Origin: Desulfonauticus submarinus
GTDB taxonomy: Bacteria > Desulfobacterota > Desulfovibrionia > Desulfovibrionales > Desulfonatronovibrionaceae
Assembly (NCBI RefSeq): GCF_900104045.1
Contig: NZ_FNIN01000004.1
Coordinates: 1 to 64,000 of the forward strand
Direction: 5' to 3'
DNA length: 64,000 nucleotides
The notes below the pieces were generated by a model that searched no databases, was not told where the DNA came from, and was given only the letters and a program-made list of their open reading frames with translations. The position numbers and the translations under genes were made by a program. Positions 1 through 64,000 of this stretch are shown piece by piece (within the stretch, counting starts at the first letter, position 1; the number at the start of each line of letters is the position of its first letter).

Positions 1-429
1 GGAAATGCTCAGGCAGAAAGCAAGCCACAATACGGATTTAACAAGAAAGGAGATTTGGTAAAGATACATTATTCTTTATTTGGAGGAGCGTGGTCAGAAT
101 TTGCAGTTCCAAAACATGTAGTAGTATGGAATTTATCTCATGGAAATAAATTAGAAAAGACTTTAGCAGAGGCTTTAAAAGAGAATCCAGATTTAAGCAA
201 GTGGGATATAAACGGAGATGGAATAATACCAATTTCTAAGAACCGAGAGTTTGAGAGCTTTTTAAAAGGAAGTTTAAGTAAAGGCTATGAATTGGACTTA
301 GACAAATTCGCACAGATGTATAATCAGATGGTAGGAAACGGTGGAGGAAATAGAATTGGAGAAAGTGCGCAAGGAACAGGAGGAAGCTCTCCAAGTAATC
401 CTACAAATCCAGCAGGTCCTGATTTGTGA
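1..429 (+). CDS. C-terminal part of an unrecognised protein (cut by window edge)
   Basis: The reading frame is open from base 1 and ends with TGA at 427-429, so this is the 3' end of a gene that starts outside the window. A TTG at 55 has a purine-rich stretch before it and could be an internal start, but the frame upstream is open and reads like protein. I do not recognise the family. Visible features are a calcium-loop-like segment (WDINGDGIIPIS, resembling an EF-hand or dockerin loop but with Lys rather than Glu at loop position 12) and a low-complexity Gly/Ser/Pro/Asn tail, as in the end of a secreted or surface protein. The next gene is convergent and no clear terminator hairpin separates them. 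Confidence 0.6.
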   Translation, partial: GNAQAESKPQYGFNKKGDLVKIHYSLFGGAWSEFAVPKHVVVWNLSHGNKLEKTLAEALKENPDLSKWDINGDGIIPISKNREFESFLKGSLSKGYELDLDKFAQMYNQMVGNGGGNRIGESAQGTGGSSPSNPTNPAGPDL

Positions 430-537
430 ATATTTATTTTACTATTTGTCTGTTGACTAATTAGAATTTTTTAAACTTTACGATATAGGAAACTCTAAAA
501 TCTACAAATTTTGTGTTCAGGAGGGAAATAGGTGTAA

Positions 538-1143
538 TTAACAGAGTAATAACTTCTTAGGAGGTGAGTTTAAAATCATTTCAGCTAAAGTAAGTTTGAC
601 CTTAGGTAAAGAGGTATTGCCAATAAATTCTTGTTCTAAGGCAGCTAGTTTTTGGTAAAAAGGAGTTCGATTTAAAAAAGGAATATTTTTATTTTTTAGA
701 AGTTGTTGGCTTTTAAAACAGCCAAGAAATTCTTTAATTTGACCATTTGGAAGCATAAAAAAATTTGGCACTCCATGGAGTCTACAAATCATTAATCTAT
801 AATCATACATCATGCAAAGCCCATTATCATTTACAGGGCACATGATATTTGGAGACATTCCTTGAGATAAACTCTTTTGCATCTGCTCTACATAAGAAGC
901 TGCTTTTTTTTTGATATTTTGTTGGATAGATTCTGGTTGTAAGGATAGTCCATATAAAAAAAATGACCATTCTATATATGTATGATGATGGAAAAAGCTA
1001 GTACAACAATTATCTTCACAGTTTTTACAACTAAGACCTAGTAGGTTAGCATGTTTTTGATATTCGTTTTCCATTTCTTTATATAATTCTTGAAGTTTAT
1101 TGAACACTTTTAGAATTTTTCGTTTTTTTGTTGTGATAGCCAT
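538..1143 (-). CDS. YkgJ-like cysteine-cluster protein (putative metal-binding)
   Basis: A 201-residue soluble protein with the cysteine pattern of the YkgJ/UPF0153 family, a putative zinc- or iron-chelating domain. Near residues 39-47 there is CxxCxxxCC (CKNCEDNCC). Around 103-123 come a Cys-Pro, a further Cys and the block YDYRLMICRLHG, and one more Cys follows about 20 residues later. The start codon lies inside the end of aroK (34 bp overlap), so the two are translationally coupled. The biochemical role of the family is not established; metal binding is inferred from the cysteines only. Confidence 0.7.
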   Translation of the reverse strand: MAITTKKRKILKVFNKLQELYKEMENEYQKHANLLGLSCKNCEDNCCTSFFHHHTYIEWSFFLYGLSLQPESIQQNIKKKAASYVEQMQKSLSQGMSPNIMCPVNDNGLCMMYDYRLMICRLHGVPNFFMLPNGQIKEFLGCFKSQQLLKNKNIPFLNRTPFYQKLAALEQEFIGNTSLPKVKLTLAEMILNSPPKKLLLC

Positions 1144-1667
1144 GTTATAATCTCTTTTATATTTTGGTTTAAGGGTGCTTCTGTTGAAATTGTAAAGTGA
1201 GCATATCGTTCATATAAGGGAGAACGTTCGTTAAATAAGTCTTCTAGGTTTTGATTTGGTTTTATTATCATTCCCCTTTCTGGATTTTTGGCAATTCTGT
1301 CTTGGAGAGTTTTTAGGTTGGCGTGGAGATAAATAATGTATCCTAATTTTTGGAGGTAATGCATTCCTTTTTTTGAATAAACTACACTTCCCCCTGTGGA
1401 AATAATGCATCTATTTAATTTAAGACTAAGAATTATTTCTTCTTCTGCTTTTAAAAAACCATCGAGTCCAATAGTTTTTAAGATAGTTTCTAAGTCAGTA
1501 CCCCACCATGCTTGAAAAATAAAATCAGTATCTACATGAGCCCAAGAAAGTTTTGAGGCAATGGCTTTGCCCAACGTAGTCTTGCCTGAGCCAGGCATCC
1601 CAATAAGGATAAGGCATTTTTGTGTTTGTATAAAGAAAGAACGAATAATTTTTTCTTTATTAGGCAT
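1110..1667 (-). CDS. aroK: Shikimate kinase
   Basis: Phosphorylates the 3-hydroxyl of shikimate with ATP, the fifth step of chorismate and aromatic amino acid synthesis, in the cytoplasm. The P-loop GMPGSGKT is at residues 23-30. An Asp pair in HVDTD follows near 46, then the STGGS shikimate-binding glycines near 92 and the lid/adenine region ending in RSPLYERYA. At 185 residues it is slightly longer than usual because of a leader of about 15 residues before the P-loop. The start ATG shares one base with the livF stop (TAATG), so it is expressed at the tail of the liv operon, an unexpected partner for an aromatic-pathway gene. Confidence 0.88.
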   Translation of the reverse strand: MPNKEKIIRSFFIQTQKCLILIGMPGSGKTTLGKAIASKLSWAHVDTDFIFQAWWGTDLETILKTIGLDGFLKAEEEIILSLKLNRCIISTGGSVVYSKKGMHYLQKLGYIIYLHANLKTLQDRIAKNPERGMIIKPNQNLEDLFNERSPLYERYAHFTISTEAPLNQNIKEIITWLSQQKNEKF

Positions 1668-2395
1668 TAACCACCTAAATATGCTTTTTTTACTTCTGGG
1701 TTGTTTAATAACTCTTCAGAAGTTCCAGAAAGTACAATTTCACCAGTATCCAATACATATCCTCTATGGGCAAATTGTAGGGCTAATAGGGCATTTTGTT
1801 CTATTAATAGGATAGTAATGCCTTCTTTTTGATTTAATTCTTTTAATGCCCTAAACATTTCATACATAAGAAGAGGAGCTAGGCCCATGGATGGTTCGTC
1901 TAAAAGTAGGAAGTTTGCTCCAGTCATAAGAGCTCTGCCCACAGCCAGCATTTGTTGTTCTCCACCACTTAGAGATTCACTACGTTGTTTGCGCCTTTCA
2001 TAAAGGCGAGGAAATAGTCTATATACTAACTTATAATCTTCTTTTATTTTTGAGTCATCGTTGCGGGCATAGGTTGCTAGTTTTAAGTTTTCTTCAACTG
2101 TGAGATTTCCAAAAATATGCCGTCCCTCTGGAGCAAGGCCTATATGTAGTTTATGCACTACTTCGTGAGGTTCTAAGTTTAAGATACTCTTACCTTTAAA
2201 AAGGATGTCACCTTCACATACTTTTGGTCCCTCAGGAGGCGGTACCCTTGTTATAGTATGAAGTGTTGTAGTTTTTCCTGCTCCATTAGCTCCTATAAGG
2301 GTTACTATTTCTCCTTCCTTTACGTTAAAGGAAATGCCGTGAAGTGCCTCAATACTACCATATTTAACTTTTAAATTTTGTACTTCCAATAACAT
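1667..2395 (-). CDS. livF: Branched-chain amino acid ABC transporter ATPase LivF
   Basis: One of the two ATPase subunits of the high-affinity leucine/isoleucine/valine importer, acting at the inner face of the cytoplasmic membrane. Walker A is GANGAGKT near residue 34, the ABC signature is LSGGEQQML and Walker B ends LLLDEPSMGLAP. The SMGLAP ending is typical of LivF rather than LivG. The 242-residue length is normal. The ATG overlaps the livG stop by one base (TAATG). Confidence 0.92.
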   Translation of the reverse strand: MLLEVQNLKVKYGSIEALHGISFNVKEGEIVTLIGANGAGKTTTLHTITRVPPPEGPKVCEGDILFKGKSILNLEPHEVVHKLHIGLAPEGRHIFGNLTVEENLKLATYARNDDSKIKEDYKLVYRLFPRLYERRKQRSESLSGGEQQMLAVGRALMTGANFLLLDEPSMGLAPLLMYEMFRALKELNQKEGITILLIEQNALLALQFAHRGYVLDTGEIVLSGTSEELLNNPEVKKAYLGG

Positions 2396-3162
2396 TATAT
2401 TGTCCCATCTCCTAAGTAAGCTTTTATTACTTCTGGATTTTTTTGGATTTCCTCTGGGGTCCCTTCAGCAATAGTTGCCCCAAAGTCAATGACCTTAATT
2501 CTTTGACATAAATTCATTACAACAGTCATTTGATGTTCTATCATCCAAATAGTTAATTTAAATTCGTCATAGATCCATCTTATTAATTTTATTAGATCTT
2601 TTACATCAGCAGAATTCAGTCCTGCAGCAGGTTCATCTAAAAGCAATAGCTTGGGCTTAACCGAAAGAGCTCTAGCTATTTCTACTTTTCTTTGCATTCC
2701 ATAAGGAAGATTTTTGGGTTTTTCCTGAGCATATTTCTTTAAATCCATTACCTCTAGAATTTGCATTGCTTCTTGTTCTATTCTCTTTTCGTTTATAAAA
2801 TAACGTTTTGTACGGAGGAAAAGATCTTTTAATCCGTAACCTAAATTATAGTGTTGAGCGATTCGTATATTATCTAATACACTCATTTCATGCCAAAGAC
2901 GAATGTTTTGAAAAGTTCTAGCAATGCCTAAACTTGTAACTTGATGGGGTTTTAGTCCTGTTATTTTTTTATTATTAAATATGATTTCGCCTTGTGTAGG
3001 TTTATAAAACCCACTTACTAAATTAAAAACAGTAGTTTTTCCAGCCCCATTGGGCCCTATTAAGCCAACCATTTCTCCTTTCTGAAGAGTAATATTGAAA
3101 TCAGAAAGCGCACATAGGCCGCCAAAATACTGTGTGAGTCCTTTGATTTCCAATAACGCCAT
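2395..3162 (-). CDS. livG: Branched-chain amino acid ABC transporter ATPase LivG
   Basis: Second ATPase of the Liv importer. Walker A GPNGAGKT, a degenerate signature region (LPYGMQRKVEIARAL) and Walker B LLLDEPAAGLN are all present; the AAGLN ending and the LPYG signature are typical of LivG. I start it at the ATG at 3162, because AGGTGG lies five bases upstream. The in-frame GTG at 3171 is part of that ribosome-binding site and is unlikely to be used. The protein is then 255 residues, the normal size. Confidence 0.92.
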   Translation of the reverse strand: MALLEIKGLTQYFGGLCALSDFNITLQKGEMVGLIGPNGAGKTTVFNLVSGFYKPTQGEIIFNNKKITGLKPHQVTSLGIARTFQNIRLWHEMSVLDNIRIAQHYNLGYGLKDLFLRTKRYFINEKRIEQEAMQILEVMDLKKYAQEKPKNLPYGMQRKVEIARALSVKPKLLLLDEPAAGLNSADVKDLIKLIRWIYDEFKLTIWMIEHQMTVVMNLCQRIKVIDFGATIAEGTPEEIQKNPEVIKAYLGDGTI

Positions 3163-3171
3163 TGTTCCCAC

Positions 3172-4185
3172 CTATTTAAATTGATAAAACTTTCTAAGTT
3201 TTGGGAAAATATCTGATAATTCTCTATTTCCCATAATACCTTCTGGTCTAAATTGCATAAGAATAATAAGAAGAAGAGGGATTACCACCCATTTTATTAT
3301 TTGCAAGGGTCGTAAAAGTTCTAATAGAAAAGTAAAAGAAATAGCAGCTAAAATGGAGCCAGTTAAAGAGCCCATTCCACCTAAATAGACCATTACCAAT
3401 GCTTCTGTGGATTTTAAAATATTAAATGAATTTGGATTTACATATCCCAATACATGAGCAAATAAAGCACCAGATACTCCTGCTAATCCTGAAGAAAACA
3501 TAAAGGCAACGAGTTTCATTTTGTTTGTATTAACGCTCATAATTTCAGCTGCCACTTCATCTTGATGAATAGCAACAATCCCTTTTCCATAAGTAGAACT
3601 AACAAACCTATACATAGCCCATAAACTTAATATGGTAAAAACATAGACCCAGATAAGCATCCAGGGCAAAAATACTACGTCTTCCATAGCAAAGATTACA
3701 TTTTTCATCCCCATAAAACCTCTAGGTCCGCCAATGACATCTAAGTTAATAATAGTAGAGATGATGATATAATTTGCAGCAATAGTAATAATAGCCAAAT
3801 AGTCTCCTCTAGTTTTAAAGGAAGGCAAGGCTACTAAGAGACCTGTTAAGGCAGCAGCAATAAAAGAAATTATTATAATAATAGGAAACCCATAAATAGC
3901 GTACTCAGGCGGCAAAAGAGGAGCCCCAAATACTCTGTCTTGAGCAAAAAATAAAACACTTAATACAGAGGAAACATATGCTCCTACAGCCATAAACCCT
4001 GCATGGCCACAAGAGAACTCTCCCATATAGCCATTAACTATATTTAAACTACTGCCAAAGATAATATTAATACCCATAAACATTAGTACAGATTGGGTAT
4101 AAAGATCTATTTTATCATAATAAGCAAGTCCGACAAGAATAAAAAAAAGGATAGTAATTAGAAGAGGTACAGTAAATTTACGCAT
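3172..4185 (-). CDS. livM: Branched-chain amino acid ABC transporter permease LivM
   Basis: Integral membrane permease of the Liv system, 337 residues with about nine to ten hydrophobic segments. Family landmarks include NIVNGYMGEFSCGHAGFMAVGAY near residues 48-70, LPSFKTRGDYLAIITIA near 120-136, and the C-terminal end LILLMQFRPEGIMG as seen in LivM. It pairs with LivH to form the channel through which LivK-bound substrate passes. It sits 19 bp after livH and directly ahead of livG. Confidence 0.9.
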   Translation of the reverse strand: MRKFTVPLLITILFFILVGLAYYDKIDLYTQSVLMFMGINIIFGSSLNIVNGYMGEFSCGHAGFMAVGAYVSSVLSVLFFAQDRVFGAPLLPPEYAIYGFPIIIIISFIAAALTGLLVALPSFKTRGDYLAIITIAANYIIISTIINLDVIGGPRGFMGMKNVIFAMEDVVFLPWMLIWVYVFTILSLWAMYRFVSSTYGKGIVAIHQDEVAAEIMSVNTNKMKLVAFMFSSGLAGVSGALFAHVLGYVNPNSFNILKSTEALVMVYLGGMGSLTGSILAAISFTFLLELLRPLQIIKWVVIPLLLIILMQFRPEGIMGNRELSDIFPKLRKFYQFK

Positions 4186-4204
4186 AATTTTTATTTAACC
4201 CCTT

Positions 4205-5131
4205 TTAAATTTTTGTTGTTTTAGCTATTCCAAATATTCCAGTTGGTTTAAAACTTAAGATTATCAGTAAGATAGTAAAAGCGATAAGATCTCTAAAAGT
4301 AGAAGGGAAAAACGCTACTACTAAAATTTCTACAAATCCAAGTAAAAACCCTCCTACAAATGCTCCTCTAATATCCCCAATACCTCCAACTACAGCAGCA
4401 ATAAATGCTTTCCAGCCTACCATTGCTCCCATATAAGGATCAAGTATAGGGTAGGACATAGCAAATAAGATTCCAGCAATTGCAGCCATAGATGAACCTA
4501 AAATAAAAGTAAAAACAATTATAGTATCAACAGGAATGCCCATAAGCGGCACTGCGAATCTATCATATGAGATGGCTCGCATTGCCATCCCTATTTTTGT
4601 CTTAGTTACAATAAAGTGTAAAAGCCAAAAAACAAGAAAGGCAGAAAGAATAACAATAATTTTTACATTTGTTAAAGTTATATTGCCAAAGTGATAAATT
4701 GTTTTATCTAAAAGTTCTGGGAATTTTTTTCTGCTTGCTCCTAAAAGGGCCAAATTCCCGTTTTCTAAAATTAACCCAGCCATGAGTGCTGTAATAACAA
4801 CATAAAGACGATTTGCACCTTTGCGTCTAAGTGGTCTATAGGCTACTCGCTCAATAAATACTCCTACACAGGATGTTAGAAACATTGTTAAGGGAATTGT
4901 TAAAGCTAAAACAACTCCCTTAGGTAGAACATAAGGAAAAAAGTGGTAATGCCCCAAAAAGAGAGTTGAAATAAAAAAGCCAATATAGGCGCCTACCATA
5001 AAAATATCGCCATGAGCAAAGTTAATTAATAGTAGAACTCCATAAACCAAGCAATACCCTAAGGCTATTAGCGAATAATAACTCCCCCACTGCAAGGCAT
5101 TGAATATATTTTGAATGATACTTTCCAGCAC
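4205..5131 (-). CDS. livH: Branched-chain amino acid ABC transporter permease LivH
   Basis: Permease partner of LivM, 308 residues, multi-spanning. Recognisable family segments are LLLINFAHGDIFMVGAY near residue 33, the RPLRRKGANRL cytoplasmic loop near 100, GMAMRAISYD near 182, and KAFIAAVVGGIGDIRGA near 240. The start codon is GTG at 5131, chosen because AGAGGT lies seven bases upstream and no ATG fits. A strong terminator hairpin sits between livK and this gene, so permease transcripts must read through it. Confidence 0.9.
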   Translation of the reverse strand: MLESIIQNIFNALQWGSYYSLIALGYCLVYGVLLLINFAHGDIFMVGAYIGFFISTLFLGHYHFFPYVLPKGVVLALTIPLTMFLTSCVGVFIERVAYRPLRRKGANRLYVVITALMAGLILENGNLALLGASRKKFPELLDKTIYHFGNITLTNVKIIVILSAFLVFWLLHFIVTKTKIGMAMRAISYDRFAVPLMGIPVDTIIVFTFILGSSMAAIAGILFAMSYPILDPYMGAMVGWKAFIAAVVGGIGDIRGAFVGGFLLGFVEILVVAFFPSTFRDLIAFTILLIILSFKPTGIFGIAKTTKI

Positions 5132-5168
5132 TTAACTTACCTCTTTTGAAAATTTCTTGGTTTATTGT

Positions 5169-5204
5169 TTAAAAAAAAGAGGGCAAGTAAAAACTTGCCC
5201 TCTT
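5169..5204 (-). terminator. Rho-independent terminator between livK and livH
   Basis: A perfect 12-bp stem (5177-5188 with 5193-5204, loop AAAA) is followed on the minus strand by eight U residues (the A run at 5171-5178). It lies 8 bp past the livK stop and about 40 bp before livH. In this position it should end most livK transcripts and let only a fraction continue into livHMGF. Confidence 0.88.
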
Positions 5205-5211
5205 AGGTTAT

Positions 5212-6381
5212 TTATTTAGGACATACTGACTCAGTAAATACGAATTCTCCCTTTTCGCTTATCCTTACAATAACTGCGCATTTAATTGGGTCACCTTGTT
5301 TGTCAAAACGCATTTTACCTGTTATTCCATCAAATTCTTTAATGCTAGCTAAAGCATCGCGAATCAATTTACGGTCTTTTCTAACGTTTCCAGTTAGATG
5401 CCCAGCATCTTGGATAGCTTGTAAAACAAGTCTTGTAGCATCCCAAGTTAAGGCTGCAACATCATCAGGAATATAACCATATTTTGCTTTATATCTATCA
5501 ATAAACTCTTTTGTAGCTCCAGTAGCTCCAGCTGCTGCATAATGAGTAGAGAAATATTGTCCTACACAATCTTTTCCACATAAATTCATAAGTTCTGCAG
5601 ATCCCCATGCATCAGAACCCATAAAAGGACCTTTCCATCCCAGGTCATGGGCTTGTTTTACAATTAAAGCCACTTCATTATAGTTGTCAGGTAAGAAAAT
5701 AAAATCAGGTTTAGCAGAGATAATTTTTGTTAATTGGGCGCTAAAATCTTGGTCTTTGCTAGCATAGGTTTCAAAAGCTACAACAGAACCAGGACCGTGT
5801 TTTTTCTCCCATTCTGTTTTAAATATTTCTGCTAGCCCCTTTGAATAGTCATTATCTAGAGCAAACATAACAGCGGCTTTTTTAGCTCCAAATTTTTTAG
5901 AGGCAAAATTCACAGCTACTGGACCTTGGAATGGATCTAAGAATGCCGCACGGAACACCCAAGGACGATCTTTTGTGGTATCAGGGTTAGTAGACCAGGG
6001 AGAAATCATTGGAGTTCTATTGTCATTACAAATTTGTCCTGCAGGAATTGCTTGTTTACTAGAATTAGGACCAATAATGGCCAACACTTGATCCCTTTCT
6101 ATAAGTTTTAGTGCTGCGCTCACAGCAGATTCAGCCTTGGACTCATTGTCTTCATAAATAAATTCTAATTTATACTGTTTGTCTCCTACTTTTAAACCGC
6201 CTTTAGAGTTAATATCCTCTTTGAGCATTTCTGCTGCATATTTTGAAGCCTCTCCCACTTTGGGAATGTCTCCTGTTAAAGGAATGTTAAAGCCTATTTT
6301 TATTGTATTGCCTGCATAGGCTAAAGACACTATTCCTAAAATAAAAATAACATTTAACATCCACCAAAAAAATTTTTTCAC
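5212..6381 (-). CDS. livK: Branched-chain amino acid ABC transporter substrate-binding protein LivK
   Basis: Periplasmic type I binding protein (ANF/LivJ fold) that captures branched-chain amino acids for LivHMGF. It has a signal peptide ending AYA near residue 22, followed by IKIGFNIPLTGDIPKVG, the usual opening of the mature domain. GPNSSKQAIPAGQI and PMISPWSTNP mark the ligand-binding lobe. Two GTG codons could start it. I choose 6381 because AGGAGG then lies seven bases upstream, whereas the GTG at 6387 is only two bases from it. First gene of the operon, with a sigma-54-type promoter about 200 bp upstream. Confidence 0.9.
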   Translation of the reverse strand: MKKFFWWMLNVIFILGIVSLAYAGNTIKIGFNIPLTGDIPKVGEASKYAAEMLKEDINSKGGLKVGDKQYKLEFIYEDNESKAESAVSAALKLIERDQVLAIIGPNSSKQAIPAGQICNDNRTPMISPWSTNPDTTKDRPWVFRAAFLDPFQGPVAVNFASKKFGAKKAAVMFALDNDYSKGLAEIFKTEWEKKHGPGSVVAFETYASKDQDFSAQLTKIISAKPDFIFLPDNYNEVALIVKQAHDLGWKGPFMGSDAWGSAELMNLCGKDCVGQYFSTHYAAAGATGATKEFIDRYKAKYGYIPDDVAALTWDATRLVLQAIQDAGHLTGNVRKDRKLIRDALASIKEFDGITGKMRFDKQGDPIKCAVIVRISEKGEFVFTESVCPK

Positions 6382-6682
6382 AATCACCCCTCCTTTAATA
6401 AAGTTTTTGATTTACGCCTCCCCCATAACTAATTGGTATAGATGGGGTTTCATGAGAATTACAAAATTGTAGATTTTATAGGGGGGTCTTATAAACTGAA
6501 AAAGTAGGAATAGTAAAGATTTTTTTAGCTGGTAGGATATAAAATTTTTGTTAAAAATGATTTACTTATATTTTAATTCTTTAGTTTAGCTATGCAGCGA
6601 AAAACTTGCCAAAACTATCAAAAGCATTAAGGATAAGGTGTTGATATGTTAAGGGGTAATATTTGTTCCCTGGAGGCCTAAT
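6382..6682. other. Divergent intergenic region livK / gmhA
   Basis: About 300 bp separate the divergent livK and gmhA genes. The region contains the sigma-54-like site at 6596-6612 pointing toward livK. It also holds an inverted repeat in the livK leader (CCCCAT near 6423 with ATGGGG near 6447, loop about 15-18) that is not followed by a U run. A GGAGG ribosome-binding site precedes gmhA. I see no open reading frame with a plausible ribosome-binding site. Confidence 0.5.
6596..6612 (-). promoter_or_regulatory. Sigma-54 type promoter for livKHMGF
   Basis: On the minus strand the 17-mer TTGGCAAGTTTTTCGCT matches the -24/-12 consensus TTGGCACGnnnnTTGCW at 11 of the 13 defined positions, with GG at 6609-6610 and GC at 6597-6598 exactly ten bases apart. 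Transcription would start near 6585, giving a leader of about 200 nt before livK. Sigma-54 control of amino acid uptake is well known, but no activator site was identified here. Confidence 0.6.
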
Positions 6683-7309
6683 ATGGATAAAGAAGCGTAT
6701 AAGCGAGGAGAACAACATTTTTTAGAAGGCCTAGAGGTTAGGCGTAATTTTTGGGAAACTCATAAAGATATAGTCGTAGAGGTTGCCAAAAAAGTAGCTG
6801 CAGGGTTAACGTGTGGTTCAAAAATTCTTTTATGTGGAAATGGTGGCAGTGCTGCAGATGCTCAACATATAGCTGCAGAATTTGTCAATAGGTACAAGAT
6901 GGAAAGGCCTCCTTTACCTGCAATTGCCCTTACTACAGATTCTTCTATATTGACTGCTATAGGCAATGACTATTCATTTGCTGATGTTTTTGTAAAACAA
7001 GTTAAGGCATTAGGTTTGGGGGGAGATTTTTTGTTTGGCATATCTACTTCTGGAAAGAGTGCAAATGTTTTGGCAGCCTTAGCAGTAGCAAGAGAAAGAG
7101 AAATGATTACAGTTGGTTTTTGTGGTGCTAAACCAAGTTTGATGCAAGATCACTGCGATTATCTTTTTTTGGTACCTTCAGAAAAGACTCCTATTATTCA
7201 AGAAGTCCATATTGCAATTGGTCATATTTTATGTGAGTTAATAGATTATTTTTTATTTGAAGATGGAGAAGCTTTAGAAAAATATATTGATGACAGGGAG
7301 GATTTTTAA
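6683..7309 (+). CDS. gmhA: Phosphoheptose isomerase (D-sedoheptulose 7-phosphate isomerase)
   Basis: Converts sedoheptulose 7-phosphate to D-glycero-D-manno-heptose 7-phosphate, the first step in making the ADP-heptose of the LPS inner core. The 208-residue protein is a single SIS domain. It shows CGNGGSAADAQHIAAEF near residues 50-66 with the His and Glu of the metal/active site, the phosphate loop GISTSGKSANV near 113-123, and the late QEVHIAIGH with the conserved Gln and His. The product feeds the LPS locus that lies on the opposite strand just beyond hemC. GGAGG lies before the ATG. Confidence 0.9.
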   Translation: MDKEAYKRGEQHFLEGLEVRRNFWETHKDIVVEVAKKVAAGLTCGSKILLCGNGGSAADAQHIAAEFVNRYKMERPPLPAIALTTDSSILTAIGNDYSFADVFVKQVKALGLGGDFLFGISTSGKSANVLAALAVAREREMITVGFCGAKPSLMQDHCDYLFLVPSEKTPIIQEVHIAIGHILCELIDYFLFEDGEALEKYIDDREDF

Positions 7310-7561
7310 ATGCCTATTTATGAGTTTGTCTGTCAAAAGTGTGGTGAAGAATTTGAGGAATTGGTTTTAAAAGAAGATTCAGAAGTATTTTGCCCTAAGT
7401 GCCATTCAAAAGAAGTAAATAAACTTATGTCTGCCTGTAGATTCAAAACAGGTGGCCCCATAGTGTTAGATTCATCTAAGTCTGCTGCTGGTACTAGTAG
7501 TGGTAGTAAATCTTCTTGTGCTGGATGTAGTGGTGGCAACTGTTCTACATGTGGGCTTTAA
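7310..7561 (+). CDS. FmdB-family zinc ribbon protein
   Basis: An 83-residue protein that begins exactly one base after the gmhA stop. MPIYEFVCQKCGEEFEELV, then CPKC about 20 residues later, is the CxxC...CxxC zinc ribbon of the FmdB/CxxC putative regulatory family. The tail is unusually rich in Ser, Gly and Cys (CAGCSGGNCSTCG), which is common in deltaproteobacterial members. The family was named for a regulator of formamidase; what these stand-alone copies do is not known. Confidence 0.85.
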   Translation: MPIYEFVCQKCGEEFEELVLKEDSEVFCPKCHSKEVNKLMSACRFKTGGPIVLDSSKSAAGTSSGSKSSCAGCSGGNCSTCGL

Positions 7562-7605
7562 GTAAGCATAATTTTTGAATTGAAAAGGACAAATAGAGTT
7601 TAAAA

Positions 7606-8538
7606 ATGATAAAGAAAATACGGATAGCTACTAGAGGAAGTAAATTAGCATTGTGGCAGGCAGAATATATAGCCAAATGTTTAAAAACAAGATATCCTGG
7701 CTTGGAAGTAGAACTTATTAAAATTAAAACTACTGGCGATAAAATTTTAGATGTTCCTTTAGCTCAAGTCGGAGGAAAAGGGCTTTTTGTAAAAGAGATA
7801 GAAGAAGCTCTGTTAGATGGTAGAGCTGATATTGCTGTACATTCAATGAAAGATGTTCCTACAGAACTACCAGAAGGGTTAAAAATAGGCATAATACCAA
7901 GGCGAGAAATAAATACAGATATTTTACTTTCCCAAAAGTATCCAGACCTAATGTCTTTACCTAAGGGAGCCCGAGTAGGGACGTCTAGTTTAAGACGACA
8001 GGCTCAACTTTTATATTTACGGCCAGATTTAAAGGTAGTTTCTTTGCGAGGAAATTTAGATACAAGAGTGAAGAAATTAAAAGAAGGTGAGTTTGATGCT
8101 ATTGTAGTGGCTGGTGCTGGTTTAAAAAGACTTGGTTTAAAAGCTAAGTATGAGTTTGGCTTAGTACCCCCAGAATTTTTTCCTGCAGTAGCCCAAGGGG
8201 CCTTGGGTATAGAATATTTGGAGGAAAGAGAAGACTTAGATTCTTTTTTAGGCTTTTTAGATGACTTTTACACAAGATATGAAGTCTTGGCAGAAAGAGC
8301 CTTTTTAATTCGTTTAGAAGGTGGATGCCAAGTACCTATCGGGGCTTTTTCTATATGGGAAGATAAAAGGTTGGTGTTGCGAGGTTTGATTGCAGAATTA
8401 GATGGTAGCGTGATAATTAAAGATGAAGTAGAAGGCAAATATCAACAGGCTGAAATATTGGGCAAAACTTTAGCAGAGAAAGTGTTGGCTAAAGGTGGAC
8501 AAGAAATATTAGATAAAATTTATCAAAATACAGAATAA
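7606..8538 (+). CDS. hemC: Porphobilinogen deaminase (hydroxymethylbilane synthase)
   Basis: Joins four porphobilinogen units into hydroxymethylbilane in tetrapyrrole (heme, siroheme, cobalamin) synthesis. It opens with IRIATRGSKLALWQAE and carries DIAVHSMKDVPTELPEGL (the catalytic Asp region, near residues 80-97). The phosphate and porphyrin contact arginines are in GTSSLRRQAQ and RGNLDTRVKKL. The dipyrromethane-cofactor cysteine is in LEGGCQVPIGAF near 240. The 310-residue length is normal. It converges on msbA with only 23 bp between stops and no obvious terminator hairpin. Confidence 0.95.
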   Translation: MIKKIRIATRGSKLALWQAEYIAKCLKTRYPGLEVELIKIKTTGDKILDVPLAQVGGKGLFVKEIEEALLDGRADIAVHSMKDVPTELPEGLKIGIIPRREINTDILLSQKYPDLMSLPKGARVGTSSLRRQAQLLYLRPDLKVVSLRGNLDTRVKKLKEGEFDAIVVAGAGLKRLGLKAKYEFGLVPPEFFPAVAQGALGIEYLEEREDLDSFLGFLDDFYTRYEVLAERAFLIRLEGGCQVPIGAFSIWEDKRLVLRGLIAELDGSVIIKDEVEGKYQQAEILGKTLAEKVLAKGGQEILDKIYQNTE

Positions 8539-8561
8539 TTTTTGGAAGATTTCTTGATATA

Positions 8562-10322
8562 TTACTCTTCTGCAAATTGCATTTCATATATTTTTTGATA
8601 TAAGGTGCATTTTTTTAATAACTCTTCATGTTTGCCAATGGCAATTATCTTACCTTTATCCATTACTACAATTTTATCAGAGCTTAGAATAGTAGATAAT
8701 CTATGGGCGATGACAATACTTGTTCTATGTTGCATCAAATTATCTAATGCTTGTTGAACTATGCGTTCTGATTCTGTATCCAAGGCACTAGTTGCTTCAT
8801 CTAAAATTAAGAGAGGAGGATTTTTTAATATAGCTCTTGCTATGGTGAGGCGTTGTTTTTGCCCCCCAGAGAGTTTAACGCCCCTTTCTCCAATGATAGT
8901 ATTGTATTGATTAGGTAGTTGCATGATAAAATCATGGGCATAGGCAGCTTTTGCTGCTGCGATTACTTTCTTTTTGTCTGCGTTTTTTAGACCATAGCAT
9001 ATATTTTCAAATATAGTTGTGTTAAACAAAAAGTTGTCTTGGGCTACAATTCCCATAAACATGCGTAAACTTGCTAAAGAATAGTTTTCAATGGGCTCCC
9101 CATTGATGTAAATACGCCCTGAATCGTATAGATAAAATCTAGGAATTAAATTAACAAGTGTGGTTTTTCCTGCTCCACTTGGTCCAACAATGGCAACTTT
9201 TTCTCCGTTATTAATAGTAAGATTGATATTTTTTACAGCAGGACAAGATGTGCCAGGATAAGTAAAAGATACATCTTTAAAGATCAGAGTCTTAAAAGGT
9301 GGTTTTAAAGTTTTATTGCCAGATTGTTCTATGCTTAACTCAGGCGAGTCTAATATTTGGAATACTCTTTCTGCTCCTGCTAATGCTTTTTGAATATTTA
9401 AGTTAGCACTGGTAAGCTTTTTTAAAGGATCATAAAGCATGACTAAAGCTGTCATAAAGGAAAAAAAGGTCCCAGGAGTAGAATGCCCTGCAATGACTTG
9501 ATTCCCTCCATACCAAACAACTAACCCAGCTCCTAAAGCTCCAATAAATTCCATTACAGGAGAGGATAGCTCATTGTATTTAATTTCTTTAACAGCAATA
9601 TTTACAAGTCGAGAGTTTTCTTTTTGGAAGTTTTTATCTTCTTTGTCCTCTGTAGCAAAGGCCTTAACAACTTTAATTCCACTAAAAACTTCTTGCAAAA
9701 AAGACGAGATGTCAGATATTTTTACTTGGTTTTTGCGTCCTAATTTACGTAATTTTTTACCAAAGTAAATAAAAGGATATACTGCTATAGGAAGTACCAA
9801 TACTGCCATGGTTGCAAGGTATGGGTCTCTATAGAAGACTACAAATAAAAGCCCAATCATAGTAAGAACTTGGCGAATTAACATTACTAGACTAGGAAGA
9901 CTAGAACGAATGAGAGTTACATCACTTAGGATTCGAGACATTAGCATCCCTGTTTGGTTTTCATCAAAGAAGTAAATAGGAAGGCGAATTATTTTAGCAT
10001 GTAATTCATTTCTTAACTTCTCCAATACCTTAAGGCCACAATAATTCATTTCATAATTTTGTAGAAATCTAAAAATACCTTTTAAGATAAACACAACTAC
10101 AAGGGCAATGGGAATAAATATTAAAGCGTCCTTATCTTTTTTTATGAAAATATCATCTAAAGCAGGTTTTACTAAAAAAGCCGCGGCAGCAGAACAACCA
10201 GCTACAATTGCCATGGAGATAAGAGATATAAATATACGAAATTTATATGGTGCAAAATAACTTAGACACCGTTTAAGTAACTTTAAACTATTGATATTTT
10301 TCCAATCAGATTGAAGTTTCAT
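8562..10322 (-). CDS. msbA: Lipid A / LPS core flippase, ABC half-transporter MsbA
   Basis: A 586-residue half-transporter: six membrane segments in about residues 20-310, then an ATPase domain with Walker A GPSGAGKT (around 375), Q-loop QDNFLFNTT, signature LSGGQKQRLTIARA and Walker B LLILDEATSALD. Its place at the end of an operon of LPS glycosyltransferases, a deacetylase and an O-antigen ligase-like gene supports MsbA, which flips lipid A-core to the periplasmic leaflet. A general multidrug half-transporter is the alternative if context is ignored. Confidence 0.85.
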   Translation of the reverse strand: MKLQSDWKNINSLKLLKRCLSYFAPYKFRIFISLISMAIVAGCSAAAAFLVKPALDDIFIKKDKDALIFIPIALVVVFILKGIFRFLQNYEMNYCGLKVLEKLRNELHAKIIRLPIYFFDENQTGMLMSRILSDVTLIRSSLPSLVMLIRQVLTMIGLLFVVFYRDPYLATMAVLVLPIAVYPFIYFGKKLRKLGRKNQVKISDISSFLQEVFSGIKVVKAFATEDKEDKNFQKENSRLVNIAVKEIKYNELSSPVMEFIGALGAGLVVWYGGNQVIAGHSTPGTFFSFMTALVMLYDPLKKLTSANLNIQKALAGAERVFQILDSPELSIEQSGNKTLKPPFKTLIFKDVSFTYPGTSCPAVKNINLTINNGEKVAIVGPSGAGKTTLVNLIPRFYLYDSGRIYINGEPIENYSLASLRMFMGIVAQDNFLFNTTIFENICYGLKNADKKKVIAAAKAAYAHDFIMQLPNQYNTIIGERGVKLSGGQKQRLTIARAILKNPPLLILDEATSALDTESERIVQQALDNLMQHRTSIVIAHRLSTILSSDKIVVMDKGKIIAIGKHEELLKKCTLYQKIYEMQFAEE

Positions 10323-10358
10323 TTTAGGTTTATTCCTTCTTTAAAGTTAGGATTAAGT

Positions 10359-11378
10359 TTATAAAACGGTTTCTTTTTTCTTTCTAAAAAATTTAAAAAA
10401 AATGCTAGCTCCTAGTCTAGAGGTATGCATAAGCAATCTTGTTTTTAACCATTTTTGATCTTTTTTTCTACCTATGCCAATCCTATGTAATTTAAAAGGA
10501 TTTGTCCCTGGTCCATTATAAAATCGTTCTAATGAAAACGCTCCATTAAATCCAGCCATTTTTAGAGCCTTAAGACTTAAGTTATCAAAATGCCCCCAGG
10601 GCCAACAAAACAACTGAAGATTTTGTTTATTGATTTGTTTTATCTTTTGATATGAACGTTTAAAATCTTGAAGACAAAATTTATAGCGTTCTTCATCTGT
10701 ACGTTGGATAAATTTTATTTTATTTATTTCAAAGGTATTTTGAGAATTGATTGGAAGTGAGTCGTTTGGAACAGGCCAAAAACCATTATAAGCATAAGCA
10801 CTTCCAATAGGAAACACAGGTAGATTAGGGTAAATATTTTTATATATACTATTAACAGCCCAGTGAGCTCTATCTTTTATAGTTCCTTCTTGTTTCAAGC
10901 AACGAAAACAACCAGCATGCACAGAAGAATGAGAATAGACTTCCATGTTATGGTCCTCTATAGTAGCTTTTATTTCCTGTAAATTCATAAATTGGGTATA
11001 ATCTTTTTTATTTAAAGCTCTTCTAAAGGCATTTGCTAATTTGTCGAGTGATTTAATATCAGAAGTAGTGCGTATCTTTCCTTCCCAGATAAAGTCTGTG
11101 ATAGCAAAAAATATCCCTTTCATTTTATATTTTTTTAAGAGGGGAATGGTAAATAGCCAATTACTTACATGACAGTCGTCAAAAGTGAGTACGATATATT
11201 TGTCGTCTAATTTTTTTTTATTTGTTACTATTTTGTATAGTTCATGGCCAGAGATAGTCTTAAATCCTAAATCGATTATGGTTTGAAGATGTTTTTCAAA
11301 TAAATCAAGACTGTGGCCCTGAGGAGTACCCATGTCATGATAACATAGGATTGGGATGTTTCGCCATGTTAAAAACAT
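10359..11378 (-). CDS. Polysaccharide deacetylase family protein
   Basis: A 339-residue protein with NodB-type signatures: IPILCYHDMG near the start, VLTFDDCHVSN near residue 96 (the metal and base Asp pair), and VYSHSSVHAG near 180 (the two zinc His in HSxxH form). A C-terminal FCWPWGHFDN resembles the family's motif near the active-site cleft. It has no signal peptide, so it probably acts on a cytoplasmic lipid-linked sugar intermediate, removing an N-acetyl group. The start overlaps the upstream glycosyltransferase by 10 bp. Confidence 0.8.
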   Translation of the reverse strand: MFLTWRNIPILCYHDMGTPQGHSLDLFEKHLQTIIDLGFKTISGHELYKIVTNKKKLDDKYIVLTFDDCHVSNWLFTIPLLKKYKMKGIFFAITDFIWEGKIRTTSDIKSLDKLANAFRRALNKKDYTQFMNLQEIKATIEDHNMEVYSHSSVHAGCFRCLKQEGTIKDRAHWAVNSIYKNIYPNLPVFPIGSAYAYNGFWPVPNDSLPINSQNTFEINKIKFIQRTDEERYKFCLQDFKRSYQKIKQINKQNLQLFCWPWGHFDNLSLKALKMAGFNGAFSLERFYNGPGTNPFKLHRIGIGRKKDQKWLKTRLLMHTSRLGASIFFKFFRKKKETVL

Positions 11379-12433
11379 AGTTTTTTCCTAAGAAGTTTTT
11401 GATATAAAGTTTCTAATTGTTTTGCTTTGGTCTGAGGTAGAAAATTTTTTCTTAAATTTCCCAGCTTTTCTCCTAAGATATTTCTAAGTTTTTTGTTTAA
11501 ATAGAGCTTTTTTAAACCTTGGGCTAACTCATCGCTTCTACCTGGAGATACAAGGATCCCTTTCCCTTCTAATATTTCAGGTATGCCTCCTACCTTGGAA
11601 GCTACTACAGGCAGGTTGAAAGCAATAGCTTCTAATAGAGTATTGGGAATACTTTCGCTAAGAGATGGTATGCAAAAAATATCCATAATTTGGAGATAGT
11701 TAGCCACATTTTCTTGATGTCCTAAGAAATGTACGAGGTGTTCGATTTTAAGTTGTTGAACTAAATCTATCCACTTCTCTTTATTAGCACCCAAGATTAA
11801 AACTTTGAAAGATAAATCCTTTAATTTAGATATAGCTCTTAGAAAGATATTTACTCCTTTAATAGGAGAGTTGCCTGAGATGGTACCAATTACTACTTCT
11901 TGGGGATTAATATGGAGTTGTTGCAAAATGCTTTTTTTATCAATGGTTGGTAAGGTGCGATTAGGAGGTAGACAGTTATACACGACTTCTATTTTTTGTC
12001 TTGGAACACCAATTTGATGTATTTTTTGAGCACAAGCTTGGGAATTAGCTGTAAAACAATCAATACCCCAGGACCAATAGGGTAAAGGATTTGTAGGTCT
12101 AAATACAACTCCCCTATGGGCTAGGATAGCAATTTTTTTAGTTTTAAAAAAAAGACTCCACCAGGCTATTTTTTTGATTGCCTTGTTATGGTAAGCATGG
12201 ATTATTGACGGTTTATAGTTATAGATAAAATTAAAGAAAAAATCTTTCCACTGTTGGATATTATTGGGAAGTTCTATCCAATTAGTATTTGGACATTTGT
12301 TAATGATAGTAGAGTTCTTAGGAACTACAAAAGCTGTCTTATGACCAAGTTTAGTCAATTCTTGAAGGGTATAAAGAGCCTGCCTTGTTCCTCCGCTACT
12401 AGTACTAGATGAAGAGAAAAATACTATACGCAT
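11369..12433 (-). CDS. Glycosyltransferase family 4 (LPS locus)
   Basis: A 354-residue GT-B enzyme. The N-terminal domain begins MRIVFFSSSSTSSGGTRQAL with the acceptor-side glycines. The C-terminal domain has IGTISGNSPIKGVNIFLRA, KVLILGANKEKW and the nucleotide-sugar binding segment SLSESIPNTLLEAIAFNLPV, with the EX7E pair and the GGIPEIL turn. The donor and acceptor sugars cannot be read from sequence. It overlaps both neighbours by 10 bp, so it belongs to the LPS operon. Confidence 0.82.
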   Translation of the reverse strand: MRIVFFSSSSTSSGGTRQALYTLQELTKLGHKTAFVVPKNSTIINKCPNTNWIELPNNIQQWKDFFFNFIYNYKPSIIHAYHNKAIKKIAWWSLFFKTKKIAILAHRGVVFRPTNPLPYWSWGIDCFTANSQACAQKIHQIGVPRQKIEVVYNCLPPNRTLPTIDKKSILQQLHINPQEVVIGTISGNSPIKGVNIFLRAISKLKDLSFKVLILGANKEKWIDLVQQLKIEHLVHFLGHQENVANYLQIMDIFCIPSLSESIPNTLLEAIAFNLPVVASKVGGIPEILEGKGILVSPGRSDELAQGLKKLYLNKKLRNILGEKLGNLRKNFLPQTKAKQLETLYQKLLRKKLCF

Positions 12434-13575
12434 GTTTTATGATACCAATTTAGAATATTTTTTACTCTTTTATCCCAGGTATGTTGTTTTGCAGTTTGAA
12501 GAGCATTGTTAGAGATATACTTAAGGTCTTCAATAGATAAGGAAAATATTTTTTTTAGACTTTTTATAAAACTATCTATGTTTTCAGGTTCAAATAAAAA
12601 GGAATTGTAATTGTCTTGCAATATTTCTTCTATTACTGGCAATTTTGAAGCTAAAATTGGTTTGCCACTAGCTAAGTATTCAAACATTTTTAAGGGAGAC
12701 ATTGAATCAATTAAACTCCCTTTTTTTAGATAAGGCATAACTAAAATATCTGCTTCTTGAAGCAAAACAGGTATATTTTTATACTTAATATAGGGATGTA
12801 TATAAATATTTTTGTAACTATTAATATCTTTTTTAATCTCTTCTATCTCTTTAGGCCTTCCTCCAACAATTATAAAATTTATATGAGGTAGTTTTTGAGC
12901 TATTTTCAAAAGAAAATAGACGCCTTTTTCCTTTTTTAAAGATCCTGTGTACAAAACAATTTTTTGGTTATATATCCCTTTATTTTTAAATAATCTAGAA
13001 AGATATTTTTCTTTTGTCTTTTTATTCTTTTTTTTGAAGAAGTCTTCATTGATTCCATCAGGAAAAACTTTAATTTTTTGTTGCATAAGACCATTTTTTT
13101 GATATTTTTGTGATATAGAGTTAGATATTGCAATAATTTTACTATATTTGTGTTTATTGATTGATTCTATAAAACTTTTAAAGTTTTTAAATTGTTTATC
13201 TTTTGAGAACTCATGAGATTCATAAATGACTTTTTTGTTTTTTTGGGTTAAAAAATAGGCTATAAAGATATTTCTTGTAAAAAAAAGATCGGTGCTATTT
13301 TGTAGTTTTTTATTTATATAATTAATAGCAGATTCTTCAAATAGAAAATTTTTATCTTTTTTTAAAAAAGAAATTTTTAAATTTTTAGGATATTTCACTC
13401 CATATCGAAAAAAGATTGTTTTAAGGCTACTGAGCAATAGTCTTTTAGGTTTAAAAGGAATATAGAGAAATACTTTTTCGACTTGCTTGGATAAAGATAT
13501 AATCATATTTACTACTTGAATAGAATTAGCACTATAAGAAGGGATATGAGTTTTTGCAAAATATCTAATGATCAT
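12424..13575 (-). CDS. Glycosyltransferase family 4 (LPS locus)
   Basis: A 383-residue GT-B protein rich in Lys, Ile and Asn. The C-terminal half carries VLYTGSLKKEKGVYFLLKIA, FIIVGG, a segment where PYLKKGSLIDSMSPLKMFEY provides the donor-site Glu, and SGKPILASKLPVIEEIL. The N-terminal half is less conserved but has the KVIYESHEF segment typical of the fold. Its DNA has longer A and T runs than the flanking core genes, as often seen in variable surface-polysaccharide genes. Confidence 0.78.
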   Translation of the reverse strand: MIIRYFAKTHIPSYSANSIQVVNMIISLSKQVEKVFLYIPFKPKRLLLSSLKTIFFRYGVKYPKNLKISFLKKDKNFLFEESAINYINKKLQNSTDLFFTRNIFIAYFLTQKNKKVIYESHEFSKDKQFKNFKSFIESINKHKYSKIIAISNSISQKYQKNGLMQQKIKVFPDGINEDFFKKKNKKTKEKYLSRLFKNKGIYNQKIVLYTGSLKKEKGVYFLLKIAQKLPHINFIIVGGRPKEIEEIKKDINSYKNIYIHPYIKYKNIPVLLQEADILVMPYLKKGSLIDSMSPLKMFEYLASGKPILASKLPVIEEILQDNYNSFLFEPENIDSFIKSLKKIFSLSIEDLKYISNNALQTAKQHTWDKRVKNILNWYHKTCV

Positions 13576-14755
13576 TTTGAATATGTGAGAGACTATTTTT
13601 AAATAATCCTATAAAAAAGAAAAGAAGAGCTCTAACACTATTAACATCTAAATGGACATGCAATTGCATATTGAGATATATTAAGAGAATGCAAAGTGAT
13701 GAAATAAATAGCATACAGTTAGTAGAAAATTTCCATATACCTATGTAGAAAATATAAATAAACATTAATGTAATTAGTAGAGCGCCCAATATGCCAGTTT
13801 CTGCTAATAAATGTAAGGTAATATTATGAGCATCTTGATATCCTCCATTTATAATTGATGGATCATAGTGCATATTTTTTTTATCTAGGTAATATGTGTA
13901 TTTCTTTTTAAAAGATTTGTATCCTTGTCCCAATAAAGGTTTCTCTTTGAACATATTTATCGCCGCTATCCACATATTATATCTGTGGTTGACAGTAACA
14001 TGGCTGAGAGGTTTATTGGATAGAGTTTTGAACTTATTATTAGTAAATAAGACGAGAACGATCGAGGCAAATAAAATTATTAAGATAGTATAGCGCTTAG
14101 ATGTCATTTTAAATAGTAAAATACACACACATAAAACTACTGCAGCTAAACTTGTTAATTCCTGTAGAGAAAAGATAAAAGGAATAAAAAAGAGACTAAT
14201 AGTTAGAAAAATATATTTTAAAAGTATTTTTTCTTGTTTCAAGCTGAGAAATAAAGATATTAATATTCCACAGGCTAAGAATAAAGAACTTCTTGAGATA
14301 TTTTTAAAAAATAAAGCTGATACTAGGTTAAAATTAGTATGGCCGAATCTTTTAAAAAAGCAAATTATACAAACTAGTAGCAAAATAATTATGAAAGACA
14401 GTAAATATTTATTTATATTTTCATATTTTAAAAATTTTGCAAATAGATAAGGGAATATTGCTGTTAAAATATCAAAAGTTGTGTTCGTTGCTAAGTTATT
14501 ATATAGTGAACTTATAAAAGATATTATCCATAAACCTATAATAATAAAAATAAATTCATCATATAAATTATATAAGTATATTTTTTTCTTTGTTAAAAGA
14601 ATAAAAATATATAAGATCCCTACTCCATTATATATATCTACCTTGACTGGCAGAAAAAATAAAAAAGAAAAAAATAGTAAACAAAAAGCTATATCTTTAT
14701 TTTGAATTAGACTTTCGAAGCTATTTTTTGCTATTGATTTTATATAATATATCAT
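13565..14755 (-). CDS. O-antigen ligase family membrane protein (WaaL/Wzy-C type)
   Basis: A 396-residue polytopic membrane protein with about ten to twelve hydrophobic segments. It has one larger hydrophilic loop, roughly residues 255-315, reading NHRYNMWIAAINMFKEKPLL, GQGYKSF and then DAHNITLHLLAETGILGALL. That loop, with the late His and Arg residues, is the Wzy_C signature shared by O-antigen ligases and polymerases. As the only such gene in an operon with msbA and glycosyltransferases, a ligase joining O-chain to lipid A-core is the better guess, but a polymerase cannot be excluded. It overlaps both neighbours. Confidence 0.75.
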   Translation of the reverse strand: MIYYIKSIAKNSFESLIQNKDIAFCLLFFSFLFFLPVKVDIYNGVGILYIFILLTKKKIYLYNLYDEFIFIIIGLWIISFISSLYNNLATNTTFDILTAIFPYLFAKFLKYENINKYLLSFIIILLLVCIICFFKRFGHTNFNLVSALFFKNISRSSLFLACGILISLFLSLKQEKILLKYIFLTISLFFIPFIFSLQELTSLAAVVLCVCILLFKMTSKRYTILIILFASIVLVLFTNNKFKTLSNKPLSHVTVNHRYNMWIAAINMFKEKPLLGQGYKSFKKKYTYYLDKKNMHYDPSIINGGYQDAHNITLHLLAETGILGALLITLMFIYIFYIGIWKFSTNCMLFISSLCILLIYLNMQLHVHLDVNSVRALLFFFIGLFKNSLSHIQNDH

Positions 14756-15776
14756 TTAATTCTAAACTTTTTTGCAATAAATTAAATTTTTTCTGAAAAA
14801 AAGACCAAATTTCTTTTTTTAATTTTAATAGTTTGTATTCTTGGGTATTTAGTAAATCCTCTAGTATTGATAAAAAAAGATTTTCCTCTTCCCATAAAAA
14901 AGTATGGGATGGAGATATTTCTTTAACCCCTCCTACATTCCTTGCAACAGGAATGAGACCTTCTGCCATAGCTTCTAAAAGACTGTTTGGCAAGCCTTCA
15001 CTATATGAGGCTAAAATAAAGACATCTGCTTTTTTTAACAAGTTGCGCACATTTTTTTGGAATCCATGCCATGTTATTTTATCATTTAACTGTAATTGAG
15101 ATGCTAGTTGTTTTAGCTCTTGTTCGCTTTTACCAGTGCCAACTATATGATAGTGAAAGTCATATCCTTGTTGTTTTAATTTACAAAGAGCAAATAATAT
15201 ATCTTTGTGGCCTTTATCTGGGTTTAATTGACTAGTTGATATAAATTGTAATGGGGTATGGACTTTTTGAGGAGGGGTGGGTGAAGGTTCTTTGCCTGTT
15301 AGAATAACTTTTATTTCATTGGATTGAAGAAAAGGTAAATTTTTTAATAAACCTTGTTTGATATATTCGCAAGGCACTAGAATTTTTGGCTTTATCCATT
15401 TGTGCATTAACCTTACATCTATTTTGTTTTTCATATCTCCAGGCAATCCTACTCTATGGATAACAGGGATATTGAGTATTTTAGCTGCCACTCCTGCAGT
15501 ACGCATGTCCTTGCCTACATTCACTATAACATAGTGTATATTTTCCTTTTTAAAGATAGTTATAAATTTTGCAATGGTTATAGGATTATAATCTGGGCCA
15601 AATTTTATTTCATAAGTTCTTAGAGAAAGTTCTTGAGCCTTGTCTAAAAAAGGGCCTTTGCGACCTAAAATAATGCAATTAGTTTTGGCATATTTTTTTA
15701 GGGCTAGAGCAACATCTAAAGTCCAAGTTTTTACTCCTCCCCACTTATGAGTAGAATTAACAAATGCTATTTGCAT
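14721..15776 (-). CDS. Glycosyltransferase family 4 (LPS locus)
   Basis: A 351-residue GT-B protein beginning MQIAFVNSTHKWGGVKTW, the glycine-rich acceptor loop. The C-terminal domain shows FISTSQLNPDKGHKDILFAL, YHIVGTGKSEQELKQLA, ITWHGFQKNVRNLLKKADVF and the donor-binding segment SYSEGLPNSLLEAMAEGLIP followed by GGVKEI. The EX7E pair is intact. Its 3' end overlaps the ligase-like gene by 35 bp, suggesting translational coupling. Confidence 0.82.
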   Translation of the reverse strand: MQIAFVNSTHKWGGVKTWTLDVALALKKYAKTNCIILGRKGPFLDKAQELSLRTYEIKFGPDYNPITIAKFITIFKKENIHYVIVNVGKDMRTAGVAAKILNIPVIHRVGLPGDMKNKIDVRLMHKWIKPKILVPCEYIKQGLLKNLPFLQSNEIKVILTGKEPSPTPPQKVHTPLQFISTSQLNPDKGHKDILFALCKLKQQGYDFHYHIVGTGKSEQELKQLASQLQLNDKITWHGFQKNVRNLLKKADVFILASYSEGLPNSLLEAMAEGLIPVARNVGGVKEISPSHTFLWEEENLFLSILEDLLNTQEYKLLKLKKEIWSFFQKKFNLLQKSLELNDILYKINSKK

Positions 15777-15796
15777 GGTTGACAGATGATAAAAAA

Positions 15797-16891
15797 TTAA
15801 ATTTTGCCCATTAATTCTTGATATAATTGTATAGTTCTTTTTAACATTGCATCTATTGAGAAATGTTCCTTAATTCTTGAGGTGTCTGCTGGTTTTAAGG
15901 CGAGAGTTTTGTAGAGCATTTCTGCTTTACTAACATGTTCGTCAATAAATTTGAGGTTAGGGTAATATTCTTGGATTTCCCTTAATACCTCTGATTTTCT
16001 TGCTAATATGGGAATTCCTAAGCAGGCTGCTTCTAAAACTACACCTGGCATTCCTTCAATTTTAGGTTCAGAGGTAAACAATAAAATATCTAGTCCTTTA
16101 TAGTACTTATAAATATCTTTTTTTTCTCCTAGAAATAAGATGTCATTTTTTGCCCACTTAGGAATTTTTGCTTTCCATTTTTCAACTTCGCCTGGACCTA
16201 CGATAACAAAGACAAAGTCGTCACTTTGCTTTAAAACCTCTACAGCAAATTCTAAAAAGTAATCTAATCCTTTTCCTTTAGCTATTCTTCCTACAAAACC
16301 TACAACTTTTTTCTTAAGTTTTGAAAGTTCTGGTGCTATAGAAATACTGTTTTTTGGTAGTTCTAGTCCATTATGTAATAAAAAAACTTTGTGTTTTAAT
16401 CCCCTAGTATGGTTTAGAAAATAGTTTTGAGACTCTTTGGAGACAAATAGAATTTTATTTGTAAATAAAAGATGGACAATATTTTCTTCAATAATTTGTT
16501 TTTTCCTATGTATTTTATTTTTTGCGTACCAGTGGAGTGAACTTAAATGCACTTGGGCTATTTTTACAGGGACTTTAGCTATAGTTGCAGCTAAGATCCC
16601 AGAGATATTTCCTCCTAAAGAATGTGTGTGAACGATATCTGCGTTATATTTTTTAAACAGTTTAGCTAATTTTATAATGCCAATAGGATCCCATTTTCCT
16701 TTTAAGGGGATAAAATGACAATGGACACCTTGTTTTTGTAATTCGTTAAAGAAAATTCCTTTGGCTTTATAAGTTACAATATGTACTTCATACCATGGAA
16801 GCAATTTTGGCAGGAGGGATCGTAATCTTCTTTGAATCCCCCCAATGCCTAGATTATTTGTGACTCTGAATAGAATAGGTTTTTGGGACAT
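15797..16891 (-). CDS. Glycosyltransferase family 4 (LPS locus)
   Basis: A 364-residue GT-B protein. It starts ILFRVTNNLGIGGIQRRL with the acceptor loop, then carries ADIVHTHSLGGNISGILA. Its C-terminal domain has VVGFVGRIAKGKGLDYFLEF, FVIVGPGEVEKW, a donor segment around EPKIEGMPGVVLEAACLGIP, and PADTSRI near the end. It starts 7 bp after the fused permease gene, so the LPS operon seems to continue from the amino acid importer transcript without an intervening terminator. Confidence 0.82.
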   Translation of the reverse strand: MSQKPILFRVTNNLGIGGIQRRLRSLLPKLLPWYEVHIVTYKAKGIFFNELQKQGVHCHFIPLKGKWDPIGIIKLAKLFKKYNADIVHTHSLGGNISGILAATIAKVPVKIAQVHLSSLHWYAKNKIHRKKQIIEENIVHLLFTNKILFVSKESQNYFLNHTRGLKHKVFLLHNGLELPKNSISIAPELSKLKKKVVGFVGRIAKGKGLDYFLEFAVEVLKQSDDFVFVIVGPGEVEKWKAKIPKWAKNDILFLGEKKDIYKYYKGLDILLFTSEPKIEGMPGVVLEAACLGIPILARKSEVLREIQEYYPNLKFIDEHVSKAEMLYKTLALKPADTSRIKEHFSIDAMLKRTIQLYQELMGKI

Positions 16892-16898
16892 ATATTAA

Positions 16899-18689
16899 TC
16901 ACATTTGGAGCCTAAACGTATCAGTTTTGAGCCTATTTTCTAATTTAGCAGCAACAATACTCATAAGATAGCAACAAATAAAATAAAGAAAAGCTACAGT
17001 TGTATAAATTTCAAATGGATAGATCATAAGTCTATTATTTAAACTTTGAGCCACAAAGGTAAGTTCTAATACCCCTATTACATAGGCTAAAGAAGTATCT
17101 TTAAAAATTGCTATAAACTGTCCTACAATAGCCGGGATCATCTGCTTTAGAGCTTGAGGCAAAACTATTTTTCTCATTGTTTGAAAATAATTAAGTCCTG
17201 TGCTGTAGGCTGCTTCAAACTGCCCTAGAGGTAAGTTTTGTATTCCGCCGCGAACTATTTCAGCTAAATAGGCTCCTGTAAAAATAGTTAGGGCAATGGT
17301 AGCGCTCCAAAAGACATTGATATATACTTTAGTAAATATAGGCACAAAAAAGTAAACCCAGAAGATTACCATGATTAAAGGGTTTCCTCTAATTAATTCT
17401 ATATAGAGTAATGCTGGAATACGGAAGAGCCGATATTTGCTAGTTCTTGCAATACCTACAATAAGTCCTATAAAAAAACTTACACTAATTGCGATTACAG
17501 CCATTAAAATAGAAAAAGCAAGTCCTCCAAGCCCCCAAAAGAAATCTCCTGGTTCATTGCTAGGAAATCTCCAAATTAAAAGGTAACGTATATTTTTTTC
17601 TATTATTGTCCAGTTGAGATGGAAAATTCCCATAATTGCTTTATAAAGCAAAAATGATAGAGCCAGTATAAATACGGTTTTAAGACAGAAGCTTGTAATT
17701 TTTTTTGTCCACAACCACAAATTGTACCAGAGTAGTTCCAATTTAGTTTTGCTTGCTTGGGGAGATAACCTGTTTTTCTTAGAGGAAAATAATTGACCTA
17801 TCCAGTTTAATAACTGAAAGATAAAGTCAAAGGGAGAGAATATTGTATAAGCCAGTTTATGTTGCCAAGTTCTTTTTTCTTTAGGTATTATTTGGAGTTT
17901 GGCATTTATTAGATTTAGGATACCAGATATAGTTAGAGATAGTGAAAGATAAATAAAGGTAGCTGCGGTAGTAGCTTCAAAACCTCTAAAGGTAAGAGAT
18001 TCTATTTGTTGGGATTGCCAGCAGAGTTCAGGAACTCCTACTACCATAGCTAAAGATGAGTTTTTCATGTTATTTAGAAATTCGCTCCCTAAAGGAGGGA
18101 TAATGGCTCTAAAGGCTAAAGGTAAGATAATTTTTCTTAAAATTTGAAAATAAGAAAGTCCAGAGGAGTACGCAGCCTCTAAGAGTCCTTTAGGAATAGA
18201 TTGAATACCTGCCCGGATGATTTCTGCCATAAATGCGCCAGTATAAATTGAAAGACCTAACGTAGCACTTAAAAATTCGTAGTTTTGAGAGAATAGAAAT
18301 TGACGCCAACTTTCAGGTAATCCTTGGGGTAGGGCAAAATACCAGAAAAAGAGTTGAACCAATAAAGGGGTATTACGAAAAAATTCCACATAAACTGTGG
18401 AAAAATAATAATAGGGTTTGAAAGAAGAGAGCCGCCCTAACCCAAAAACAACTCCTAACAATAAAGCAAAGGCAGAACTCCATAAAGAAATTTCAACAGT
18501 AAGTTTTAGGCCTTTAATTAAGTAAAAGCCCAGATTTTCTCCATAAGTTTCATTGACTGTATATAGAACAGACCAATCAAACTTATAGCCAAAATCAAAG
18601 ACAAAACCCCAATAATAGACCATTATAAGGCCAAAGAAGATTAGAATAAGATTTTGAGTCCAATTTTTTTCTAAAACATATCTCCACAT
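16899..18689 (-). CDS. Fused double permease of a polar amino acid ABC transporter
   Basis: About 596 residues carrying two complete HisM/GlnP-type permease domains in tandem, roughly residues 30-265 and 360-590, joined by a hydrophilic linker and an extra hydrophobic segment. Each half has its own RN/RGNPL segment (EFFRNTPLLVQ and ELIRGNPLIMV) and its own EAA loop (EAAYSSGLSYFQILRKIILP and EAAYSTGLNYFQTMRKIVLP). These subunits are normally separate proteins of about 220 residues. I start at the ATG at 18689 with GGA seven bases upstream; a GTG at 18701 has no ribosome-binding site. Confidence 0.85.
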   Translation of the reverse strand: MWRYVLEKNWTQNLILIFFGLIMVYYWGFVFDFGYKFDWSVLYTVNETYGENLGFYLIKGLKLTVEISLWSSAFALLLGVVFGLGRLSSFKPYYYFSTVYVEFFRNTPLLVQLFFWYFALPQGLPESWRQFLFSQNYEFLSATLGLSIYTGAFMAEIIRAGIQSIPKGLLEAAYSSGLSYFQILRKIILPLAFRAIIPPLGSEFLNNMKNSSLAMVVGVPELCWQSQQIESLTFRGFEATTAATFIYLSLSLTISGILNLINAKLQIIPKEKRTWQHKLAYTIFSPFDFIFQLLNWIGQLFSSKKNRLSPQASKTKLELLWYNLWLWTKKITSFCLKTVFILALSFLLYKAIMGIFHLNWTIIEKNIRYLLIWRFPSNEPGDFFWGLGGLAFSILMAVIAISVSFFIGLIVGIARTSKYRLFRIPALLYIELIRGNPLIMVIFWVYFFVPIFTKVYINVFWSATIALTIFTGAYLAEIVRGGIQNLPLGQFEAAYSTGLNYFQTMRKIVLPQALKQMIPAIVGQFIAIFKDTSLAYVIGVLELTFVAQSLNNRLMIYPFEIYTTVAFLYFICCYLMSIVAAKLENRLKTDTFRLQM

Positions 18690-18721
18690 AATATTTTCCA
18701 CTGTTAGAAATGTATGTAAAT

Positions 18722-18762
18722 ATAAAAAAATAAAAAAGGGCCTAGGTATCCCTAGACCCTTT
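18722..18762 (-). terminator. Rho-independent terminator between binding protein and permease genes
   Basis: A 12-bp stem (18751-18762 with 18735-18746, one G-U pair, loop GATA) is followed on the minus strand by a U-rich tract down to 18722. It lies 12 bp after the binding-protein stop and upstream of the permease start. Confidence 0.85.
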
Positions 18763-18774
18763 GAAGTTTAAGAT

Positions 18775-19602
18775 TTAGGGCCACATTTCAATAGAGCGAG
18801 TTAAAGGAAAATAATAAGGCGTATTGGGGCCATACCACTTATTATAAATTTTCATATAAGTTCCGTCTTTCCACATATCCTGTAAGGTAAAATTAATAGC
18901 ATCTCTCCAATCTGAGTCATTTTCAGGTAAGCCAATGCCATAGGGTTCATCGCTAAAAAAGTCTCCAACTAATTCATATTTTCCAGGTTCTTTAGCTGCG
19001 TATCCAAGTAGGATAGTAGAGTCAGTTGACCAAGCAGCAACTCTATCCATTTTTAAAGCTTGAAAGCATTCAGATTCTTTTTGAAAGGAGATGACATTTT
19101 TCTCATAATTTGGATCACCAAGTTTTTTGAGTAGATTTTTAACATTAATTTCTGAGGTAGTTCCCTGTTGTACAGCGATTTTTTTACCTACAAAATCTTC
19201 CCATTTAGTGTATTTGCCTTTTTTGGCTAAAAATTTTTGCCCATCAAAAAAATAAGTAATAGAGAAATCAATGGATTTATCTCTTTCTCTTTTATGAGTC
19301 ATATTAGCTACAGACATATCTATACGGCCTTGTTGGACAAAGGCTATTCTTGTTTTGTTGTTAACTGCAACCCGTTCTAACTTGCAGCCAAGTCTTTTAG
19401 CAATTGCTTCAGCAATATCTACATCAAAACCTACCCATTCTCCTTTATCGTTATAAAAGGCTCCAGGTATAGAATCTGTCATAATGCCTGCTCTAATAAC
19501 TTTTGTTTTCATAACCCTTTCATAAGTAGGGCCAGCAAAGGCAAACTGGGCAAACAGTAAAATGCCAAGCAACCCTATAAACAGTGCCTTGAACTTAAAC
19601 AT
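18775..19602 (-). CDS. Polar amino acid ABC transporter substrate-binding protein
   Basis: A 275-residue type II periplasmic binding protein (SBP_bac_3 family). The signal peptide ends in FAFAG near residue 24. The mature part reads VIRAGIMTDSIPGAFYNDKG, then EWVGFDVDIAEAIAKRLG, with the ligand-contacting Arg and Asp in RIDMSVANMTHKRERDKSID and the hinge in GKKIAVQQGTTSE. The pattern is that of glutamine/glutamate/aspartate or general amino acid binders; the exact ligand is not readable. Terminator follows directly. Confidence 0.87.
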   Translation of the reverse strand: MFKFKALFIGLLGILLFAQFAFAGPTYERVMKTKVIRAGIMTDSIPGAFYNDKGEWVGFDVDIAEAIAKRLGCKLERVAVNNKTRIAFVQQGRIDMSVANMTHKRERDKSIDFSITYFFDGQKFLAKKGKYTKWEDFVGKKIAVQQGTTSEINVKNLLKKLGDPNYEKNVISFQKESECFQALKMDRVAAWSTDSTILLGYAAKEPGKYELVGDFFSDEPYGIGLPENDSDWRDAINFTLQDMWKDGTYMKIYNKWYGPNTPYYFPLTRSIEMWP

Positions 19603-19638
19603 AATCTTTCCTCCCTTTTTGGATTTTATTATACTTAG

Positions 19639-20367
19639 CTAATGGCTAAGTATTTTACTTAAAAATAATTTTGTGCGTTCGTTTTTGGGATTGTTAAAGA
19701 ATTCTTGAGGGGTATTTTCTTCTATTAATGTGCCTTCATCCATAAATATAACTCTGTCGGCTACTTCTTTGGCAAATCCCATTTCATGAGTTACTACTAC
19801 CATGGTCATACCCTCTCTAGCCAATCCTTTCATTACGTCTAAGACTTCATTAATCATTTCTGGATCAAGAGCTGACGTTGGCTCATCAAATAGCATTATT
19901 TTGGGCTTCATGGCTAGGCCTCTAGCAATGGCCACTCTTTGCTGTTGTCCTCCTGAAAGTTGAGGCGGATAGGCATTGGCTTTGTCTGGAATATTCACTT
20001 TATGTAAAAGTTCCATTGCCAGTTCTTCTGCTTGTTTGGGATCCATTCTTCTTACTAAAATAGGAGCTAACGTAATGTTTTCTAAGACGGTCATGTGAGG
20101 GTAAAGGTTGAATTGTTGGAAAACAAATCCGATTTCTGCTCTTAAGGCTGTGAGATTGGTTTTAGGGGAGTTTACGTCTACATTATTTACCAAGATTTTT
20201 CCTTTTTGAATTGGCTCTAATCTATTAATACATCTAATTAGTGTGCTTTTTCCTGAACCACTTGGACCACAGATAACAACAACTTCCCCTTTTTTAATAT
20301 GTAAGTTAATGTCTTTTAAAACGTGATTCTCTCCAAACCATTTGTGCACATGTTCTATTTTTATCAA
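19639..20367 (-). CDS. Polar amino acid ABC transporter ATPase (GlnQ/HisP type)
   Basis: A 242-residue ATPase with Walker A GPSGSGKS near 33, Q-loop [17 protein letters not shown], signature [17 protein letters not shown], Walker [14 protein letters not shown] and switch His in [10 protein letters not shown]. These are the standard marks of the GlnQ/HisP/ArtP group. The start is TTG at 20367, with AGGAG six bases upstream and no alternative nearby. It is the first gene of the importer operon, ahead of the binding protein and the fused permease. Confidence 0.9.
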
Positions 20368-20460
20368 GGCTTACTCCTCTTCATATAAAACTAAAGATCA
20401 AATGCTCAAAATTAAGCTGGCATTACCAAAACCTGAACTTCCTAGCAAGCCAAAAATATT

Positions 20461-20483
20461 AAAAAAGCGGCTTAAAGCCGCTT
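20461..20483 (-). terminator. Rho-independent terminator after tRNA-Arg
   Basis: An 8-bp GC-rich stem (20465-20472 with 20476-20483, loop of three) runs into a T run on the minus strand, 11 bp beyond the CCA end of the tRNA. Confidence 0.8.
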
Positions 20484-20493
20484 AATCTAAAAA

Positions 20494-20570
20494 TGGCCCG
20501 CCCTGAGGGATTCGAACCCCCGACCTGCGGATTCGAAGTCCGACGCTCTATCCAGCTGAGCTAAGGGCGG
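20494..20570 (-). tRNA. tRNA-Arg, anticodon UCG
   Basis: A 77-nt cloverleaf on the minus strand. The acceptor arms CCGCCCT/AGGGCGG pair perfectly, the discriminator is G and the CCA end is encoded. The D arm is GCTCAGCTGGATAGAGC and the T arm is GGGGGTTCGAATCCC. The anticodon loop CTTCGAA gives UCG, reading CGA and other CGN arginine codons. The first anticodon-stem pair is a T-C mismatch. A terminator follows. Confidence 0.96.
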
Positions 20571-20588
20571 AAAATTTTTTGTCTTTTG

Positions 20589-20672
20589 TTATTTTTGGGA
20601 GGTTAATTTAAGTTCTGTAATAATAAGACCTACGGTAAATAATCCTAATAAGAGCATAAATCCACTAAACAT
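20589..20672 (-). CDS. 27-residue single-pass membrane peptide upstream of tRNA-Arg
   Basis: A short reading frame: ATG at 20670-20672, stop TAA at 20589-20591. The sequence opens MFSGFMLLLGLFTVGLIITE and ends LKLTSQK. AGAGGGGG lies six bases before the ATG, a strong ribosome-binding site. The peptide is one hydrophobic helix with a short Lys-containing tail, so it would be inserted with the tail on the cytoplasmic side. Its stop is 18 bp from the 5' end of tRNA-Arg on the same strand, so both are probably on one transcript. In size it resembles small subunits such as KdpF or CydX, but I see no specific motif for either and give no function. Confidence 0.6.
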   Translation of the reverse strand: MFSGFMLLLGLFTVGLIITELKLTSQK

Positions 20673-20998
20673 AAAAAGCCCCCTCTTGTTTAAAAATTTA
20701 ATTTTTTAAAACCAATACATTTTTCTTGTCTAACCTAAACTTATTTTTCCGTAAAGATTTTTGTCTAAAAGTTTAAATTTTAAAGTTTGTCAACTTCTTC
20801 TTCTGATTTCTTCAATTTTCATAGCGATCTCAAATTTGGAGAAGGGGATGAATTCGGATTAATAACTGTTATCAGCCTACAGGTTAGAAGAGAAAGTGGT
20901 TTTTAAGGTGAAGAAATGTTAGTTTTTAAAACAAAGTAATCTAAGGAAAGGTTGTATTCTTAGTTGAAAAGACTTGAAGAAATAGATAAGAAGTTGAA
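20673..20998. other. Intergenic region between the small peptide and the sigma-54 activator
   Basis: AT-rich, 326 bp, between divergent transcripts. On the minus strand a TTGACA box at 20788-20793 with a poor -10 (TTTTAG, 17 bp away) is a possible promoter for the peptide and tRNA. On the plus strand I see no clear promoter or strong ribosome-binding site ahead of the activator gene at 20999. No other open frame with a ribosome-binding site was found. Confidence 0.35.
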
Positions 20999-22360
20999 AT
21001 GGCTAAAAGAATTTTATTTATTTCTCGTCCAGAACAAATAACGTCTTTTTATGCTTGTTTACAGGAAAAAGGATTTACCCTGGTATTGGCAGACAATTTA
21101 TCTGCTGCCAAAAAGATTTTGGAAAATGAAGATGTGTTAATAATTTTTGCCCAAGTAAGTTTACCTGGATTTCGCGTGGAAAATTTAATGGAGTGGCTAG
21201 AGGAAAAATCTTTTTCTATTCCTGTTTATGTGTTTACTGAAAGAGGTAGTGCTGAAGAAGCAAAAAAAATTATGGAAATGGGAGTTAAAGATTACTGGCT
21301 TGCTCCTTTAAATTTTGAAAAATTAGAAATAGTCTTAGATTCTTTAACTCATGATTCACGATCATCTATTTCTGATTTTACGTCAGAAAGTAATTTTAGA
21401 GAAATCATAGGAAATCATCCGTCAATTCAGGCTACCCTTGCTCTTGCAAAAAGAATAGCTAAATCTAAAGCCTCTGTTTTAATTTCCGGAGAGTCAGGAA
21501 CAGGAAAAGAGCTTTTTGCTAGGTTTATTCATCGTGAAAGTGGCCGTAAGGGGGCTTTTATAGCAGTAAATTGTGCAGCTCTGCCAGAGCATTTATTGGA
21601 AAGTGAATTATTTGGACATGAAAAGGGGGCTTTTACTGGAGCAATTTCTAAAAAACTTGGTAAATTTGAACTAGCTCATCATGGAACAATTTTATTAGAC
21701 GAAATTACAGAAATGGATATTAATCTACAAGCTAAGCTTTTAAGAGTGTTACAAGAAGAAGAATTTGATAGAGTTGGAGGAACAGAAACCATAAAGATAG
21801 ATGTAAGAGTAATTGCTACAACCAATAGAGATATAGAAAAACAAGTAAAAGAAAATAAATTTCGTGAGGATCTGTTTTATCGTTTAAATGTTATTCCTTT
21901 AAAAATTCCGCCATTAAGAGAGCGAGGTGAAGATATAATTTTATTGGCTGATTTTTTTATTGCTAAGTTTTGTAGAGATTACAAACTGCCTTTTAAAATT
22001 ATTTCAGAGCAAGCCAAAAATTGGTTGCGTGAACACTCATGGCCAGGGAATGTTCGGGAACTACAGAATTTAATGGAAAGGGCAGTGTTGTTGGCTCAAG
22101 GTAAAGAAATAAAAGTTGAGCACTTTTTATTAGATGGTAAATATGATCACTTACAAATAGAAGAAAACCAAGAAACAGAAAGAGAAGATTCTTTAGAAGA
22201 AGTGTTATCTTTGGCAGAGATGGAGAAAAGAATGATTTTAAAGAGTTTAAAACTTACAGGAGGCAATAGAACTCAAGCCTCTCAGCTTTTGGGGATTTCG
22301 GTGCGTACTCTTAGAAATAAACTTAATGAATATAAAAAACAGGGAATAAGTATTCCTTAA
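20999..22360 (+). CDS. Sigma-54-dependent activator with a degenerate receiver domain (FlrC/NtrC type)
   Basis: 453 residues. The central AAA+ domain (about 135-360) is intact: Walker A GESGTGKE, the sigma-54 contact loop GAFTGA, Walker B ILLDEI and the arginine-bearing FREDLFYRLNVIPLKIPPLR. The C-terminal Fis-type helix-turn-helix ends GGNRTQASQLLGISVRTLRN, close to FlrC/FleR-type flagellar activators. The N-terminal receiver is degenerate: the acidic pair is Ser9-Arg10, the phospho-acceptor position is Gln52 and the conserved Lys is Ala102. It therefore cannot be switched on by Asp phosphorylation in the usual way. Sigma-54-like sites before fliD and livK are possible targets. Confidence 0.85.
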   Translation: MAKRILFISRPEQITSFYACLQEKGFTLVLADNLSAAKKILENEDVLIIFAQVSLPGFRVENLMEWLEEKSFSIPVYVFTERGSAEEAKKIMEMGVKDYWLAPLNFEKLEIVLDSLTHDSRSSISDFTSESNFREIIGNHPSIQATLALAKRIAKSKASVLISGESGTGKELFARFIHRESGRKGAFIAVNCAALPEHLLESELFGHEKGAFTGAISKKLGKFELAHHGTILLDEITEMDINLQAKLLRVLQEEEFDRVGGTETIKIDVRVIATTNRDIEKQVKENKFREDLFYRLNVIPLKIPPLRERGEDIILLADFFIAKFCRDYKLPFKIISEQAKNWLREHSWPGNVRELQNLMERAVLLAQGKEIKVEHFLLDGKYDHLQIEENQETEREDSLEEVLSLAEMEKRMILKSLKLTGGNRTQASQLLGISVRTLRNKLNEYKKQGISIP

Positions 22361-22374
22361 AAAAGGGGGAAAAT

Positions 22375-23571
22375 ATGCTTTTAAATACTCAGGTTAAGAC
22401 ATATCTACAAAGGTCTTCCTGGATTAGAAAAATGTTTGAAAAGGGAGCAGAATTAAAAAAAGAATTTGGGGCGGATAAGGTATTTGATTTTAGTCTTGGT
22501 AATCCTGATTTACCTCCACCATCTTCAATAATCAATGAGTTTGTCAAACTTAAGGAATTGTCATCTAAACCATTAGCTTTAGGTTATATGCCAAATGCAG
22601 GTTTACCTCAGTTGAGGGAAAAATTAGCTTTATTTCTTTCCAAAGAACAAGGGGTTTCTATTTCCAGAGAAGAAGTAATTATAACTTGTGGGGCTGCTGG
22701 AGGGATCAATGCTTTATTTAGGGCCATATTGGAGCCTAAGGATGAAGTCGTAGCCTTTGCTCCTTTTTTTGTAGAGTACGGGTTTTATGCTGAAAATCAC
22801 AATGGAATATTAAAGGTAGTTAAAACTAAAGAGCCAGATTTTTCTTTAGATTTAGGTGCATTAGACCAGGCTATTGGGGAGAAAACAAGAGCGATAATTT
22901 TAAACTCGCCTAATAACCCAAGTGGTCAAGTTTATTCTGAGCAAGAGATAAAAGAGATTGCAGATTTGCTAAGAAAGAAAAGCCAAAAATTTGGGAAACC
23001 TATTTTTTTGGTAGCAGATGAACCATATAGGTTTTTGGTTTATGATGGAGTGGAAGTGCCTTCTATTTTAAAATTTTATGAATTTAGCGTTGTAGTTAGC
23101 TCGTTTTCTAAAAGCCTAGGCTTGGCAGGAGAGAGAGTTGGTTATGTTTTGGTAAATCCAGATATGCCAAATAAACAAGAACTGTTAGCTGGACTGGTTT
23201 TGACTAATCGTATTTTAGGCTTTGTTAATGCTCCAATAATAGGTCAATATTTGCTTTTAGCAGGTTTAGGAAGTCTAGTAGATATAAGTGTGTATCAAAA
23301 AAGAAGACAATTGATGGGACAAATTTTGGAACAAGCAGGTTTAGAATTTACTTGGCCAAAAGGTGGTTTTTATTTTTTTCCTAAAGCTCCAAATAAGCAG
23401 GAAGATGATTTTATTACTGCTTTGCTTAAAGAGAATGTCTTGGCTGTGCCTGGGAAAGGTTTTGGATTTCCCGGATATGTGAGATTTGCTTTCTGCGTTC
23501 CTGAAGAAACTATCAAACGTTCAGCAGAGGCAATAGGTAAGGCTGTACAAAATATTTTAGAAAAATATTAG
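22375..23571 (+). CDS. PLP-dependent aminotransferase class I/II (AspC-like)
   Basis: A 398-residue fold-type I aminotransferase. It has the SLGNPDLPPP substrate segment, GAAGGINALFRA near 105, ILNSPNNPSGQVYS near 180, DEPYRF near 217, and the Schiff-base lysine in SSFSKSLGLAGERVGY near 245. The arginine that binds the substrate carboxylate is in GYVRFAFCVP near the end. The substrate could be aspartate, alanine or an aromatic amino acid. It follows the activator by 14 bp and probably shares its transcript. Its stop overlaps that of the convergent RND gene. Confidence 0.85.
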   Translation: MLLNTQVKTYLQRSSWIRKMFEKGAELKKEFGADKVFDFSLGNPDLPPPSSIINEFVKLKELSSKPLALGYMPNAGLPQLREKLALFLSKEQGVSISREEVIITCGAAGGINALFRAILEPKDEVVAFAPFFVEYGFYAENHNGILKVVKTKEPDFSLDLGALDQAIGEKTRAIILNSPNNPSGQVYSEQEIKEIADLLRKKSQKFGKPIFLVADEPYRFLVYDGVEVPSILKFYEFSVVVSSFSKSLGLAGERVGYVLVNPDMPNKQELLAGLVLTNRILGFVNAPIIGQYLLLAGLGSLVDISVYQKRRQLMGQILEQAGLEFTWPKGGFYFFPKAPNKQEDDFITALLKENVLAVPGKGFGFPGYVRFAFCVPEETIKRSAEAIGKAVQNILEKY

Positions 23572-26500
23572 AATTGTTTGTGTTTTAAAGAAATTAAATC
23601 AAATAAGATGACATATCCACAAGGAATGATTAGGAGGGTAATAAAGGTTGCTAGTAAAATTCCAAACCCTAGACTAATTGCCATTGGGATTAAAAATTGA
23701 GCCTGTAGGCTTTTTTCCATAATCATTGGCATAAGACCTGCAAAAGTGGTAAGAGAGGTTAATAGGACTGCTCTAAAGCGAAGTTTTCCTGCATTAAAGG
23801 CTGCCTCAAAAGGAGATTTTCCTTGTGTTCTTAGCATATTGGCAGCATCCATTAACACTAAAGCGTCGTTTACAGCGACACCTGCTAACCCTACAATGCC
23901 GAACAAACTTAAAATACTTAGATTAAATCCTAAAATAAGATGTCCTAGGATTGCCCCTAAGATACTAAAAGGAATAGATAACATTATGACTAAGGGCTGA
24001 ACATAAGAGCGTAGTGGTACAGCAAGCAAGATATAAATAAGTAAAAGGGCTAAGCTAAAGCCTTGAAAAATATCTCGAAGAGATTCTTTTTGTTCTTTCC
24101 CTTCTCCTGCCCAATTCCAATTTAGGCTAGGATAAAGCTTTTGAAGATGAGGGAGAATGCGTGTTTTTAAATAATTTCTAATTTCATTTGCATTTGCTTT
24201 TGTTTCATCAATATCTGCATACACACTAACTATACGTTGTCTATTTTGACGGCTTATGCGTGAATATCCTTGAGTCAATTCTAAGTCAGCTACATTAGAT
24301 AGAGGGATAAATTGTCCTGTATTAGTTTTTAGCCATAATAGATTTAGAGAATCAAGAGAGTGCCTTTCTTTTTCTGGAAGCATGACCTTTACCTTTACTT
24401 CATCCTTGCCTCGTTGGAAAGAAAGGGCTTCTAAGCCATGAAATGCAGCTCGAACTTCTTGGGCAATATAATCTGTAGTAAAACCAAGATTTAGTGCATT
24501 TGGTTTTAGGCGTATATAAATTTCTTTTTTACCAGGAATAAAACTATCACTTATATCAAATACCCCTGGTATCTTTTTTAACTCTTTTTGGAGTTGAAGA
24601 GAGATTTGATTAAGTAGTTTATAATTGGGGTGTGAAATATCTATTGCAAGTGGTTTGCCAAAAGAAAATAGATCACTAGAAAAGGTTAGCTCCTCTGCTC
24701 CTGGTATATTGCCTACTTCTTTTCTCCAACGTTTCACTAGGTAATTGGCCTTTATTGTTCTTTCTTCATTGCTTAAAAGTTCGGCAAATATTTGGCCCAC
24801 ATTACCTCCACTTTGAGTAGTAACCATACTCGTCTCATGAGGAGACATCTGAAAACCTACTAGACTTAAAGTATATTTTAAAAGAGAAGGAGCATCTTTA
24901 GGTCGCTTTGCATCTTCTTCTTCAATAATTTTATTTAAAGCATATTCAATTTTTTTAATAATTTTTTTTGTATATTCCACAGGTGTTCCAGGTGGTAGAG
25001 TGAGATTACAGGTTAAAAAGTCTGATTCTACTTTTGGGAAAAAAGTAAACTTTATAATACCTCCTTTTATAATCCCAAAGGACAAAATTAATATAGCTAT
25101 AACAGCTGTCAGGGTAATATAGCGATACTTTAGGCATAGATTTAGAGTTTTGGCATATGGTCCATTTATAAATTTTTCTAAAAGTCTAGGTAAGAGTTTG
25201 GGTTTAGATGGCTTTTTGTTCTTTAAAGATGAGTGTAGATGACAAGGTAAAACTAATAGGGCTTCTATGAGTGATGCCGCTAAAACTAAGTTCACCACTA
25301 AAGGTATATTGCGCATGAATTTACCCATTTGTCCACTGCCTAAAAGTAAAGGAGTAAAGGCTGCAATAGTTGTGAGTACAGAGAAAATAACAGGCCTGCC
25401 AACTTCAGATGCACCATTTACACAGGCCAAAAAAGGTGGTTTTCCTTTTTGATATTTAGTATAAATATTTTCTCCAATTACAATTGCATCGTCTACTACT
25501 ATTCCTAAAACCATAATAAAGGCAAAAAGAGATATCATATTAATAGATACATCTACCGCAGGTAGAAACATGGTAGCTCCTGCAAAGGAAATAGGTATAC
25601 CTAAGGTAACCCAGAAAGCTAACTTCAGCTCTAAAAATAATCCTAATACAACACTTACTAAAATAAGGCCATAAGCCATGTTTTTTAATAAAAGATTAAG
25701 CCTGCTTTTTAAGAGTTTTGAACTATCGTTATAGATTTGAATTTTAATATTGGGAGGAAGAGTTTTTCTTATTTTATTTACGTAAGAATGAACAGCTTTA
25801 GCTACTTTTAAGGCGTTTTGATCTCCAATTCTAAATACTTCGATAAGGGCTGTAGGAACTCCTTGGAACAATACTTTTGCATCTATGTCTTCAAATGTGT
25901 CCTTAATTTTTGCAATATCTTTAAGATAGACAATACTTCCATCTGTTTTGGTAAGAATTGGAATTTGAGCAAAATCATTTTTTGTATAGCGTTTTGCTTT
26001 TAGACGTAAGATAACTTCTCCAGCAGGATCTTTAATCCGTCCTAAGGGTACATCTTTGCTGTATAAGGCTACTTTGTGGGCGATTTCAGTTAAGCTGAGA
26101 TGATATTTACGCAAAGTAACTGGGTTAAGCTCTATATGAATTTCATTTTCGCGCACTCCATCAAGCCTGGCTAAACTTACTTCAGGTAAAGAGGTGATTT
26201 CGTCTTTTATTTTTTGGGCGAATTTTTTTAATATTTTTTCAGAAACATTTCCATAAACAGCTATATCCAATACTTGGCTCTTACGTATAATGCGTTGAAT
26301 GACAGGTTCTTTGGCTTTATCTGGGAGAGTAGTAAGTCTATCTACTTCTGACTTAATATCATCATATAATGCACTAGTATCCCATCCTTTTAATACTTCT
26401 ACTAAAATAGAAGCAAAACCCTCAGAAGCTGTAGAATCTATTTCCTTAACTCCAGATAAACCAGAAATTGCTTCTTCTATAGGCAGGATAATACCTTCTT

Positions 26501-26681
26501 CTACTTCTTCTGGAGAAGCTCCAGGATATTCAACACTAATACTTATCTTATCTAGACTAACTTCAGGAAATATTTCCACCTTCATTCCCAGGGAATAAAT
26601 AATACCCCCTATTAGGAGAAAAAACATTAAAAGATTAGAAGCAACGTGATTTTCTGTAAACCAGCTAATTATTTTTTTCAT
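23568..26681 (-). CDS. RND efflux pump inner-membrane permease (AcrB/CzcA superfamily)
   Basis: 1037 residues, the usual RND length, with a duplicated architecture: TM1, a large periplasmic loop (about 35-330), TM2-6, TM7, a second loop and TM8-12. The periplasmic part starts VSLDKISISVEYPGASPEEV. TM4 carries LGIVVDDAIVIGENIY with the proton-relay Asp pair, and the second half has GLAGVAVNDALVLMDAAN. Substrate cannot be assigned: the Asp pair fits drug-type rather than heavy-metal-type pumps, but overall it belongs to the less studied RND group common in deltaproteobacteria. Last gene of the OMF-MFP-RND operon. Confidence 0.88.
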   Translation of the reverse strand: MKKIISWFTENHVASNLLMFFLLIGGIIYSLGMKVEIFPEVSLDKISISVEYPGASPEEVEEGIILPIEEAISGLSGVKEIDSTASEGFASILVEVLKGWDTSALYDDIKSEVDRLTTLPDKAKEPVIQRIIRKSQVLDIAVYGNVSEKILKKFAQKIKDEITSLPEVSLARLDGVRENEIHIELNPVTLRKYHLSLTEIAHKVALYSKDVPLGRIKDPAGEVILRLKAKRYTKNDFAQIPILTKTDGSIVYLKDIAKIKDTFEDIDAKVLFQGVPTALIEVFRIGDQNALKVAKAVHSYVNKIRKTLPPNIKIQIYNDSSKLLKSRLNLLLKNMAYGLILVSVVLGLFLELKLAFWVTLGIPISFAGATMFLPAVDVSINMISLFAFIMVLGIVVDDAIVIGENIYTKYQKGKPPFLACVNGASEVGRPVIFSVLTTIAAFTPLLLGSGQMGKFMRNIPLVVNLVLAASLIEALLVLPCHLHSSLKNKKPSKPKLLPRLLEKFINGPYAKTLNLCLKYRYITLTAVIAILILSFGIIKGGIIKFTFFPKVESDFLTCNLTLPPGTPVEYTKKIIKKIEYALNKIIEEEDAKRPKDAPSLLKYTLSLVGFQMSPHETSMVTTQSGGNVGQIFAELLSNEERTIKANYLVKRWRKEVGNIPGAEELTFSSDLFSFGKPLAIDISHPNYKLLNQISLQLQKELKKIPGVFDISDSFIPGKKEIYIRLKPNALNLGFTTDYIAQEVRAAFHGLEALSFQRGKDEVKVKVMLPEKERHSLDSLNLLWLKTNTGQFIPLSNVADLELTQGYSRISRQNRQRIVSVYADIDETKANANEIRNYLKTRILPHLQKLYPSLNWNWAGEGKEQKESLRDIFQGFSLALLLIYILLAVPLRSYVQPLVIMLSIPFSILGAILGHLILGFNLSILSLFGIVGLAGVAVNDALVLMDAANMLRTQGKSPFEAAFNAGKLRFRAVLLTSLTTFAGLMPMIMEKSLQAQFLIPMAISLGFGILLATFITLLIIPCGYVILFDLISLKHKQF

Positions 26682-26685
26682 TTGT

Positions 26686-27792
26686 TTATTTAATTATTTT
26701 TACAGTTAATCCCTGTTTTACCTCTCCTAGAGGAGAAATAATAATTTCATCTTTATCTTTTAATCCATGCACTAAGACTTTATTTTCTTTTCTAATCAAA
26801 GCTTGAACTTTTTTAAAATATATTTTGTTATTTTTTACAACCCAAATAGTGTTAAAGTCGTGCAAAGCTTTTTCAGGGATCCAACATACATTAAGTACAT
26901 TTTTACCGTAGAACTTTACTTTTACAAATGATCCTGGAAAAAGATTTTTACTGTTAAATACTTTTACATAAATATACAAGAGCCTAGTGCTTGTATCTAT
27001 ATTTGCTGAAATACGTACAAATTTTCCTTCCCATGTATTTTGCGTATTAGGATCTATAATTTTTACTTTCGTTTTTATAGGGGTTATCCATTTTAATTTG
27101 TTTTGTTCTATAGGAACTTTTACCTCAAGGTTGTCTATTTTATATAATGTGGCAACTGTTTGTCCAGGAGAGATATATTGACCTAAGCCTATCTTCCGTT
27201 CTATTACTCTTGCTTTAAAAGGAGCATATAGAGATGTTCTTTTTAAATTAAGCTCTGCCTGCTCTAAGGATGCCTTTGCTTGGGCAAGTTTAGCCTCTGC
27301 TTGTTTTAATTGTGGTTCTTTAGCAACTAATGGGGGAGGAGATCCTTTGTGTTCTAGTTGCCAAGCCCAAATAGCTTCTGTGGCTTTAGATTGTACCAAA
27401 GTCAGATTAGCTTTTGCCTCTATAACAGAAGCTTTGGCTTGTTTAAGAGCAATTTTATAAGAAGCAGGGTCTATTTTTAGTAAAAGTTGGTTAGGTCTTA
27501 CTATTGCTCCTGGATTGAGAGATTTAGATATAAAAATGACTTTCCCTCCTACTTGAGGGACTAAAGAGGCTACCTCTCTTGCCTCTACAGTGCCTTGAGC
27601 AGAAAAAATGATTTGTTCTGTTTGTGTTCTCACTATTTGAGTTTGTACCACAGGAATTTGAGATAGAGTTTGGATCGGGTTTGGATGTTTTTTTTGATTA
27701 GCGAGGAATTTAAATCCAAACGTTGCAAACAATAAAATTAGAATAATTATAATAGCATTGAATAGAACTTTATTTTTCATTGATAAAATCAT
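26686..27792 (-). CDS. RND efflux periplasmic adaptor (membrane fusion protein)
   Basis: A 368-residue adaptor with an N-terminal membrane anchor (about residues 11-30), a lipoyl-type half motif GTVEAREVASLVPQVGGKV, a coiled-coil hairpin rich in Ala, Lys and Gln (about 115-190), the second lipoyl half LYAPFKARVIERKIGLGQYI, and beta-barrel and membrane-proximal domains. It bridges the inner-membrane pump and the outer-membrane channel. I use the ATG at 27792 with GGGG nine bases upstream; the ATG at 27780 has no ribosome-binding site. Confidence 0.88.
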   Translation of the reverse strand: MILSMKNKVLFNAIIIILILLFATFGFKFLANQKKHPNPIQTLSQIPVVQTQIVRTQTEQIIFSAQGTVEAREVASLVPQVGGKVIFISKSLNPGAIVRPNQLLLKIDPASYKIALKQAKASVIEAKANLTLVQSKATEAIWAWQLEHKGSPPPLVAKEPQLKQAEAKLAQAKASLEQAELNLKRTSLYAPFKARVIERKIGLGQYISPGQTVATLYKIDNLEVKVPIEQNKLKWITPIKTKVKIIDPNTQNTWEGKFVRISANIDTSTRLLYIYVKVFNSKNLFPGSFVKVKFYGKNVLNVCWIPEKALHDFNTIWVVKNNKIYFKKVQALIRKENKVLVHGLKDKDEIIISPLGEVKQGLTVKIIK

Positions 27793-27796
27793 TTGT

Positions 27797-29188
27797 TTAG
27801 CCCCAGTTTCCCCCTAGTGCTTTTATTAAGTTTACTTGATTTAGCAAAGAATTTAAATGTATTTTTTCTTTATTTAAAAGTGCTTCTAAAAATTCTTTTT
27901 TAGCATGGTTTAGTTCTAAAAAAGATATTTGTCCTTGAGAATATTTATATTGTGTTAATTGTAGTTTTTTTTGTTTTAATTTTAAAATATTAGAGAAATG
28001 TTTTTCTTGTTGGTCTATCACTTGTCTTAAAAATAAGGCTAATTCTACTTCTTTAAATGCAGTTAAAATTGTTTTTGCATAATCAATTTCTGCTTTTTGG
28101 AATTCTAAAATAGCAATATCTTCTTGTTTTTTCAGTTTTCCTGCCTGAAAAATTGGCTGAAGGATTCCTGCTGCCAAGCGAAAAAGAGCATTAGTCGGGG
28201 TAAAAAGGTTTTGTAATTCCGTACTAGCATAACCAAATTGACCAGTAAGAGTTATTTTAGGGAATCTTGCCCTTCTTGCTACTTTAACTTTTGTTTCAAG
28301 TTTTTTTAATTTATTTTCCTTAGCGAGGATATCTGGTCTGGATTTTAACAGTAAGCTAGGAAGACCTGGATTGACTTTTAATTTTGTTTTAGAAAATTTG
28401 TGCCAAGAAGAAAAATAGATATGTTGAGGATATTTTCCCATTAAACTACATATTTGATACTCTATGTCTTGAAAGTGTTTTTTACTTTCTAAAATAGTGT
28501 TTTTTAAGTTTTCTATTATTTGTTTTTGAGCAAGAATGTCAGCTAAATTAGCATATCCTTGATTATACGATTTTTCTAGGTAAAGAAGATTTTTTTCTTC
28601 TAATTTTAATATTTTTTTATAAATATCTATTTTATTTTGTTCAAAACTTAGTTGAAGGTACAAGTTTACCAGAGATGAGATCAGACTTTGTTTGAATGAT
28701 TTTAAATAGTGTTGATTTTCCAGAACTTGCATCCACGCAGCAACTCTTTGGGCAGATAATTTTTGAAATAAATCTAATTCATAAGAAGTTATTAAAAAGG
28801 CAGAATAAGTATTTGTTAGGGAGTAATATTTTTCTCCTAATACATTTTGGAGATATTTGCCCTCTCGTTGTATTTTGCCTTCTAAGTTTATATTAGGATA
28901 TAGGCTTGCCTTTTCTATATCTAGTTGTTTTTTTAATTGTATTAGGGTCAACATTGATTGCTTTAGATCAAAATTCTTTAGAAGAGAGGTCTTTATTAAG
29001 GAGTTTAGATAATTGTCAGAAAAGATTTTCCACCATTCTGTTGGGCAATAAAAAGAAGTTGAATTAGAATTTAAATAATTTTTGGGAGGGATAGTTGTTT
29101 CTCTTGGAGGTAAATTTGGGGAAAGTATACATCCACTAAGTATAACGCTAAGAAGATAAAAATAAAAAATTATTTTATTATAAGACAT
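27797..29188 (-). CDS. RND efflux outer-membrane channel lipoprotein (NodT/OprM type)
   Basis: A 463-residue outer-membrane factor. The signal peptide ends with a lipobox (ILSGC, Cys near residue 20), so it is a lipoprotein. EWWKIFSDNYLNSLIKTSL is the usual opening of the mature NodT family. LPSLLLKSRPDILAKENKL near 285 and the ARRARFPKITLTGQFGY segment are standard family marks, and long helical coiled-coil repeats fill the rest. It is the first gene of the operon. Its start codon is overlapped by an 8-1-8 palindrome and the ribosome-binding site is weak. Confidence 0.88.
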   Translation of the reverse strand: MSYNKIIFYFYLLSVILSGCILSPNLPPRETTIPPKNYLNSNSTSFYCPTEWWKIFSDNYLNSLIKTSLLKNFDLKQSMLTLIQLKKQLDIEKASLYPNINLEGKIQREGKYLQNVLGEKYYSLTNTYSAFLITSYELDLFQKLSAQRVAAWMQVLENQHYLKSFKQSLISSLVNLYLQLSFEQNKIDIYKKILKLEEKNLLYLEKSYNQGYANLADILAQKQIIENLKNTILESKKHFQDIEYQICSLMGKYPQHIYFSSWHKFSKTKLKVNPGLPSLLLKSRPDILAKENKLKKLETKVKVARRARFPKITLTGQFGYASTELQNLFTPTNALFRLAAGILQPIFQAGKLKKQEDIAILEFQKAEIDYAKTILTAFKEVELALFLRQVIDQQEKHFSNILKLKQKKLQLTQYKYSQGQISFLELNHAKKEFLEALLNKEKIHLNSLLNQVNLIKALGGNWG

Positions 29189-29204
29189 TTAAGTGTCACT
29201 TAAA
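29188..29204. promoter_or_regulatory. Near-perfect palindrome over the start of the efflux operon (candidate operator)
   Basis: TTTAAGTG T CACTTAAA is an 8-1-8 inverted repeat whose first base is also the first base of the efflux channel's ATG. A TTGACA box lies about 55-60 bp upstream on the minus strand, and a second weaker repeat (AGTAAT...ATTACT) lies between. The size and symmetry suit a dimeric repressor of the TetR or MarR class; no such regulator is encoded in the window. Confidence 0.5.
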
Positions 29205-29288
29205 ACTTTTTAGTAATAATTTTTAGGAATTACTCAGAGAATAAAAATATGTCAATTTATAGATGATACTAAAATTTACTTAAAAGAA

Positions 29289-29657
29289 TTAAGCAGAAGA
29301 ATTTTTAATTTCCGCAAAGGCTGTTCCAATTTGTTGTAATATAGAAATGACTTCATCTATTTTTTTAGGATCTAAGTTCATATTAGCTTGAAGTAGTCTG
29401 GTTTGACAATAAAAATAAAGAGCGTGGAGATTTTTAGCTATATCTCCACCTTTTTCCATATTTAAACTAGCGTCTAATTCTGCAATACAATCTAATGCCT
29501 TAGAAATGAGAATACCTTTTTGGGCATAGTCTTTTTCTTTTATTTTTTCTTTAGCTTGTTTTAAGTATCTGATGGCGCTCTCAAATATGAGAACAACTAA
29601 ATCTTTTTGAGATGCTGTAGATACTTTGGTGTTTAAATATGCTTGTACTGCCTGCAT
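29289..29657 (-). CDS. fliS: Flagellin export chaperone FliS
   Basis: 122 residues, the normal size for FliS, which binds the C terminus of flagellin in the cytoplasm and keeps it from polymerising before export. It begins MQAVQAYLNTKVSTASQKDL with the Tyr and the leucine-rich LVVLIFESAIRYLKQAKEKI helix typical of the family, followed by three more predicted helices. It directly follows fliD, the standard fliD-fliS order. Confidence 0.9.
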   Translation of the reverse strand: MQAVQAYLNTKVSTASQKDLVVLIFESAIRYLKQAKEKIKEKDYAQKGILISKALDCIAELDASLNMEKGGDIAKNLHALYFYCQTRLLQANMNLDPKKIDEVISILQQIGTAFAEIKNSSA

Positions 29658-29675
29658 ATAATTTTTCCCTCCTCA

Positions 29676-31382
29676 CTATTTAGTTCCTGCTTTTAAGGAT
29701 GCAATTTGAGATGACAATTGGGCATCTAATGAATTATAATATCCCAAAAGAGCTTCTAATCTTGCGAATCTTTGTCGCAGATCCCGTTCATATCTATCTA
29801 TTCTTTTTTGTTCCCAACTAATTTTTTTCTCTATGTCTTCTATAATTTCATTATAGTTATCTTTTAGTACATTTAAAGTTCCATCATAACTATCTGTTAG
29901 TTCATCAAGTTCATCTCTTAACTCTAGAGTTTTCCCGTATTTTAAGCGAATAGTCCCACTATAAGTCCCATCAGAAAGATTGTCTATTTGTATAGCAAGA
30001 CCTTTAGAATCTCCTTCTTTTGAGGTTATAATGTTTCCATCTATGCCTGCATCATATCCATCTATCTTCGCAGAAGTGATACTACCTCCACTTACAGTAT
30101 ACTCTACAGTATATTTTCCACCTTTGGTGACTCCATCAATATGGGAATAATACTTGAAATCAGAGGAAGAGGTAGCAGGTACATAATCTGCGCTAAATAT
30201 TTCAGCTACAGCCTGAGCATTTGTAGAAAGGGCATCATCAAGCTTTTCTTCATCTATTTTAAGTTCTCCTAAAGTAGGAGATCCTTCATCTGCATCTGTA
30301 GTGATGCCAATATTAGATAAAGAAGGATATGGATCTTCATTGCGATCAAATCCTATGCCAACCCCAGCTAGTAAGGTTTTTAACCTTTGTTGTATAATCT
30401 GAAGCCCATAGTTTCCGGTAAGAATAGACCCTTCTACTTTATTGTTAGTTGTTTTAGTGACTTTTGTTTGTTCTCTAATAAGAGAAACAACTTTATTGAA
30501 TTGCTCAATAAAAGTCTTAATTTGTTCTTTAATTGCTTCAGTATCATTGGATATAGTAACTTGCACTGTTCCTGTACTTTTTAAGTTTAAAGTCACTCCT
30601 GTAATCACATCATCAATACTGTTTGTATCTCGTTCTATCCAAGTACCATCGTTAGGAAAGCCATCTACTTTTATTTGAGCGTTTTGGGCTGTTTGAGTGT
30701 GATAAAAATCCGCATTAGTAACAGAACTACTACTGTCTGCATCAAAACTACTTGGGCCTGCGCTAATAGTTATAGAATAAGAACTACCTAAATCTAAACC
30801 AGCAAGCTGAAGATGGAATTGTCCGTCTGCTTTTTTTATTATAGAAGCTTTTATGCCTGGATTGTCTGCATCATTGTTTATCATGCTAACAAAGGCAGAA
30901 AGAGTAGTCCCATCTGGAACATTTAAACTTACATTGTTCCCGTTATAAGTATAGCTAAATGTTTCATCAGAACCAGTATTATTTATAACAGCATCTTCTG
31001 AAGAAAAATAATTTTGGCTGATTAAAATATCATTTTGAGCTAATTGATTAATTTCTATGGAATGAGTCCCTTCCTGTGCGTCGCTACTTGCGGTTGCGGT
31101 TAGAATATCTGTGTCTGTAGAAGTGGCAGTTTTTATAAAAAATTCTTTTATGCTATCCATTGATTCTAACGTATTTTCTAAATTTAACATAGCAGTATTT
31201 AATTCTTGAAAGGCACTGACTTTGTCTTCCCATGTTTTTTTCCAATCTTCTAGGGGAGTTACATGTTGATTTTTTTCTATTTCAATTAATTTTTGGATCA
31301 TTGTATCAAAATCAGTACCTGAGCCGAGACCTGTAAAGTGAATTTGGCCCGAGATAAGATAATCATTAGCTATGTCTGTCAT
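29676..31382 (-). CDS. fliD: Flagellar hook-associated protein 2 (filament cap FliD)
   Basis: 568 residues. FTGLGSGTDFDTMIQKLIEI near the N terminus is the FliD_N signature, and the C-terminal helical region from about 500 (coiled, ending LLGYYNSLDAQLSSQIASL) is FliD_C. The middle holds the variable, Ser/Thr/Asp-rich domains. It forms the cap at the filament tip that helps flagellin polymerise. It is expressed from a sigma-54-like site just downstream of the fliC terminator, separating it from fliC. Confidence 0.93.
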   Translation of the reverse strand: MTDIANDYLISGQIHFTGLGSGTDFDTMIQKLIEIEKNQHVTPLEDWKKTWEDKVSAFQELNTAMLNLENTLESMDSIKEFFIKTATSTDTDILTATASSDAQEGTHSIEINQLAQNDILISQNYFSSEDAVINNTGSDETFSYTYNGNNVSLNVPDGTTLSAFVSMINNDADNPGIKASIIKKADGQFHLQLAGLDLGSSYSITISAGPSSFDADSSSSVTNADFYHTQTAQNAQIKVDGFPNDGTWIERDTNSIDDVITGVTLNLKSTGTVQVTISNDTEAIKEQIKTFIEQFNKVVSLIREQTKVTKTTNNKVEGSILTGNYGLQIIQQRLKTLLAGVGIGFDRNEDPYPSLSNIGITTDADEGSPTLGELKIDEEKLDDALSTNAQAVAEIFSADYVPATSSSDFKYYSHIDGVTKGGKYTVEYTVSGGSITSAKIDGYDAGIDGNIITSKEGDSKGLAIQIDNLSDGTYSGTIRLKYGKTLELRDELDELTDSYDGTLNVLKDNYNEIIEDIEKKISWEQKRIDRYERDLRQRFARLEALLGYYNSLDAQLSSQIASLKAGTK

Positions 31383-31426
31383 AATGTTTCCTCGATTAGG
31401 AAAAAATTTCTTTTAAAATTATTTTT

Positions 31427-31442
31427 TGCAAAAAATATTCCG
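31427..31442 (-). promoter_or_regulatory. Sigma-54 type promoter for fliD-fliS
   Basis: On the minus strand CGGAATATTTTTTGCA gives GG (31440-31441) and GC (31428-31429) exactly ten bases apart, with TTTGCA at the -12 side. The -24 side is weaker than consensus. It lies just after the fliC terminator and about 45 bp before the fliD ATG, the expected distance. Confidence 0.5.
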
Positions 31443-31443
31443 T

Positions 31444-31484
31444 AAAAAAAATAAAGGCCGAGCATTATTAGCCCGGCCTTTATT
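31444..31484 (-). terminator. Rho-independent terminator after fliC
   Basis: An 11-bp stem (31471-31481 with 31453-31463, one G-U pair, loop of seven) is followed by a U-rich run on the minus strand, about 25 bp beyond the fliC stop. Confidence 0.87.
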
Positions 31485-31506
31485 TTTTAGTAGGGTTAAG
31501 AGATTA

Positions 31507-32427
31507 TTATCCACTGATAAGTTGTAAAGCCATTCTAGGTAAAGCATTGGCCTGGGCTAACATTGCTACTGCAGATTGAGTAAGAATTTGGTTACGCACA
31601 AAGTTGGTCATTTCTGTTGCCACGTCTACATCTGAAATTCGTGATTCAGCAGCCTGTAAGTTTTCTGCCTGGATTTGTAAGTTTGTTACAGTATTTTGAA
31701 GCCTATTTTGAAGGGCACCAAGCGATGCTCTGATTTTGTCCTTAGAAATTATAGCTGCGTTGATTGCCTCTAATGCATTTTGAGCTGCTGATTGAGTAGA
31801 AATTGTGTAGCCTGCAGAACTAGTTGCAGCATTATTACCCAAGCCAAAAGCAGAAGCAGTAGCATTTCCTATAGCAATATAATAGTAATCTTCTGCAGAG
31901 TCGTTACCACTTCCAAAGTGAACCTTTAATGGTCCTGTTGACACTAGGCCACTACCACTGTGATCTGCACCCCACGAAGCAGGGTTAACAGCACTAGAAG
32001 ATAAATTTCCATTTAATAGGTAAATACCATTGAAGTCAGTAGCATTGGCAATTCTGGTAATTTCTGAGGCCATTGCTTGATATTCAGAATCAATGATAAG
32101 CCTTTGGTCTGATGTATAAGTACCAGTAGCTGCCTGTTCTGCTAGTTCTTTCATACGAATGAGCTTTTCATCGATAACTTGTAAAGCACCGTCTGCAGTT
32201 TGAATTAAAGAAATAGCGTCATTCGCATTTCTAATACCTTGGTTTAGAGCGGCAATATCTGCGCGCATAAGCTCTCTAATTGCCAAACCAGCAGCATCGT
32301 CAGCAGCAGTACCTACACGAAGTCCTGAGGACAGCCTTCTAGTAGATACACTTAATCTCCCATAAGCTACACCTAAATTCCTGGCCGCATTCATGGCCAT
32401 TAGGTTGTGATTAATGACTAGAGCCAT
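31507..32427 (-). CDS. fliC: Flagellin
   Basis: 306 residues. The N terminus MALVINHNLMAMNAARNLGV and the segment RLSSGLRVGTAADDAAGLAI are the D0/D1 flagellin core. The C terminus, with ESRISDVDVATEMTNFVRNQ and ending ALPRMALQLISG, is the matching half. The variable middle (about 145-225) is short, so the outer D2/D3 domains are small. A consensus sigma-28 promoter lies just upstream, and AAGGAGGAA precedes the ATG. Confidence 0.96.
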   Translation of the reverse strand: MALVINHNLMAMNAARNLGVAYGRLSVSTRRLSSGLRVGTAADDAAGLAIRELMRADIAALNQGIRNANDAISLIQTADGALQVIDEKLIRMKELAEQAATGTYTSDQRLIIDSEYQAMASEITRIANATDFNGIYLLNGNLSSSAVNPASWGADHSGSGLVSTGPLKVHFGSGNDSAEDYYYIAIGNATASAFGLGNNAATSSAGYTISTQSAAQNALEAINAAIISKDKIRASLGALQNRLQNTVTNLQIQAENLQAAESRISDVDVATEMTNFVRNQILTQSAVAMLAQANALPRMALQLISG

Positions 32428-32481
32428 AATCTTCCTCCTTGAAGTTTTTTTGTGGGCTTCCCTGCCCTTGAGTTACTTTAT

Positions 32482-32508
32482 ATATCGGTTGGTTAAAGAA
32501 AAACTTTA
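32482..32508 (-). promoter_or_regulatory. Sigma-28 (FliA) promoter of fliC
   Basis: On the minus strand TAAAGTTT (32501-32508) and ACCGATAT (32482-32489) are separated by 11 bases, against the consensus TAAAGTTT-N11-GCCGATAA. The -35 box is perfect. It overlaps the last bases of the DtxR-family gene and leads to a leader of about 45 nt before fliC. Confidence 0.85.
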
Positions 32509-33021
32509 GGAGGAAATTTTTTCTTCAAATTCTTCAAGAGCTTTTTGAAGACATTTTTTACAGACAGAACAATTGCCTGCCTTATGACAATGATTTTGGA
32601 GGGCTTTTATCCAGGATTTACCTGTTCTAGGACATTTTTGAATAAACTCAATAAAATCTATTAATCTTTCCAAGGTTAAATCATCTATGTGATGTTCTAA
32701 GCGGCAAGCATTTTCTTCTGCCTGCTTGCGGTTTAAACAGAGGAAATTTTCTAAAAATTCTGCTAATACTTTATGACGGTGTACTATACGTGTAGCTTGT
32801 CTAAAGCCTTCGGGGGTTAGCGTGATCTTACTATATGGCTCATAGTTAATTAATCCTTTGGCAGCTAAGGCTCGTAGGGCTCCTGTCACAGAAGCTCTTT
32901 TTACTCCTAAATTAGAAGCAATATCCTTGGCCTGGGCAGAAGAATAGGTGTTTTCTAAATGAAAAATTGTTTCTAGGTAGTCTTCTAGACTTGGAGTTAG
33001 TTGTTTCTTTTTTTTATTCAT
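32506..33021 (-). CDS. DtxR/MntR-family metal-dependent transcriptional regulator
   Basis: 171 residues. The winged helix (about 8-70) includes SLEDYLETIFHLENTYSSAQ, AKDIASNLGVKRASVTGALR and YEPYSKITLTPEGF, and the dimerisation region follows with ARLEHHIDD-like CRLEHHIDDLTLERLIDFIE. The HH pair supplies metal ligands. A cysteine-rich tail (CHKAGNCSVCKKC) extends past the usual MntR end. It probably represses manganese or iron uptake genes when the metal is bound; no target is visible here. Confidence 0.85.
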   Translation of the reverse strand: MNKKKKQLTPSLEDYLETIFHLENTYSSAQAKDIASNLGVKRASVTGALRALAAKGLINYEPYSKITLTPEGFRQATRIVHRHKVLAEFLENFLCLNRKQAEENACRLEHHIDDLTLERLIDFIEFIQKCPRTGKSWIKALQNHCHKAGNCSVCKKCLQKALEEFEEKISS

Positions 33022-33057
33022 TGTTTTATACTTTAAAAAATTTAGCTATTAAGGCTT

Positions 33058-33810
33058 TTAACTTATTTTGGACCCAGAGAAAAGTTTTTTTTGAGCTTCC
33101 TTAAGAGAGAGACCTGTTTGCTGAATAATTTTTTCAAGATTGTCTTCAGCATTAGAGGCTCGTAGATATATTGGGAGGGGAGCGTTTGAACTAGATTTCG
33201 CGCAAAAGGCTTCTTTTAAAAGCACTTGTGGTAGAGGGGTATCAAATGTTTCTTCTAACGTAGTAAAGCCCCACGAGAGTATTTGTGGATGTTTTCTCAA
33301 GCCACTTCCTGTTAGAATTATATCTGATGGTCTTTTTTTTAAGATTTCTTGTGCCTGAGATAAATTTATCGCTTTTGGAGGTGTAAGAGGAGATTTTTTC
33401 GAATCAAATCCCTGGATATAAACCTCTTTTTGTCTAGAATAGGTTAGAACCCAAATTTCTTTTTTAAGGGGTATACTTTTAGCAACTAAGGGTAAATATT
33501 CTATACTACCAAGAGGAACTTGAGCCCCAAGGGCTAGACCATAGGCATGAGCAAAAGTTAGTCTAAGCCCAGTAAAAGATCCAGGACCACTTACCAAGAC
33601 AATAGATTTTAACTGATTAGGAGAAATAGCAAGGCTTGAAAATAGATATTCTAGTTGTGGACCTAAAAAAAGCATGCCTTTTTGAAATGTAAAAGCTTGC
33701 CATGCCCATAATAAACGGTCTTTGGTTCCTAAGACTACTTGTAGATAGTCTTCAACTCCGTTTAAAACTAGTAGATATTTTTTATTATTTAATGATTCGC
33801 ATGATGTCAT
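33058..33810 (-). CDS. tsaB: tRNA threonylcarbamoyladenosine biosynthesis protein TsaB
   Basis: About 250 residues. The family core VSGPGSFTGLRLTFAHAYGL near residues 75-95 is clear, followed by the usual linker and C-terminal lobe. TsaB partners TsaD and TsaE in adding threonylcarbamoyl to A37 of ANN-reading tRNAs. The N-terminal ATPase-fold strand, usually LAIDTS, here reads VLNGVED, a divergent form. I start at the ATG at 33810 rather than the TTG at 33822. The gene overlaps the end of rseP. Confidence 0.82.
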   Translation of the reverse strand: MTSCESLNNKKYLLVLNGVEDYLQVVLGTKDRLLWAWQAFTFQKGMLFLGPQLEYLFSSLAISPNQLKSIVLVSGPGSFTGLRLTFAHAYGLALGAQVPLGSIEYLPLVAKSIPLKKEIWVLTYSRQKEVYIQGFDSKKSPLTPPKAINLSQAQEILKKRPSDIILTGSGLRKHPQILSWGFTTLEETFDTPLPQVLLKEAFCAKSSSNAPLPIYLRASNAEDNLEKIIQQTGLSLKEAQKKLFSGSKIS

Positions 33811-34849
33811 TGTAAATCGCAAGTCCCATTAATGAGAAGAGAATAGTTAATCCTATTTTTATACTTATTTGCTGTACCTTTTCACTTAGTGGCCTGCGTA
33901 AAATAATTTCTAGTCCATAAAATAAAATATGACCGCCATCTAAAACTGGGATAGGCAGAAGGTTTAATAAACCTAAATTAATACTTAAAAGTGCTACAAG
34001 GTTTAAAAGGTTGATGATTCCATATTGTGCTTGATCACTTACTAACTTTGCAATGGTTATTGGACCTCCAATAGTTTCAAGGGGTAAAATACGCTCTATT
34101 AGCTTTACGATTCCTATTACTGTTAGCTTGGTTAGATTAAAAGTATGGACAAGACCCTCTATGCTGGAGGTAAAAAAATCTAGTTTATAAGTTTTAAAAT
34201 TATTTCCGGCAACAATTCCTATTTGAGGTGTTTTTATGGTTTCTCCGAATATATTTTTTACTGTTTTAATCTCTGGAGTAACTGTTAGAGAATAGACATA
34301 TTTCCCTCGCTGAATGGTTAAGCTTAATGGTTTTTCTTGATTTTCTTTTACAATTTTAACTAGTTCTTCCCAAGTAGATATAGGGGTGTTGTTTACCTTT
34401 AAAATTAAGTCGCCTGGTTTTAAACCAGCAGTTTCAGCTGGAGAGTTTTGGATTACTTTTCCAATAGAAGGTAATATTTGTAATTTTCCTTGAGTGAAAA
34501 ATAGTCCCCAAAAAATAAACCAAGCTAGAACAAAATTAAATAGAGGACCAGCTAAGACGACTAAAATACGTTGCCAAGCTGGTCTTAGCGCAAAACTTTC
34601 TTGCTTGGTAAAAGGTGGTTCTATTGGTTCATCTGGTTTTTCTCCTACTAATTTTACATATCCGCCTAAAGGAATAGCAGAGATGCGGTAATCAGTATTT
34701 CCTTTTTTTATCCCTATTAATTTTGGTCCAAATCCTAAAGAAAAGATAGATACTCCCATTTTAAACATCTTAGCTACTAAAAAATGACCTAATTCGTGAA
34801 AAAAAATAAGTAAGGCTAAGACAATAATAACTGCAAAAATTCCAATCAT
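33785..34849 (-). CDS. rseP: Site-2 zinc metalloprotease RseP
   Basis: 354 residues. The zinc motif HELGH is in LLIFFHELGHFLVAKMF near residue 19. One PDZ domain (about 120-205, AGLKPGDLILKVNNTPI) follows, and the second catalytic motif LLPIPVLDGGHILFYG is near 300. It cuts membrane-bound anti-sigma factors and remnant signal peptides within the inner membrane. The single PDZ contrasts with the two of E. coli RseP. The start overlaps the dxr stop by four bases. Confidence 0.93.
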   Translation of the reverse strand: MIGIFAVIIVLALLIFFHELGHFLVAKMFKMGVSIFSLGFGPKLIGIKKGNTDYRISAIPLGGYVKLVGEKPDEPIEPPFTKQESFALRPAWQRILVVLAGPLFNFVLAWFIFWGLFFTQGKLQILPSIGKVIQNSPAETAGLKPGDLILKVNNTPISTWEELVKIVKENQEKPLSLTIQRGKYVYSLTVTPEIKTVKNIFGETIKTPQIGIVAGNNFKTYKLDFFTSSIEGLVHTFNLTKLTVIGIVKLIERILPLETIGGPITIAKLVSDQAQYGIINLLNLVALLSINLGLLNLLPIPVLDGGHILFYGLEIILRRPLSEKVQQISIKIGLTILFSLMGLAIYNDIMRIIK

Positions 34850-36042
34850 TTTATCTTCTCTACAAGGTTTAGGGTTATTTTTCTTATCTTTTTATCTAAC
34901 TCTAAAATGGTTTCCACAGAATCAATAGTCATGTCTGGGCTACTGTCTAGTACTTTTTTTAATATCTTGGGAATATCTAAGAAGCCTATTTTTTTATTTA
35001 AAAACATTTCTACAGCAAGTTCATTAGCTGCATTTAAGGCTATACATGCAGCTTGTCCTAATTTTAAAGCCTGTTTTGCAATTTGAAGACAAGGGAAATT
35101 TGTTTCATCTGGTTTTTGAAAAGTAAGATTAGCTATTTCAGTTAAGTCTAACTTAGGTAAGTAGGATAAGTTGATCCTCTCGGGATAGGCAAGACAATAA
35201 GAAATAGGTATTTGCATATCTGCAATGCCTAATTGGGCTAAATGTGAGCCATCTATAAATTCTACTAGAGAATGAACAATACTTTGAGGATGAACAATTA
35301 CTTTAATTTTTTCTAAAGGAAGTCCAAATAAATAATGTGCCTCTATAATTTCTAAGCCTTTGTTCATTAGAGTTGCAGAATCCACAGATATTTTGGCTCC
35401 CATTGACCAATTGGGATGATTTAAAGCCTGCTCTGGAGTTATATTTTTTAATTCTTTTTTTGTTTTACCTAAAAAAGGCCCTCCAGAAGCAGTTAGGATA
35501 ATTTTTTTAATATGTTGAAATTTTCCGTGAATAACCTGAAAAATTGCATTGTGTTCTGAATCTATAGGTAAAATTACTCCGTTAGTCTGTTTTAAAATAG
35601 AGCGTAAAAGTTGTCCTGCTAACACTAGCGATTCTTTATTAGCCAAGAGAATAATTTTACTTTTTTTAGCAGCAGCTATGGTAGGTAAAAGTCCTGCTGC
35701 TCCTACCATAGCAGAAACAATTACATTTGCTTCTGATAAGCTAGCTATTTTTTGATACCCTTGTGTTCCCCATAATATTTTAGGGATATATGTGGAGCAC
35801 AAAGATTTTAGTTTAGTTCCTACATCTTTATTTAAAACAGCTACATACTTGGGCCTAAATTTATTAATTTGTGAGGCTAGAAGTTGAATATTTGTTGCAC
35901 ACGCTAGTCCAATTACTTTAAATTTTTCAGGGTGATGTGAGATGACATTTAGTGTATTTTGTCCAATAGAACCAGTAGAGCCTAAAATTACTACAGAGCG
36001 AGGCAAAGAGGTGTCTATATTTAAAGATGATATGTAATCCAT
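34846..36042 (-). CDS. dxr: 1-deoxy-D-xylulose 5-phosphate reductoisomerase
   Basis: 398 residues. It converts DXP to MEP, the committed step of the non-mevalonate isoprenoid pathway. The NADPH-binding loop is ILGSTGSIGQNTLNVI near residue 20. LANKESLVLAG near 133 and LPIDSEHNAIFQ near 157 carry the metal-binding Asp and Glu. LTASGGPFLG and HPNWSMGAKISVDSATLMNK hold the substrate-contact Ser, Asn and Lys. The product pathway feeds UppS three genes upstream in the same operon. Confidence 0.95.
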   Translation of the reverse strand: MDYISSLNIDTSLPRSVVILGSTGSIGQNTLNVISHHPEKFKVIGLACATNIQLLASQINKFRPKYVAVLNKDVGTKLKSLCSTYIPKILWGTQGYQKIASLSEANVIVSAMVGAAGLLPTIAAAKKSKIILLANKESLVLAGQLLRSILKQTNGVILPIDSEHNAIFQVIHGKFQHIKKIILTASGGPFLGKTKKELKNITPEQALNHPNWSMGAKISVDSATLMNKGLEIIEAHYLFGLPLEKIKVIVHPQSIVHSLVEFIDGSHLAQLGIADMQIPISYCLAYPERINLSYLPKLDLTEIANLTFQKPDETNFPCLQIAKQALKLGQAACIALNAANELAVEMFLNKKIGFLDIPKILKKVLDSSPDMTIDSVETILELDKKIRKITLNLVEKIK

Positions 36043-36045
36043 AGT

Positions 36046-36840
36046 TTAAAATAGTCCTAAAAATTTAAATCCAAAGTAAACAGGTAGTATGAATAATAAG
36101 GAATCAATCCTATCTAAAATTCCCCCATGTCCTGGCAAGATATTTCCAGAATCTTTAATGTTATATTTTCTTTTAAGAGCAGATTCAAAAAAATCACCTA
36201 ATTGAGCTGCAAGGTTTAAACAGACACCTAAAAGGATATAAAGAATAATTGTTTTTTTGCCCCAAAAAAAACCAGCTAAAATATTGATTGCAGTACAGCC
36301 TATGAGTCCTCCTAAACTTCCTATCCATGTTTTTTTGGGGCTGACTTTAGGCCATATTTTTTTATCTCCCCATAAACATCCGGCATAATAAGCTAGTGTG
36401 TCAGAGGCAAAAGCAGAAATTAATACTAAGATAATTTCAAAAGAAGTTAAGTCTTGAAAAATTTTTAGATTTAAGGGTAGGTAGTAAAAAGAGGCTAAAA
36501 GAATTAAAGCATCTGAGAAAGAATATTTTTCTTTTAATCCGAAGTCAGTTAAAAAGATTAAAGCACATAACCAAAATAAAATAAGGGTTACAAGTGGAGC
36601 AAAATGTCTAAAAATCTCTATAGGAATAAGTATTATCCCAATTCCTAGTAAAATCCCTGTGCTTTTCAAAATAAGATATTTTTTTTCTTGCCAAAAGATA
36701 TTATAAAATTCAAATAAGCCCAGTAGAGAAATAATAATCAAACCACTTGTTATCCAAAATCCTTTTTGCCAAATAATAAGAGCTAGAACTGGCAATAAAA
36801 TTAAAGCTGTGCAAAGGCGTTTTTGATGAGAGCTTAGCAT
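36046..36840 (-). CDS. cdsA: Phosphatidate cytidylyltransferase (CDP-diglyceride synthase)
   Basis: 264 residues, about eight hydrophobic segments. The C-terminal signature SALKRKYNIKDSGNILPGHG followed by GILDRID matches the CdsA pattern residue for residue. It makes CDP-diacylglycerol from phosphatidate and CTP, the branch point for phospholipids, at the inner membrane. The start lies inside the end of uppS (7 bp overlap). Confidence 0.93.
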   Translation of the reverse strand: MLSSHQKRLCTALILLPVLALIIWQKGFWITSGLIIISLLGLFEFYNIFWQEKKYLILKSTGILLGIGIILIPIEIFRHFAPLVTLILFWLCALIFLTDFGLKEKYSFSDALILLASFYYLPLNLKIFQDLTSFEIILVLISAFASDTLAYYAGCLWGDKKIWPKVSPKKTWIGSLGGLIGCTAINILAGFFWGKKTIILYILLGVCLNLAAQLGDFFESALKRKYNIKDSGNILPGHGGILDRIDSLLFILPVYFGFKFLGLF

Positions 36841-37541
36841 GAACCTAAACCACCAAATCTTCTTTCTCTTTTGCTATATTCTAACAAGGCCTGATCTAAA
36901 TGGTCTGGAGTAAAATCAGGCCATAATACAGGAGTAAAGTATAGTTCTGCGTAGGCGGCCTGGAAAATAAGAAAGTTTGACAAGCGCATTTCTCCACTAG
37001 TTCTAATAATCAAATCAGGATCTGGTTGGCCTGTAGTATATAAATTTTTGCTTATTAGTTCTATATTTATTTTTTCCGGAGGTAGGTTTTGTTTTATAAT
37101 TTTTTGTACTGCTTGCACAATTTCTTCTCGACCTGAATAATTTAAGGCTAAATTTAAAGTCATTTTTTTACATTGAGAAGTATTGCGTATTACTTGTTGA
37201 ATAATTTTTTTGGTAAAAAGAGGTAAATCCTCTAGTTCTCCTAATATATTTAATTTTATGCCTTGTTCTTTTAAAGAAGGCTCTTCTTTTTTTAAATGTT
37301 CGCTTAAAAGGTTAAAAAGAGTTGAAATTTCTGTTTTTGGTCTTTTCCAGTTTTCTTTAGAAAATGTATAAAGAGTTAAATACTTAATACCTATTTTACA
37401 GCAATGAGCAATAACTTCCTTTACTCGTTTAACTCCTTCTTTATGTCCTTCTGTTCGGGATAGCCCTCTTTTTTTCGCCCACCTGCCATTACCATCCATG
37501 ATAATAGCAAGGTGAGCAGGTAATTTTTCTTCTTTGTCCAT
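36834..37541 (-). CDS. uppS: Undecaprenyl diphosphate synthase
   Basis: 235 residues, a cis-prenyltransferase. IIMDGNGRWAKKRGLSRTEG near residues 13-32 carries the catalytic Asp. TLYTFSKENWKRP near 68 is the substrate-binding region, and DPDLIIRTSGEMRLSNFL with its Arg pair is the diphosphate-binding end. It extends farnesyl diphosphate to the C55 carrier used for peptidoglycan and O-antigen. Confidence 0.95.
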   Translation of the reverse strand: MDKEEKLPAHLAIIMDGNGRWAKKRGLSRTEGHKEGVKRVKEVIAHCCKIGIKYLTLYTFSKENWKRPKTEISTLFNLLSEHLKKEEPSLKEQGIKLNILGELEDLPLFTKKIIQQVIRNTSQCKKMTLNLALNYSGREEIVQAVQKIIKQNLPPEKINIELISKNLYTTGQPDPDLIIRTSGEMRLSNFLIFQAAYAELYFTPVLWPDFTPDHLDQALLEYSKRERRFGGLGSC

Positions 37542-37547
37542 AAAAAA

Positions 37548-38102
37548 TTAAATTTCCATTATTTCTTTTTCTTTGTCTGCAAGGATTTCATCTATTTGGG
37601 CAATATACTTGTCAGTTAATTTTTGTACTTCATCTTGACCTCGATGTAAGTCATCTTCTGTAATTTCTTTTTCATTTTTCATTTTTTTTAAAGTTTCATT
37701 TAATTCTCTTCGAATATTACGGACTGCGATTTTAGCTTCTTCTCCATATTTTTTCGCTAGCTTTACTAATTCTTTTCTTCGTTCTTCTGTGAGAGGAGGA
37801 AGGTTTATCCTAATGACTTTACCGTCATTGACTGGAGTTAATCCCAAATCAGATTTTTGAATAGCCTTTTCTATTTCTGAAAAGGCTCCTCTATCCCATG
37901 GCTGGATAGCAATTGTTCTACTGTCTGGAATAGAGATAGAGGCCAATTGATTTAGTGGGGTAAGAGTTCCATAGTAATCTACTTTTAAATTTTCTACAAG
38001 ACCTGTTGATGCACGTCCTGTTCTCAATTTTGCTAATTCTTTTTCCAATACACCCACTGCTTTCTTCATTTTTTCTTTTCCACTTTTAAATACCTGCTCC
38101 AT
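37548..38102 (-). CDS. frr: Ribosome recycling factor
   Basis: About 184 residues, the standard RRF size. It has [20 protein letters not shown], then [20 protein letters not shown], and a C-terminal helix with [20 protein letters not shown]. It splits post-termination ribosomes with EF-G. The start is the ATG at 38102, since AGGAGGTG lies just upstream. An in-frame TTG at 38117 precedes and partly overlaps that ribosome-binding site and is not used. Confidence 0.95.
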
Positions 38103-38139
38103 AAGACACCTCCTCAAGATTTCCCCTGCATTACGTTTT

Positions 38140-38853
<714 letters not shown>

Positions 38854-38885
38854 TTACCTTTAATTAAAAGTTTATCTTAATGTTT

Positions 38886-38920
38886 AATAAAAAAGGGCCA
38901 ATTGTTGGCCCTTTTTTATT
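38886..38920 (-). terminator. Rho-independent terminator overlapping the tsf stop codon
   Basis: A 16-bp perfect stem (38886-38901 with 38905-38920) whose upstream arm includes the tsf TAA (38916-38918), with U-rich 3' side on the minus strand. It separates rpsB-tsf from pyrH-frr-uppS. Confidence 0.85.
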
Positions 38921-39509
38921 CTCCTAAGCTAAGTCTTACAAACCTACCTATTTGAATATTTTCTCCAAGAGCTACTACAGCTTCATTTAAAAGATCTGCT
39001 ATGGTCTTAGAATCGTCTTTTATAAATGGCTGTTCTAGTAAACAGACCTCTTTATAATATTTTTTTAAACGTCCTTCGACAATTTTTTCTGCAATATGAT
39101 CTGGTTTTCCTTCTTCCTTGGCTTGTTTGAGATAAATTTCTTTTTCTTTTTCAAGTAAGTCTTGAGGCAAATCTTCTGGCTTTAAACAAATAGGATTAGC
39201 TGCTGCTACTTGCATAGCAAGGTCTTTAGCCAGTTGTTGAAAACGATCGCTTTTAGCTACAAAATCTGTTTCACATTTTAGTTCAATCATTACTCCAATT
39301 TTGCCGTTGGAATGGATATAAGAACCTATCCAGCCTTCAGCAGTAGCTCTGTCAGCGCGTTTTTGAGCTTTAGCCAATCCCTTTTCTCTTAGCCAAGCAA
39401 TGGCTTTCTCTGTGTCACCGCCGCTGGCTTCCAATGCCTTTTTACAGTCCATCATTCCTGCGCCAGTTTTTTCCCTAAGTTCTTTAACCATAGCTGCTGT
39501 GATTGCCAT
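38916..39509 (-). CDS. tsf: Elongation factor Ts (short form)
   Basis: 197 residues. It has the N-terminal UBA-like segment ending REKTGAGMMDCKKAL, then KGLAKAQKRADRATAEGWIG, and the TDFVAKSDRFQ core that contacts EF-Tu. It recycles EF-Tu-GDP. The protein lacks the second half of the core found in the 283-residue E. coli form, like the short EF-Ts of Thermus and of many Desulfovibrionales. It begins one base from the rpsB stop. Confidence 0.94.
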   Translation of the reverse strand: MAITAAMVKELREKTGAGMMDCKKALEASGGDTEKAIAWLREKGLAKAQKRADRATAEGWIGSYIHSNGKIGVMIELKCETDFVAKSDRFQQLAKDLAMQVAAANPICLKPEDLPQDLLEKEKEIYLKQAKEEGKPDHIAEKIVEGRLKKYYKEVCLLEQPFIKDDSKTIADLLNEAVVALGENIQIGRFVRLSLGE

Positions 39510-40277
39510 TTATTTCTCCTCCTTCTCATTATCTTCTGCAGTAGTTGTTTCTTCTACATTCTCAATTTTTTCACTTTCTTCTCCCCGCTCTTCTCGTTTG
39601 GCCATGCCTTGTAAGCAGGCATCAGCAATGCTAGAGACAAATAGCTTTATTGCTCTAATAGCATCGTCATTTCCGGGGATAACATAATCGATTAAATCAG
39701 GATCACAATTAGTGTCTACAATTGCTACAGTTGGAATTCCTAATTTTAAACACTCTTTTACAGCGATTTCTTCATTTTTAGGATCAACAATAAATACTAC
39801 TCCAGGTAGGCCTTCCATGTTTTTAATCCCGCCCAAATTGCGGTTTAATTTGTCTAATTCCCTTTGTTTTTTTATAATTTCTTTTTTAGGAAAGCGTTCA
39901 ATGCTTCCATCTTCAAACATTGCTTCTAAATTTTTTAAGCGGTCAATACTTTTGCGAATGGTTTGAAAGTTAGTAAGTGTACCCCCTAACCAACGGTGAA
40001 TAACATAAGGCATTTGGCATCGTTCTGCTTCTTCTTTAATAATGTCTTTAGCTTGCCGTTTTGTGCCTACAAATAAAACCGTTTTCCCTTGAGCAACTTC
40101 ATCTACAATGAAGTCGTGGGCAATTTGGAACATTTTTACGGTTTGTTGTAAGTCGATAATATGGATCCCTTTTCTTGCCCCAAAAATATAGGGCTTCATT
40201 TTGGGATTCCAGCGTTTAGTTTGGTGCCCAAAATGAACACCTGTTTCTAAGAGCTGCTTCATTGTAACATAAGACAT
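39510..40277 (-). CDS. rpsB: 30S ribosomal protein S2
   Basis: 255 residues beginning [20 protein letters not shown] and continuing [20 protein letters not shown], then [17 protein letters not shown] and [20 protein letters not shown], all S2 signatures. The C-terminal tail is acidic and low complexity (repeated Glu). The start is the ATG at 40277, seven bases after AGGAGG; a longer reading frame upstream runs through the leader and is not coding. The leader contains a strong hairpin and a possible alternative pairing with the ribosome-binding site. Confidence 0.96.
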
Positions 40278-40426
40278 AATAATACCTCCTTGGGTTTTTC
40301 CTCCGTTTCCAAAAACTCTCTCCTTGAGAGGGAGCACCCAAGAGTTTTTGGGAAACGTGTGTGCTTTTGAAACAAACTTTCATATGAAAATTTGAGGTAC
40401 TAGGCAAGATTTTTCTATTATGTCAA
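40278..40426 (-). promoter_or_regulatory. rpsB leader with hairpin and candidate promoter
   Basis: On the minus strand a TTGACA box (40421-40426) lies 18 bp from a weak TAGTAC (40397-40402). The leader then forms a 15-bp hairpin with one bulged C (40341-40356 with 40305-40319). Its loop and lower arm hold CTTGGGT (40336-40342), which is complementary to ACCCAAG at 40289-40295. That stretch includes the first G of the AGGAGG ribosome-binding site at 40285-40290. The hairpin and the site-masking pairing share bases, so they could be alternatives. Confidence 0.5.
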
Positions 40427-40706
40427 AAATGTTGTTTTTGTATATATTTTAAGTTTAGCTAAAAACATTGGGACTGTAAAAATAATATTTTATTTTTTGA
40501 GTTTGTTTAATTTGAGAAAAAAATATACCTTAAAATTGTTTTTTTTCATCTAAACGAGTTGATTTTTAAACTAAAACTTAGTTAAAATATAAACCCGATA
40601 GGAGGTATTTGGTTTTATTTAGGCACATTTTAAAAACATTTTAAAGGACTTGCAAATCAAAAAGTCTTTATTAAAAATGATGTGAGGATAAACGTGGGAG
40701 GATGTT
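40427..40706. other. Intergenic region rpsB / tetraheme cytochrome
   Basis: About 280 bp, very AT-rich, between divergent genes. It includes a CCCGATAGGAGG stretch at 40594-40605, which looks like part of a sigma-28 -10 box or a stray ribosome-binding site, but a TAAA box at the right distance is missing. GGGAGG lies just before the cytochrome ATG. I see no further gene. Confidence 0.35.
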
Positions 40707-41162
40707 ATGATGAAGAGGTGTATATTTTCTATAATAGTTTTAAGTTTTTTTATTTTTATTTCTGTCAACGTAAATGCAGGTGATTATGTTGGATCAAAGC
40801 AGTGTGGTGAATGTCATGAGAAAGAGTATAAAAATTTTATAACATATTCCAAAAAAGCAAAAAGTTTTGAACATATAAAAAAGATGTTCCCAAAACTTGA
40901 GGAAAGAGAAAGACAAGAATGTTATGCTTGTCATACCACTGGATATGGTAAAGGTGGGTTTATTTCTTATGAAAAAACTCCAGAGTTAAGTGATGTTGGT
41001 TGTGAAACTTGTCATGGTCCGGGCAAAGAACATGTAGAATCTGGAGGAGATCCTGAATTAATTAGATTAAAAATGGATTTAAAAACTTGTAATGATTGTC
41101 ATACATCTGAAAGAGTAAAAACTTTTAATTTTAAGCCTTTGCTTTATGGTGGAGTGCATTAA
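40707..41162 (+). CDS. Periplasmic tetraheme c-type cytochrome (cytochrome c554 type)
   Basis: 151 residues with a signal peptide ending VNA near residue 24. Four CxxCH sites are present: CGECH 33-37, CYACH 72-76, CETCH 99-103 and CNDCH 128-132. The spacing and the [10 protein letters not shown] opening match the cytochrome c554 / multiheme CxxCH family. It should carry electrons in the periplasm. It stands 29 bp upstream of a chemoreceptor that has its own CxxCH and is very likely in the same operon, so a sensory rather than purely respiratory role is possible. Confidence 0.85.
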
Positions 41163-41191
41163 ATTTATGTGGCGGAAAAGAGGTAATTATT

Positions 41192-43219
41192 ATGTGGAAT
41201 AAATTGTCTTCAAGTTTGCATTTAAAAACAGGAGTTCTTGTAACAGTTGTAGCCTTATTTATTTTTGTAGCTTTATTAGGAGCGATGAATTTTTTAGAAA
41301 GAAGGCTTATTTTTTCTCTTTTAGAGGGAGATGTGCAAAAACTTTCTCAAGCATTGGAAAACGGAATAAGAAAACCAATGATTAGAGGTGATGATGAGGG
41401 TACTAAAGAAGAATTCTCAAATCTCTCCAAAACACATAAAGATTTGCATGTGTTTCTTACTGACTTTCAAGGTAAGGCAACTTATTCCACTTTAAAGGAT
41501 CAAAGAGGAAAAAATTTTATTCAGAGTAAATTTGGCCAAAAAATTTTAGATTTTAAAAATATATTAGAAGGAAAAATAAGAAATGAGATAATGTCTTTAG
41601 TGAATTTAGACAAAAATGTGTATTTTGTAAGGGCAAAGCCTATTTTTAATAAGCCGAGTTGTTATCATTGCCATGGTAAGGCGCATAATATTTTAGGTAG
41701 CTTAATTATTTTTCAAGATGTTACTCCTACCATGAAAAAGATAAAGTCCCAGACATGGGAAATTGCTTTGGCTTGTAGTGGAGCGTTGATTCTTCTCGTA
41801 GTGATAGTCAACCTATTTTTACGTAAAAACGTTTTACAACCAATAAAAGAAATTGCTCAGGCAAGTAGTGCAATTGCTAAAGGTAATTATAGCCAGGAGT
41901 TTATTACTTCTCGTAAAGATGAGTTAGGAGACCTTGCTCGTAATTTAGAACATATGGTAGACACACTAAAAAGAGAACTGGGATTTTCAAAAGGAGTTTT
42001 ACAAAGTCTAACAGCTCCATTTTTGGTATGTGATACAGAGCAAAAAGTAAGTTATACTAATAAAGCTATGCTTGATTTTTTAGGGTTAGAAGGCGAACCC
42101 AAAGATTATATCGGACAATATGTTGGAGAATTTTTTTACGGAGATAAAAATCACAAAACAGTAGTAGGACAAGCCTTAGAAACAGGCGAAGTGATGAGAA
42201 ACATACAACGAAGTATCACAAATAGAAAAGGTAAAAAGGTTTTTTTTATAGGAGATGCAGCTCCTTTAAGAGATTTAGATGGAGAGCTTATTGGTGCATT
42301 TATTTTAATTACGGATTTAACAAAGCTTAAAAATCAACAAGAACAGATAGAAGCTCAGAATAAAGCAATTGCACAAGCAGCAGTAAAAGCTTTAGAAGTT
42401 TCTGAACAGGTTTCTTCTGCTTCTGATGAACTTTCTGCTCAAATGGAAGAAGCAGCTAGTGGGACAAACAGACAAGAAAGGATGGTTTCAGAGGCTGCCA
42501 CAGCTATGGAACAGATGAATGTTTCTGTTTTAGAAGTTGCTAAAAATGCGGCGAATGCCGCCAATTTGGCTGAGGAAGCAAGAGAAAAGGCTATTGCAGG
42601 ACAAACTGTAGTAAAAGAAGCCATGAATTTAATTTCCCAGGTTGTGGAACACAGCAAGCATTTAATGGAAAGTATGAAAAATTTAGGCGTGCAAGCCGAA
42701 GGTATTGGAAAAATTATTGTCACTATAGAAGACATTGCAGATCAAACTAATTTATTGGCTTTAAATGCAGCTATTGAAGCAGCAAGGGCAGGAGATGCAG
42801 GAAGAGGTTTTGCTGTAGTAGCTGATGAAGTGAGAAAGTTGGCAGAAAAAACTATGGCCGCAACAAAGGAAGTAGCTACTTATATTGGCCAGATTCAAGA
42901 TAGTGCCCAAGAAAATATTTTTGAGACTACTAAAACCTTAGAAGTTGTAGAAGAAACTAGACATAAATCTGAAGAATCTGGGAAAGCGTTAGAGGATATT
43001 GTTCATATTGTGGAGTCTACTTCTGATCAAGTCAGGAATATTGCTACAGCATCAGAGGAACAGTCTGCTGCATCAGAACAGATAACTCATTCTATGGAGG
43101 AAATTAGGAAAGTATCTAGAGAGATTGCAGATACTATGGAGCAAAGCAATGCAGCTATTGGGGAATTGGCCAAACTAGCCTTGCGTTTAAAGGGTATTAT
43201 TGAAGAGTTAAAGGGATAA
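41192..43219 (+). CDS. Heme-binding methyl-accepting chemotaxis protein with PAS domain
   Basis: 675 residues. TM1 is about 12-34. The periplasmic sensor (35-188) resembles the DUF3365/Tll0287-like type and carries a c-type heme site, CYHCH, at 157-161. TM2 is about 190-210, then HAMP (211-262), a PAS domain (about 265-385) and the signalling coiled coil. The conserved tip reads [20 protein letters not shown], followed by [18 protein letters not shown]. It is comparable in design to DcrA of Desulfovibrio, a heme-containing redox/oxygen chemoreceptor. No CheR-tether pentapeptide is seen at the C terminus. Confidence 0.88.
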
Positions 43220-43257
43220 GTAAAAGATTAAGTAAAAAGCATACTACACAAGGAAAC

Positions 43258-43290
43258 AAAAAAAAGCGGTCAAGTTTGACCGCTTTTTTT
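43258..43290. terminator. Bidirectional rho-independent terminator
   Basis: AAAAGCGGTCA and TGACCGCTTTT form a GC-rich stem flanked by A and T runs, so it can serve both the chemoreceptor on the plus strand and the lipoprotein gene on the minus strand, which converge here. Confidence 0.88.
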
Positions 43291-43316
43291 TGTTTTTTAA
43301 ATGCTATTTAATAAAT

Positions 43317-44438
43317 TTAATAAACCTGGACACCTCCTATAGGAGCCTTTCTTTCAGGAGCTTTTCTAAGAAGATGTTTTTGCCTTCTTAGCTTCTGAGC
43401 GTCTCTAATTTTTCTTTTAATCCTAACTTTTGCTTCAATGTAAATGTCCTTGTCTCCATAGCGAGAGGCTTTTACAAAAAGGTCTTTTGCTTTAAGAAGA
43501 CTTTTTAAATCTCCTCTGGCTTCATAAGCTACACCTAAATTATAAAGTGCAGGAGCACAGTGAGGATTTTCTTCTAATACAACAGACCACATTTCCATAG
43601 CTCCTTCCCAGTCTCCTTTTTCTGCCAATTTAACTCCTTTTTTGACATAAGAAGGCCCGCTTTTATCCAATTCTACCTCAATAGTATATTTTGTAGGTGC
43701 TATTTTAGCTACTAATTTAGAAGCTATTTTTTGAGCCAGTAAACTCATTGTTTCTTCTGGTGTTGGCACTTGTTCGATACTGTTACCTCCACCAAAAATA
43801 CCTAAAAATCCGCCCTGGGCTTCTTCTTTACCGCCATATTTTTGTTTAAAACTCTCAGTAACTTGTTTAGTAGCTAGAATTTTTCTTGTTTTTAGGTCTA
43901 TTACTTTAATAGATGCTGTGAGTGAAGCAGTGCGAACAATATAAGGAACTCTTTTTAAAACAGTTTTCATAATTTCTTCATCTACAATTTCAGTTTTGCC
44001 AGTAAAAATATTTTTTCTTTTTACTTTTCTATATCGACCTGTACCCTCTTTCATTTGAACTTGATCATATCCTTTAATGTCCCTTATTTGTCCCACTACA
44101 TATCCTGCTATGGCAGCGTCTGCTTGGATTTCTTCAAAAGCAGGCACAAAGCGTGGGTCATCCATTTGCTCCCACTGGATTCTATCTAAGGCCTCGTTAT
44201 ATCTAAGGTCTTGTAGGGTGAAGTGCTTTACCTCATCTAATTTTGAATAGAATTCTTCTCGAACTAAATCACCATATTTTCCTTTAAATGGTAAAATAGC
44301 CAAAGTCTTTACTCCTGGCATAGCTACTTCTGCTGGTTTTATTGCTGTTAGTTTTGCTTTGGGAGCACAGGAAAACATAAAGAAAAGTGCACCTATTAAA
44401 GATAACAGCAAAATAGTTTTAGAATTTTTTACTTCCAT
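43317..44438 (-). CDS. TPR-containing lipoprotein with CsgG/LpoB-like region
   Basis: 373 residues. The signal peptide ends in a lipobox (FMFSC, Cys near 24). The first half (TLAILPFKGKYGDLVREEFY, then AAIAGYVVGQI) resembles the CsgG/LpoB type of outer-membrane lipoprotein domain. The second half has one to two TPR-like repeats (EKGDWEGAMEMWSVVLEENP, then ALYNLGVAYEARGDLKSLLK), and the tail is strongly basic. The role is not known. It follows the FlgT-like gene by 9 bp and so probably acts with it in the outer envelope. Confidence 0.6.
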   Translation of the reverse strand: MEVKNSKTILLLSLIGALFFMFSCAPKAKLTAIKPAEVAMPGVKTLAILPFKGKYGDLVREEFYSKLDEVKHFTLQDLRYNEALDRIQWEQMDDPRFVPAFEEIQADAAIAGYVVGQIRDIKGYDQVQMKEGTGRYRKVKRKNIFTGKTEIVDEEIMKTVLKRVPYIVRTASLTASIKVIDLKTRKILATKQVTESFKQKYGGKEEAQGGFLGIFGGGNSIEQVPTPEETMSLLAQKIASKLVAKIAPTKYTIEVELDKSGPSYVKKGVKLAEKGDWEGAMEMWSVVLEENPHCAPALYNLGVAYEARGDLKSLLKAKDLFVKASRYGDKDIYIEAKVRIKRKIRDAQKLRRQKHLLRKAPERKAPIGGVQVY

Positions 44439-44447
44439 ATGCCCTCC

Positions 44448-45665
44448 TTATTGAATATTGATATTGCGAAAAGGATTATCCGTACCTTTTTTGAAAAATA
44501 AGAATCGGTTGCCTTTAGCTTGTTGAGTTTGGAAAGCAATACCTCTTCTTTTCATTTGCATATATAACTGTCTTTGAAAATCAAACTTTTTACCTTGATA
44601 ATTTACATCTACTTGGAAGTTGCCAGGAGATTGTTGCCTTACATTTATGTCTTTTACGCCAGAGATGTTTTGTAAAATATCATAAATGGTATAAACTTCT
44701 TCTTCGCTAAAATTTCTAAACCAAATATCAAACCTGGCTCCGCCATGTACTTGACGTTCAAAATAAGCCAGAACATCACCAATAAGAGCTTTAGCGACGG
44801 CTTTACCTACTTTGTCAGCAGCTTTGGCAGCCATCATATCTTCATAATAGTTTCCACTAACTCTTTGGGTGCGGACATATAAGTCGCCGTGTTTTTGGGC
44901 GATGAGATCTCCTGTAGCAGGAGCGACAGCTTTTAAATCTACTTCTACCATAACACCGCCAAAATATTTACTTCTGCCACCTTTTTTTACTCCCACATGG
45001 ACGTCATAGACCAGGAGGAGATCTGCTCTGTATTTCAGGGCAAGGGCAGAGAGGTCGTCCATGTCTATATCAATTCTTCCAGCTTGTTCTATTTCATTAT
45101 AGACGTTGTTAACAAACATTTGATCTAGGACTACAAAGCCTTTTCTAGCAAATACCCCTTGAATTGCTTGCTCAGCCGCAATAACCGCTCTAGAGTTTCG
45201 ATAAGCACTAGAGTGTGTCCTTGGTAAGTATATAGTCATAAATCGAGGATTACCTACTTGTTGGCGTAAAATGCCAATGGCTCTCAAATCATTTTTGATG
45301 CTTTCTGTAGATACTACTGCTCTAATGGTTACATTATACATTTGTCCGTCTGGACTAGGACCTTCTGAAAGCACTTGATAATTTTTTACATAGCCTGATG
45401 CTTGAGAATATATTTTATCTGATAGAAGCTGATAATTTTTTACAATAGTGCTAGAATCTATTAAAGTTCCAATTCCCTGCTCTACAGCGCTTCTTAGAGC
45501 TTGTTGCAAAGCTTGATTTCTAGCTTGAGCCTGATTACCCATCATAGGCGCCATACCCGTAACCACTACTTCCTTTATGGCAAAGCTGTTTTTAGTAATA
45601 AACATAGGAAGCAGAAATAGAATAAAAAATATTATCCAGCAAAGCTTCATTTTTCTGCCTTTCAT
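44448..45665 (-). CDS. Exported protein with FlgT-like N-terminal domain
   Basis: 405 residues with a signal peptide (cleavage near residue 30). The segment after it, GMAPMMGNQAQARNQALQQA and on to SDKIYSQASGYVKNYQVLSE, follows the pattern of the FlgT N-terminal domain: an Ala/Gln-rich helix, a SDKI.. motif and a tyrosine-bearing strand. FlgT forms the outer-membrane H ring of sodium-driven flagellar motors in Vibrio. The middle and C-terminal parts are not assigned. I use the ATG at 45665, eight bases after AGGAGG. A flagellar or envelope role is inferred from the domain only. Confidence 0.55.
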   Translation of the reverse strand: MKGRKMKLCWIIFFILFLLPMFITKNSFAIKEVVVTGMAPMMGNQAQARNQALQQALRSAVEQGIGTLIDSSTIVKNYQLLSDKIYSQASGYVKNYQVLSEGPSPDGQMYNVTIRAVVSTESIKNDLRAIGILRQQVGNPRFMTIYLPRTHSSAYRNSRAVIAAEQAIQGVFARKGFVVLDQMFVNNVYNEIEQAGRIDIDMDDLSALALKYRADLLLVYDVHVGVKKGGRSKYFGGVMVEVDLKAVAPATGDLIAQKHGDLYVRTQRVSGNYYEDMMAAKAADKVGKAVAKALIGDVLAYFERQVHGGARFDIWFRNFSEEEVYTIYDILQNISGVKDINVRQQSPGNFQVDVNYQGKKFDFQRQLYMQMKRRGIAFQTQQAKGNRFLFFKKGTDNPFRNINIQ

Positions 45666-45951
45666 TTTACATTCCTCCTCTTAAATTTTTTAAGCATTTA
45701 AACTTTAGTTTATCCTAGTTCAAAAAAATTGACAATCAATAAATTTCTCCTTTTGAAAAAATAAACTGTAAAAATATTTCTAGCAAATAATATCTCCTAG
45801 TTTTTATTTTATATTGCTAAATAGGATTGAGTAAGATTGTTGTAAGACGGTTTATAGGGTAAACTTATTTGTTTAATTTAAACGAAATTTACATATTTTA
45901 AATTTTGAGATAGCTATTAAAGGTTTCAGTTTTATTTTATAAGGAGGAGAA
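45666..45951. other. Divergent intergenic region FlgT-like / chemoreceptor
   Basis: AT-rich, 286 bp. AGGAGG precedes the minus-strand gene and AAGGAGGAGA precedes the plus-strand chemoreceptor. I find no convincing sigma-28 (TAAA-N15-GCCGATAA) or sigma-54 site and no small gene. Confidence 0.3.
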
Positions 45952-47760
45952 ATGTTTTCCAGGATAAAGTTTGGAACAAAACTTTTTGTAGCTGTAATAT
46001 GTGTATTAGGAATATCTATTTTATCTGTTAGCTTCTTGAATTATTATCAATTTCAAAAAACTTTATTCAGAGTGGGTAAGTCGTCTTTAGAAGAAATTTC
46101 TCAATGTATTTATAATGCTATATCTATGCAGAAAAATATAGAAAGAACAACTTTAATCCCTCAACTTGAGAAATATGTTTTAGATGCTTCTAAAAAGTTT
46201 AATGGAAAAGTATTTGTTTTTAATTCTAATGGCAAAATATTAATCCATTCTGATCGAAGTTTAGAGGGAAGAAGTGTATTTAATTTTATTAAAAATAAAA
46301 TAATTTTTGATTCAAAAAGAGGAGTTGTTAGTTATTCTTTAAATGGAAAAACCTATTTATTAATAACTCGTTATCTTAAGCCATTGGATTGGAATATCGC
46401 TGTGCAAATAAAAAAGAGTGATTTGTTACAAGATGTAGACAAAAGATTATTTTTTAATAGTATAATAGTTTTTATTTTAATCGTTGTAGTTAGTTCTATC
46501 TTGCTATGGTTTTTTTTACAAGTGATCATTAAACCATTACGGTTATTAGCGTATAAAAGCGAGGAAATTGCAGAAGGAAATTTTTCTATAGAATTTTCTT
46601 ATCAGGCAAAAGATGCAATAGGAGAGTTGTCTCATTCTTTTCAAATAATGGTAGAACATATAAAAAACATGTTTCTTGAAATTAGAGGTGGTGTGGGGAT
46701 GTTATCCTCTTCTGCTGCAGAACTAAATGTTATTGCTGATGAAATAAATTCTAACTCAGAAAAAACTAATACGTTAGTTACTAGTGCTGTTGGAGCTGCA
46801 GGGAGTTTGAATGAGAGTATGCATTCTGTAGCTCATATTATGCAACAAGCATCAGATAATATTAATACAGTTGCTTCTGCAGCAGAAGAATTTTCTATTA
46901 CTATTGACGAAGTTGCTCAAAACACTTCTAAAGCTAAAAGTGTAGCTACAAAAGCAGTGGATAAAGCGAATAATGCTTCTCAAAGAGTTAATAAGCTGGG
47001 CATAGCAGCAAATGAAATTAGTGTAGTAACTGAGACAATAAATGCAATAGCGTCTCAAACCAATTTGTTGGCATTAAATGCTACTATTGAAGCTGCTAGA
47101 GCTGGAGAAGCAGGAAAAGGTTTTGCTGTTGTAGCTAATGAAATTAAAGAGTTAGCTAAACAGACTGCTGTGGCTACTGAGGAAATAAAACAAAAGATAG
47201 AAGCAATTCAGCAAGAGACAGATTTTACTGTAAAAGAGATCCAAGATATATCCAAAGTAATAAAGGATATAGATGAAATTATTACTACAATTGCTGTTTC
47301 AGTGGAACAACAATCTGTTACTACAAAAGATATTGCAACTAATGTGAGTCAAGCTGCAGATGGTCTTGTAGGGGTTTCTCAACAAGTTAATGAAAGTGCT
47401 GTTGCTGCAGAAAATATTGCAAAGGAAATAGAAAATGTAAAGGAAATCGCTGATTTAATGGCTGTTTCAAGTTCTCATGTTTTTGATTTTAGTGAGAAGT
47501 TGTTGGATTTAGCAGATAAGTTAAATAAATTATTAAAAAGGTATAAGATTGATTTAGAGTGTGAGCTGTTGCCCAAATGTGGTTTTTTTAAAAAATATAA
47601 GGGAACAAAAGATGCTCTTTTAAAAGGATTTTTGCAGAGTTATTGTAAAGGCCCTATGATGAATGAATGTAAAAGAAAGCAATATAGACAGCAGCATGGA
47701 GTTCCTCCTAGTGATGATATGATGCCAAATGGCAAAATAGTAGAAGGATTGGAAAAATAG
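45952..47760 (+). CDS. Methyl-accepting chemotaxis protein with C-terminal cysteine cluster
   Basis: 602 residues. TM1 is about 9-31. The periplasmic part (32-165) has a Cache-like end ([20 protein letters not shown], then [19 protein letters not shown]). TM2 is about 172-195, then HAMP, then the signalling helices with tip [20 protein letters not shown]. After the receptor domain comes an unusual tail of about 65 residues with four cysteines (537, 543, 565, 573; CX5C-X21-CX7C) and a conserved-looking [14 protein letters not shown] end. The cysteines suggest metal or iron-sulfur binding in the cytoplasm. Confidence 0.85.
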
Positions 47761-47791
47761 TTTCGTTTAATTTTGGTTTGGGTTTTTAAAT

Positions 47792-47822
47792 AAAAAAGGA
47801 CAAGCTTGCTTGTCCTTTTTTT
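47792..47822 (+). terminator. Rho-independent terminator after the second chemoreceptor
   Basis: GGACAAG and CTTGTCC arms (about 47798-47804 and 47809-47815), flanked by an A run and a T run, about 40 bp past the stop. Confidence 0.87.
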
Positions 47823-47904
47823 ATTTTTGGTTAAAAGTTGAGTTTACTTAAGTCTGTTTTAAAATTATAGAAACAATCAAAATCTTAGGTGTCGGGAGGA
47901 AGTG

Positions 47905-48903
47905 GTGAAAAAAATAGCAGTTCTAGGAGGAGGAAGCTGGGGAACAACTTTAGCCAACTTATTAGCTGAGAATGCTAAGTTAGAGGTATTTCTTTGGATA
48001 CGTGAAAAAGAATTACTTGCTGAAGTAAAGGCAAAAGGTGAAAACACTTGGTACTTACCTGGAGTTAAATTACATTCTAATTTAAGAACTTCTGCAGATA
48101 TTACAGAAGTCCTTATGGATGCGAACTATTTTCTAGTGGTTGTTCCCTGTCAATATATTCGTGGAGTTTTGCAAGAAGTAAAAGATATGTTCCCTGTTAA
48201 TCCTATAGTAATTTGTGCTAGTAAAGGGATAGAGATAGAGAGCCTTAGTCCTCTTTCAAAGGTAATTAATGATGTTTTGAGTGAAAAAAAACCTATATAT
48301 GCAATCCTTTCAGGTCCTTCTTTTGCAAAAGAAGTAAGTGCAAAGTTACCCACAGCAGTTAGTTTAGGATGTATTAATGAAAAAGTGGGAAGGGACCTTC
48401 AACAACTTTTTTCAAATTCTTATTTTAGAGTTTATTATAATCCTGATTATAGAGGGGTTGAGTTGGGAGGAGCTTTGAAAAATATTATTGCCTTAGCTGC
48501 AGGTATTGCTGATGGTTTGGGTTTTGGACATGATGCAAGAGCTGCACTTATTACTAGGGGACTTGCAGAGATGAGTAGGCTTGGTATAGCTTTAGGGGCA
48601 AAAGAGAGAACATTTATGGGACTCTCTGGAATGGGTGATTTGGTTTTAACGTGTACAGGAGATCTTAGTAGAAATAGACAGGTTGGACTTAGGCTTGGAC
48701 AAGGAGAAAAGTTAAAAGAAATAATTAATTCTATGCGTATGGTGGCTGAAGGCGTTAAAACAACCAAAGCAGTATATAGATTAGCTCAGAGTTTAAATGT
48801 TGAGATGCCAATAACAGAGCAGGTATACGCTATTTTGTATGATAATAAGGATCCCAGACAGGCTGTTTGTGAATTAATGGAAAGAAAATTAAAAGAAGAG
48901 TAG
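47905..48903 (+). CDS. gpsA: Glycerol-3-phosphate dehydrogenase [NAD(P)+]
   Basis: About 332 residues. It begins KKIAVLGGGSWGTTLANLLA with the dinucleotide-binding GxGxxG-like loop, then has CASKGIE, YAILSGPSFAKEV, the catalytic Lys in ELGGALKNIIALAAGIADGL and GLSGMGDLVLTCTGDLSRNR. It makes sn-glycerol 3-phosphate from dihydroxyacetone phosphate for phospholipid synthesis. There are two adjacent GTG codons; I use 47905 because GGAGG is then five bases upstream, while 47902 would be two. Confidence 0.94.
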   Translation: MKKIAVLGGGSWGTTLANLLAENAKLEVFLWIREKELLAEVKAKGENTWYLPGVKLHSNLRTSADITEVLMDANYFLVVVPCQYIRGVLQEVKDMFPVNPIVICASKGIEIESLSPLSKVINDVLSEKKPIYAILSGPSFAKEVSAKLPTAVSLGCINEKVGRDLQQLFSNSYFRVYYNPDYRGVELGGALKNIIALAAGIADGLGFGHDARAALITRGLAEMSRLGIALGAKERTFMGLSGMGDLVLTCTGDLSRNRQVGLRLGQGEKLKEIINSMRMVAEGVKTTKAVYRLAQSLNVEMPITEQVYAILYDNKDPRQAVCELMERKLKEE

Positions 48904-48906
48904 AGT

Positions 48907-49902
48907 ATGAACTTAATAATGTGGAGGTTATTATTACAAAAAATTTTTTCAAAAATTTTATCTTTTACCATAACCTTTTTAGGGATTACTATTATAAGTT
49001 TTTGGGTAATACATTTAGCTCCTGGTTCGCCAACCGACTTACAAACCACTTTGAATCCTAAGGCAAGTTCTGAAGCAAGAGAAAGATTATTAAAATTATA
49101 TGGATTAGATAAACCCCTCCATGTGCAATATGTAGAATGGCTTAAAAGAGTCATTCACTTTGATTTTGGCAATTCTTTGAGTGGAGATCATCGTCCTGTA
49201 TGGGAAAAAATAAAAGAACGCTTGCCATTGACTCTAACTCTTAATGCAGTTTCTTTATTTTTGGTTTTTATCTTAGCTATTCCTATTGGTATATTATCTG
49301 CTGTGTATGTAAATTCGTGGTTTGATAAATTAATGACAGTGTTTGTCTTTATAGGATTTTCTATTCCTAGTTTTTGGTTAGCATTACTCTTAATTCTTGG
49401 GCTAAGTATTTGGCTTCCTATTTTCCCTATCTCGGGCCTAACATCTTTGGGATTTGAATCTTTTACTTTTTGGGAAAAATGTTTGGATCTAGCTCGCCAT
49501 TTGGCTTTGCCTGTGTTTGTTTTTACTCTTACAGGACTTGCAGGATTTTCGCGATATATGAGGGCCAGTATGTTAGAAATTTTAGGCCAAGATTTTATTC
49601 TTTTGGCCAGAGCTAAAGGTTTGCCCTACTGGCGAGTGGTTTTAAAGCATGCTGGTAAAAATGCCTTATTGCCTATTATTACAATTTTAGGCTTGTCTGT
49701 ACCTGGATTGATTGGCGGAAGTGTAATTGTAGAGTCAATTTTTGCTTTGCCAGGGCTAGGACAGCTTTTTTATCAAGCAGTTATGGCCAGAGATTATCCT
49801 TTAATTTTAGGCAATTTAGTTTTGGGGGCCATTCTAACTTTAATAGGTAATTTTTTAGCAGATGTCGGTTATACACTGGTTGATCCCCGGACAAGAAAAT
49901 AG
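48907..49902 (+). CDS. Oligopeptide/dipeptide ABC transporter permease (DppB/OppB type)
   Basis: 331 residues with six hydrophobic segments. The N-terminal HLAPGSPTD is the DppB-type opening, and the middle holds FIGFSIPSFWLALLLILGLS. The cytoplasmic EAA loop is LLARAKGLPYWRVVLKHAGK followed by NALLPIITILGL, and the C-terminal end reads YTLVDPRTRK. It partners the DppC-type permease that follows. No binding protein or ATPase genes are nearby, so the rest of the transporter must be encoded elsewhere. Confidence 0.85.
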   Translation: MNLIMWRLLLQKIFSKILSFTITFLGITIISFWVIHLAPGSPTDLQTTLNPKASSEARERLLKLYGLDKPLHVQYVEWLKRVIHFDFGNSLSGDHRPVWEKIKERLPLTLTLNAVSLFLVFILAIPIGILSAVYVNSWFDKLMTVFVFIGFSIPSFWLALLLILGLSIWLPIFPISGLTSLGFESFTFWEKCLDLARHLALPVFVFTLTGLAGFSRYMRASMLEILGQDFILLARAKGLPYWRVVLKHAGKNALLPIITILGLSVPGLIGGSVIVESIFALPGLGQLFYQAVMARDYPLILGNLVLGAILTLIGNFLADVGYTLVDPRTRK

Positions 49903-49970
49903 CTTAAAAATAAATGACACAGTTTATTTTTAAAATGTTGTTAAAAAGAGGACGAATTTAGGGCTAAAAG

Positions 49971-50783
49971 ATGAGAAATGAACGATTATTTTTTTTTATT
50001 GGGTTTGGCATAGTTTTAGGAACATCTGTTTTAGCTGTTTTGGCTCCTTATCTAGCGCCTTATGATCCTACTGCTATTAATGTAAATGCCATATTTCAGC
50101 CTCCTTCCTCTTTACATTGGCTTGGAACAGATGCTTTAGGACGAGATGTTTTTTCTCGTTTGCTTTATGGAGCAAGGGTGTCACTTTGGGTCGGGTTTTT
50201 AGCAGTAGGAATATCTATATTTATAGGTTTAGGGCTTGGGTTAGTTGCTGGATATTTTGGAGGTTTAGTAGATGAGCTTATTATGCGTTTTGTAGATATT
50301 ATGCTTTGTTTCCCCTCATTTTTTTTAATTTTGGCAGTGGTCGCGTTTTTGGAGCCGAATTTAACTAATATTATGATCGTGATAGGCCTTACTTCTTGGA
50401 TGGGAGTGGCTAGGCTGATTCGTGCAGAAACAATGTCTTTGAAAAATAGAGAATTTATTTTAGCCGCTCGTTTAAATGGAGCTTCTGTCCTAAGAATTTT
50501 GCTTGTTCATGTTTTGCCAAATGGTATTGCTCCTGTATTGGTCTCAGCCACTTTAGGTGTGGCCTCAGCTATTTTGGTTGAGTCAGGTTTGAGTTTTTTA
50601 GGGATAGGGGTGCAGCCTCCTATTCCTAGTTGGGGCAATATGTTGATGGAAGGAAAGGATGTTTTAGAGATTGCTCCGTGGCTTTCTATTTTCCCCGGCT
50701 TAATGATTCTTATAACAGTTTTAGGCTATAATTTGCTGGGAGAATCACTAAGAGATATGTTGGATCCTAGGCGACACAGATGA
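49971..50783 (+). CDS. Oligopeptide/dipeptide ABC transporter permease (DppC/OppC type)
   Basis: 270 residues. HWLGTDALGRDVFSRLLYGA near residue 50 is the family's hallmark. The EAA loop is FILAARLNGASVLRILLVHV followed by LPNGIAPVLVSATL, with GLSFLGIGVQPPIPSWGNML later and a DPRRHR end. It is shorter than many OppC proteins because it lacks the long N-terminal extension. The next gene, a glycosyltransferase, starts within its stop codon (ATGA). Confidence 0.85.
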   Translation: MRNERLFFFIGFGIVLGTSVLAVLAPYLAPYDPTAINVNAIFQPPSSLHWLGTDALGRDVFSRLLYGARVSLWVGFLAVGISIFIGLGLGLVAGYFGGLVDELIMRFVDIMLCFPSFFLILAVVAFLEPNLTNIMIVIGLTSWMGVARLIRAETMSLKNREFILAARLNGASVLRILLVHVLPNGIAPVLVSATLGVASAILVESGLSFLGIGVQPPIPSWGNMLMEGKDVLEIAPWLSIFPGLMILITVLGYNLLGESLRDMLDPRRHR

Positions 50784-52384
50784 GAATTTTGACAATTAAT
50801 TGTTCTTTGAATTTAGAATTTTCAAAAGTAGGAGAAGTATTTTCTGTAAATTTACCTGGTGGTATAATTGATTTAGCTAAATATCCTGGAGCATTAGAAT
50901 TTAAACCAGAATTGATTTTTCACCAAGAAAATTTAGGCCCCAGAACTCTTTTAATAGGTTTGGATAAGTTTCATTGTCCAAAGGTATTTTGGTCTATAGA
51001 TACGCATTTAAATTTTTTTTGGCATAAATATTATGGGAAAAATTATGATATAGTTTTTTCAGCCCAACCCCACTGGGTCGATAAATTTCAAGAGCATAAT
51101 ATTCATGCAGAGTTTTTACCCTGGTATGTGGAAAAAAATAAGTGGATATCTTGGTCTTTACGAAAACATCAGCTATGCTTTGTTGGTAGAATTTCTCAAT
51201 ATAGACCGATTAGAAAACGCTTGATAAATTTTTTAAAACAAAATTTTTCAGATTTTATTTTTAAACAGGATATAGGCAGAGATGAAATGTTTTGTCTATA
51301 TCAACAAAGTAAAATAGTAGTTAATGAATGTATAGCTGGGGATTTAAATTTTAGATTTTTTGAGGCCATGGGAAATGGAGCTCTTTTAGTTACTCCAAAT
51401 TTGCCTTGTATAGATTTATTATTTGAACCAGAAAAAGAATTTGTTTCATATACTCATGGTTTAGAACTAAGAGATAAGTTAAAATTTTATATCAAGAATG
51501 ATTTAAAGGCCTTATCCATTGCTAGAAATGGATATGAGAAGTCTTTAAAGTGTCATTTAGCAGAGCATAGAGTAAGAAAAATATTATCTTGTGTCCAGGA
51601 TATTGAAAGTAAAAAACTAGATGAGTTAGAAGTTTATAATAATACAATACTAAGTCTTTATTTTTTGTCTTTAAATGGTATTAATGAAAATTGTGAGAAT
51701 AAGATAGATAAATTCATATCTACATTGCCTAGAGATAATTTCTATTGGAGTCTTTTGTTAGAAGTATTTATTGACAAGCAACAAAAACTAAAAGAATTAT
51801 TGGATTTTTTATTATTAAATAAGATAGGAGAAAGAGATTTAGAACTGAATGCTATAGGTAGTGAGGCCGCTTTAAGGTTAGACAACTTACGATTGGCGAA
51901 GTTATTTTTATTGCGTTATGTTAAAGGCAAAAATATTGTTGTAGAGAAATTAAATTCAATAGATATCCATTTATTTTGGGCAAAAGAGTTTTTGAAGGAG
52001 AAACGTATTTTAAGACAAGGTTTTCTTTTTGATTCCAAAAAACATTTTCCCAGAGCTGCCTTAGAGTTTATTTATTTAGCATTGGAAGAAAATCAGAACA
52101 ATGAGCAGGTATTACATTTAGCAAGGGTACTTGCGAAAAAAATTGCTGGTCAAGAAAATTTTTTATTAAAAGTGGAAAGTTGGCTTTCTTTACTAGAACC
52201 AAATAACTGGCGTTTGAATTTGGATTTGGTCTTAACGAATTTAAAAAATTTTCGTCTAAAAGAAGCTGAAGAAGAATTGTATTTAGCTTATGAAAATGCC
52301 AAAAAACAAGGGGAAGAGAGTTTGTTTTGGTTACGTAAAAAGGCGATTTTAGGAGAGTTTGAAAAGGCATTTTTCTTATCTTAG
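50780..52384 (+). CDS. CgeB-like glycosyltransferase (group 1, Glyco_trans_1_2)
   Basis: 534 residues. The first half has a GT-B arrangement, with IFHQENLGP and VFWSIDTHLNFF in the acceptor domain. The nucleotide-sugar part has LCFVGRISQYRPIRKRLINF, then SKIVVNECIAGDLNFRFFEA MGNGALLVTPNLPC, matching the Glyco_trans_1_2 pattern of CgeB-type proteins. The last 230 residues are helical and repeat-like, possibly TPR. In motile deltaproteobacteria such proteins often modify flagellin or surface polymers, but nothing here proves the acceptor. It overlaps dppC by four bases. Confidence 0.7.
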   Translation: MRILTINCSLNLEFSKVGEVFSVNLPGGIIDLAKYPGALEFKPELIFHQENLGPRTLLIGLDKFHCPKVFWSIDTHLNFFWHKYYGKNYDIVFSAQPHWVDKFQEHNIHAEFLPWYVEKNKWISWSLRKHQLCFVGRISQYRPIRKRLINFLKQNFSDFIFKQDIGRDEMFCLYQQSKIVVNECIAGDLNFRFFEAMGNGALLVTPNLPCIDLLFEPEKEFVSYTHGLELRDKLKFYIKNDLKALSIARNGYEKSLKCHLAEHRVRKILSCVQDIESKKLDELEVYNNTILSLYFLSLNGINENCENKIDKFISTLPRDNFYWSLLLEVFIDKQQKLKELLDFLLLNKIGERDLELNAIGSEAALRLDNLRLAKLFLLRYVKGKNIVVEKLNSIDIHLFWAKEFLKEKRILRQGFLFDSKKHFPRAALEFIYLALEENQNNEQVLHLARVLAKKIAGQENFLLKVESWLSLLEPNNWRLNLDLVLTNLKNFRLKEAEEELYLAYENAKKQGEESLFWLRKKAILGEFEKAFFLS

Positions 52385-52415
52385 TATGGAAGGAGAAGTG
52401 TAAAGAGGTAATTAA

Positions 52416-53993
52416 ATGTTAGAGTATTTGCGGATAAAAAATTTTTCTCTTTTAGCAGATCAGGAAATGGAATTAAGTTCTGGCCTTAATGTTTTTACAG
52501 GTGAAACAGGAGCGGGTAAATCTTTATTGTTAAAGGCATTAACTTCTTTATTAGGGGGAAGTGGACAAAAGATTACATTGAGAGATGAAACTAAAAAAGG
52601 GATTATTGAAGGTGTGTTTATTGAGTCAGATAATGAGTGGATAATACGAAGAGAGGTTTTGTCTAAACGAAGTCGTTTTTTTATAAATGATATTTTAGCG
52701 TCTAGTGCAAAGGTGCGAGAATTAGGAGATAGGTTATTACTTTATGTAAGTCAGCATGGCCATAAGAGGCTCTTAAATCCTAAATTAGCTACTGTATTAG
52801 TTGATGCCTTTTTATTAGAAGACTTAAAAGTAAAAAAAGAAGAATTATGTAAAAAAATAGATACGTTATTAAAAGAAAAGTTAAAATTAGAACAAAAAAT
52901 TTCAGAGTTAAAGGAAAAAAAAGATTTTCTAGCTTTTCAACAAAAAGAAATTGAGAAGGTTAATCCAAAACCAGGAGAAGAAGAAGAATTACTGGGCAAG
53001 GTTTCTAAAATAAAAGAAGAACAAAAAAGATACGAGAAAGTAGAGCAACTTTTGGCTTTATTTAATACTCGCCATTTTATGGAGGATTTTAGAGAATTAT
53101 TAGATGCATTAGGAGAGTTAGCAGAAGACAAAGACTTTTTGAGTTATTATGAACAGGCCCAAGATTTTTTTTATTTGCTTCAAGAATTGGAAGGAAAGTT
53201 GGGTAAATATGAATTCCAGCCTACTTATGAATTAGATAGACTGGAGAGCAGGCTCTATGCTTTGGCTAATTTAAAGAGAAAGTTCAACAAATCGCTAGAG
53301 GAGATTATAAGGTTAAAAGAAGAAATAGAAGAAAATTTATCTTTTTTGGATGCTAGTAAATTAGAACTTTCTAAAATTTTAAAAAAAGAAATTAAATTAA
53401 AAAAAGAATTAGAATTAGTTTTACAAGATTTGAATAAACTTCGGGAAGATAAAAGTCGAGAATTGGCAATAAAATTAAAAGAAGAACTTAAAAGTTTAGG
53501 CTTTTCTCAGGGCTTAGAGATATATTTCCAACCCTATGATTTTTTATTGTATGATGAATTAAAAGAAAGAAGATTCAAGTTGTTGTGGCAACCCAATCCA
53601 GGAGTAAATCTTGAGCCTTTAAATAAAATAGCTTCAGGGGGGGAATTATCTAGATTTTTATTAGCATTGATGACATTGCAAGGAGCAGACAGAGATACGA
53701 TTATTTTTGATGAGATTGATACTGGGATAGGAGGGCTTACTTTATTAAAGGTAGGGGAAAAGATAAAACAGTTGGCAGAGAAACAGCAGATTCTTTTAAT
53801 TACTCATTGGCCTCAACTAGCTGTTTTAGCAGATAAGCATTTTAGAGTGGAGAAAAAGAGTAAAGCAAAAGAAACAATTATTGTGTGTAAAGAACTTAAA
53901 TCAAAAGCAGAAAGACAACAAGAATTAAGTAGAATGGCTGGAGGAGGAACGCAGGGAGATGTCTTAGCCCAAAGTCTTTTAAGTAGCGTATAG
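52416..53993 (+). CDS. recN: DNA repair protein RecN
   Basis: 525 residues of an SMC-like ATPase. Walker A is FTGETGAGKSLLL near residue 30, two coiled-coil arms run through about 140-370 (Glu/Lys/Leu-rich), the signature is IASGGELSRFLLAL near 410, and Walker B is IIFDEIDTGIGG. It helps repair double-strand breaks with RecA. It is slightly shorter than the typical 550 residues, owing to shorter coils. Confidence 0.9.
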   Translation: MLEYLRIKNFSLLADQEMELSSGLNVFTGETGAGKSLLLKALTSLLGGSGQKITLRDETKKGIIEGVFIESDNEWIIRREVLSKRSRFFINDILASSAKVRELGDRLLLYVSQHGHKRLLNPKLATVLVDAFLLEDLKVKKEELCKKIDTLLKEKLKLEQKISELKEKKDFLAFQQKEIEKVNPKPGEEEELLGKVSKIKEEQKRYEKVEQLLALFNTRHFMEDFRELLDALGELAEDKDFLSYYEQAQDFFYLLQELEGKLGKYEFQPTYELDRLESRLYALANLKRKFNKSLEEIIRLKEEIEENLSFLDASKLELSKILKKEIKLKKELELVLQDLNKLREDKSRELAIKLKEELKSLGFSQGLEIYFQPYDFLLYDELKERRFKLLWQPNPGVNLEPLNKIASGGELSRFLLALMTLQGADRDTIIFDEIDTGIGGLTLLKVGEKIKQLAEKQQILLITHWPQLAVLADKHFRVEKKSKAKETIIVCKELKSKAERQQELSRMAGGGTQGDVLAQSLLSSV

Positions 53994-54088
53994 AGGTTTT
54001 AGAGTTTGTTTAGGAGGGAGAATTGGCACTATGAATGAAACCACATTAATTTTTAGTGGGAAAGAAGTTTAGGAAAAGGAAGGAGTAA

Positions 54089-54853
54089 ATGGAATTTAAG
54101 ACAGTGCAGGTAAAAAAAATAGTGAAGTTAGAAGGAGCACCTTTAATACATTTGTTTTTAGAGGGATTAGATATAAATCACCGTGCTGGGCAATTTGTAA
54201 TGCTTAGACCAAGGGGTTGGGAGTTTGATCCACTTTGGCCCCGCCCTTTTTCTATTTGCAATCAAGATAAAGACGGATTGCATATTTTTTTGCAGGTTGT
54301 TGGTCGAGGGACGAGACGCCTTGCTCTGTTAAATAAAGGAGATAAGATAGATTGTTGGGGCCCTATAGGAAATGGTTTCCCTATAGATAGAAGAGAAAAG
54401 GTTTTAATTTTATGTGGCGGTATGGGCATAGCTCCTTTTGTATCCTTTTGTACTCAACATCAAAATCCCCAGAATATTCGTTTGATTTTTGGTCATAGGT
54501 TGGATTTAAGAGTTTATCCTTGGAATTTAATTCCTTCTTTGGTGGATAAATTTGCTTTTAGACAAGAGAATGAAAAGGATTTAAAAAAGTTTGAGAAACA
54601 AATAAAACAAGAGATATATAATTTCAAAGACATAGGGAAAATTTTAGTTTGTGGACCTCGTCCTTTTCTTAAAATAGTTCATAAGTATGCTTTTGAATTT
54701 AAGTGTGCAGATAGGGTTTATTTGTCTTTAGAGAATAGAATGGCCTGTGGGGTCGGAGCATGTCTTGGTTGTGTAGCCAAAACAGTCAATGGCTATGTTC
54801 AGACCTGTATAAAAGGACCTGTTTTTAAGGCGACCGAATTGGAGGAGATTTAA
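54089..54853 (+). CDS. pyrK: Dihydroorotate dehydrogenase electron-transfer subunit PyrK
   Basis: 254 residues. The FAD-binding WPRPFSICN segment is near residue 50 and the NAD-binding ILCGGMGIAPFVSF near 112. The [2Fe-2S] cysteines are in NRMACGVGACLGCVAK with a last Cys in YVQTC near 235. It passes electrons from PyrD's FMN to NAD+. The pyrD ATG shares a base with its stop, so the two are made together. Confidence 0.92.
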   Translation: MEFKTVQVKKIVKLEGAPLIHLFLEGLDINHRAGQFVMLRPRGWEFDPLWPRPFSICNQDKDGLHIFLQVVGRGTRRLALLNKGDKIDCWGPIGNGFPIDRREKVLILCGGMGIAPFVSFCTQHQNPQNIRLIFGHRLDLRVYPWNLIPSLVDKFAFRQENEKDLKKFEKQIKQEIYNFKDIGKILVCGPRPFLKIVHKYAFEFKCADRVYLSLENRMACGVGACLGCVAKTVNGYVQTCIKGPVFKATELEEI

Positions 54854-55773
54854 TGTCAGTAGTGAATACAGAAGTTGAGTTAGGACCATTAAAATTAAAA
54901 AATCCTATTTTAACGGCCTCTGGTACTTTTGGTTATGGCCTAGAATTTTCTCAATTTGGCGATTTAGCTTCTTTAGGAGGAGTTATAGTAAAAGGCTTGT
55001 CTTTGAAACCCAGGCAAGGCAATCCCATGCCTAGAATCGTAGAAACTCCTTGTGGAATGTTAAATGCTATAGGCTTGCAAAATATAGGGATAGATGCTTT
55101 TTTAAAAGATAAGTTACCATTTCTTCCTTTTAAAGATACTGCTGTGATTGTAAATTTATATGCACATTCGGTTCAAGAATTTGGAGAGTTAGCAGAGATT
55201 TTGAGTCAGGAGACTAGAGTTGCAGCACTAGAAGTAAATATATCTTGTCCAAACGTAAAGCAAGGAGGTGTACAATTTGGACAAGAACCAAAGATGGCTT
55301 TTAAAGTAGTGGAAGAAGTGAGAAAAAAAGCAGGCCCAAAGCCTGTAATTGTGAAGTTAAGTCCTAATGTTACAGATATTAAAGAGATTGCTAGAGCTGT
55401 AATAGATGCAGGTAGCGATATTGTATCTCTTATTAATACCTTAAGTGGCATGGCAGTAGATATTTATACTAAAAAACCAAAATTAAAAAATATTTTTGGT
55501 GGTCTTTCTGGACCTGCTATAAAGCCTGTGGCTTTAAAGATGGTGTACGAAGTGGCTTCTAAATTTGATATTCCTGTTATAGGAGTAGGTGGTATATCTA
55601 AAGTAGAAGATGTTTTAGAATTTCTTTTAGTTGGAGCATTAGCTGTCCAGATAGGTAGTGCTAATTTTATGCGTCCTGGTCTTAGTTTTGAATTGGTTGA
55701 AGAGTTGCCTCATCTTATGAATAAGTTAGGAATAGTTAGCTTAAAAGAATGGGTTGGCAGCTTAGAGGTTTAA
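54853..55773 (+). CDS. pyrD: Dihydroorotate dehydrogenase B, catalytic subunit PyrD
   Basis: 306 residues, class 1B. NPILTASGTFGYGLEFSQFG near the start, then MLNAIGLQNIGIDAFL, EVNISCPNVKQGG with the catalytic Cys typical of the 1B class, PVIVKLSPNVTDI, INTLSGMAVD, and the FMN-phosphate loop GVGGISKVEDVLEFLLVGA. It oxidises dihydroorotate to orotate in pyrimidine synthesis and works with PyrK. Confidence 0.95.
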   Translation: MSVVNTEVELGPLKLKNPILTASGTFGYGLEFSQFGDLASLGGVIVKGLSLKPRQGNPMPRIVETPCGMLNAIGLQNIGIDAFLKDKLPFLPFKDTAVIVNLYAHSVQEFGELAEILSQETRVAALEVNISCPNVKQGGVQFGQEPKMAFKVVEEVRKKAGPKPVIVKLSPNVTDIKEIARAVIDAGSDIVSLINTLSGMAVDIYTKKPKLKNIFGGLSGPAIKPVALKMVYEVASKFDIPVIGVGGISKVEDVLEFLLVGALAVQIGSANFMRPGLSFELVEELPHLMNKLGIVSLKEWVGSLEV

Positions 55774-55989
55774 TTTAGTAGATATTTTTTAGCATGAAAT
55801 GTATTTTTAACAGTGAATAGGTACTGGTAGTGGAATTTACTTTTGCTCAATCCTCTTTATCCTTACAAGTTTAAAAAATGGAATCTTAAACAAAATTAGA
55901 TTAAGTGCCTTAAGAGGTTAAACTTTAAAACTTGAGCTATTTAGATTTTAAGGCTATCTTGAATAAAAATTTTTAGAGGAGATAGAGAG

Positions 55990-57321
55990 ATGCCCCAACC
56001 GTTAAAAGATGCAATTAGTGTATGTAAAGCCATTATCCGTAATGGTTATGAAGCGTATATAATAAATAGTCCTCTACAAAAAAAAGCCCTAATAGATTCT
56101 AATCAAGAAAAGGAAATAGATATATGTACAGATATTTCGTGGGAGTCTTTGGAGAAAATTTTCCCAAATGTAAGTCCTCCTTTGGCAAAGTATAGTTTTG
56201 CTCATTTAAAAGAAGGAGAAACAATATTTCATTTTTACAATGCAGATACTTTAGATGCCTCTTACCCAGAGGCTGCACTAGCTAGACTTACTCCTAGGCT
56301 TTTAAAAAAGTTAGAAGCAAGGGGGGAATTGTCTTTAAATTTAGCCTGTCCTTATATCCCTCGTTCTAAAGATGCGTTTGATGGATTTGAGACTTTGGAT
56401 AGTGGTCAGATTGCTTTTAAGGGAATTGCTGATGAAACTTTAAAACGAGATTATCTTTTGGCTGTTAGAGCACTTAGGTTTTCGGCAAACTATCAAATGC
56501 CCATAGAAACGAATACGTGGCTAGCCATTGTAAGAGCTGCTAGAAGAGTAGTGGATTATGTTTCTGTAGTAGATATTATGGATGAATGGAGAAAAGTAGA
56601 AGCTGAAAATATGTGGCAATTTGTTCAATTGTTATTCGACTCCATGATACTTCACGGTTTAATACCTGAATTGGCTGCCTTAAGTAGGGTAAAGCATATA
56701 AAGAACCCAGAAGAAGGAGAAGAAACTGTTTTTGAACATACTATTGAGGTAATGAAGCGCTATCCAGAAGAGCTTCCTTATGATTGGTATGGGACTTTGG
56801 CTTGCCTTTTCCATGATGTAGGTAAACTTTACACTGCAGAGGAAGTAGATGGGCAACTGACTTTTTATCAACATCATCAAATAGGAGCTAAAGTTACGCG
56901 AAAAATTTTAAGACGATTAGGTTTTCCGAGTGAAGATATTGATTTAATTTGCCATTTGGTAAAGCATCATATGCGTTTTCATTTTATGCTGACAGATAAG
57001 GGAATCAGAAGGTTTAAAGGATTAGATGAGTATCCAAGACTTATAGAGATGGTTAGAGCAGATTTGAAGGCTAGGAATGGTAGTTATAGAGAGTTTAACC
57101 ATAATTTAAAGATGTTAGAAAGAGCTGAGATTAGTGAGGAATTGTTGGAACCGCTATTAAACGGTCACCAGATTATGGAATATACTGGTATTAAGCCAGG
57201 TCCACTAGTTGGGGTGATTAGAGACGAGCTTTTGCAAGCTCAAATTCGTGGAGATGTAAATAATTTGGAAGAAGCTGTAGAATTTGTGCGTAGTTATGCG
57301 ACTAAGGAGAAACTTTCTTAA
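55990..57321 (+). CDS. HD-domain protein with a degenerate CCA-adding/poly(A) polymerase head
   Basis: 443 residues. The C-terminal half has a typical HD hydrolase site (VFEHTIEVM..., LACLFHDVGKLYT, then HHQIGAKVTRKILRRLGF and HLVKHHMRFH), in the order found in bacterial tRNA nucleotidyltransferases. RDYLLAVRALRFSANYQ near 160 corresponds to their RRD-type region. The nucleotidyltransferase head is damaged: the GGxVRD loop is not recognisable and the DxD carboxylates read Glu42-Ile-Asp44. It is probably a phosphodiesterase/phosphatase or a non-catalytic relative rather than an active CCA enzyme. Confidence 0.7.
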   Translation: MPQPLKDAISVCKAIIRNGYEAYIINSPLQKKALIDSNQEKEIDICTDISWESLEKIFPNVSPPLAKYSFAHLKEGETIFHFYNADTLDASYPEAALARLTPRLLKKLEARGELSLNLACPYIPRSKDAFDGFETLDSGQIAFKGIADETLKRDYLLAVRALRFSANYQMPIETNTWLAIVRAARRVVDYVSVVDIMDEWRKVEAENMWQFVQLLFDSMILHGLIPELAALSRVKHIKNPEEGEETVFEHTIEVMKRYPEELPYDWYGTLACLFHDVGKLYTAEEVDGQLTFYQHHQIGAKVTRKILRRLGFPSEDIDLICHLVKHHMRFHFMLTDKGIRRFKGLDEYPRLIEMVRADLKARNGSYREFNHNLKMLERAEISEELLEPLLNGHQIMEYTGIKPGPLVGVIRDELLQAQIRGDVNNLEEAVEFVRSYATKEKLS

Positions 57322-57428
57322 AATTTGGTTATTATCTTAGCATCATAACCTTTTATCTTGTAAAATAGTAATTTCGTAGCGATCTTGATTTTCAAGTCTA
57401 ATAAAAGTTTTTAAGGTCTTGGGGATAA

Positions 57429-58460
57429 ATGCGTAATATTTTAGAAGTAGAAAAAGAAGATCTTTTAGCTTGGTTTTTAACTCAAGGAGAGCAAAAATTT
57501 CGTGTTGAACAAGTTTGGCAGTGGTTATGGGGAAAAGGAGTTGAGAACTTTTATGAAATGACAAATATTTCTAAATTGTTGCGTGAACGATTAAATGAAA
57601 CATTTTCTATTTCTTGGCCTAAGTTAAATAAAGTCTCTGTAAGTAGGGATGGAACTCATAAATTCCTTATTAAACTTGAAGATAATGAACTAATAGAAAC
57701 GGTTTTGATTCCAGAAAAGGATCATTATACGCTGTGTATTTCTTCTCAAGTTGGTTGCCCTTTGGGATGTACCTTTTGTCATACTGGCCAAATGGGTTTT
57801 AAAAGAAATCTTAAGGCTTACGAAATTGTAGCCCAAGTAATATTGGCGAAGAAATTTATTCAAGAACATGGATTAGCCCGTTTGTTGCGTAATATTGTTT
57901 ATATGGGAATGGGAGAACCATTATTAAACTGGCAAGAAGTAAAAAAAAGTTTAGTAATTTTAAATCATGAAAAGTATTTAAATTTTTCTAAACGTAGAAT
58001 TACTTTGTCTACTATTGGGGTTTTAGATACACTGAGGTTGTTTGGAGATAGTAAATTAGGGAGATTAGCTGTTTCTTTACATGCTTCTTTTTCAACTTTA
58101 CGAACTAAAATAATGCCAGCTACTTCTAAATGGCCATTAGAAGAACTTTTATTAGCTTTAGAACAATATCCTTTGGAACCAAGAGAGAGGATCACTATAG
58201 AATATATTTTATTAAATGGAGTTAATGATTCTAAAGAAGACGCATTAGAGCTTGTTCGCATTTTAAAAGGAATTAGGTGTAAGATCAATTTAATAAAATA
58301 TAATCCGTGGCCTGGCAGTGCCTATAAGTCTCCTTCAGAAGAGCGTATTCTCGCCTTTGAAAAGGTGTTATGGGATCATAATTTAACTGCTATTTTGCGT
58401 AAAAGTAAAGGAGAGGATATTTTAGCTGCTTGTGGCCAATTGAGGGCAAGTGTAAATTGA
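57429..58460 (+). CDS. rlmN: 23S rRNA (A2503-C2) / tRNA (A37-C2) methyltransferase RlmN
   Basis: 343 residues. The radical SAM motif is CPLGCTFC near 112-119. It is preceded by IPEKDHYTLCISSQVGC and followed by GMGEPLLNW, then RRITLSTIGVLDTLRLF and KINLIKYNPWPGSAY. The second methylation Cys is in DILAACGQLRA near the end. It uses SAM both as methyl donor and radical source. Confidence 0.95.
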   Translation: MRNILEVEKEDLLAWFLTQGEQKFRVEQVWQWLWGKGVENFYEMTNISKLLRERLNETFSISWPKLNKVSVSRDGTHKFLIKLEDNELIETVLIPEKDHYTLCISSQVGCPLGCTFCHTGQMGFKRNLKAYEIVAQVILAKKFIQEHGLARLLRNIVYMGMGEPLLNWQEVKKSLVILNHEKYLNFSKRRITLSTIGVLDTLRLFGDSKLGRLAVSLHASFSTLRTKIMPATSKWPLEELLLALEQYPLEPRERITIEYILLNGVNDSKEDALELVRILKGIRCKINLIKYNPWPGSAYKSPSEERILAFEKVLWDHNLTAILRKSKGEDILAACGQLRASVN

Positions 58461-58496
58461 ACTAACTTTATTGAGTAAATTTAAGGGGAGGTAGAA

Positions 58497-58880
58497 TTGG
58501 AGAATTGGTATCCTGATTTTGATAAGGGAAAGGGTTTGTTACCAGCGATAGCTCAAGATTATAAAACTAAAGAGGTTTTGATGTTAGCCTATGTGAATAA
58601 AGAAGCATGGGAGAAAACCTTAGAGACAGGAGAGGCTCATTACTATAGTAGAAGCAGACAAAAGTTATGGCATAAAGGAGAAAGCTCTGGACATGTGCAA
58701 AAAATAAAAGAAATTCGTTTAGATTGTGATTCAGATACTATTTTATATATAGTGGAACAAATAGGGGGAGCTGCCTGTCACAAAGGCTATAAAAGTTGTT
58801 TTTATCGTCGTATTTCCAAGAAAGGAACTATAGATATCTGTTCGCCCAAGGTATTTGATCCAAAGGAGGTATATAAATAA
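58497..58880 (+). CDS. hisI: Phosphoribosyl-AMP cyclohydrolase
   Basis: 127 residues, single-domain HisI without the HisE part. It has [40 protein letters not shown], the metal-binding LDCDSDTI and [14 protein letters not shown]. It opens the purine ring of PR-AMP in histidine synthesis. The start is TTG at 58497, supported by GGGGAGG five to six bases upstream. Its TAA overlaps the hisG ATG. Confidence 0.93.
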
Positions 58881-59758
58881 TGGGAACAAAAGTATTAAAA
58901 CTAGGTATTCCTAAGGGTTCTCTACAAGAATCTACTTTTCGATTATTTGCAAAAGCTGGTTGGAAAATTACTGAACATCATAGAAATTATTTTCCTGATA
59001 TTAATGACTTAGAGATACAGTGCTCTATGTGTAGAGCTCAGGAGATGTCTCGTTATGTAGAAGAGGGGATTTTAGATGCAGGTTTGACAGGTAAGGACTG
59101 GATATTGGAAAATGAGTCTGATGTAGTTATTGTTTCTGATTTAATTTATTCTAAAGTTAGTGCTAGGCCTGCTAGGTGGGTGCTAGCTGTAGCAGGGGAT
59201 TCTCCTTATAAAAGACCAGAGGATTTGGCTGGAAAGAAAATTGCTACAGAACTTAAAAATTTTACAGAGAAATATTTTCAAAAAGCAGGCATACCTGTGG
59301 AAGTTGAATTTTCTTGGGGGGCCACAGAGGCCAAAGTAGTAGAAGGATTGTGCGATGCGATTGTGGAAGTAACAGAGACAGGAACTACTATTAAAGCTCA
59401 TGGTTTAAAAATAATTGCAGAGATTTTGCAGACAAATACTCAGTTTATTGCTAATAAAAAGGCATGGGAAGATTCTTGGAAAAGACATAAGATTGAAACA
59501 ATAAATACTCTTTTACAAGGGGCTCTTAGAGCAGAAAAATTAGTTGGTATGAAGATGAATGTCCCAAAAGAAAAAATGGATGAAGTGATGAATGTGCTCC
59601 CTGCAATGACTTCTCCTACAGTAGCTCCTCTTTACAATAGTGATTGGTTTTCTGTAGAGATTGTGGTAGAAAAAAGTACTGTGCGAGAGCTAATACCTTT
59701 GCTTTTGCAAAAAGGAGCAGAAGCGATTATAGAATATCCTTTAAACAAGGTGATTTAA
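58880..59758 (+). CDS. hisG: ATP phosphoribosyltransferase (long form)
   Basis: 292 residues. LKLGIPKGSLQESTFRLFAK at the start, GILDAGLTGKDWILEN, then KIATELKNFTEKYFQ and VEVTETGTTIKAHGL (the PRPP loop) mark the catalytic domain. The last 75 residues form the regulatory domain that binds histidine, so no HisZ partner is needed. It catalyses the first step of histidine synthesis. The hisI-hisG pairing is the order seen in Desulfovibrio. Confidence 0.94.
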   Translation: MGTKVLKLGIPKGSLQESTFRLFAKAGWKITEHHRNYFPDINDLEIQCSMCRAQEMSRYVEEGILDAGLTGKDWILENESDVVIVSDLIYSKVSARPARWVLAVAGDSPYKRPEDLAGKKIATELKNFTEKYFQKAGIPVEVEFSWGATEAKVVEGLCDAIVEVTETGTTIKAHGLKIIAEILQTNTQFIANKKAWEDSWKRHKIETINTLLQGALRAEKLVGMKMNVPKEKMDEVMNVLPAMTSPTVAPLYNSDWFSVEIVVEKSTVRELIPLLLQKGAEAIIEYPLNKVI

Positions 59759-59759
59759 A

Positions 59760-60527
59760 ATGAAAAGGTTATTTTTTATTGGTATATTATTTTTTATTTT
59801 AACAAGTTGTGCCACAAAACAGGCCAGGATAGATGATATCTATGAACAAAAAATCCCAGAGCCAATATTAGTGCGTATAGAATTAGCAGAGCGATACATA
59901 ATGGATTTGCGTCCTAGGGAAGCATTAAGACAGCTATTAACCGTTCAAAATAGTGCTTATAAGTATGCTCGCTTTCATTTTGATTTAGGTATGGCCTATT
60001 TGGCTTTAGATGAAAGACAAAAAGCAATAGATTCTTTTTCTAAGGCGGTTAAGCTCAGTCCAGCTTATGGAGAGGCGTGGAATAACTTAGGCCTTGTTTA
60101 TTTTGCTTCTGGAAACAATCAGAAGGCGGAAAAGTGTTTTAAAAAAGCATTGTCTATTCTTACTTATAAAACTCCAGAATTGCCTGCTTTAAATTTGGCA
60201 CGTCTTTACTTAAAAAAAGGTGATAGAGTGCAGGCTAAAAGATATGCGAAAATTAGTGTTCAGAAAAACTGGCGCTACACTTCTGCATACATTTTTTTAG
60301 CAAAACTCTTAGAAGAGGAAAATGATTTAGAAGGAGCTAAAAAAATACTTAAAGAAGGGGTAGAGGCAAACCCTGATAACTCCAAGTTAATTTTAGAATA
60401 TGCAAAAACTTTACTTAAGCTTGGCCAAAATCAAGATGCCAGAAAATGGTTAGAGGAACTTATTACTCATCATGCCAAAAGCGATGAGGCCAAAATGGCC
60501 CAAGATTACTTGGAGTTCCTCCCATAG
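59760..60527 (+). CDS. TPR-repeat lipoprotein
   Basis: 255 residues. The signal peptide ends LTSC (lipobox, Cys near 17). From about residue 40 onward it is built of TPR repeats: ARFHFDLGMAYLALDERQKA, AWNNLGLVYFASGNNQKAEK and later repeats to the end. It resembles PilF/PilW-type pilotins and other outer-membrane assembly lipoproteins, but the repeat alone is not specific. It starts one base after hisG and its 3' end overlaps the radical SAM gene by 56 bp. Confidence 0.75.
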   Translation: MKRLFFIGILFFILTSCATKQARIDDIYEQKIPEPILVRIELAERYIMDLRPREALRQLLTVQNSAYKYARFHFDLGMAYLALDERQKAIDSFSKAVKLSPAYGEAWNNLGLVYFASGNNQKAEKCFKKALSILTYKTPELPALNLARLYLKKGDRVQAKRYAKISVQKNWRYTSAYIFLAKLLEEENDLEGAKKILKEGVEANPDNSKLILEYAKTLLKLGQNQDARKWLEELITHHAKSDEAKMAQDYLEFLP

Positions 60528-61842
60528 AAAAATAGGCCCTTATATTTTAGGAATAAATCCTTGGATATATGATTTTGCAGCCTATAACTTATGGTCAAGG
60601 CCAGTCGGTTTATTAGTTTGTTTAGATATGCTAAGGGAGGCAGGTGCAAATGTAGCCCTCCTGGATTGCATGGATAAAACATGGCAAGACCATCCATGGC
60701 CTAAACCTCATTTGTTTGGAAAAGGACATTATCCTAAAAGCTCCCTACCAAAACCTTTTGTTTATCTAAATATTCCTCGTAAATTCTCTCGTTATGGTCT
60801 TTCTTATGAAGCAGTAAAAGGAGCTTTGCAAAAAATTTCTCCTCATCCTGATTTGATTTTGATTACTTCTATTATGACCTATTGGTATCCAGGAGTAGTG
60901 GCCACTTTAAATTTAGTGAGGGATATTTTTCCTAAAGCTAAGGTAGTGTTAGGAGGTATTTATGCTACTTTGTGCTTTGAACATGCTCAACAGTGGGGAT
61001 TTGATTTAATTTTAAAGGGTCCCCTTGAAACCCCAGATAATTGGTCTAAATTATGGGAACTGTTAGGAATAAGTGCACCTTCTCTACCTAACGGTGCGGG
61101 TCTAAAGATGGCCCTAGATTTATATAGAGGAAAGGAGTTTTCTATCTTATTAGGGTCTAGAGGCTGTCCTTTTAACTGTGAATATTGTGCAAGTAGGTTG
61201 TTGTATAATAATTTTCAACAAAAGGAATATTCTTGCTTTATTCAGGAATTTGAAAATGAATTTTTAAAAGGGGTACGCAATTTTGCTTTTTATGATGATG
61301 CGTTATTAGTAAATCCTCAAAAATGGCTTATCCCGTTTTTAAAATACGTCATTAAAAATAAATTAAAAATTCGTTTACATACACCTAACGCAATGCATGT
61401 ACGTTATTTAAATAGAGATATTTGCAAACTCTTTTATCAAGCTGGACTTACTACTATTCGTTTAGGTTTAGAAACAGCTAATTTTAATTCTAGATTAGAT
61501 AAAAAGCTTACTAAAGAACAGTGGGAGAGAGGATTAAGTAATTTATTTAATGCAGGATTTAAACCCGAACAAATAGGAGCCTATATTTTGTTTGGGCTAC
61601 CTGAGCAGACCGAAGCAGAAATAAAAGCTGCAATTTCTTTTGTAAAAACTTGGGGGATTCAGCCTGATTTAGCCTATTTTACTCCTATTCCTCATACGTC
61701 TATTTTTGAGCAAGCTAAAAAGGTTAGCCCATATCCTTTAAGTGAAGAACCATTATTCCAAAATAATTCTATTTGGCCTTGTGTCCCAGGAGGTTTTTCT
61801 TGGGAAAAGGCGTCTTTTTGGAAAAGCTTGCTTAGGTTATAA
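60472..61842 (+). CDS. B12-binding-domain radical SAM protein
   Basis: 456 residues. The N-terminal part (about 25-200) has the B12-binding fold pattern, with GLLVCLDMLREAGANVALLD, PDLILITSIMTYWYPGVVAT and KVVLGGIYATLCFEHA, but lacks a clear DxHxxG lower-ligand motif. The radical SAM site is GSRGCPFNCEYCASR near 225, with LGLETAN and YILFGLPEQTEAEIKAAI later. The substrate is unknown. The ATG at 60472 (or 60484) lies inside the preceding gene and has no good ribosome-binding site, so coupling to the TPR gene is likely. Confidence 0.8.
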   Translation: MPKAMRPKWPKITWSSSHRKIGPYILGINPWIYDFAAYNLWSRPVGLLVCLDMLREAGANVALLDCMDKTWQDHPWPKPHLFGKGHYPKSSLPKPFVYLNIPRKFSRYGLSYEAVKGALQKISPHPDLILITSIMTYWYPGVVATLNLVRDIFPKAKVVLGGIYATLCFEHAQQWGFDLILKGPLETPDNWSKLWELLGISAPSLPNGAGLKMALDLYRGKEFSILLGSRGCPFNCEYCASRLLYNNFQQKEYSCFIQEFENEFLKGVRNFAFYDDALLVNPQKWLIPFLKYVIKNKLKIRLHTPNAMHVRYLNRDICKLFYQAGLTTIRLGLETANFNSRLDKKLTKEQWERGLSNLFNAGFKPEQIGAYILFGLPEQTEAEIKAAISFVKTWGIQPDLAYFTPIPHTSIFEQAKKVSPYPLSEEPLFQNNSIWPCVPGGFSWEKASFWKSLLRL

Positions 61843-61843
61843 A

Positions 61844-61890
61844 CGACAATTTTGTCGAGTCATTCGACTTTTCTGTCGACAATATTTTTA
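61844..61890 (+). terminator. Probable terminator after the radical SAM gene
   Basis: Alternating CGAC and GTCG blocks allow several small hairpins; the clearest is GTCGA/TCGAC (61854-61858 with 61864-61868) followed by TTTTCT, and a second GTCGAC lies just before ATATTTTTA. Confidence 0.45.
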
Positions 61891-61937
61891 TTCATTTTTT
61901 AAAAAGACTTTAAATTCAATAAATTATATTTAAGGAA

Positions 61938-62000
61938 TCTTTGGCATATTTTGTGATAACCAAAGAATAAAGTCTAATCGATTTTAGACTATTTTTTAAA
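61938..62000 (+). promoter_or_regulatory. Two hairpins in the leader of the glycine-rich exported protein gene
   Basis: TCTTTGG/CCAAAGA (61938-61944 with 61960-61966) is followed by AGTCTAA/TTAGACT (61971-61977 with 61984-61990) and an ATTTTTT run, directly before the AAGGAGGTG ribosome-binding site at about 62001. The second hairpin looks like a weak terminator or attenuator. Confidence 0.4.
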
Positions 62001-62016
62001 AAAAGGAGGTGTAGTC

Positions 62017-62373
62017 ATGAAAAAATCAATGATAGTTAGTGCAGTTGTAAGTATTATCTTAGTAGTAGGTTTAATGTTTGTCTCTTCAGGAAATGTTTTT
62101 GCACGAGGAGGAGGACATGGAGGTGGCAGCCGTGGTGGAGGAGGCATGGCCGGAGGAGGTTATGGAAATACATATTCCAATAATTATGGGCCTTGTTATT
62201 CCTCTCCTCAGCATTCTAATAATATGTACCATCATCGGTTTCGTCAAAGATATGGAGATCAAAGCCAACAACAAGGAGTTCAGCAAAGATATCGTTATAG
62301 AACTCAGCAGCAATCAACGAATCAGTTAAGAAACATGCCTTCAGAGGGCACTTTGTCAGAAACAAACCAATAA
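62017..62373 (+). CDS. Small glycine-rich exported protein
   Basis: 118 residues with a signal peptide ending VFARG near residue 30. The mature protein starts with a Gly/Arg-rich stretch (GGGHGGGSRGGGGMAGGGYG), then a Tyr/Asn region with one Cys, then a Gln/Arg/Tyr-rich region. It has no predicted fold or known family. A very strong ribosome-binding site (AAGGAGGTG) suggests high expression. It is followed by another small exported protein and a DUF4405-type membrane protein, with which it may act in the periplasm. Confidence 0.7.
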   Translation: MKKSMIVSAVVSIILVVGLMFVSSGNVFARGGGHGGGSRGGGGMAGGGYGNTYSNNYGPCYSSPQHSNNMYHHRFRQRYGDQSQQQGVQQRYRYRTQQQSTNQLRNMPSEGTLSETNQ

Positions 62374-62386
62374 AAGATTAAAGATA

Positions 62387-62412
62387 TAGAGGTGAGTTTT
62401 AGCTCACCTCTA
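62387..62412 (+). other. Intercistronic hairpin without a U tract
   Basis: TAGAGGTGAG and CTCACCTCTA form a perfect 10-bp stem with a six-base loop. No T run follows, so this is more likely an RNA-stabilising or processing hairpin than a terminator. Confidence 0.6.
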
Positions 62413-62439
62413 AGTAAAATTTAGATTAGGGAGGTAATA

Positions 62440-62880
62440 ATGAAAAAAAGATTTATTTTGGGTTTAATGGGAGTATTTTTAACGCTAGGGCTTGCATTAG
62501 GAGAGATAACAGGATATGCTAAAGAAAACAGTACAGTTTTTTCTTGTCCTAGGTGGTCATGGAGAGGCGGGCAAGAGGTTAAGATGATAGAAATACAAGG
62601 GAAGATAAAACAGTTTTCTCCACCAGTTGCGATCCTAAAAACTAAGAGCGGAGATGTGTATATGCGACTTGGCCCATGGTGGTTTTGGCGGCAACAAGGA
62701 TACAATCTTAAACTAGGAGAGAATGTCTCTGTTAAGGGTTATGAATATGGAGACTACTTTATTCCTGTAAAATTAAATACAGCTACTAGAGAGATTGTAT
62801 TGCGAGATCAACAAGGTTTTCCTATATGGCGTAGTTGTTGGGGTAGATATGGACATGGATGTGGAAATCATAGACCTTAA
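62440..62880 (+). CDS. Small exported protein with OB-like segment
   Basis: 146 residues with a signal peptide (end near residue 27). The core KMIEIQGKIKQFSPPVAILK, GDVYMRLGPWWFWRQQGYNL and ENVSVKGYEYGDYFIPVKLN reads like a small beta-barrel of the OB type. The tail is rich in Gly, Arg and Trp and carries two Cys. I do not recognise a named family. It lies between the glycine-rich protein and the DUF4405-type gene, 31 bp before the latter. Confidence 0.65.
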   Translation: MKKRFILGLMGVFLTLGLALGEITGYAKENSTVFSCPRWSWRGGQEVKMIEIQGKIKQFSPPVAILKTKSGDVYMRLGPWWFWRQQGYNLKLGENVSVKGYEYGDYFIPVKLNTATREIVLRDQQGFPIWRSCWGRYGHGCGNHRP

Positions 62881-62911
62881 AGTTTAATATTGAAATATAG
62901 GGGTTGAAAAA

Positions 62912-63730
62912 ATGAGAGTTAGGCGATTAATTTCCTTATTATCATTGCTTTCCTTTGGACTCTTACTTGTTACTAGTATTGTCCTTTATATTGTTCCTCA
63001 TGGTAGAGTTGCCTACTGGGTAGATTGGACTCTTTGGGGATTATCGAAAACACAGTGGCAAAATTTGCATATTAATCTTGGTTTTTTGTTTTTATTATCT
63101 GTCTTTTTCCATCTTTATTATAATTGGAATTCTATAACACATTATTTTAAAAATAAGTTAAATAGGCTTATAATTTTTACTAAAGAATTTAACGTTGCCC
63201 TTTTGATAATTTTACTAGTAAGTGGTGGGACTTATTTTATGGTCCCGCCATTTTCTACAATTATAGATTTTAGCGAGGTTATTAAAGAAAAAGCATCTTT
63301 AAAGTATGGAAATCCTCCTTATGGTCATGCAGAGCTTTCTAGTCTTAAGGTTTTGTGTCAACGCTTAGGTTTGGATTTGAAGCAAGTTTTAAATAACCTA
63401 AAAAAGAGAAATATTAAATTCAGTGGACCTCAAGATACAATTTTAGAAATTGCTAGAATAAATAACTTAACCCCAAAGCAGGTGTATGAAATTGCGATAG
63501 ACTATGATAAAAAGAAAGCAGGTTTATCTGCTTTTATCCCTTTAGGTATAGGCAAGCTTACTCTAAAAGAATTTTGTCAGCAGTTTGGACTTAATCTTCA
63601 AGATGTTGTTTTAGTGTTAGAAAAAAATGGATATGTAGTTAAAGCAAATACTACCTTAAAAGAAATTGCTGCAAGCAGAAATCAAACCCCGTCTGATTTG
63701 TATAAGCTATTACAGCAAAATTTTAACTAA
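62912..63730 (+). CDS. DUF4405-type membrane protein with two C-terminal repeats
   Basis: 272 residues. Three hydrophobic segments (about 8-28, 53-72, 94-111) with histidines at 53 and 67 in the second, in the NLHINLGFLFLLSVFFH arrangement of the DUF4405 family, which is thought to bind b-type heme. After the third segment come two related units of about 50 residues (about 148-200 and 215-268). Each opens LxxLCQRLGLDLKQVL or LKEFCQQFGLNLQDVV and ends with IAxxxxxTPxxxY. Their orientation and partners are unknown; the two small exported proteins upstream are candidates. Confidence 0.7.
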   Translation: MRVRRLISLLSLLSFGLLLVTSIVLYIVPHGRVAYWVDWTLWGLSKTQWQNLHINLGFLFLLSVFFHLYYNWNSITHYFKNKLNRLIIFTKEFNVALLIILLVSGGTYFMVPPFSTIIDFSEVIKEKASLKYGNPPYGHAELSSLKVLCQRLGLDLKQVLNNLKKRNIKFSGPQDTILEIARINNLTPKQVYEIAIDYDKKKAGLSAFIPLGIGKLTLKEFCQQFGLNLQDVVLVLEKNGYVVKANTTLKEIAASRNQTPSDLYKLLQQNFN

Positions 63731-64000
63731 AAAAACTGTTAATCAATTAGTTTTATTTTTTCTGTATAATTTTTTTAAAATCACTTCTCCAACTGAGGGT
63801 TATTATGTTATAAATTTTTCACTTTTTAAAAATTTCTTAAATTTTTGTAATAATCCCTGGGATAACTAAAAAATAGTCAATAAGAAAGTTCCTACCTAAT
63901 TGTAAACCAAATTTAGTCTTTAAATATAATAATTTTGTTTTTGTAATAAAATATATTGACATGTTTAATTTATGACCATATTCCTATATGGAAATGTAGC
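63731..64000. other. Intergenic end region with candidate promoter and palindrome
   Basis: No gene is visible to the window end. On the plus strand TTGACA (63956-63961) is followed 17 bases later by TATTCC, and CCATAT-TCCT-ATATGG (63976-63991) forms a 6-4-6 palindrome over that -10 region. This suggests a repressible promoter for a gene beyond the window. Confidence 0.4.

Follow-up and report, generated by a model that had tools for sequence, protein, structure and literature searches.

Co-transcription of a protein-coding frame with a tRNA has a precedent in Escherichia coli, where Mohanty and Kushner reportedly described in 2008 an mRNA-tRNA transcript comprising secG and leuU. The locus considered here lies in a 64,000-nucleotide stretch of Desulfonauticus submarinus DNA that was analysed as a whole (the window). 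It resembles secG-leuU in that a protein frame and a tRNA would share a transcript from which RNase P releases the tRNA, and it differs in that the frame encodes not a larger, known subunit of Sec, as SecG is, but an orphan peptide of around 30 aa, located 5-60 nt from the tRNA in the genomes that carry the pair. Comparisons can also be drawn with small membrane proteins. TorE and NapE are portrayed in PMC6134056 as small respiratory membrane proteins with a stabilising effect on a larger partner in the membrane, and by analogy with them the present peptide, likewise a predicted small membrane protein, may be an accessory or stabilising one. Unlike TorE and NapE, it scores meaningfully against no Pfam family and its gene has no respiratory partner gene beside it. 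CydX, as presented in PMC5322542, is the second analogue behind this reading. The peptide is similar to CydX/YbgT (PF08173) in length, in its single helix and in its short polar tail, but it does not match the profile. Moreover, its gene is not directly beside cydAB, the neighbours being tRNA-Arg, tRNA-Phe, pcm or other genes, and its distribution does not follow that of cydA.

In the window, the frame occupies 20589..20672 on the minus strand, TAA stop included (ATG at 20672-20670, stop at 20591-20589), and encodes a 27-aa peptide, MFSGFMLLLGLFTVGLIITELKLTSQK, with a single predicted membrane helix. A Shine-Dalgarno sequence, AGAGGGGG, was read at 20679..20686 and is separated from the ATG by a 6 nt spacer, CTTTTT. 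The stop codon is followed by an A/U-rich gap of 18 nt (20571..20588) and then by a tRNA-Arg with anticodon UCG (20494..20570, placed by ARAGORN), 3' of which a terminator scan and RNA folding gave an intrinsic terminator-like hairpin with a U-tail (20465..20483), all on the minus strand. The scan returned one terminator-like site compared with a mean of 0.6 in shuffles. The layout claimed in the initial annotation, namely a 27-codon frame with AGAGGGGG six bases before the ATG, ending 18 nt from a tRNA-Arg(UCG) with which it shares strand and terminator, is thus borne out by the coordinates. The single hydrophobic helix that it proposed agrees with a top 19-residue Kyte-Doolittle mean of 2.16, and the tail contains lysines. 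A similarity search of the D. submarinus genome for tRNA-Arg gave three matches (UCG, ACG and UCU), with UCG found only once. When the RNA of 20589-20690 (minus strand) was folded, for the window alone, the ribosome-binding site could base-pair with an ACCUCCC stretch towards the end of the frame. Antisense to the tRNA there is a frame of 23 aa (20493-20564, plus strand), which is most plausibly spurious.

A first search, using the 27-aa peptide as query against 61 genomes, produced weak matches, most of the best ones adjoining tRNA-Arg. The DNA upstream of tRNA-Arg was inspected at 30 loci, 12 of which, the window's included, encode a relative of the peptide preceded by a ribosome-binding site; at the remaining loci no related peptide was recognized by eye. 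A profile was built from 12 hand-found seeds and then rebuilt from 29 members. It detected the family in 33 of 348 Desulfovibrionales genomes, the weakest accepted E-value being 6e-9; the next match (E 0.0018) fell inside a 466-aa frame and was dropped. The class-level and order-level searches each comprised 348 genomes, and when a sample of 395 genomes from the phylum was searched, the genome of the window alone gave a match. As far as searched, the family therefore appears restricted to four Desulfovibrionales families. Within the 348 genomes, the profile found no member in the groups f4 and f5 or in the genus g2, indicating that any function is dispensable or replaceable. The exact DNA pattern of peptide plus tRNA matched four stretches among the contigs of 84,980 species, labelled Desulfomicrobium, Desulfovibrionales, Desulfonauticus and 'Proteobacteria bacterium'. 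None of ten members tested reached a cut-off in Pfam or NCBIfam, the PDB yielded a chance-level match only, and the open-licence literature returned no paper on the peptide by title, listing or peptide strings. A phage origin was rejected after a search of 50,697 phage records with a 32-aa homologue gave nothing at E<=10.

In order to compare synonymous and nonsynonymous change, as the initial annotation had advised, we used 10 non-overlapping pairs of genes, some of which share tree branches and so are not fully independent. Synonymous changes numbered 85.7 at 221.2 sites and nonsynonymous changes 51.3 at 720.8 sites, giving a pN/pS of 0.18 in frame, whereas the other two frames of the same DNA gave 1.18 and 2.36. 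Changes were distributed over codon positions 1, 2 and 3 as 38, 12 and 87. Four genomes of the putative Desulfomicrobium group, g14 (G052, G044, G061 and G062), encode an identical peptide with 3-9 synonymous changes per pair. The frame is, on these counts, under purifying selection. Pairs within the window's own genus are strongly diverged (dN 0.40-0.47), and the ratio of 0.62 in the close pair G048-G058 rests on three changes. Conservation of the frame was the point on which the proposal of an overlooked membrane-peptide gene could have failed, and it withstood the comparison: taken together, the 33 carriers among 348 genomes and the purifying selection strongly support the view that the frame is a real, conserved gene of a predicted small membrane protein missed by annotation.

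Members of the family are 27-34 aa long and consist of a short N-terminus, a single hydrophobic stretch of membrane length and a polar tail, with the consensus MFsGlILxlGLxxvGLIxyxLxkEHGPxxxx. A structure model of the 32-aa homologue contains a single helix at residues 3-25 (mean pLDDT 87.5). In most members the tail begins with E-H-G, and His is often found at its end. The EHG motif, and with it the hallmark EHGP tail, is missing from the window's genus; because of this and the high divergence within that genus, the window copy is, judged by its sequence, an atypical branch of the family. All 25 genomes inspected have a site of the GAGG/GGAG/GGGGG type before the start codon, which reads AGGAGG in 16. 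The single hydrophobic helix of membrane length and the conserved coding are the features of a small single-pass membrane protein. We infer that the peptide inserts into the inner membrane as a single helix, with the tail probably cytoplasmic as suggested by its lysines, and that its role in a larger membrane complex, encoded elsewhere, may be that of an accessory or stabilising subunit. By analogy, a role as accessory subunit or stabiliser of an inner-membrane complex is the most likely one; the argument relies on analogy since no partner gene is constant across the loci. In kind the protein is ordinary; as a family it is new, and it adds to the protein-family libraries searched an order-specific group of membrane proteins of about 30 aa that they do not contain.

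The same peptide was sought upstream of tRNA-Arg in relatives, as the initial annotation had suggested, and was found there: in 18 of the 33 carriers a tRNA-Arg(UCG) follows on the same strand, with gaps of 5, 5, 8, 9 (six times), 12, 16, 18, 18, 22, 24, 32, 59 and 60 nt, 15 of which are no longer than 24 nt. Five carriers have instead a tRNA-Phe at 77-213 nt downstream, without tRNA-Arg, and ten have no tRNA within about 1.5 kb downstream and show other neighbours there, often pcm. Loci of f1 and f3 often have a divergent gene for a TolC-like outer-membrane efflux protein upstream (two were confirmed as OEP), and those of f2 and f6 are accompanied by rnc and a sulfotransferase-family gene, or by MgtE, and often by pcm. 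No single neighbour gene is constant across the carrier loci, so the neighbours do not reveal a partner. Phage-integrase genes are located 3' of tRNA-Arg(UCG) in two relatives (L060:235-1329 and L054:1728-2819), from which it follows that this tRNA gene is probably an island attachment site and that integration there spares the peptide gene upstream.

Gaps down to 5 nt make co-transcription the simplest reading, and it seems likely from the arrangement that peptide and tRNA-Arg belong to one primary transcript: in the 18 tRNA-Arg-bearing carriers, frame and tRNA share a strand, and the space separating them could hardly, if at all, accommodate a promoter or terminator. The transcript would start ahead of the peptide, and RNase P cleavage at the tRNA 5' end would leave a short mRNA ending just past the stop codon. 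Consistent with such a start, 11 of 13 g14 genomes contain a promoter-like site matching the consensus (TTGAA[GC]-17 nt-TATNNT) that ends 34 nt before the ATG, eight of them with the tRNA and three without; of the exceptions, G048 has a site at another position and G058 has none there. A promoter within the frame is conceivable, the best internal match being 9/12, in G005. On the minus strand of the window a standard scan detected no promoter-like site, and the best match in a laxer scan was 8/12. The coupled expression with the tRNA that had been proposed for this locus is therefore likely from the anatomy of the 18 carriers and the g14 site, but the window itself provides no convincing promoter.

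The tRNA neighbour is common but, across the carriers, not obligatory, 15 of 33 having no tRNA-Arg behind the peptide. Whole-genome similarity searches found no UCG tRNA-Arg in seven of these (G028, G060, G063, G048, G058, G024 and G070), while the same search succeeded in both controls, G067 and G000; the seven show an ACG tRNA-Arg and five of them also CCU. Some lineages thus appear to have lost the tRNA and kept the peptide. In the close relatives G063, G028 and G060, a decayed tRNA-Arg at the syntenic place is only a possibility: the syntenic alignment is suggestive, but its score was reached by 87, 23 and 7 of 500 shuffles, respectively. The corresponding counts for G048 and G058 were 352 and 179 of 500, and for G024 and G070 they were 0 of 500, a result uninformative on tRNA-Arg as the 180 nt tested enter the tRNA-Phe gene. 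Given the 15 carriers in which no tRNA-Arg follows the peptide, a functional tie between the two is not supported and the peptide would be a protein in its own right rather than a tRNA leader. Its persistence where the tRNA neighbour is absent suggests a job independent of the tRNA. The explanation that best accounts for the locus as a whole, and in which we have reasonable though far from complete confidence, is that of a real single-pass membrane protein, likely co-transcribed with the tRNA and with a tRNA-independent job, presumably as an accessory part of a membrane complex.

The gap lengths invite a different reading, in which the frame serves as a leader: its translation, ending near the tRNA, would block or aid RNase P, and the peptide would be incidental. 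A distance of about 24 nt is roughly the reach of a terminating ribosome, and the 15 gaps up to that length, together with the promoter-like site upstream of the frame in g14 genomes, are in its favour. We nevertheless regard it as unlikely: it is the amino-acid sequence that is conserved and not the frame alone, as the ratio of 0.18 indicates, and tRNA-Arg is missing behind the peptide in almost half of the carriers (15 of 33). An arginine-sensing leader peptide was rejected, 31 of the 33 peptides being without arginine. A quite improbable addition to the favoured membrane-protein reading is that terminating ribosomes, positioned 5-24 nt from the tRNA in most tRNA-bearing carriers, gate the cutting of tRNA-Arg(UCG) by RNase P. 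Were it true, the synthesis of a membrane protein would set the supply of one tRNA. The usual place of the gene, within ribosome reach of the tRNA 5' end, offers a clean natural case for studying the interplay of translation with RNase P, and short genes are worth looking for in tRNA leaders.

Other readings accept a peptide but assign it differently. A small subunit of cytochrome bd oxidase, similar to CydX but divergent and unlinked, would have about the right length, one helix and, in a feature of most members reminiscent of CydX, an acidic residue with His next after it close to where the helix ends. It would also fit that canonical CydX (PF08173) exceeds the cut-off in none of 61 relatives, that the window's own genome has no small frame of at least 24 aa right after cydB on the operon strand, and that cydA (E<1e-40) occurs in 24 of 26 carriers compared with 25 of 35 non-carriers. 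Those 25 non-carriers, however, have cydA without the peptide, and the carriers G027 and G031 (94% and 84% complete) have the peptide without cydA; PF08173 is listed for none of ten members, a search of the PDB set with the profile yielded no CydX chain, and there is no consistent cyd neighbour. In G047 the peptide is followed, about 1 kb further on, by a cydA match, a pcm-like frame lying in between. After the Pfam, PDB, cydA co-occurrence and own cyd operon tests, CydX was not supported and we consider this assignment rather improbable. Size and hydrophobicity would equally suit a type I toxin, and one of ten members gave a sub-threshold match to the NCBIfam Fst model; at 12.4 bits, where the cut-off is 26, an Fst-type toxin was rejected. 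The gene is present as one copy, in syntenic position in two families, is under strict purifying selection and has good ribosome-binding sites, and no antisense antitoxin gene was noticed in the course of the other analyses; a toxin-like peptide of this type is very improbable. That short frames are common (48 of at least 20 aa overlap a 4.5-kb stretch) could suggest a chance open frame, yet codon-level conservation across four families speaks against it, and the purifying selection across 33 genomes leaves this reading hardly credible and effectively ruled out.

Elsewhere in the window, a single 600-aa frame at 16899-18701 contains two BPD_transp_1 stretches and corresponds to a fused amino-acid ABC permease, preceded on the same strand by genes for a solute-binding protein and an ATPase.

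Follow-up and report, generated by a model that had tools for sequence, protein, structure and literature searches.

Chemoreceptors that carry a c-type heme are known, and DcrA of Desulfovibrio vulgaris, attributed to Fu, Wall and Voordouw in 1994, is reportedly the founding member. By profile as well as by fold, the closest solved structures to the receptor analysed here are those of GSU0582 and GSU0935 of Geobacter sulfurreducens (PDB 3b47 and 3b42; Pfam family PF21563), which have potentials of -156 and -251 mV, whose hemes also bind NO and CO, and which crystallized as domain-swapped dimers; in GSU0582, Met60 is a ligand of the heme in its reduced state and dissociates when the heme is oxidized (PMC8396549). 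Another described system is the sCache_heme/Tll0287-like domain (PF11845), which, as in our receptor, is periplasmic and Cache-like with an inserted CxxCH, and of which a HAMP-linked, signalling-type protein binds NO tightly and behaves as an NO sensor (PMC12889525). The text of this 2026 preprint mentions neither operons nor multiheme cytochromes nor DcrA. Nitrosomonas cytochrome c554 (1bvb), likewise a four-heme c-type protein, is the best sequence match in the PDB to the cytochrome described below (E 6e-8). In a literature search that had most subscription papers outside its reach, we found no description of the cytochrome-receptor pair, of a dedicated tetraheme partner, of its phylum-wide conservation and two matched types, or of the place of DcrA relative to them.

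Here we compare with these systems a locus of Desulfonauticus submarinus (order Desulfovibrionales; genome of 2.1 Mb), which lies in a 64,000-nucleotide stretch of DNA that we call the window. A gene for a tetraheme cytochrome is followed there by a gene for a heme-c chemoreceptor (Table 1), and we estimate at slightly better than one in two the probability that the two encode a dedicated two-protein periplasmic redox sensor.

The gene pair and its products

The original prediction described a cytochrome with four CxxCH sites ending 29 bases before a chemoreceptor that has a CYHCH in its periplasmic part and a PAS domain in its cytoplasmic part. Both open reading frames, their motifs and the 29-base gap were found as described, and the Pfam domains of the receptor scored over their cut-offs. 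Downstream of the receptor gene lies a strong hairpin with a T-rich 3' arm, which was missed by a simple terminator scan and detected by direct folding, while the stretch between the two genes contains no comparable hairpin (fold z 0.3); this arrangement argues for a simple two-gene unit, in which the genes are presumably co-transcribed. A sigma-28 (flagellar) promoter upstream of the cytochrome gene was not seen in the window and occurs only in few relatives. Apart from these two, just one of the window's frames of 100 aa or more bears a CxxCH, and a single one (57429-58457). The pair is adjoined by genes for a DUF6340 protein (43317-44438, minus strand) and a FlgT_N-domain protein (44448-45665; flagellar assembly), and both genes are also found flanking the cytochrome in locus L064. 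A second chemoreceptor of 602 aa, with a weak dCache domain and a Cys-rich C-terminal tail, is encoded at 45952-47760; receptors with a similar N-terminus directly follow the cytochrome-receptor pair in loci L066 (from 6359) and L068 (from 4004).

Table 1. Positions in the window of the two genes, their heme-related and signalling features, and the downstream hairpin
Feature	Position	Strand	Basis
Secreted tetraheme c-type cytochrome, 151 aa, Cytochrome_C554 family	40707..41162	+	ORF; PF13435 69.7 bits; 33-sequence alignment
Heme site 1, CGECH, residues 33-37	40803..40817	+	sequence; invariant in 33-sequence alignment
Heme site 2, CYACH, residues 72-76	40920..40934	+	sequence; invariant in 33-sequence alignment
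Heme site 3, CETCH, residues 99-103	41001..41015	+	sequence; invariant in 33-sequence alignment
His109 of GPGxxH motif, candidate distal heme ligand	41031..41033	+	33/33 in alignment column
Heme site 4, CNDCH, residues 128-132	41088..41102	+	sequence; invariant in 33-sequence alignment
C-terminal His151, candidate distal heme ligand	41157..41159	+	conserved as last residue
Heme-c chemoreceptor, 675 aa	41192..43219	+	ORF; Pfam; structure model; best PDB match 3b42 (GSU0935)
Met63, aligns with GSU0582 Met60 (distal heme ligand)	41378..41380	+	profile alignment to 3b47
Receptor heme site CYHCH, residues 157-161, type-A motif CxHCH	41660..41674	+	sequence; invariant in homologues
HAMP domain, residues 209-260	41816..41971	+	PF00672 53 bits
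Cytoplasmic PAS domain, residues 269-375	41996..42316	+	PF00989 / PF08448 / PF13426 over cut-off
MCP signalling domain, residues 458-641	42563..43114	+	PF00015 154 bits
Intrinsic terminator-like hairpin, 3' of receptor gene	43251..43298	+	RNA fold -29.2 kcal/mol, z -6.9

The N-terminus of the cytochrome resembles a signal peptide, and the protein contains exactly four CxxCH sites; like 33 of 33 homologues, it matches the Cytochrome_C554 family, with a score above the cut-off of 20.8 bits. It is shorter than Nitrosomonas cytochrome c554, has a conserved C-terminal histidine and is genetically tied to a receptor, and it does not belong to the c554 equivalog family (NF043010; 45.6 bits vs a cut-off of 400). 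Its final residue is histidine in 66 of the 67 cytochromes of the named loci. Besides the four proximal histidines, only His109 and His151 are invariant, so that at least one of the four hemes may be without a second histidine ligand. The AlphaFold model of the cytochrome was poor (pLDDT 65); a PDB search from it gave nothing usable.

The receptor is laid out as a first transmembrane helix, a periplasmic PAS/Cache-like heme domain, a second transmembrane helix, HAMP, PAS and an MCP signalling domain. Its AlphaFold model (pLDDT 90) shows a long first helix, a PAS/Cache-like core and a second helix that enters HAMP at residue 209. A Foldseek search of the PDB with this model returned GSU0935 (3b42) first (E 1.5e-6) and GSU0582 (3b47) at rank 10, with low TM-scores that are expected because the crystal structures are domain-swapped dimers. 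A single-sequence search of the PDB with the sensor domain found no convincing relative, and a profile of the wider family gave only two strong matches, GSU0935 (5e-10) and GSU0582 (1e-7). By itself, the window receptor gives no PF21563 hit and falls below the cut-off, but 20 of the 25 members of its family alignment match PF21563, and several cytochrome-paired receptors exceed the cut-off. The Geobacter proteins have a CxxCH at the same place and a distal Met60 that corresponds to Met63 (numbering checked from His143 of the GSU0582 CxxCH); they differ from the window receptor in having CQSCH instead of CxHCH, in lacking a cytoplasmic PAS domain and in their low sequence identity to it. The cysteines and histidine of the heme site are invariant in 36 of 36 homologues, and Met63 is conserved in all 36 close homologues and in 24 of 25 sequences of a wide set. 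Homology to GSU0935 and GSU0582 strongly implies that the CYHCH is heme-loaded. Genes for c-type cytochrome assembly, for flagellins and for proteins of the CheW/CheA type are present in the host genome, so that both heme loading and taxis are possible.

The same genome encodes two further heme-type sensors. One, a histidine kinase (G000:C7:15529-16014, locus L001), contains a true sCache_heme/Tll0287 domain (124.9 bits), and the other is a paralogous heme chemoreceptor (G000:C13:9076-9642; L063 4068-5729) that has CHHCH, no PAS domain and no adjoining cytochrome, and that follows response-regulator genes, an arrangement also seen in L124. Among distant, cytochrome-less receptors of the Desulfobacterota, five (L258, L266, L267, L273 and L277) have two CxxCH motifs in the sensor domain (e.g., CYGCH and CYPCH) and possibly carry two hemes of their own.

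In a different explanation, the receptor heme senses periplasmic NO (or O2 or CO) and the cytochrome serves to reset the sensor, either by keeping the receptor heme reduced or by removing the gas or its products. The scarcity of invariant histidines, which may leave one or more cytochrome hemes ligand-open, fits such a role, as do the binding of NO and CO by GSU0582 and GSU0935 (PMC8396549) and the tight NO binding of the HAMP-linked heme-Cache protein (PMC12889525). The window receptor itself nevertheless scores below the cut-off of the sCache_heme/Tll0287-like family (PF11845; 16.2-20.3 bits vs 24.1), and it keeps a likely internal ligand, Met63. Moreover, most carriers of the pair are anaerobes, for which NO is no general cue, and we regard a gas sensor with a helper cytochrome as rather unlikely.

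Conservation of the pair and matching of its partners

The cytochrome is present in 40 of 60 relatives besides the window genome, mostly a short distance upstream of a receptor homologue. When GTDB contigs were scanned with just the sensor domain of the receptor, 80 loci emerged, almost all from Desulfovibrionales and two from Desulfacinum, in which the cytochrome gene lies directly upstream on the same strand in 65, downstream in 2, and is absent in 13; the gap between the genes in the 65 upstream cases has a median of 11 bp (range 8-188). Pairing is tested more cleanly by searching with only the cytochrome, since neighbouring genes then have no influence on what is found. Across 395 Desulfobacterota genomes, each of the 44 close homologues (from 41 genomes) closely precedes a receptor on the same strand and none stands alone, where close homologues are those above a score gap from 145 to 97 bits, at which the cut was set after the scores had been seen. 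Below this gap, 11 of 17 examined single-domain cytochrome matches are also paired with a receptor, and long frames (about 400 aa and more) resemble UshA-like proteins (NF041198), whose C-terminus is related to the window cytochrome. The same gene order was found in dozens of genera of a phylum of mostly sulfate-reducing bacteria, and this recurrence, together with the invariant heme-site residues, indicates that the pair is more than a chance arrangement. In another Desulfonauticus genome (L064 4118-6573; L095 3989-6444), the cytochrome comes after the receptor, which is apparently frameshifted in its MCP region; a bin labelled Betaproteobacteria (L097 1783-4313) likewise has the reversed order, receptor then cytochrome.

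The partners also match each other. Tree distances of receptors and cytochromes are correlated (r = 0.744 over 67 pairs; 1000 permutations gave a mean of 0.00 and a maximum of 0.19), a correlation that is partly explained by linked genes being duplicated and inherited together. Swapping partners within a genome leaves species history unchanged, and over the seven genomes with two pairs the true assignment ranks first of 128 such swaps; one of the seven contributes a negligible difference, its two pairs being most closely related to each other. Two types of pair can be distinguished: type A, to which the window pair belongs, joins a cytochrome with the conserved C-terminal histidine to a receptor with CxHCH, and type B joins a cytochrome ending in CHxxHxH to a receptor with CxKCH. 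Cytochrome type agrees with receptor motif in 122 of 122 distinct pairs (111/111 CxHCH and 11/11 CxKCH), and both types coexist in six genomes (G344, G377, G379, G423, G447 and G644). Since motif and type track the receptor clades, this agreement speaks for co-inheritance and partner fidelity and is not proof of contact.

Such fidelity can be set against the idea that a general-purpose periplasmic cytochrome is merely transcribed with the receptor, both being required when the same redox conditions prevail. These genomes are rich in other multiheme cytochromes, and some receptors have no adjoining cytochrome, as this idea would allow, but it would not lead one to expect that 44 of 44 close cytochrome homologues adjoin such a receptor, or a perfect match of partner types that extends to genomes with both; we consider co-expression alone very unlikely. 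Conservation of the pair across the Desulfobacterota, on which the original prediction of a two-protein redox sensor for taxis depended, together with partner matching, lends good support to a partnership of the two proteins and to a two-protein sensing unit. The restriction to taxis proved too narrow, as the same cytochrome precedes histidine kinases of the receptor family in relatives. It accompanies MCPs with a PAS domain, MCPs without one, and these kinases, which suggests that coupling occurs at the periplasmic heme domain that they have in common.

The place of DcrA

The likeness to DcrA proved closer than the original prediction had claimed. DcrA and the window receptor belong to the same sensor-domain family, with the same order of TM, heme domain, TM, HAMP, PAS and MCP, a CxHCH motif and a conserved distal methionine. 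They differ in their neighbours: DcrA orthologues have desulfoferrodoxin/rubredoxin genes downstream and no adjoining cytochrome, whereas the window receptor, with the cytochrome upstream, DUF6340 and FlgT_N genes downstream and no desulfoferrodoxin/rubredoxin link, is a paralogue with its own cytochrome. The DcrA group comprises five cytochrome-less loci (L104, L107, L108, L109 and L119). In the two that were read, L104 and L107, desulfoferrodoxin genes follow the receptor, with rubredoxin in L104, an arrangement known for dcrA; the other three were assigned on the basis of the receptor tree and of downstream frames that look alike. In that tree, the five loci make up a single clade that lies within the cytochrome-paired receptors (85-86 SH-aLRT at the nesting nodes), and at least six changes between presence and absence of the cytochrome occur across it. 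The paired state thus looks ancestral and DcrA derived, a lead that rests on moderate node support. As heme sites are kept in the 13 of 80 named loci that have no cytochrome, DcrA included, a dedicated cytochrome is not always needed.

Proposed mechanism and significance

Given a distal methionine that is probably redox-switched in the receptor and four hemes in the cytochrome, electron exchange would be the simplest role for the latter. The most likely course is that electrons pass between the cytochrome and the receptor heme and that signalling is driven by a switch between Met-on and Met-off states. The cytochrome would equilibrate with the periplasmic electron pool, dock on the receptor heme domain and exchange electrons with its heme c. 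In the ferrous state, Met63 would be bound and the heme low spin, and upon oxidation Met63 would leave, as has been reported for GSU0582/GSU0935. This ligand switch may shift the first helix, and the change may be passed on via TM2, HAMP and PAS to the MCP tip that controls CheA, which would bias swimming toward a preferred redox level; in relatives with histidine-kinase outputs, the same input would be used for gene control.

Conserved adjacency also fits a co-receptor that does not act by redox chemistry, in which the cytochrome, once it has bound a substrate or a further protein, associates with the receptor without electron transfer. Periplasmic binding proteins dock on some chemoreceptors, and LuxQ, which works with LuxP, was a weak match among the Foldseek results for the receptor model; partner matching fits this possibility equally. 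Mere docking would not need the invariant heme sites of both partners, though, nor does it account for the invariant distal methionine, and we judge it quite improbable.

For the redox sensor, the recurrence of the pair suggests that the two proteins jointly sense redox state outside the inner membrane. A broader proposal, which we put forward tentatively and at a little under even odds, is that redox receptors made of two proteins form a class across the phylum, the receptor being gated by a dedicated multiheme cytochrome through protein-to-protein electron transfer to the receptor's own heme, with at least two matched types (CxHCH and CxKCH), both chemotaxis and kinase outputs, and DcrA as a derived member whose neighbouring cytochrome was lost. 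With a dedicated multiheme partner that co-evolves with the receptor, there is a concrete candidate for the protein that supplies electrons to c-type heme chemoreceptors or takes them up. If the proposal is right, signalling in these receptors would be gated by electron transfer between proteins and not by a diffusing ligand, DcrA would be reinterpreted as a member of a two-gene unit, and sulfate reducers would have a defined means of monitoring how oxidized or reduced their periplasm is.
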